From a virus, in the IMG/VR virus record IMGVR_UViG_3300025671_000705, positions 1-20,168 of that record: a DNA stretch of 20,168 bases, one strand, 5' to 3'. Numbering within the stretch: position 1 is the stretch's first letter; each line of letters begins with the position of its first letter. The position numbers were made by a program, and so were the translations under genes. A model generated the notes under the pieces. It searched no databases and was not told the origin of the DNA. It saw only the letters and a program-made list of their open reading frames with translations. This document shows positions 1 to 20,168 of the stretch, piece after piece.

Positions 1-41
1 ATAATGAGTTGACCCTTACGATTATTGGAGACCTCGCATAA
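1..41 (+). CDS. C-terminal end of a tail-fibre-like protein (partial)
   Basis: Only the last 12 codons are in the window, reading NELTLTIIGDLA and then TAA at 39-41. The ending GDLA is shared with the next gene, whose product ends AVFGDLA, and the DNA encoding it is identical over 15 bases. This suggests the cut gene is a paralog of the short fibre-like protein downstream. Its stop codon overlaps the next start (TAATG), which implies translational coupling. Its function is inferred only from this similarity and from the fibre genes beside it. Confidence 0.55.
   Translation, partial: NELTLTIIGDLA
25..39 (+). repeat. 15-bp direct repeat, copy 1 (gene end plus ribosome binding site)
   Basis: TTGGAGACCTCGCAT occurs here and again at 402-416. 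Each copy encodes the C-terminal GDLA of one fibre-like gene and also supplies a GGAG Shine-Dalgarno element for the gene that follows. The repeat therefore sits exactly at a gene junction. Confidence 0.7.
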
Positions 42-418
42 TGGCTAGTGAACTGAGAGTAAACACCCTGAAAGATGCAGCCGGTGCGAACAGCGTGGCT
101 ACGTCGGTTGTGTTCAATGGCACGGCGAAGGCGTGGGGCCACATCGATCAAACGTCCACAGGTCATCCCACTCGTGACAGCTATAATATTTCTAGCACCA
201 GTGACACGGGGGCGGGTAGCACGAGAATTACGTTTACGTCTGCTATGGTCAACAATGATTACTGCACTGTCACCACTTGCACCGCTGTTACGACATTTGA
301 AGATAATTCGTGTGGTCAGCCTATTACATCGTCAACAATGGACAATTATAATTCTAATGGCACAACTCAGACTGACCATAGTCGGGCATCACAGGCAGTA
401 TTTGGAGACCTCGCATGA
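41..418 (+). CDS. short tail-fibre-like protein
   Basis: This 125-aa protein begins MASELRVNTLKDAAGANSVA. That opening (SELRVNTLKDASG...SV) recurs at the N-terminus of many marine phage tail-fibre and receptor-binding proteins. The rest is rich in Ser, Thr, Asn and Gly with alternating polar and hydrophobic residues, as expected for a beta-rich fibre domain (for example residues 60-85). No catalytic motif is visible. It overlaps the upstream stop as TAATG and the next gene as ATGA, with GGAG upstream of both starts. The product probably contributes to the distal tail or adsorption structure. The role is inferred from family resemblance and position, and the exact location in the virion is unknown. 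Confidence 0.7.
   Translation: MASELRVNTLKDAAGANSVATSVVFNGTAKAWGHIDQTSTGHPTRDSYNISSTSDTGAGSTRITFTSAMVNNDYCTVTTCTAVTTFEDNSCGQPITSSTMDNYNSNGTTQTDHSRASQAVFGDLA
402..416 (+). repeat. 15-bp direct repeat, copy 2 (gene end plus ribosome binding site)
   Basis: Second copy of TTGGAGACCTCGCAT. It encodes the end of the 125-aa gene and places GGAG seven bases before the ATG of the 357-aa fibre gene. Confidence 0.7.
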
Positions 419-1488
419 GTAAGGCAGCAGAACTCGCCGCACTGATTGGTTCGCAGACGGCGTTGTCGAACAGGAACCTGATTATCAACGGTGCGATGCA
501 GGTGGCGCAGCGTGGCGATGTCACGGGCATTACAGGTTCGTCTTATGGTGGCCCCGATAGATTTGAACTAAATGCGTCAAGCATCGGCACATTTACAATC
601 TCTCAAAGTTCTACTGCGCCGACAGGTTTTAAAAACTCGTGGAAAGTAGACTGCACAACAGCAGATGCGTCTCCTGCTTCTGGTGACTTGTTGCGAGTAA
701 GCTATCGTATTGAGGGCCAAGACTTACAACAACTTGCTTACGGAACGTCAGGTGCAAAGGCTATAACTCTATCCTTCTACGTTAGGTCCAACAAAACAGG
801 AACCTATAACGTACAGTTTCAACAAATAGATAATTCTTTTAAGCAAGCAGTTTTGTCCTACACGATTGACAGTGCAGATACTTGGGAGTTTAAGAGCATA
901 ACTGTGCCGGGTGACACATCAGGTCTTATAAATGACGACAACGGAGATGGTTTAGCCTTGTTCTGGATATTGGGGGCTGGGTCAACTTTCACTAGCGGTA
1001 GCGAAAGGTCAACATACACAGCGTTTGCTAATGGTGATGTTGCCCCTACACAGACGGTAAACTTGGCAGATAATACCGCAAATGAGTGGATGATTACCGG
1101 CGTCCAGCTTGAGGTAGGCGAACAGGCCACGCCGTTTGAGCATCGGTCGTTTGGCGATGAGTTGCATAGGTGTCAGAGGTATTTTCAAGTTGCTCAAACA
1201 AAAGTTGGACTTGCTGGCACCACTAATGGCTCGACGGAAGTCATTTATGTGGGTGTGCCTTTGAACGTCCCGCTTCGTTCTGCACCATCAATATCCGGCC
1301 CAACAAGCTATGCTGCAAGAAATGCAAGTGTTTCATCCAGTTCCAGCAACACACCCACAACCAGAATGGACAATGCCAACTCTTGTATGTTGAGCATCGA
1401 CCAAACAGGGTTCAGCGGCTTTACGGACAACCGTTTTGCTTGCATACACTTTAGTGGTGGAGATTTGAAGATGGATTCGGAGTTGTAG
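415..1488 (+). CDS. tail fibre protein
   Basis: This 357-aa product carries two sequence signatures common in phage tail fibres. Residues 19-34 read NRNLIINGAMQVAQRG, and near residues 228-258 ITGVQLEVG is followed by ATPFEHRSFGDEL and CQRYFQ. The part between them (about 45-225) looks like a beta-sandwich of the carbohydrate-binding type, with alternating strands, many aromatic residues and a SFYVRSNKTGTY segment. I infer a role in binding a host surface glycan or receptor. The C-terminal 100 residues are Ser/Asn-rich and probably form the variable tip. The start ATG overlaps the previous stop (ATGA) and has GGAG seven bases upstream. The 67-aa accessory gene follows one base after the stop. 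Confidence 0.8.
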   Translation: MSKAAELAALIGSQTALSNRNLIINGAMQVAQRGDVTGITGSSYGGPDRFELNASSIGTFTISQSSTAPTGFKNSWKVDCTTADASPASGDLLRVSYRIEGQDLQQLAYGTSGAKAITLSFYVRSNKTGTYNVQFQQIDNSFKQAVLSYTIDSADTWEFKSITVPGDTSGLINDDNGDGLALFWILGAGSTFTSGSERSTYTAFANGDVAPTQTVNLADNTANEWMITGVQLEVGEQATPFEHRSFGDELHRCQRYFQVAQTKVGLAGTTNGSTEVIYVGVPLNVPLRSAPSISGPTSYAARNASVSSSSSNTPTTRMDNANSCMLSIDQTGFSGFTDNRFACIHFSGGDLKMDSEL

Positions 1489-1489
1489 G

Positions 1490-1693
1490 ATGAATATCAC
1501 AGCAGCAAAGTATAACGCAGTCACAACGTACTCAGATGACCGAACAACCGTAACCGGCTCAGAGAATGTGGGCATTATTGCTACCATTGACGGCGAAACT
1601 ATTGGTGTACCTCTCTCTGCTGGCAACCGCCACTACGACGAAATCATGCGACAGGTCGCAGCCGGTACGCTGACCATAGCTGACGCAGACTGA
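1490..1693 (+). CDS. small tail-fibre-associated protein
   Basis: This 67-aa protein ends NRHYDEIMRQVAAGTLTIADAD. The pattern N-x-x-Y-x-x-I, then G-x-T-I-x-x-A-D, is a small module often found in short phage proteins encoded directly after tail fibres and at the end of some fibre proteins. GGAG lies seven bases before the ATG, and the gene follows the fibre stop by one base. Whether the product is a virion component or a fibre assembly factor cannot be decided from sequence. Its stop overlaps the next start as TGATG. Confidence 0.6.
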   Translation: MNITAAKYNAVTTYSDDRTTVTGSENVGIIATIDGETIGVPLSAGNRHYDEIMRQVAAGTLTIADAD

Positions 1694-1893
1694 TGAAGAT
1701 GGCGATGGAACCCGTACTCAAAACCCAGATGGAACTTGAGGCACACGAGAAGGAGTGCGCCATCCGGTATGCCTCTGTGCAAGAGAAACTAGAGTCGTTG
1801 GACAAGCGCATGTGGCGGCTGGAAGCGATGATTATGGGGAGTACTGTTCTCGTGGTAGCAATGGTGGTATCAGTATTTATGGGACTTAACTAA
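1693..1893 (+). CDS. coiled-coil membrane protein, holin/XhlA-like
   Basis: This 66-aa protein has a charged N-terminal helix (about 10-42, with EKLESLDKRMWRLEAM in heptad style). A single hydrophobic segment (about 44-64, GSTVLVVAMVVSVFMG) follows, ending right at the C-terminus. This layout matches XhlA-type haemolysin/holin accessory proteins and other small phage lysis proteins. It sits between fibre and internal virion genes, a usual place for lysis genes in podoviruses. Three ATG codons (1693, 1699, 1705) are possible starts, and this annotation uses the one coupled to the upstream stop. No endolysin is visible in the window, so the lysis role is inferred. A small structural membrane protein is the alternative. 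Confidence 0.5.
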   Translation: MKMAMEPVLKTQMELEAHEKECAIRYASVQEKLESLDKRMWRLEAMIMGSTVLVVAMVVSVFMGLN

Positions 1894-4019
1894 TGGCTGT
1901 ATTCAAGGCATTCAAACCAGAAGCGATGAACAAAATCGCCAAAGCTATGGGCTACAGTGGCGACATGGGGCAGTTCCAGAGTTACATTGAACAAGACCCA
2001 ATGCGTCAGCAGCAGATGCAGCGGTACACCAATGCTGCCATGCAGATGGCAAAGGGTGGTGTAGTACGTAAGTATCAAGAAGGTGGTGCTGTTACTCCTT
2101 CTACTCAACTCCCACAACAAGCTGTGCCTACAACTACTGCTACAGCGGAAGGACAAACTATTGGCGACGTAATGGCACAGCAAGCCTTTACGCCAGGTTT
2201 GCCAACTGGTGGAGCAGTTGCCCCAGTAGGTACTATAGCAACTCCTGAACAAATGGTGCAACCGGTTGTTGGGCAAGTAGCAGGTACAATGGCTGTACCA
2301 ACGGCTATGGCAACGACTGCTATGGCTACTGCCCCGCAGGAAGCACAGGCTGCCCAAGTTCAAGCCTCAACCGCTGCCCCTGCAGTAGATGCTGCACTGA
2401 CTGCAACACAGGCTGCACAAGGCACTGTAGACCCACGCGCTGAAGTGGTAGCTGCACAGCAGACTGCTTCATCTGTAGGTGATCTTACTGCAGCACAGGG
2501 TAATGCAACCCTTATTAACAACCCCGTACAACGACAGATTCAAGCTGGTGAACTTATTAGTGGCGCAGCGGATGCACAGACTGCTGCCACATTTACTGAA
2601 CAGATTCAAGCAGCGGAAGCTACACCATCTACACAAGCTACCGTACAGGGTCAGCTTGCACAGCTTACTGCTAACTTTGATGCTGCCAATCCACCTGCAT
2701 GGGCTGCTGGTGCTATGCGTAATGCTACAGCACAGATGGCACAGCGTGGACTAGGCGCAAGCAGCCTCGCTGGTCAGGCAATTGTTCAGGCTACGCTTGA
2801 GGCTGCTCTTCCTATTGCACAGGCTGATGCTGCCACTCGTGCGCAGTTTGAGGCACAGAACCTGTCTAACAGGCAACAACGTGCCATGCTTGCTGCACAA
2901 CAACGTGCAGAGTTTATGGGCATGGAGTTCACACAGGACTTCCAAGCACGTGTTCAGAATGCCACTAGGATTAGTGACATTGCTAACATGAACTTTACTG
3001 CAGAGCAGCAGGTACAGCTTGAGAATAGCCGTGCTGCCAATACCATGAACCTGCAAAACCTGTCCAATTCACAGGCAATGGTTATGGCAGAAGCTGCAGC
3101 ACTTGCCCAGCTTGATACAGCAAACTTGAACAACAGACAGCAAGCTGCGGTACAGAATGCCCAATCCTTCCTGAACATGGATATGGCAAATCTGTCTAAC
3201 CGTCAGCAGACTACCATGTTCAAATCTCAGCAACGTATTCAAAGCCTGTTCACAGATCAGGCAGCAGAGAATGCAGCGCGTCAGTTTAATGCTACATCTG
3301 AGAATCAGGTGAATCAGTTCTTTGCTAATCTTAATTCACAGACTTCACAGTTTAATGCAGCACAGACTAATGCACAGGCGCAGTTCAATGCTGGGCAGCG
3401 TAATACTGTTGAACGGTTTAATGCAGAGTTGAATAATCAGCGTGACCAGTTCAATGCGCAAAACCAGCTTGTGATTGCACAGAACAATGCACAGTGGCGT
3501 AGAGAAATTGCTACAGCAAATACTGCCGCAATGAACCGTGCTAATGAACTGAATGCTACAGCACTTCTTGACATTTCTAAAAATGCCTATGACAATCTAT
3601 GGACATACTATGCCGACACTATGGAGTGGGCATGGACATCTGCTGAAAACGAACTTGACCGTATTAACAGTATGGCTATTGCACAGTTGAGTGCAGATGC
3701 ACAGAAAGCTGCACAGGATGCTGCATCTAAAACAGCAGCTGGAACAGCAATCGGTAGCTTGATTGGTACATTGGGTGCAGCAGCTATTGAGTTTTGTTGG
3801 GTAGCACGTGAGGTGTATGGCCCAACCGACATTCGCTGGTTCATGTTCCGTGACTGGATGAAGCAGAAAGCACCTCGCTGGTTGTATAAATTGTATGTAA
3901 AGCATGGCGAAAACTTTGCTGAGTATATCAAGGACAAGCCAAGAATTAAATTTATTCTTCGACAGATGATGAATTTGGTTGTAAAGAAACCGAAGATGGG
4001 GTATAATCATGCTCACTAA
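1893..4019 (+). CDS. virion structural protein with 11-residue repeat array
   Basis: This 708-aa protein probably sits in the virion interior, judged by its size and its place before the two giant internal proteins. The N-terminus (1-66) is basic and helical. Residues 70-260 are an Ala/Thr/Gln/Pro-rich low-complexity stretch. Residues 320-560 form a regular 11-residue array with QFNA and NLSNRQQ units. Residues 614-632 are Gly/Ala-rich and hydrophobic (GTAIGSLIGTLGAAA), possibly membrane-active. The C-terminus (634-676) reads FCWVAREVYG, then WFMFRDWM and LYKLYVKHGENFAEYI. This resembles the Cys-Phe-Ile 'CFIATAVYG...LRxFRD' C-terminal box seen in many bacterial and phage proteins. No enzyme motif is seen. 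The gene overlaps the next by 11 bases. It may be the counterpart of a T7 core or internal protein, but no homology can be claimed. Confidence 0.6.
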   Translation: MAVFKAFKPEAMNKIAKAMGYSGDMGQFQSYIEQDPMRQQQMQRYTNAAMQMAKGGVVRKYQEGGAVTPSTQLPQQAVPTTTATAEGQTIGDVMAQQAFTPGLPTGGAVAPVGTIATPEQMVQPVVGQVAGTMAVPTAMATTAMATAPQEAQAAQVQASTAAPAVDAALTATQAAQGTVDPRAEVVAAQQTASSVGDLTAAQGNATLINNPVQRQIQAGELISGAADAQTAATFTEQIQAAEATPSTQATVQGQLAQLTANFDAANPPAWAAGAMRNATAQMAQRGLGASSLAGQAIVQATLEAALPIAQADAATRAQFEAQNLSNRQQRAMLAAQQRAEFMGMEFTQDFQARVQNATRISDIANMNFTAEQQVQLENSRAANTMNLQNLSNSQAMVMAEAAALAQLDTANLNNRQQAAVQNAQSFLNMDMANLSNRQQTTMFKSQQRIQSLFTDQAAENAARQFNATSENQVNQFFANLNSQTSQFNAAQTNAQAQFNAGQRNTVERFNAELNNQRDQFNAQNQLVIAQNNAQWRREIATANTAAMNRANELNATALLDISKNAYDNLWTYYADTMEWAWTSAENELDRINSMAIAQLSADAQKAAQDAASKTAAGTAIGSLIGTLGAAAIEFCWVAREVYGPTDIRWFMFRDWMKQKAPRWLYKLYVKHGENFAEYIKDKPRIKFILRQMMNLVVKKPKMGYNHAH
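2850..3572 (+). repeat. hendecad (33-bp, 11-residue) protein repeat array
   Basis: Within the 708-aa protein, Asn recurs every 11 residues in one register. Of the 22 register positions from 323 to 554, 16 are Asn (323, 356, 367, 378, 389, 411, 422, 433, 466, 488, 499, 510, 521, 532, 543, 554). QFNA-type units start at 464, 475 (QFFA), 486, 497, 508 (RFNA) and 519. NLSN-type units start at 323, 389, 411 and 433. An 11-residue period is typical of hendecad coiled coils. The DNA repeat is diverged, so selection acts on protein structure. Confidence 0.75.
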
Positions 4020-4221
4020 TCCAGCAACAATGTTATATCACAATATTGATAGACGTGTTAAGAAAGAGGCTGAGACATCAAAGCCAAAGCCTACGATGCG
4101 TGGATTGCTTGCAAAGTCTGTAGACAAAATGCGTAAGCCACAGGATGATATTACTCAGCCGCTTGATCGTGTTACCGAATATGTTAAGATGATTAGAGAG
4201 CAGCGGGAGACAGAAGTATAA
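4009..4221 (+). CDS. small basic protein of unknown function
   Basis: I do not recognise this 70-aa protein. It is Lys/Arg-rich in its first two thirds (RRVKKEAETSKPKPTMRG) and ends in a charged helix (LDRVTEYVKMIREQRETEV). There is no signal peptide, membrane segment or cysteine. It starts inside the end of the 708-aa gene (11-base overlap, ATGCTCACTAA). Its stop codon overlaps the next start (TAATG). Position in the structural operon suggests a minor virion protein or assembly factor, which is inference only. Confidence 0.55.
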   Translation: MLTNPATMLYHNIDRRVKKEAETSKPKPTMRGLLAKSVDKMRKPQDDITQPLDRVTEYVKMIREQRETEV

Positions 4222-4748
4222 TGGACATTAATAACGAACCAATGCTTGATGCCCCAATTCCTGGCATGTCGATGACGCATGAACTTGGTGCGCGTCCGTG
4301 GCAGACTCCTGCGCAGTATACTACTGTAGAAGAAGCATTGGATTATTACATTCCTCGTTTTGCAAATGATGATGTCACAGAACAGCTTATGGATGTTCTG
4401 GAAACTGGTGTACCGGTATCAACCCTTGCTAACACTATTCAGCTAGCTGGCGTCATGGAAGGCAAGCACAGTATTGATGTGGGCATGATGGTCATTCCCG
4501 TTCTCATGGAACTGATTATGTATATGGCAGAGCAAGAAGGCATCAAATATAATACTGGAATGGAAAAGGGCGAAGAGGTTCGTAGCACTCTTATCGACAA
4601 GGCTCTGGTTAGGTTGCAAGAGCAATCTGAGGAAGAAGCTGAAGAAACGGGTTCCCCAGAAGAAAATGAAACTACCAACGAAATCGTAACAACTATGCGT
4701 GAAGCTGCCACAGAACGTGCGACAGGTCTGATGGGTAGGAGAAGCTAA
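4221..4748 (+). CDS. conserved marine phage structural-region protein
   Basis: This 175-aa protein has a distinctive N-terminal half: PIPGMSMTHELGARPWQTP (13-31), a short acidic helix, then LETGVPVSTLANTIQLAGVM and IDVGMMVIPVLMELIMYMAE. This style recurs in marine podovirus genomes next to the internal virion protein genes, but I know of no assigned function. The mid-protein hydrophobic helix (about 92-108) could be buried or could touch a membrane. The C-terminus (about 130-165) is very acidic (EEEAEETGSPEENE) and ends with a basic patch. GGGAG lies upstream of the start. A small internal or ejection protein comparable in place to T7 gp14 is possible, without sequence support. Confidence 0.6.
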   Translation: MDINNEPMLDAPIPGMSMTHELGARPWQTPAQYTTVEEALDYYIPRFANDDVTEQLMDVLETGVPVSTLANTIQLAGVMEGKHSIDVGMMVIPVLMELIMYMAEQEGIKYNTGMEKGEEVRSTLIDKALVRLQEQSEEEAEETGSPEENETTNEIVTTMREAATERATGLMGRRS

Positions 4749-7700
4749 TGAGTTTCTTTATGGGATTGGCTACGGGTCTTGCTAAGTCCGTAGATACACA
4801 GCTTAAAGAAAGTATTGAACGCACTCGTGACAACATTGACATGGTGTCCAAGTGGCGTTTGAAGAAGGCTGAAGAACGCGAAAAGGAACGTCGCACTAAA
4901 GATAAAGAAATTGAAACGCTAATTAAAGATGCTGCGTATGTTATTAGTGGCAACGTAAACAATGTTGATGCCCAAAACATGGCAGCAGCACTGTATAAAG
5001 AACGCGGTTTATCTGGCTTTACAGATGATATCAACTTTATGAAACAGCAAAAAGAAGCTGGTGTTGGTGTTCGTCCTATTGATTACATTAAACGGGCTAA
5101 CGAAGATGTAAACGTTAAACGATATGGCTTGTCAGAAATTGTACGTAGCCTGTCAGATGCAGAGAGTAGCTACGCACCATCTGACATGATCTTTCCAAAG
5201 GGTACTATCAGAGGTAGTGGCCTTATTGGTGCTATTGCGCCAGGATTTGATGTCACTGCTGCTGGTGGACAACGTGCCGCAGAACAGATGCAACAGATTG
5301 GTCTGACAACTACACCAACTGCACCGTCTCTTTCGTTTGATAGGTATACCTTTGACCGTGAAGGTCTGGGCTATGCCACAAAGTCTGTAAACGAAAAGTT
5401 GTCATACCTTCGTAACATCATGGATGATCCATCGGCTGATCCAGAAACGGTAGCAGAAGCAGGGCAGCGTCTGGATGATCTACTTAACAAATCTATGACA
5501 GGCGAAGAGAGTTCCGCGATCCAAGCAATTAATCTGAAGCTGTCTCGTATGTCTACGCAGGATACTTCTGCTATGACAGAGATGCAGTTTAAAGCATTCG
5601 ATGCTGAACAAGATGCCCTTATCAAGCGTAGGCAAGGCTTGGAAGACACTATTGCTTTGCGTGACGCTAAAACAGAAAAAGAAAGACTAGCTATTCAAGC
5701 CAATATTGCCTTCAGAGAAGACAGAGTAGAAGACGGCTTTAGGCTCATGGCACAGTCAGAGGATTATGGTACACAAGTTACTAACACTACCATCATTAAT
5801 CGCATTAAAGCTAGAGCATCCAGACTGCAAAGTGATGAAGACTACATGAACAGCACTGGTAAGTATGCAGGTGATGGATTTGCAGAAGACAGAACTAAGA
5901 TTCAGATTGTTCAGGCAAATGAAGAAGAACTTATGGGCGTATCCTTTGACAAGGTACAAGCATTTGCTACACAGATTCGACAGGCTGCTTTGGCTGAGTT
6001 TAAAGCACAGCATCCGGGTATGTATAAAGACTTGAACATCACTACAAATGAAGATGGCACTATTGACTCTACTTCCTTCATCAACGCACTTACAAATGCA
6101 AAGGGTAACGTATCTGAAAAGTACAACGAGATTTTAAACTCTGTTATCCAACGTTACAAAACAATCGGTGCTAAACACAATGTATCGGAGAATACCATTG
6201 ATAGTGCCGTTATGCTTCTCACAGGTAAGGGGCTTCCTGCCGCAACTGGTGGCACAGATGCCGTAGCGGATACCACAGCTGCTGGACAAACTGATGCAGC
6301 ATTGGCTGGTCAACCTCCGGCTGCGGGTACGGATGTGGCTGCGGGTGGTGCAGATGCTGGCGCAGAAGATACTTCTAAAGCAGTTATTGATGACAACGAA
6401 GTTAAAAAGTTGGTTCAAGCTAAAGTTCAACTAGATGAACTTACTATGGATATTATGAGGGCAGATTATCCTAACACCCTCCAAGGTGCGCTAGATTTTA
6501 TTGGACAGGATATATTTAAGGAGAAAGAAGTAACTAACGAAAAGACTGGCGCAGTTACCAAGATACCAGAAGCTACTGCAAATGAAATCTTGGCTGAAGC
6601 AACGGGTCTACACGATGATAACTTTACTAACACGATCCGTACTCTTCTTGATCCACAGAATGAAGTAAATGCGCTGGCAGCTTTGGATGCTGCTAATGCG
6701 TTTAAGCAGGGCGATGTTGGAATCACTATAGATGCGGATGCGCGTAATTCAGTCGTACAGTCTTTGGTACAAGACATACCTAATCTAACAGTGGAAGCTG
6801 CTAATTATATTGTAAATAAGGCAGTGCAAAATAGGCTTGACGCAGAACCTAAAAAGGAAGCAGAAAATATTAATCTAGTTACTAGCCTTCTAAAAGATAA
6901 AAAATTCTTGACAGGTGCAGGCAGACTCGCAGGATACCGAAGAGGTCAAGCTACGGATTACGTTGCAAGAGTATTGAATGTATCCACAGAGGAAGCATCT
7001 AGACTGATTAATAAATCGTTGGCTGGACCAGACGATGGCATTGACGCATTTGACATAGAAACTATTTCACCTGGTGGAACTATGTCTATGGACGAAATGC
7101 GTGGAGATGGTACTGACACAGACTTTGCTACGTCATTCCGTAGAAATACTATAATTGGTCAAATCTTTGGAGACAAGGATCGTAGTGCAGATGTAGATTA
7201 TGGCGCACTTTCTACAGAAGAACTTACTGCACTTATCTCAGACGATGCCTCAACCAATGCACAAGTTGTTGCTGCTTCGCAAGAGTTGACTAAGCGTTCT
7301 GGGTTGGGTACTTCTGAAGAAACTTCTACTAGCGTTAGTACCGAAGGGCCAGACCTTAAAACAAGGCGTGAGATGGGTGTAGACACCACCTTTACTCCTG
7401 ATGTCATTTTCCGTGGTATGGGTTCCCGTATTCCGTACAAAAAAATTGGCGATGACTATTATCGTATCAAAGATGATGGTACTCTTGCCAAGAGTCCTGC
7501 GAACACAGCACGTAAGTCTATACTTGAAAATCCTAACAGGCGTGACGTTGAACGTGTAGGCGGTGTTGAAGATGTATCAGGTGAAGCACCAGCAAAAGAA
7601 AAGACTGTACGAGAAGCAAAAATTCCTACACAAGATATGAATATGTCTGATGTCAAGGCAATGTCAGATGTTGCATTGATTGCCCGTTACATTTCTGGTA

Positions 7701-7915
7701 ATATGACAGACGATATGCGAAATGAATTTAGACGTAGACTTGATACTCCTAGTTTTGTGGATCAAGCTGCGGCTATTATTGATAAGGTAAATGCTGAGAA
7801 AAAAAGCTTGGCAAGTCGTAGAACAAAACTAACTCCAGACCAAGTTAAAAAACTCCGTAGCAGGACAAGCAAGCAACAAGTTCCTATGGCGCGTGGTGGT
7901 TTGATGAGGCGTTAA
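4748..7915 (+). CDS. large internal virion protein
   Basis: This 1055-aa protein is mostly hydrophilic and alpha-helical. A short hydrophobic start (MSFFMGLATGLAKSV) leads into a strongly charged coiled-coil region (about 20-65, KKAEEREKERRTKDKEIETL). More helical segments follow at 220-350. An Ala/Gly/Asp/Thr-rich flexible linker lies at about 494-545. The second half is helical with acidic surfaces, and the end is basic (ARGGLMRR). No catalytic motif was found. The length and the pairing with another giant gene directly downstream (zero-base gap) match the gp15/gp16 arrangement of internal core proteins in T7-like phages, which form the DNA-ejection conduit. AGGAG sits about six bases before the ATG. 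The function is inferred from size, order and composition. Confidence 0.6.
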   Translation: MSFFMGLATGLAKSVDTQLKESIERTRDNIDMVSKWRLKKAEEREKERRTKDKEIETLIKDAAYVISGNVNNVDAQNMAAALYKERGLSGFTDDINFMKQQKEAGVGVRPIDYIKRANEDVNVKRYGLSEIVRSLSDAESSYAPSDMIFPKGTIRGSGLIGAIAPGFDVTAAGGQRAAEQMQQIGLTTTPTAPSLSFDRYTFDREGLGYATKSVNEKLSYLRNIMDDPSADPETVAEAGQRLDDLLNKSMTGEESSAIQAINLKLSRMSTQDTSAMTEMQFKAFDAEQDALIKRRQGLEDTIALRDAKTEKERLAIQANIAFREDRVEDGFRLMAQSEDYGTQVTNTTIINRIKARASRLQSDEDYMNSTGKYAGDGFAEDRTKIQIVQANEEELMGVSFDKVQAFATQIRQAALAEFKAQHPGMYKDLNITTNEDGTIDSTSFINALTNAKGNVSEKYNEILNSVIQRYKTIGAKHNVSENTIDSAVMLLTGKGLPAATGGTDAVADTTAAGQTDAALAGQPPAAGTDVAAGGADAGAEDTSKAVIDDNEVKKLVQAKVQLDELTMDIMRADYPNTLQGALDFIGQDIFKEKEVTNEKTGAVTKIPEATANEILAEATGLHDDNFTNTIRTLLDPQNEVNALAALDAANAFKQGDVGITIDADARNSVVQSLVQDIPNLTVEAANYIVNKAVQNRLDAEPKKEAENINLVTSLLKDKKFLTGAGRLAGYRRGQATDYVARVLNVSTEEASRLINKSLAGPDDGIDAFDIETISPGGTMSMDEMRGDGTDTDFATSFRRNTIIGQIFGDKDRSADVDYGALSTEELTALISDDASTNAQVVAASQELTKRSGLGTSEETSTSVSTEGPDLKTRREMGVDTTFTPDVIFRGMGSRIPYKKIGDDYYRIKDDGTLAKSPANTARKSILENPNRRDVERVGGVEDVSGEAPAKEKTVREAKIPTQDMNMSDVKAMSDVALIARYISGNMTDDMRNEFRRRLDTPSFVDQAAAIIDKVNAEKKSLASRRTKLTPDQVKKLRSRTSKQQVPMARGGLMRR

Positions 7916-10900
7916 ATGAGTAGGATGTTTCAATACTTGCAAGCGCAAGGTAAACTAGAAGAACCAGAAGATATATTATCAGAAACTGAAGAAATTCTTA
8001 GTACTCCAACGCCGGAACCTATGTCTTGGTCAGAAGCACGGGCTGCTGGCTTGTTGGATAGTGCTATTACACAAGATAGAACATTTGACAACTCCGTAAA
8101 ATCTTACGAAGCTATCAAGCGTAACCCTGCTGTGTTTGAAGCTGCTAAGAGGTTCTTGGCAGATCGACACAACATGACCAATGTCAAAGATGAAGACGTT
8201 GTTGATGAGTTCATTGAACATTTCCGGTCATTCGATGTAAACGAAATGACGACAGCAGGTGACTACGGTTACGTATCTGCTGCCGCAGCTGATGCTACAA
8301 AGAAGGATGATGAGAAGGCCAAGATGCGTCTGGCTGACTATCGTCTGCTGTATCAAACATTTAGAGAGATGCCTCACTTCTATGAGGAAGGCGGTGCTGA
8401 GAATGCCTTTGGCGATTACGTCGAGGGTTTGCTCAAGGCACCGTCTACTTATTTGGGGATACTACTACCAGGTTATGGTAAGGCTGCAGGTGTAGCATCT
8501 TCGACAGCAGCAAAAGCAGCAGTTGCTGGCACACTACGCCAAGCATTCCAGCCACAGCGTATCGGCAGTCGTATGATTCAGGCTGCTGCATCAAACCCTG
8601 TCAAGACAACTATTGCAGGTGAAGCTGCATTTGGTGCGCTACAGAATGTGGCAGCACAGAAGACAGAGATTGAAGCAGACCTGCGTAGAGAATTTGATAA
8701 CAGTGAACTTCTTGTAACATCAGTTGCAAGTGGTGTTCTACCAGCTGCCGCTGCATTAGGTATTGCGAAGACTGGCTTCTCACGTTTTGCAGAACGTAAT
8801 GTTGAAGACCTGCTTGATGATGCAGATAAGGCTACCCTTGCCAACATTAAGAAAGCCAATGAAGCAGCGGATGAGACTCTGCTTAATGCAGACAAAGAAA
8901 TTTTAGAAGACACAAAGGAAATTCTACGTGCGCTTGATCCAGAACGTGTAGCAGAGGGTGAAGCCGCTAGAGTAAAGATTAAAGATAAAGTTATTCAAGA
9001 GCAAGAAGCTGCTGCTGGACAGGCTTTGCCTGACGATGAGTTTGACTTTATTCCTATCCACGATATTGGTTACATGCTAGACCCAAGCAAAAGAAAAAGA
9101 GTTTTTGCTATGGGCATGGACTTAATACAAAGGGCAGGAGGCAGACAAAAAGGTGAACGTATAACGGAAACTCTTGGTCGTGGTCTGCGTAGTATGTCTG
9201 AAGATGAAATAAAAACAGACTTTAATGTCGGAGAAATATTTGAAAAGTATGATCTAACCCCAGACGATTTTGCCAGCCTGTTCATGGCTGATGTATCTGC
9301 GGCTGCGCGAACACTTCAAGGTGCATCCTCTGTTCGCAAGTTGCTAGACGCATCCTTTGATGATCTGTTTGGCCTTAATGCACAGCGCAAAGGGGATTTG
9401 TATGGTGCAGTTCAAACCTTTGAAAAAGAAGGTTCTGCTGGTGTACGTCGCTTCTTAGAAAAAGCAGATGCAATTACAGATGATGTTCAAGTAGGTGCAG
9501 CGAGTCGTATACTCAACGGTGTGCGCAGTGCTGACGGATTGCGTCTGGCATTTATGACATCACAGACTGGTACGACAATACGTAACACGGTATCCGGTGT
9601 GGCACGTGTTGGCATTGATGCGGTCACTAAAGCTATGGACAGGGGCATCTCCAAAGTTCTGCCAGGCGACAAGTCTTTGGTTGGTAAAGCAAACGAAGAT
9701 GTGTTCTCTGTTCTGTTTGGTATCACAAACAAAAAAGAAGCTATGGCTATTGAAGCCGTATTCAAGTCGGGCTTTTCAGCCAAGGCCAGCCAAATGTTCC
9801 GTGAGTTGCAGGATATTGTAGACGCAACCAACATGAAGTCAGGCGTGAAGTTAGACAAGATGAGAGCAATAGGTGCAAACCTCAATGCACTTAACCAAGC
9901 ATCGGACAACATGTTCAAGAGAGCAGCGTTTGTCGGTAGCCTGAAGCGTCAGTTGAATGAACTATTCTCTGCAGAGATACGTGCTGGTAACAAAACACAA
10001 GCAGACTTCAAGGAATTTAATCTGCGCGACATTGTACGCGAAGGACGGTTCAAAGGTTTCTTTAGCACAACAGAGGGTAAGGGCATATTAGATAAAGCAG
10101 TAGAGGACGCACTTTACTTCACTTATCAGAAGACGCCTGACAGTCCTACAGCACGGGCTATCATTAGTGGCATTCACAAAGCCCCATTCCTTACCACATC
10201 TCTTGTACCATTCCCACGGTTCATTGCAAATGCTATGCGCTTCACGTACGAGTATTCTCCGCTGTATCTTATGGACGCCGGATTCGTACGCTTTGCTGCC
10301 AAGAATCAAGACAACTATGAAGAACTTGCCAAGGGTCTTGTTGGCACTGGATTCCTCATGGGTGCTGTTGCATACCGTATGTCTGAACACGCAGGTGAAA
10401 ACTGGTGGGAAGGCAAGAAGGCAGATGGTAGTACCTATGACTTGCGTCCCTTCTTCCCTGCTGCACCATTCCTATTCCTTGGTGATCTTGTAGCAAGAGC
10501 ATTTGATAATGACATCTCTAAGATGAGTGTCGCAGGATTTAAGCCATTTGAAGATCAGGACCGTCCACTGTACGGTGATCGTAATGAATTGGCTGATGCT
10601 ATTCAGGCACTGTCAGGCACACAATTTAAAGCAGGAACACAACTCTACGCTTTGGATATGGCACTGCGTGATGTTATGGCAGAAGATGATCCACAGAAAG
10701 TTCAGCGTATGCTGACTGCTGCAGCTGCAAATATTATCAACACGTACAGTATTCCTATGACTATGCTACAGGATACATATAATACATTTGCGGCACCAGA
10801 TGATGCACGTATTGTGCGTGATACTAATTCTAGTGACATGTTGAGTTTTGGAATCAATAGGTCGCTTGCACGTATTCCCATGAACTATAAGATTGAGGAG

Positions 10901-11485
10901 TACCTGTCGGAGTTGCTTGGCACAAGAGCATCAGAGATTTATCAATCTCCTACTCGCGCAGAGGACTTGCGTAGGGTTACACCGTTCTCTCGTCAGGTGT
11001 ATGGTGTTCTGTATAATGAACGCAAGAATAGGTTTGAAAAAGAACTGGCAGAGAATAAAATATCTCGCAGGATTGTATATGCAAAGACAGGTGTACCAGA
11101 AGCTGATGCATTGATTGCACAGTTCATGGGTGAATACATTACAGATTATGTCGTACCTGCTATAGAACAGAGTGACGTATATGATGGCCTGACTCGTGAG
11201 GGTAAGAAAGATTTCTTGAAGCGTGTAATCCAAGAGTATCGTAGTGATATCATGGATATCGTGACGTACAATTCAAAGCAGGAGGTGTATAAGGAACGCT
11301 TTGGCTTTGACCCAATGAAGAAGGCAGCATTTAATCGTGTGCCAAAGGTTGACCAAGAACGTGCGCTTAAAGTGTATCACGATAATCATGGTGAGCCAAC
11401 AGAAGGGGAGATGTATGATTACACTAAACTATTATACTATGTTAAGTATCTACGACAGATGCGAAAACAAGGAGTGTTCGACTAA
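7916..11485 (+). CDS. giant internal virion / DNA-ejection protein
   Basis: At 1189 aa this is the longest gene in the window and the last of the late operon. It starts immediately after the previous stop, with GAGG six bases upstream. Several hydrophobic stretches stand out: about 180-197 (YLGILLPGYGKAAGVASS), 263-283 (SVASGVLPAAAALGIA), 758-775 (PFLTTSLVPFPRFIANAM), 806-821 (GLVGTGFLMGAVAYRM) and 845-862 (FFPAAPFLFLGDLVARAF). The rest is helical. Hydrophobic segments in a giant virion protein fit a role like T7 gp16, which crosses the cell envelope during ejection. The N-terminal transglycosylase domain of T7 gp16 is not evident here. The C-terminal 250 residues are charged, with many Tyr residues. 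The stop lies seven bases before the terminator stem. Confidence 0.62.
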   Translation: MSRMFQYLQAQGKLEEPEDILSETEEILSTPTPEPMSWSEARAAGLLDSAITQDRTFDNSVKSYEAIKRNPAVFEAAKRFLADRHNMTNVKDEDVVDEFIEHFRSFDVNEMTTAGDYGYVSAAAADATKKDDEKAKMRLADYRLLYQTFREMPHFYEEGGAENAFGDYVEGLLKAPSTYLGILLPGYGKAAGVASSTAAKAAVAGTLRQAFQPQRIGSRMIQAAASNPVKTTIAGEAAFGALQNVAAQKTEIEADLRREFDNSELLVTSVASGVLPAAAALGIAKTGFSRFAERNVEDLLDDADKATLANIKKANEAADETLLNADKEILEDTKEILRALDPERVAEGEAARVKIKDKVIQEQEAAAGQALPDDEFDFIPIHDIGYMLDPSKRKRVFAMGMDLIQRAGGRQKGERITETLGRGLRSMSEDEIKTDFNVGEIFEKYDLTPDDFASLFMADVSAAARTLQGASSVRKLLDASFDDLFGLNAQRKGDLYGAVQTFEKEGSAGVRRFLEKADAITDDVQVGAASRILNGVRSADGLRLAFMTSQTGTTIRNTVSGVARVGIDAVTKAMDRGISKVLPGDKSLVGKANEDVFSVLFGITNKKEAMAIEAVFKSGFSAKASQMFRELQDIVDATNMKSGVKLDKMRAIGANLNALNQASDNMFKRAAFVGSLKRQLNELFSAEIRAGNKTQADFKEFNLRDIVREGRFKGFFSTTEGKGILDKAVEDALYFTYQKTPDSPTARAIISGIHKAPFLTTSLVPFPRFIANAMRFTYEYSPLYLMDAGFVRFAAKNQDNYEELAKGLVGTGFLMGAVAYRMSEHAGENWWEGKKADGSTYDLRPFFPAAPFLFLGDLVARAFDNDISKMSVAGFKPFEDQDRPLYGDRNELADAIQALSGTQFKAGTQLYALDMALRDVMAEDDPQKVQRMLTAAAANIINTYSIPMTMLQDTYNTFAAPDDARIVRDTNSSDMLSFGINRSLARIPMNYKIEEYLSELLGTRASEIYQSPTRAEDLRRVTPFSRQVYGVLYNERKNRFEKELAENKISRRIVYAKTGVPEADALIAQFMGEYITDYVVPAIEQSDVYDGLTREGKKDFLKRVIQEYRSDIMDIVTYNSKQEVYKERFGFDPMKKAAFNRVPKVDQERALKVYHDNHGEPTEGEMYDYTKLLYYVKYLRQMRKQGVFD

Positions 11486-11491
11486 CAAAAA

Positions 11492-11519
11492 AGGGGGCCG
11501 CGAAGCCCCCTCTCTTTTT
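11492..11519. terminator. bidirectional intrinsic terminator between convergent operons
   Basis: The stem AGGGGGC (11492-11498) pairs with GCCCCCT (11505-11511) around a six-base loop, CGCGAA. On the plus strand it is followed by TCTTTTT. On the minus strand the same stem is followed by TTTTTT, the complement of A11487-A11492. It lies seven bases after the last plus-strand stop and just past the last minus-strand stop at 11518. It should therefore end both transcripts. Confidence 0.88.
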
Positions 11520-11679
11520 ATATAAATGTGTGGTAAGCTGCAACAATAAATATGTATAGCAGCCATGCAAATATGCACAGGTAAAATAAACGACTAACGA
11601 TTATCCCCACTACCCGAAAGGGTGCCGCGATTCTTGCGGTTAGCCAGTTTCTGTAGATTGTTTTCCATGATGTGTCCAA
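11518..11679 (-). CDS. small single-pass membrane protein (hidden, TTG start)
   Basis: A 53-aa reading frame starts at TTG (11679), with GGAG seven bases upstream, inside the 3' part of the MazG-like gene in another frame. It ends at TAA immediately before the terminator. The N-terminal part is basic and Trp-rich (WKTIYRNWLTARIAAPFR, 5-22). Residues 23-50 are strongly hydrophobic (VVGIIVSRLFYLCIFAWLLY and onward), making one clear membrane segment. The non-overlapping 76 bases would otherwise hold no gene. GTG at 11610 is an alternative start that gives a 30-aa peptide made of little more than the membrane segment. The function is unknown; a lysis, superinfection or host-membrane effector is possible. 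Confidence 0.55.
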   Translation of the reverse strand: MDTSWKTIYRNWLTARIAAPFRVVGIIVSRLFYLCIFAWLLYIFIVAAYHTFI

Positions 11680-11977
11680 GATTCATCTCCAATTCAGAAG
11701 CTAGTACGGCACAGTACCACAGTACGTCACCAATTTCGTAAGCTATCTCAATCTTCTTAGCTGCGTATTCATCTGGTGTAGCACCATCCCTGATAAACTT
11801 CTTAACCTTGTTAGCAATCTCACCTGCCTCGCCTGTCAGACCAAGAGTAAGATACTCCATAGCCTGATGCTTGGGGAAGATTGCTGTGTCACATGCTTTC
11901 TCTTGATACAACGATGCCGTAATATTGCTCAATTGTCTCTCCTTCATCCACTGTTTAGCCTCTAGTTCCAAGTCCAT
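11594..11977 (-). CDS. MazG-like nucleotide pyrophosphohydrolase
   Basis: This 127-aa protein has the all-alpha NTP pyrophosphohydrolase signature. GEAGE gives E50-x-x-E53, followed by EIGDVLWY with E81-x-x-D84; these acids bind magnesium in the MazG family. The family hydrolyses (d)NTPs to monophosphates. Phage versions are thought to adjust nucleotide or alarmone pools, and they often sit with RNR as here. The C-terminus RGTLSGSGDNR is typical of MazG-like proteins in marine phages. The ATG at 11977 is chosen because GGAG lies seven bases upstream. A longer frame from GTG at 12031 lacks such a site and would extend far into the upstream gene. With the ATG start the overlap with that gene is 23 bases. 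Confidence 0.85.
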   Translation of the reverse strand: MDLELEAKQWMKERQLSNITASLYQEKACDTAIFPKHQAMEYLTLGLTGEAGEIANKVKKFIRDGATPDEYAAKKIEIAYEIGDVLWYCAVLASELEMNLGHIMENNLQKLANRKNRGTLSGSGDNR

Positions 11978-12173
11978 TTTGTTTCTCCAGGTTCTCAAAG
12001 TACGCAGTGTTCCATCCACGCTGCCACTCACGATGCGATACTGTATCCTTTCTCATAGGGTTTGCCATTTGATGGAAGAACTTATTACGGCGAAGAGACA
12101 CTCTACTGAATGCCTCGTAACCGTCTTCAAAGTTCTTTAACAATCCTTCATTTACTACAGGTGCTGGATTCAT
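11955..12173 (-). CDS. ribosome modulation factor-like small protein
   Basis: This 72-aa basic protein contains GYEAFS (18-23), NP (38-39) and REWQRGWNTAYFENL (48-62). The order 'GY-A ... NP(Y) ... W-x-x-G(W/F)' recalls ribosome modulation factor (RMF) and RMF-like phage proteins. RMF blocks the ribosome in hibernation. Here a host-translation role is only a guess from motif resemblance. It starts by ATGA overlap with the upstream 73-aa gene and has a weak ribosome site, so it is probably coupled. It overlaps the MazG-like gene by 23 bases and carries that gene's ribosome site inside its own codons. Confidence 0.6.
   Translation of the reverse strand: MNPAPVVNEGLLKNFEDGYEAFSRVSLRRNKFFHQMANPMRKDTVSHREWQRGWNTAYFENLEKQNGLGTRG
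11975..11988 (-). promoter_or_regulatory. ribosome binding site module, copy 1
   Basis: GGAGAAACAAAATG (minus strand) provides a GGAG with seven-base spacing to the ATG of the MazG-like gene. The identical 14 bases precede the 73-aa gene at 12389-12402. This site fixes the MazG-like start at 11977. Confidence 0.75.
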
Positions 12174-12391
12174 AGCTTGTCTACATCCTCATTAAAGTAT
12201 TCATTGTTGAACAGTTCTTCTAGCATGGGTGCATACTTGCTGTCAACTTCAAAGTCAATGTTGTAATGCTCGTCACCCCACGTATTCAAGCTGAGTGTCA
12301 GGCTCTTTGGTGATGCTTCCTTGTCAATACGGACAAATGCCGCAGCAGCTTTGTCTGCATCCTTAGTGTTAATGTCTACTCTAATCTTCAT
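12170..12391 (-). CDS. small acidic protein of unknown function
   Basis: I do not recognise this 73-aa protein. It starts with a beta-like MKIRVDINTKDADKAAAAF and ends very acidic (LEELFNNEYFNEDVDKL). There are no cysteines and no membrane segment. A strong ribosome site (GGAG, seven-base spacing) and a 53-base leader after the upstream stop suggest independent translation initiation. It ends in an ATGA overlap with the RMF-like gene. The three small genes between RNR and MazG probably share the replication-phase transcript. Confidence 0.6.
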   Translation of the reverse strand: MKIRVDINTKDADKAAAAFVRIDKEASPKSLTLSLNTWGDEHYNIDFEVDSKYAPMLEELFNNEYFNEDVDKL

Positions 12392-12402
12392 TTTGTTTCT
12401 CC
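12389..12402 (-). promoter_or_regulatory. ribosome binding site module, copy 2
   Basis: This is the second exact copy of GGAGAAACAAAATG, ahead of the 73-aa gene. The leader from 12392 to 12444 holds no recognisable promoter or hairpin beyond it. Confidence 0.7.
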
Positions 12403-12444
12403 TTCTCTCTCAGTTTAATCCATTCATTGTAACACGGATGATGT

Positions 12445-12678
12445 CTAGGTGGATTCCACTGTATCCATCCGTTTCCTTGCTTCCATATCGTCGATATAGT
12501 CTTCGATTTCAAGCTGGGTTTCTTTTTCTGAGACATCCTGCATCCTTTCCAAGCCTTCGATGAGTCTGCGCTGCAGAGCCTCTGAGATTAAACCGGCACG
12601 TGTGTCCTCGTCCATCTCGAAGGTGACGACTGCACCGCCGTCCTTGAGTTCAACGTACTCTATGACTTCAAGCCGCAT
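12445..12678 (-). CDS. small charged protein of unknown function
   Basis: This 77-aa protein has a short beta-like N-terminus (MRLEVIEYVELKDGGAVVTF) followed by charged helices (LISEALQRRLIEGLERM, then EIEDYIDDMEARKRM). Short proteins of the form 'V-x-ELxDGGAxVxFxMDEx(T)' are frequent beside phage replication genes, but I know of no assigned role. It overlaps the RNR stop by 11 bases (ATGCGGCTTGA) and lacks a clear ribosome site, so its translation is likely coupled to RNR. It might associate with RNR, but nothing in the sequence shows this. Confidence 0.6.
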   Translation of the reverse strand: MRLEVIEYVELKDGGAVVTFEMDEDTRAGLISEALQRRLIEGLERMQDVSEKETQLEIEDYIDDMEARKRMDTVEST

Positions 12679-14608
12679 TGAGGTCTACCACTTCACACAC
12701 GCCAGCCGTACATGCTAGTTCACGTCCACCTGATGTAGTGTCTTCCTTTTCAAACTCACGTAACTTCTCCCAATTAACACTCTTTGGCATCTGTGTCAAC
12801 AGTTCATTGTAAGTTTCTTCATCAATGTCCTGATAAGGTGCTTGCTTGTATGTGTGTTCACTGAATGGCAGGAAGCTGATGCCTGACACTTCATCAAAGT
12901 GATTGTAGACCCATGAACCTACATCCATCCACTCATGTTCCTTCACAGAGATGGTGACACTAGGCTTGTGTTCACACCAGTGACGCTGGTACATGAGCCA
13001 CAGTTCAAGCTGCTCAATGGCAGACATAGCTGTGCGTGTTACAGCACCAGCAGGTGACTTCATTGGGAAGCTGAACACTGTAGTGCTATCGGGCTTCATC
13101 ACATCCGGCTCTGCGGGAATGCCCTCAGAGACAAGGAACTGCGTGATGGGGTCTTTGTTATCCCCACGTACCGTACGCACGTAGTATGGGTTGTGACGGG
13201 CGTGAATGCCACTGGCACTGTCAACAAGCTGGCTGACTGTACCACTAGGCTTGACACAGGTAATGGCTGCTGATTGTGCAATACCAAGCTGTGCTGCCAT
13301 AGCTGCATTAGTCTCAACTGCTACATCTTTCAGTGCCTCAAGGGTAGCACCAATGTTCATGCCGAGATGTGCAGACTTACCTGCCATCAGTGCATTGTCC
13401 ATGATGCCAGTCAGTGACACACCAAGCAGACGTTCTTCCTCTGTATTGTTTCTCCATACCTTGCGAAGATATTTGAAGTCAGTCAGTGTAGATTGGAACG
13501 TGCCAAGAATTGTAGCCAAGCGAACCTTTTCTGTCAGCGTCTGTTGTGTGTCAGTAGAACGTACTACAACTTCAGACAAATTACAGAACTGATATGGACG
13601 CAAGATGATTTCACTACATGGATTGCATCCAAAGTCATGGTCAGATTCACGGCGACCATTCTTAGCTGCTTGATTCTGTGCTGACTGACGATTGAAGATT
13701 CCACGTTCACCAGACTTTGATTCATACAGTGCTAGCCATTCACGCATGAACGTACCCATCTGTGGCTTCTCTTTGTAGGCAACGCTGTTGTTAGCCAGCG
13801 CACGTTGCCCTTCATTCTCCCACCACTGTCCTGCCTTGGCATGGCGCATCTGGTCATCATTCAGATTGGACAGGCTGATGAGTGCGCTGCGTCGGACACC
13901 ACCTACGACGACAACCTCACCAATTTTACACATCAAGTCATGGCACTCAATTGGGTACAGGCGACGACCTGCCGCCTTCTTGAACATGTCTACAGTAAAC
14001 TGGAAAAGTTCCTCAAGAGGTGCGGGACCACTAGCCCTGCCACCAAATGTCTTAAGACGTGCGCCAGCAGGGCGAACCTCGCTGGTGTCCCATTGGGGTA
14101 CTTGTCCTGCATACAGCAGAGAGATGAGTTCACGCAATGACTTCGCCCAGCCAGGACGAGAGTCGCCAACCTTGATGACAGTATCTGTGTCATTCATGTC
14201 CTCATTCACAATGGGCAGCTTATCAGTATGGTGACGTTCTACTGAAAAGCCAACGCCTGTGCCACACATGAGAATATACATTGTCTCATCGAATGCACGA
14301 GGATTGTCTACAGGTACGTAGGAGCAATTGTAGCCGCCTACATGGCAACGATCCAGCGCAGGGCCAGCTGTCATCAATGCTCTCATGCTTGGCATGATGT
14401 CTTGATTAAGCACAGCCTGTTCCAGTTCACCCCTCAGTGAATCAGGAAGCTGATAATCATGCTTAGTGACCAGATGCTTAGTAATGTAATCAAAGTATCG
14501 TGCGACTGTTTCACTCCATGTCTCCCTTCGTTGTTCATCTTCCTTCCAACGTGCATAACGTGAAAGTGCAATAAAGTTTTGGTAGTCTGTTGGTAGGTAA
14601 TTGTTCAT
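12668..14608 (-). CDS. adenosylcobalamin-dependent (class II) ribonucleotide reductase, monomeric type
   Basis: This 646-aa enzyme converts ribonucleoside triphosphates to deoxy forms for phage DNA synthesis. Active-site landmarks match the Lactobacillus leichmannii RTPR pattern. C95 (GGYNCSY) and C342 (FCNLSE) are the likely redox pair. C331 and E333 in NPCSEI are the thiyl-radical cysteine and the acid. C633-x4-C638 near the C-terminus is the shuttling pair. The spacings C331-E333 (2), C331-C342 (11) and C633-C638 (5) equal those of RTPR (C408, E410, C419, C731, C736). PSGTVSQLVDSASGIHARH (454-472) is also typical. The length is somewhat shorter than the 739 residues of RTPR. No small subunit gene is adjacent, as expected for class II. 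The enzyme depends on cobalamin available in the host. A GGAG lies about ten bases upstream, inside the 52-aa gene. Confidence 0.95.
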   Translation of the reverse strand: MNNYLPTDYQNFIALSRYARWKEDEQRRETWSETVARYFDYITKHLVTKHDYQLPDSLRGELEQAVLNQDIMPSMRALMTAGPALDRCHVGGYNCSYVPVDNPRAFDETMYILMCGTGVGFSVERHHTDKLPIVNEDMNDTDTVIKVGDSRPGWAKSLRELISLLYAGQVPQWDTSEVRPAGARLKTFGGRASGPAPLEELFQFTVDMFKKAAGRRLYPIECHDLMCKIGEVVVVGGVRRSALISLSNLNDDQMRHAKAGQWWENEGQRALANNSVAYKEKPQMGTFMREWLALYESKSGERGIFNRQSAQNQAAKNGRRESDHDFGCNPCSEIILRPYQFCNLSEVVVRSTDTQQTLTEKVRLATILGTFQSTLTDFKYLRKVWRNNTEEERLLGVSLTGIMDNALMAGKSAHLGMNIGATLEALKDVAVETNAAMAAQLGIAQSAAITCVKPSGTVSQLVDSASGIHARHNPYYVRTVRGDNKDPITQFLVSEGIPAEPDVMKPDSTTVFSFPMKSPAGAVTRTAMSAIEQLELWLMYQRHWCEHKPSVTISVKEHEWMDVGSWVYNHFDEVSGISFLPFSEHTYKQAPYQDIDEETYNELLTQMPKSVNWEKLREFEKEDTTSGGRELACTAGVCEVVDLNAA

Positions 14609-14614
14609 TTTATG

Positions 14615-14773
14615 TTACTCCATAATTGATTTGATGTTACGTATGTTTGCACCCTCTACTTCATAAAAGTATTCCTCAATACTTTCCTGTATGTCTTGCG
14701 CTACATTCTCGTCGGCAGGTACAGGATACTCTTCTGGATCAATGTCAAGTGTTATGAATACTTTAACTCTCAT
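14615..14773 (-). CDS. 52-aa conserved small phage protein
   Basis: A reading frame of 52 codons begins at ATG 14773 (MRVKVFITLDIDPEEYPVPA) and ends at TAA just six bases before the RNR start. GAGG sits six bases before the ATG. The gene overlaps the DUF3310 gene by 11 bases, and its last codons (ATGGAGTAA) carry the GGAG for RNR. Its opening 'MRVKVxxTLDIDPEEYPVPAD' recurs in marine phage genomes as a short protein of unknown role. It explains an otherwise empty 150-base gap. The composition is acidic, mixing beta and helix, with no membrane segment. Confidence 0.75.
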   Translation of the reverse strand: MRVKVFITLDIDPEEYPVPADENVAQDIQESIEEYFYEVEGANIRNIKSIME

Positions 14774-15020
14774 CCTGTACCTCAATCAGTTTCTCTAGAT
14801 ACCACAAGGCTTTCTTCAAATCTTCACTGCCATTCTTGTATCTGTAACGCCATAGATATTTCATAATGTTGCCTTGCAGATAATACTCAAATCCCTCACC
14901 GGTTGCTGCATGAATAGCTTCAATACATTCGATGCCTTGCTGATTGTAGTGAGGTGGATGATTAACCATATCTGACTGCGCTGCTGCTTGTCTCATATAT
15001 TCTTCATGTCTCATCGTCAT
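14763..15020 (-). CDS. DUF3310 family protein (putative nucleotide kinase-related)
   Basis: This 85-aa protein has the DUF3310 pattern: VNHPPHYNQQGIECIEAI (19-36), GFEYYLQGNIMKYLWRYRYK (43-62) and EDLKKALWYLEKLI (66-79). The family is common in phages. From memory, T7 gp1.7, a nucleoside monophosphate kinase, contains a related region. A nucleotide-metabolism role would fit the neighbours RNR and MazG, but this short protein shows no P-loop. The first ATG is supported by AAAGG six bases upstream and by an ATGA overlap with the upstream gene; ATG 15014 is a second option. Confidence 0.8.
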   Translation of the reverse strand: MTMRHEEYMRQAAAQSDMVNHPPHYNQQGIECIEAIHAATGEGFEYYLQGNIMKYLWRYRYKNGSEDLKKALWYLEKLIEVQDES

Positions 15021-15376
15021 GCGTTACCTTTCGTGTTTGTATTGAAGTTAATAGTAATTACATTTCCATCTACATCCTCAATTAATGGAACCTCTTCCCT
15101 TTCATCGAACTCATACGTAAAGTATCTGTCTACGTAATGTGCAACGAAGTCGCGGAAGTTATCGTCCTGTTCCATGAGAGGTATAGTAGACAACATACAT
15201 TTAACTACATACTCCATATCTTGATATAAGTCAATAGGTATATCATGATTCTGACTACTAATGACAGAGAAACTTGCTTCTCCTGTGTACGTACCCGAAT
15301 CTGTTTTCGCCGGACGAACACGTATAAGAAAATCGTCTTCTATTACATGGTCTTCTGTATCATTTTCCTCTGTCAT
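15017..15376 (-). CDS. acidic protein of unknown function
   Basis: I do not recognise this 119-aa protein. It is strongly acidic (start MTEENDTEDHVIEDDFLIRV), has a middle segment with one Cys (YVVKCMLSTIPLMEQDDNF) and a Tyr/Phe-rich stretch (FVAHYVDRYFTYEF), and ends with a beta-like GNVITINFNTNT. No membrane segment is present. AAGGAG six bases before the ATG marks a strong start, placed over the end of the endonuclease gene (ATGA overlap). A DNA-mimic or regulatory role is conceivable from the acidity but cannot be shown. Confidence 0.6.
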   Translation of the reverse strand: MTEENDTEDHVIEDDFLIRVRPAKTDSGTYTGEASFSVISSQNHDIPIDLYQDMEYVVKCMLSTIPLMEQDDNFRDFVAHYVDRYFTYEFDEREEVPLIEDVDGNVITINFNTNTKGNA

Positions 15377-15861
15377 TTTTTACTCCTTTTTACTTTAGTT
15401 CCTGCAAATTTAATAAACTTTGGATGCTTGTTTTTTCCCTTTTCTTTCAGCCAGTCTTCGGGAATGATCCTGTCATAGTACCTAAACCCATACTTGATAC
15501 ACCACTCACCGTAGGTTGACTTCGCCCCTTTGCGAAGCTTTCGTCTGCTGTTCTCAAAGACAAAACGAATATCCAAGTTAGGATGCTGACGCTTGATTGC
15601 TAAATGCTTGCGCCGATCTGCTGCCGTGAACATTCCCTTCGTCTCAATGATGATGCCATTGGCAAGCACGAAGTCAGGTGTATATGTCCTGTAAGCAAGG
15701 TCTTCCCATTCGATCTTAATGGACTCATAGTCAAACTTTATCTTAAGTCCTACAAGATACTCAGAAATCTTATGCTCAAGGCCACTACGAAATCCTAACT
15801 TACGTGCTGCCCTGAATCGTTTCGCATTATGCACTGTCGTATTCACTAGCCAGTTCAACAT
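15373..15861 (-). CDS. T7 endonuclease I-like Holliday junction resolvase
   Basis: With the ATG at 15861 this is 162 aa. It aligns by eye with T7 gp3: FRSGLE near the start, YTPDFVLANGIIIETKG in the centre, then RRKHLAIKRQHPNLDIRFVF, YGEWCIKYGF and IIPEDW. The catalytic set is E29, D63, E73 and K75. T7 uses E20, D55, E65 and K67, so the spacing is nearly identical. The enzyme cuts branched DNA and, in T7, helps degrade host DNA and resolve concatemers before packaging. TTG 15870, ATG 15861 and GTG 15834 are all possible starts, and none has a clear ribosome site. GTG would put the first Glu at residue 20, exactly as in T7. The ATG start overlaps the nuclease gene by 35 bases. Confidence 0.92.
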   Translation of the reverse strand: MLNWLVNTTVHNAKRFRAARKLGFRSGLEHKISEYLVGLKIKFDYESIKIEWEDLAYRTYTPDFVLANGIIIETKGMFTAADRRKHLAIKRQHPNLDIRFVFENSRRKLRKGAKSTYGEWCIKYGFRYYDRIIPEDWLKEKGKNKHPKFIKFAGTKVKRSKK

Positions 15862-16687
15862 ACGAAACAATCTTTGGTTCTTTTGCCTGTGACTTCACTG
15901 CTGGCAATTCCTTAAGGTCAGGCCAACATGCTTTGCGATAGTCACAGAACGAACACTCTTTGGCTAGGACTTTGTTACCAGTCGGCTTGCCTCTGAATGT
16001 TTCTTCTACAGGCTCGAAGCAACGCTTGAACTCATTGGAATCCACAGTTTCAATTGTGTCGCTAATCTTCTGCAATTCCTGTTCAGTATCTACGCCTGTA
16101 GCTGGAACATATTTGAAACTACCATTTGCTTTGTTGACAACCCACCAGCCACCAGGTTTTAGGCCAGTAGCTTTAGCGTAGCCGACAAGCTGTCCAACGT
16201 AACCGAAAGCATCGCTACTATGTAGTGTTTCAAATGATGCAAACTTGTTACGATAAGACCAGTCAGATGCTGACTTGACATCATCAACAGCACCATCAAT
16301 AGTAAGGTCATATGTTCCATTAATTGTATGCTCTCCAATATCCAGAGATACATTTTCTGAATCACCATACTCCACTCCTGCTTCCTTTAGTAGCCCTTTG
16401 AATACTGCTTCCACAATATCTCCAAGCATCATGTTCATGACAAATGTGGTTGGACGAGGCAGTGCTGTATCAGGCTTGTTCTTCTCGAACCATAGCTGGC
16501 AGGTGGGCCTACCAATGTTCGACATACGTAGCCTAAATTCTCGCTTGTCTGCCCCGCCAAACTGACGTGCAAGCGCACCCATGACATCCAAACCAATCTG
16601 TTTGATTGTCTCTTGGGACATGGTTGACTTGCCATTGGCAGCGTCGTCCATATACTTATGCAACGCCAGTTCAGCTGGGTGATTCAT
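15827..16687 (-). CDS. PD-(D/E)XK exonuclease, RecB/Cas4-like, probable iron-sulfur cluster
   Basis: This 286-aa nuclease has the core GTYDLTIDGAVDDVKSAS (124-141), giving D127 and D136-x-K138. QLVGY (166-170) is the QxxxY motif. One N-terminal cysteine (C63, RPTCQLWFE) plus three C-terminal ones (C245, C248, C254 in CSFCDYRKACW) match the four-cysteine cluster of Cas4 and AddB-type nucleases. The likely role is 5' to 3' exonuclease in phage recombination and host DNA breakdown, comparable in place to T7 gp6. It starts one base after the upstream stop, with only a weak GAGG, so it is probably coupled. No cas1/cas2 is nearby, so it is not part of a CRISPR locus. Confidence 0.85.
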   Translation of the reverse strand: MNHPAELALHKYMDDAANGKSTMSQETIKQIGLDVMGALARQFGGADKREFRLRMSNIGRPTCQLWFEKNKPDTALPRPTTFVMNMMLGDIVEAVFKGLLKEAGVEYGDSENVSLDIGEHTINGTYDLTIDGAVDDVKSASDWSYRNKFASFETLHSSDAFGYVGQLVGYAKATGLKPGGWWVVNKANGSFKYVPATGVDTEQELQKISDTIETVDSNEFKRCFEPVEETFRGKPTGNKVLAKECSFCDYRKACWPDLKELPAVKSQAKEPKIVSYVELASEYDSA

Positions 16688-16688
16688 A

Positions 16689-17561
16689 TCATTCTACCTC
16701 TTCAACATCAATGTCAACAAAGGATTCAGCAAGTTCTTTCTCTTCTTGAGTAGCTTTCTGAACATGCTTCTCTTCCCAATCAGACAGTACCCTACGATTA
16801 TGGTTCTCGACTACAGCTTGGAAGTCCCTGAGTAGCTGTTGATCTGCTTCCGTAATCTCGTGGATTGTGTCAAGGTCTGCTTCACAGACTGGCACATAGT
16901 ATGGGCCATTCGGGCCTTTACGTTCAGCCGTAGACACAATGATGTCGTGCATGATGGGAAGACGACGATGCTGCGCAAACTTGTTTGACACATCACCAAA
17001 GTTTTTGTAGCCTTCCTTTACTGCCACGTCAAACACAAAGGGTGTGTCCACCAGTTCAGCAGGATTGCCTTCTTCATCCTTCGCATCTACAAAGGTAACA
17101 GTCCCGTACATAGAACGTGTACGCTTGATAGAACGAATGAGAGTCTGCATGTCGTCAGACAAAGCATCGAAGTCCTTGATGTAACCAGAAGGTTTACCAC
17201 AGTTGAAGTTGCCTTGGTTGTCCTTGAGGTCAATGTCCAGATTCTCTGCCATGACTGTCTTCACATAGTTCTTGTTGACCGGATCATACTTCTGGTACAG
17301 AAACCTCTGCATGAACAGGCGCATCCTGATCTTCTCAGCGTACACAGTCTTGCCTTCGATGTTTGCCAAGAAGAATGAACCAGCCGACACGATATCGACA
17401 TTCATTGTCTTGCCATTAATCTCTGCCTTACCCTTGATTGGCTGACTGTGAATCTTGATACGGGCAAGACTACTCTTACTCTCACCTGTATCAGCAGCCA
17501 TGCCTAGCATCTGTGCCATAGCTGCATAGTTGTTGGAATCAATTACTGCAAGTTCACTCAT
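16689..17561 (-). CDS. candidate single-stranded DNA-binding protein
   Basis: I do not recognise a named family in this 290-aa protein. The body (about 35-235) is beta-rich with many basic and aromatic residues (ARIKIHSQPIKGKAEING, KIRMRLFMQRFLYQKYD). One Cys lies mid-protein and one near 220. The C-terminus becomes strongly acidic and ends FVDIDVEEVE, like the acidic tails through which SSB and T7 gp2.5 contact polymerase and helicase. It sits directly between polymerase and exonuclease, where podoviruses often encode their ssDNA-binding protein. A strong ribosome site (AAAGGAG, nine-base spacing) and a promoter just upstream suggest high expression, again fitting SSB. The function remains inference. 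Confidence 0.5.
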   Translation of the reverse strand: MSELAVIDSNNYAAMAQMLGMAADTGESKSSLARIKIHSQPIKGKAEINGKTMNVDIVSAGSFFLANIEGKTVYAEKIRMRLFMQRFLYQKYDPVNKNYVKTVMAENLDIDLKDNQGNFNCGKPSGYIKDFDALSDDMQTLIRSIKRTRSMYGTVTFVDAKDEEGNPAELVDTPFVFDVAVKEGYKNFGDVSNKFAQHRRLPIMHDIIVSTAERKGPNGPYYVPVCEADLDTIHEITEADQQLLRDFQAVVENHNRRVLSDWEEKHVQKATQEEKELAESFVDIDVEEVE

Positions 17562-17596
17562 TTATATTTGCTCCTTTCTTGAGAAATAGAACCGTA

Positions 17597-17625
17597 GTTT
17601 TATCACACTACGTCCTTTGTGTCAA
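17597..17625 (-). promoter_or_regulatory. putative sigma70-type promoter upstream of the SSB-candidate gene
   Basis: On the minus strand, TTGACA (complement of 17620-17625) is followed after exactly 17 bases by TAAAAC (complement of 17597-17602). TG stands one base before it, forming an extended -10. The -35 is perfect and the -10 has four of six consensus bases. It overlaps the last codons of the polymerase gene and lies about 35 bases before the next ATG. The expected start of transcription is near 17590. An inverted repeat CGTAGT/ACTACG spans the -10 and could bind a regulator. Confidence 0.5.
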
Positions 17626-19645
17626 GCCAATTTTCACCTATTTTGGCTTCAAGTTCGAGTGGTACATTAAAGACTATGCCCCATCTCATTGTAATTAAAC
17701 CAGGAAGATCGGCATTAGTTTTTTGTATAATGTCAATCACCTGACGTTCTTCATCTGGGTGTACGTCAATGACGATACTGTCATGCACAGTGTTGACTAC
17801 ACAAGACTGCATACCTACCAGCAGCTTCTCAATGTGAAGCAGGGCAATAGGCACAATGTCTGCCGTAGCAAATGACTGCACAGGATAGTTCTTGATCTGC
17901 GTAAAGTTAGTGACCTTGCCACTCTCAAGACGATGCACACCCTCAAACTTAAACTGCCGACCAGAGGGTGTAGTAATCATCTCTGTAGTTAAAGCCTCTT
18001 TAGCCAGTCGGGTATGCCAATCTGCGATGCCTTGGTATTTTTCCGTGAAGTGTGTGTAGTATTCTGCTTCCGCTGGCGTTCTGCCAAAGCCCGTTGCTCC
18101 ATATAACGGCGCGAATGTATGCGCCTTCGCAGTCTGTCTATCCGTAGGCTGACCAGCATCGGTAATAACTTTAGCGGTGTATGCGTGAACATCAAACCCA
18201 GTAGATACTTCTTCAATTGCAACTCCATCTTGTGACAGGAATGCAGCCGCACGAAACTCAAGCTGTGCAAAGTCTGCTTCCAATACTTTACCATTAGGCC
18301 AGCGAGATACAAACACCTTCTTGACAGGGAATGTACCACCACGTGGCATGTTCTGCATGTTGGGGTCTGCACCAGACAGGCGTCCAGTGGCAGTCCTATG
18401 TTGTAATAGGCGCACATGAAGCTTACCATCCTGCTTTGTATGTACGCGAATGCCATCAACAAATGATGACAGATATGTTTCGACAGCAGACAAACGACGA
18501 ATCTCACGCAGGAATGTAACTGCATCATCCATACCCTTGCTGTTTGCTGCCTTCTCTAACACCTCAAGATTATTCTTGCTTGTGCTAAAGCCACTAGCAC
18601 TAGCCCACTTAGCATTGGGTGGCGTAAACTTTAGACCAGCCACTTCCTTAGTTGGCTTGAATAGAAAGCCACCAGCTGCACAGGTAATGCACTTGTTTGG
18701 CTTGGAAAATGGTGTGCCATCCTTCTTCACCTTACGAATGTAACCTGTGCCTTTACAGTAACTGCACTGCACTGCCTCTGTCTTATATAGATACTGTGTC
18801 TGACTACGCACCAAGTCCTTGAAGGGTGTGTCACGCATGTAAGGGTCAATGGTATTAGACCACAGCGTCTTGTCTTTCACCTTACGGCTGTAGATTACCC
18901 ACGACAGTTGCTCTGGGCTGTTGAGATTAATAGGTGTGTCACCCATAAGTTCACGAACCTGAGACTGCAAGCTGTCCAGAAGTTCCTGCTTTTCTTGCTC
19001 AAATTCCTGGCGCACCTCATCCAGCTTTGACAAGTCTACTGCAAAGCCACGCTGATAGATATGTGCCAGACATGTAGCTACCTGATTGGTCAGGTCAACT
19101 GTACCACGTAAGCCCGAATCATCTTGGCTGTTAAGCCGATACACCAGCTTGTCTGCCAGTTGCTGTGTAGCATGTAGATCAGCAGACAAATATTCTGAGA
19201 GTTCAGAATGAGGAATTTCACGAACACTCATACCCTTCTTGAAGTATTCTTTCAGCGTATCCTGCTTCTTTGTATCCAGATCGTATCGTTCAGCACATGC
19301 CTCAAGAGACAGGGGTTCCTTGACACCACGCTGTAGCACATACTCTGCCAGCATTGTATCAAAGACTGGCCCATCATACTTGAAGCCAGACTCCCACAGC
19401 CACAGCAAATCATAGGCAGCGTTGTGGCAGATCAGGACAGTAGCTTCATCCAGCCATTCCTGCACACCTTCATGACCCATTGGCGTGGCGTGTTCGTCTG
19501 CATGGTCAAACGTAACCAGCCATTCTTCACCTCTGTCATTTAGCATACCAACCATCGTCAGGCTGTTACTAGCCTCGAATGGATCAAGGTGCATCTTGCC
19601 GTCACGCTGTGTGACAGTATTCTCTACGTCAAGTGTCAGCTTCAT
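17603..19645 (-). CDS. polA: family A DNA polymerase with DnaJ-type zinc module
   Basis: This 680-aa replicative polymerase has an N-terminal 3'-5' exonuclease: D6-x-E8 (LDVENT), HNAAYD (74-79) and YLSAD (152-156). A zinc module follows: CSYCKGTG (294-301) and CITCAAGG (319-326), one half of a DnaJ cysteine-rich domain. The polymerase domain has RTATGRLS (417-424), motif A LEADFAQLE (455-463, D458), motif B R503-x3-K507-x3-F511-x3-YG, and motif C VHDS (620-623). There is no 5' nuclease domain. Motif B has Phe, as in E. coli Pol I F762, where T7 has Tyr. The zinc insertion between exonuclease and polymerase is the layout reported for phage HMO-2011. GGAG six bases upstream fixes the start, which overlaps the previous gene by 17 bases. 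Confidence 0.96.
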   Translation of the reverse strand: MKLTLDVENTVTQRDGKMHLDPFEASNSLTMVGMLNDRGEEWLVTFDHADEHATPMGHEGVQEWLDEATVLICHNAAYDLLWLWESGFKYDGPVFDTMLAEYVLQRGVKEPLSLEACAERYDLDTKKQDTLKEYFKKGMSVREIPHSELSEYLSADLHATQQLADKLVYRLNSQDDSGLRGTVDLTNQVATCLAHIYQRGFAVDLSKLDEVRQEFEQEKQELLDSLQSQVRELMGDTPINLNSPEQLSWVIYSRKVKDKTLWSNTIDPYMRDTPFKDLVRSQTQYLYKTEAVQCSYCKGTGYIRKVKKDGTPFSKPNKCITCAAGGFLFKPTKEVAGLKFTPPNAKWASASGFSTSKNNLEVLEKAANSKGMDDAVTFLREIRRLSAVETYLSSFVDGIRVHTKQDGKLHVRLLQHRTATGRLSGADPNMQNMPRGGTFPVKKVFVSRWPNGKVLEADFAQLEFRAAAFLSQDGVAIEEVSTGFDVHAYTAKVITDAGQPTDRQTAKAHTFAPLYGATGFGRTPAEAEYYTHFTEKYQGIADWHTRLAKEALTTEMITTPSGRQFKFEGVHRLESGKVTNFTQIKNYPVQSFATADIVPIALLHIEKLLVGMQSCVVNTVHDSIVIDVHPDEERQVIDIIQKTNADLPGLITMRWGIVFNVPLELEAKIGENWLDTKDVV

Positions 19646-19988
19646 ATTTATCTCCTCTTATGTAGTTGTTCACAAAATGCTCGATATCTGCTTTATGCCT
19701 ATACCAGACATTTTTGTGTAGTAGTCGCCAGTTATTTTCAAGAAGCGACACAACAAATTTTTTGTTCACAAGCACTAGACCAAAGTTCTTCTGGCCGTAA
19801 GTCTCAACCTCTAAGCCTAGTTCTAAAAGTTTTCTGAGTTTCCTCAGTCGTCTAACATTCCTGTCAGCACTATTACTGTAACGATCCTTGTGCCAACACG
19901 ACTTCTGCAGTTCGAGAGACTGCTGTTTATAATACTCAATGTCTTCTTCTAACTCGTGCAGAGTTTCTTTTGTATACATTAGGGTCAT
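19629..19988 (-). CDS. unknown protein between helicase and polymerase
   Basis: I do not recognise this 119-aa protein. The N-terminal half is a charged helical, coiled-coil-like region (LHELEEDIEYYKQQSLELQK), then a basic patch (DRNVRRLRKLRKLLELGLEV). The second half is mixed and rich in Asn, Tyr and Trp (KNFGLVLVNKKFVVSLLENN). It overlaps the helicase stop as ATGA and the polymerase start by 17 bases, carrying the polymerase ribosome site in its last codons. Its place suggests a replisome accessory role, which is inference. ATG 19979 is an alternative start. Confidence 0.6.
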   Translation of the reverse strand: MTLMYTKETLHELEEDIEYYKQQSLELQKSCWHKDRYSNSADRNVRRLRKLRKLLELGLEVETYGQKNFGLVLVNKKFVVSLLENNWRLLHKNVWYRHKADIEHFVNNYIRGDKYEADT

Positions 19989-20168
19989 ACTTCATATCTG
20001 CCTATTGTATAGTTAAGTTCACAGTGTACCCTGCCATGCCAGCCAGTCAGCTTGTTCTTGACTACGCACAGATGACGTTGTGTGTCTTCCTCGTCCTGCC
20101 CATCAACCTGTGGGTTCTTGGCAATCAGCACCATGAGGTCTGCCTCTGCTGCCTTACCTGTACGTGAA
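19985..20168 (-). CDS. C-terminal part of replicative helicase, DnaB/gp4-like (partial)
   Basis: Only the last 60 codons lie in the window, reading SRTGKAAEADLMVLIAKNP, then RHLCVVKNKLTGWHGRV and the end NYTIGRYEV. The run 'EAD-(L/I)-(M/V)-x-LI...' followed by 'L-x-VVKNK-x-(S/T)G-x-x-G' is the end of a hexameric RecA-fold helicase core of the DnaB/T7 gp4 group. This includes the region around the arginine finger and the loop that grips ssDNA. The gene continues beyond the right edge. Its stop overlaps the next start (ATGA), linking helicase to polymerase expression. A DnaB helicase is more likely than a RecA-like recombinase because the polymerase follows. Confidence 0.7.
   Translation of the reverse strand, partial: SRTGKAAEADLMVLIAKNPQVDGQDEEDTQRHLCVVKNKLTGWHGRVHCELNYTIGRYEV

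Follow-up and report, generated by a model that had tools for sequence, protein, structure and literature searches.

Polymerases of HMO-2011-type phages have been described as carrying a "partial DnaJ central domain" (PMC9038755; PMC6918029), and later papers, in their available parts, use this PF00684 module to define the group (PMC9038755; PMC6918029; PMC8528129). The GenBank record of HMO-2011 itself (GU557055) already annotates PF00684 in the polymerase gene. Given this annotation and the group-defining papers, the module is therefore already known, as an earlier reading made from the DNA letters (the sequence-only reading) had stated. In the accessible portions of the published accounts, the module is characterised by two CxxCxGxG motifs and placed between the exonuclease and polymerase domains, and a position at the tip of the thumb is not mentioned there. 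The module has long been used as a hallmark of this dominant marine phage group; in the accessible parts of the published work, its function is addressed only by analogy with the use of DnaJ by phage lambda. No biochemistry, experimental structure or reported function of the module was found in the literature, which agrees with the earlier statement that its job is not established.

The window analysed here, 20,168 bases long, is a virus record from IMG/VR, and its features are located in Table 1. A Pfam scan of its polymerase matched PF00476 (E = 3e-52) and PF01612 (E = 1.5e-7), identifying a family A polymerase with an exonuclease domain. The closest named relative is that of Puniceispirillum phage HMO-2011, with 75% identity over the full length, and in a tree computed with the insert omitted the window polymerase clusters with HMO-2011 and its relatives (starred sets, 6 and 12 rows). 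The AlphaFold2 model of the whole polymerase has a mean pLDDT of 89.5. Full-length fold searches gave ordinary family A polymerase chains among the matches listed, and these are not informative on the insert; T7 gp5 is not among the matches listed, and its absence there carries no weight in either direction. The palm motif of this polymerase is HDS, not the usual HDE, and it is invariant in a 61-member alignment.

Between the end of the helicase and the polymerase lies a 119-aa ORF with no PHROG match, unlike HMO-2011, where the helicase overlaps the polymerase directly. A Cas4-domain exonuclease (phrog_1990, E = 1.8e-36) occupies the place of an HMO-2011 gene annotated as hypothetical, and a ribonucleotide reductase (phrog_367, E = 4e-199) is adenosylcobalamin-dependent according to the HMO-2011 annotation.

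Table 1. Location of the polymerase, its insert and neighbouring features in the window.
Feature	Positions	Strand	Residues or length	Sequence, basis or remark
Family A DNA polymerase, HMO-2011 type	17603-19645	(-)	680 aa	ORF
3'-5' exonuclease domain of the polymerase			~aa 1-172	
Thumb of the polymerase			~aa 173-400	includes the insert
Palm and fingers of the polymerase			to aa 680	
Helix H1, thumb anchor just ahead of the insert	18881-18928	(-)	aa 240-255	NLNSPEQLSWVIYSRK; alignment with bacterial PolAs
Thumb-tip insert, as placed by alignment	18638-18880	(-)	~aa 256-336, ~80 aa	phmmer break, MAFFT, sister-clade comparison
Predicted strand entering the zinc module	18767-18787	(-)	aa 287-293	AlphaFold2 secondary structure
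First putative zinc knuckle	18743-18766	(-)	aa 294-301	CSYCKGTG, C294/C297; sequence
Basic hairpin between the knuckles	18692-18742	(-)		YIRKVKKDGTPFSKPNK; K305, K307, K308 and G310 nearly invariant
Second putative zinc knuckle	18668-18691	(-)	aa 319-326	CITCAAGG, C319/C322/G326; sequence
Predicted strand leaving the zinc module	18641-18667	(-)	aa 327-335	AlphaFold2 secondary structure
Thumb anchor past the insert, start of the next thumb helix	18578-18592	(-)	aa 352-356	GFSTS; alignment
Palm motif HDS	17777-17785	(-)	aa 621-623	
Protein directly downstream of the polymerase, candidate partner	16689-17561	(-)	290 aa	acidic C-terminal tail
ORF between helicase end and polymerase	19629-19988	(-)	119 aa	
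Cas4-domain exonuclease	15827-16687	(-)		
Ribonucleotide reductase	12668-14608	(-)		

The four cysteines of the module, C294, C297, C319 and C322, are present exactly where the sequence-only reading had located them (18668-18766), and a CxxC-x10-40-CxxC arrangement arose in none of 5000 shuffles of the polymerase protein. PF00684, the DnaJ central domain, matches aa 289-329 over profile positions 13-54 out of 65, with an E-value of 0.0074 for the whole protein and 2.6e-4 for the excised fragment, both matches scoring under the curated cut-off. Across 61 diverse inserts, 57 match the same profile at E ≤ 0.01, the best at 6.5e-8. A search of PDB sequences with the single module returned nothing useful, and a profile of the 61 inserts was required; its best match was the cysteine-rich domain of E. 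coli DnaJ (1EXK, E = 0.0015), through motifs 2 and 3. These two motifs make up zinc site II, and the proposal that the module is one zinc-binding half of a DnaJ cysteine-rich domain is thus borne out. The complete PF00684 arrangement of four CxxCxGxG motifs and two zinc ions is not found in the polymerase, which has motifs 2 and 3 only. A partial DnaJ domain with two CxxC motifs, as described in the available part of PMC9038755, is present at aa 294-326 with a deviating second motif. The latter has to be written CxxCxxxG instead of CxxCxGxG: G326 alone is invariant there, and the canonical form's first glycine is not conserved. Using tblastn with the insert against 50,697 phage records, only 12 records, all of HMO-2011 type, were matched at E ≤ 4e-17, while the other 11 matches had E-values of at least 1.

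AlphaFold2 modelled the insert with good confidence, with a pLDDT of 87.0 when it was modelled alone and ten-residue means of 84-94 across approximately aa 260-350 in the whole-polymerase model. The predicted structure has two short helices, followed by two strands that frame the zinc knuckles and the hairpin. Leading rows of the Foldseek and VIA searches with this model were DnaJA2, UvrA, anti-TRAP, BSD2 and DnaJ, and chains of DnaJ, UvrA, anti-TRAP or BSD2 made up 20 of the 22 VIA rows. The VIA Z-scores were 4.0 for DnaJA2, 3.7 for UvrA, 3.6 for anti-TRAP and 3.4 for BSD2; such scores are low in absolute terms (Foldseek E ~0.2, Z ~4), as is usual for a module of 35-40 residues. Sequence profiles agree with these matches, and the modelled insert appears to share the single-site DnaJ-type zinc fold. 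This likeness bears on the other refuting condition set by the sequence-only reading, a structure with the four cysteines too far apart for one metal ion. Among predicted viral proteins (BFVD), the best matches of the insert model were for the most part short phage proteins (60-80 aa) that are uncharacterised; some carry a DnaJ-like or heat shock protein annotation. By these matches, many stand-alone phage proteins of this size share the DnaJ-type zinc fold, and they are a plausible source of the module.

A DnaJ-like fold raises the prospect that the site draws DnaK or a DnaJ partner of the host to the polymerase, as in lambda replication. DnaJ zinc site II is linked to cooperation with DnaK, and this is the half present in the polymerase. 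The authors of PMC9038755 also point, in the accessible part of that paper, to lambda's use of DnaJ. Set against these hints, a Pfam scan at E ≤ 10 detected no J domain in the polymerase, just one of the two zinc sites is there, and the conserved lysine hairpin, with its charge pattern foreign to DnaJ, has no counterpart in that protein. The same zinc fold is moreover found in non-chaperones, including UvrA, anti-TRAP, phage lambda Q and many small phage proteins. Recruitment of a host chaperone, which the sequence-only reading had offered as one possible job, found no positive evidence in the analysis and is scarcely credible.

The location of the insert within the polymerase was examined by alignment. 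With phmmer against the Klenow fragment, polymerase aa 66-255 and 363-673 align, with a gap between them that is flanked by Klenow chain residues 271 (Pol I 594) before and 291 (614) after, the Pol I numbering assuming that the Klenow chain begins at residue 324. A MAFFT alignment with bacterial PolAs and phage StenR_269 places the extra ~80 aa after helix H1, NLNSPEQLSWVIYS, and ahead of the G-[YF]-S-T loop. Neither bacterial Pol I nor any of the sister phage polymerases examined has this segment. In Taq polymerase, N483 contacts the template strand, while E507 and S515 contact the primer strand (PMC6345897); by the residue mapping made here, N483 corresponds to the H1 element and E507/S515 to the following loop. 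By these alignments the insert is located in the thumb tip. The sequence-only reading had put the module roughly between the exonuclease and the thumb; in the phmmer and MAFFT results it instead interrupts the thumb itself, after helix H1 and ahead of the loop that contacts the primer. On a gammaproteobacterial MAG contig (L262), a PolA has another insert, one that lacks cysteines, at about this place in the thumb, and the thumb tip may be open to independent insertions.

Relatives for the conservation analysis were gathered by peptide patterns lying outside the zinc loops; the retention of the cysteines is therefore not a circular result. The pattern C-x2-C ... C-x2-C-x3-G is kept in all 332 polymerases of the HMO-2011 group, which come from public contigs, represent 230 distinct module sequences and are not all independent. 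Cysteine-less members were sought among the 332 and none was found, so the absence of these cysteines from close homologs, which would have spoken against a zinc site, is not the case. All 16 combinations of TGT and TGC are seen at the four cysteine codons in 246 relatives, and the dN/dS of the module is ~0.13. Within the main length class, which comprises 177 distinct modules, C294, C297 and G299 are invariant. Another residue replaces the second glycine of the first motif (CxxCxGxK etc.) at 11 loci retrieved with a CRP-2-like polymerase, L255, as query; these loci keep the cysteines. None of 80 loci of the sister phage polymerase clade has the four insert cysteines. In the insert-free tree, one change of state suffices to explain the insert, its basal branch being weakly supported, and the distribution is compatible with a single gain.

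Four invariant CxxC cysteines would also suit a redox switch, in which the pairs would lose their zinc when oxidised and would adjust the polymerase to redox conditions in the infected cell. Some HMO-2011-type phages encode a glutaredoxin, according to the available part of PMC9038755. The glycines and lysines, being invariant, fit a binding surface better than a thiol switch, and the redox reading is very unlikely.

In every one of the 332 relatives, the spacer between the CxxC pairs has a net charge of +4 or higher, with a mean of +6.6; the mean charge of the exonuclease domain is -12.8, and DnaJ site II and the lambda Q module each reach approximately +2 over the whole module. Position 305 is K or R in 176 of the 177 main-class modules and position 307 in all, K308 is kept in 175 and G310 in every one. 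The conservation of K305, K307 and K308 comes close to that of the cysteines. A second, CRP-738-like length class has a spacer longer by 12-13 aa. Compared with the accessible published accounts, the thumb-tip position, the identity as a half-domain, the lysine signature and the conservation assessed independently of the cysteines are new here.

Given the exact site and the charge of the hairpin, a grip on DNA or on a partner protein that is built into the polymerase is favoured over a chaperone function. The preferred explanation, to which about an even chance is given, is a basic hairpin, stapled by zinc, through which the polymerase would hold the product duplex more firmly, as a self-contained analogue of the thioredoxin-binding insert of T7. 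In the mechanism that we infer, a DnaJ-type zinc finger equivalent to site II would have been grafted, apparently once, into the thumb tip of an HMO-2011-type ancestor. The four cysteines would hold one zinc ion, which would staple the two-stranded stalk and the lysine-rich hairpin into a rigid protrusion beside the duplex-gripping elements of the thumb. Behind the active site, the hairpin would most likely touch the duplex at its phosphate backbone, and this contact would slow dissociation and raise processivity. One polypeptide could in this way achieve what T7 does with a thumb insert plus host thioredoxin. That the module acts at the thumb tip as a basic clamp, zinc-stapled and self-contained, and gives T7-like processivity with no host processivity factor, is put forward tentatively, at somewhat under even chance. 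Basic residues of the T7 thumb insert touch the DNA backbone in simulation (PMC5984650), and plant organellar PolAs have lysine-rich thumb insertions modelled as contacting duplex DNA (PMC7699545). Against a grip on DNA, a basic patch would suit the binding of acidic protein tails equally well, and the dN/dS of the module, at ~0.13, is somewhat above the 0.077 of palm and fingers. The equivalent zinc finger of UvrA is also thought to regulate, not to bind DNA directly.

Zinc modules often act purely as structural staples, and this general role, together with good conservation of aa 336-352, would fit a module in which zinc merely steadies the thumb extension, contacts being made by the helices of aa 256-290 or by the conserved AGLKFxPP segment and the lysines being minor. 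Such a purely structural role is unlikely here: the hairpin lysines approach the conservation of the cysteines, none of the 332 relatives lacks a basic spacer, and the helical part, aa 256-290, is the least conserved stretch of the insert.

The acidic tails mentioned above lead to the main rival of the grip on DNA, possible though doubtful, in which the basic zinc hairpin binds the acidic C-terminal tail of a phage replisome protein and tethers it as in T7. The most likely partner would be the product of the next downstream gene, which at 182 of 192 loci ends in 20 residues with a net charge of -4 or lower. In T7, gp2.5 and gp4 attach through their acidic tails to basic patches in the thioredoxin-binding domain or close to it (PMC7699545; PMC12593628), and the replication modules of HMO-2011-type phages are swapped as units (PMC8528129). 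The window copy of the downstream protein gave no significant Pfam, PHROG or PDB match, and the lack of similarity to SSB detectable in profile searches, where nothing was significant, weighs against docking, as do the C-termini of the HMO-2011 and HTVC033P helicases, which are not acidic tails. By its position and its tail, the downstream protein is a candidate for an SSB-like replisome partner. The grip on DNA and the docking of a partner are not exclusive and can coexist. A role as primase stand-in, with the module replacing a missing primase zinc ribbon, was also considered and is unlikely, because the HMO-2011 primase carries its own Cys4 ribbon (CPSC...CYKVSC).

With a thumb-tip position, site II alone and nearly fixed lysines, the function of the module becomes directly testable. 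If the proposed grip is true, it would represent a new route to processivity in a dominant marine phage group, and, if confirmed, a small processivity element that might find use in polymerase engineering.

Compared with known systems, the polymerases of HMO-2011 (GU557055), CRP-1/2/3 and HTVC033P have the same gene, domain order and four cysteines as the window; nothing essential differs, and the window is another member of the group. Zinc site II of E. coli DnaJ (1EXK) shares the layout CxxCxGxG ... G-[FP]-F ... CxxC..xG, but the polymerase has neither site I (motifs 1 and 4) nor the J and substrate-binding domains, and its hairpin, which is strongly basic, exceeds that of DnaJ by 3 aa in the main class. 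The zinc modules of UvrA, anti-TRAP, BSD2 and phage lambda Q have the same small fold by structure or sequence, yet they belong to different host proteins with different partners, none of them a polymerase. Insertion 1 of the plant organellar PolA AtPOLI is likewise a lysine-rich thumb insertion, modelled as touching duplex DNA (PMC7699545). It differs in that no zinc module is reported for it and in its role in translesion synthesis and end joining, the likeness being drawn from its description. The thioredoxin-binding domain of T7 gp5 is again a thumb insert of approximately 75-80 aa, rich in basic residues, in a phage family A polymerase, but it has no zinc site and depends on host thioredoxin. 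It probably occupies a neighbouring thumb loop and would precede the NLNS/H1 element, whereas the HMO-2011-type insert follows that element, at Klenow 594-614. The comparison with the T7 thumb insert made in the sequence-only reading is reasonable, although the two probably do not occupy the same place. Lying, as it seems, at neighbouring loops of the same thumb, the two inserts are probably analogous in position and not homologous.
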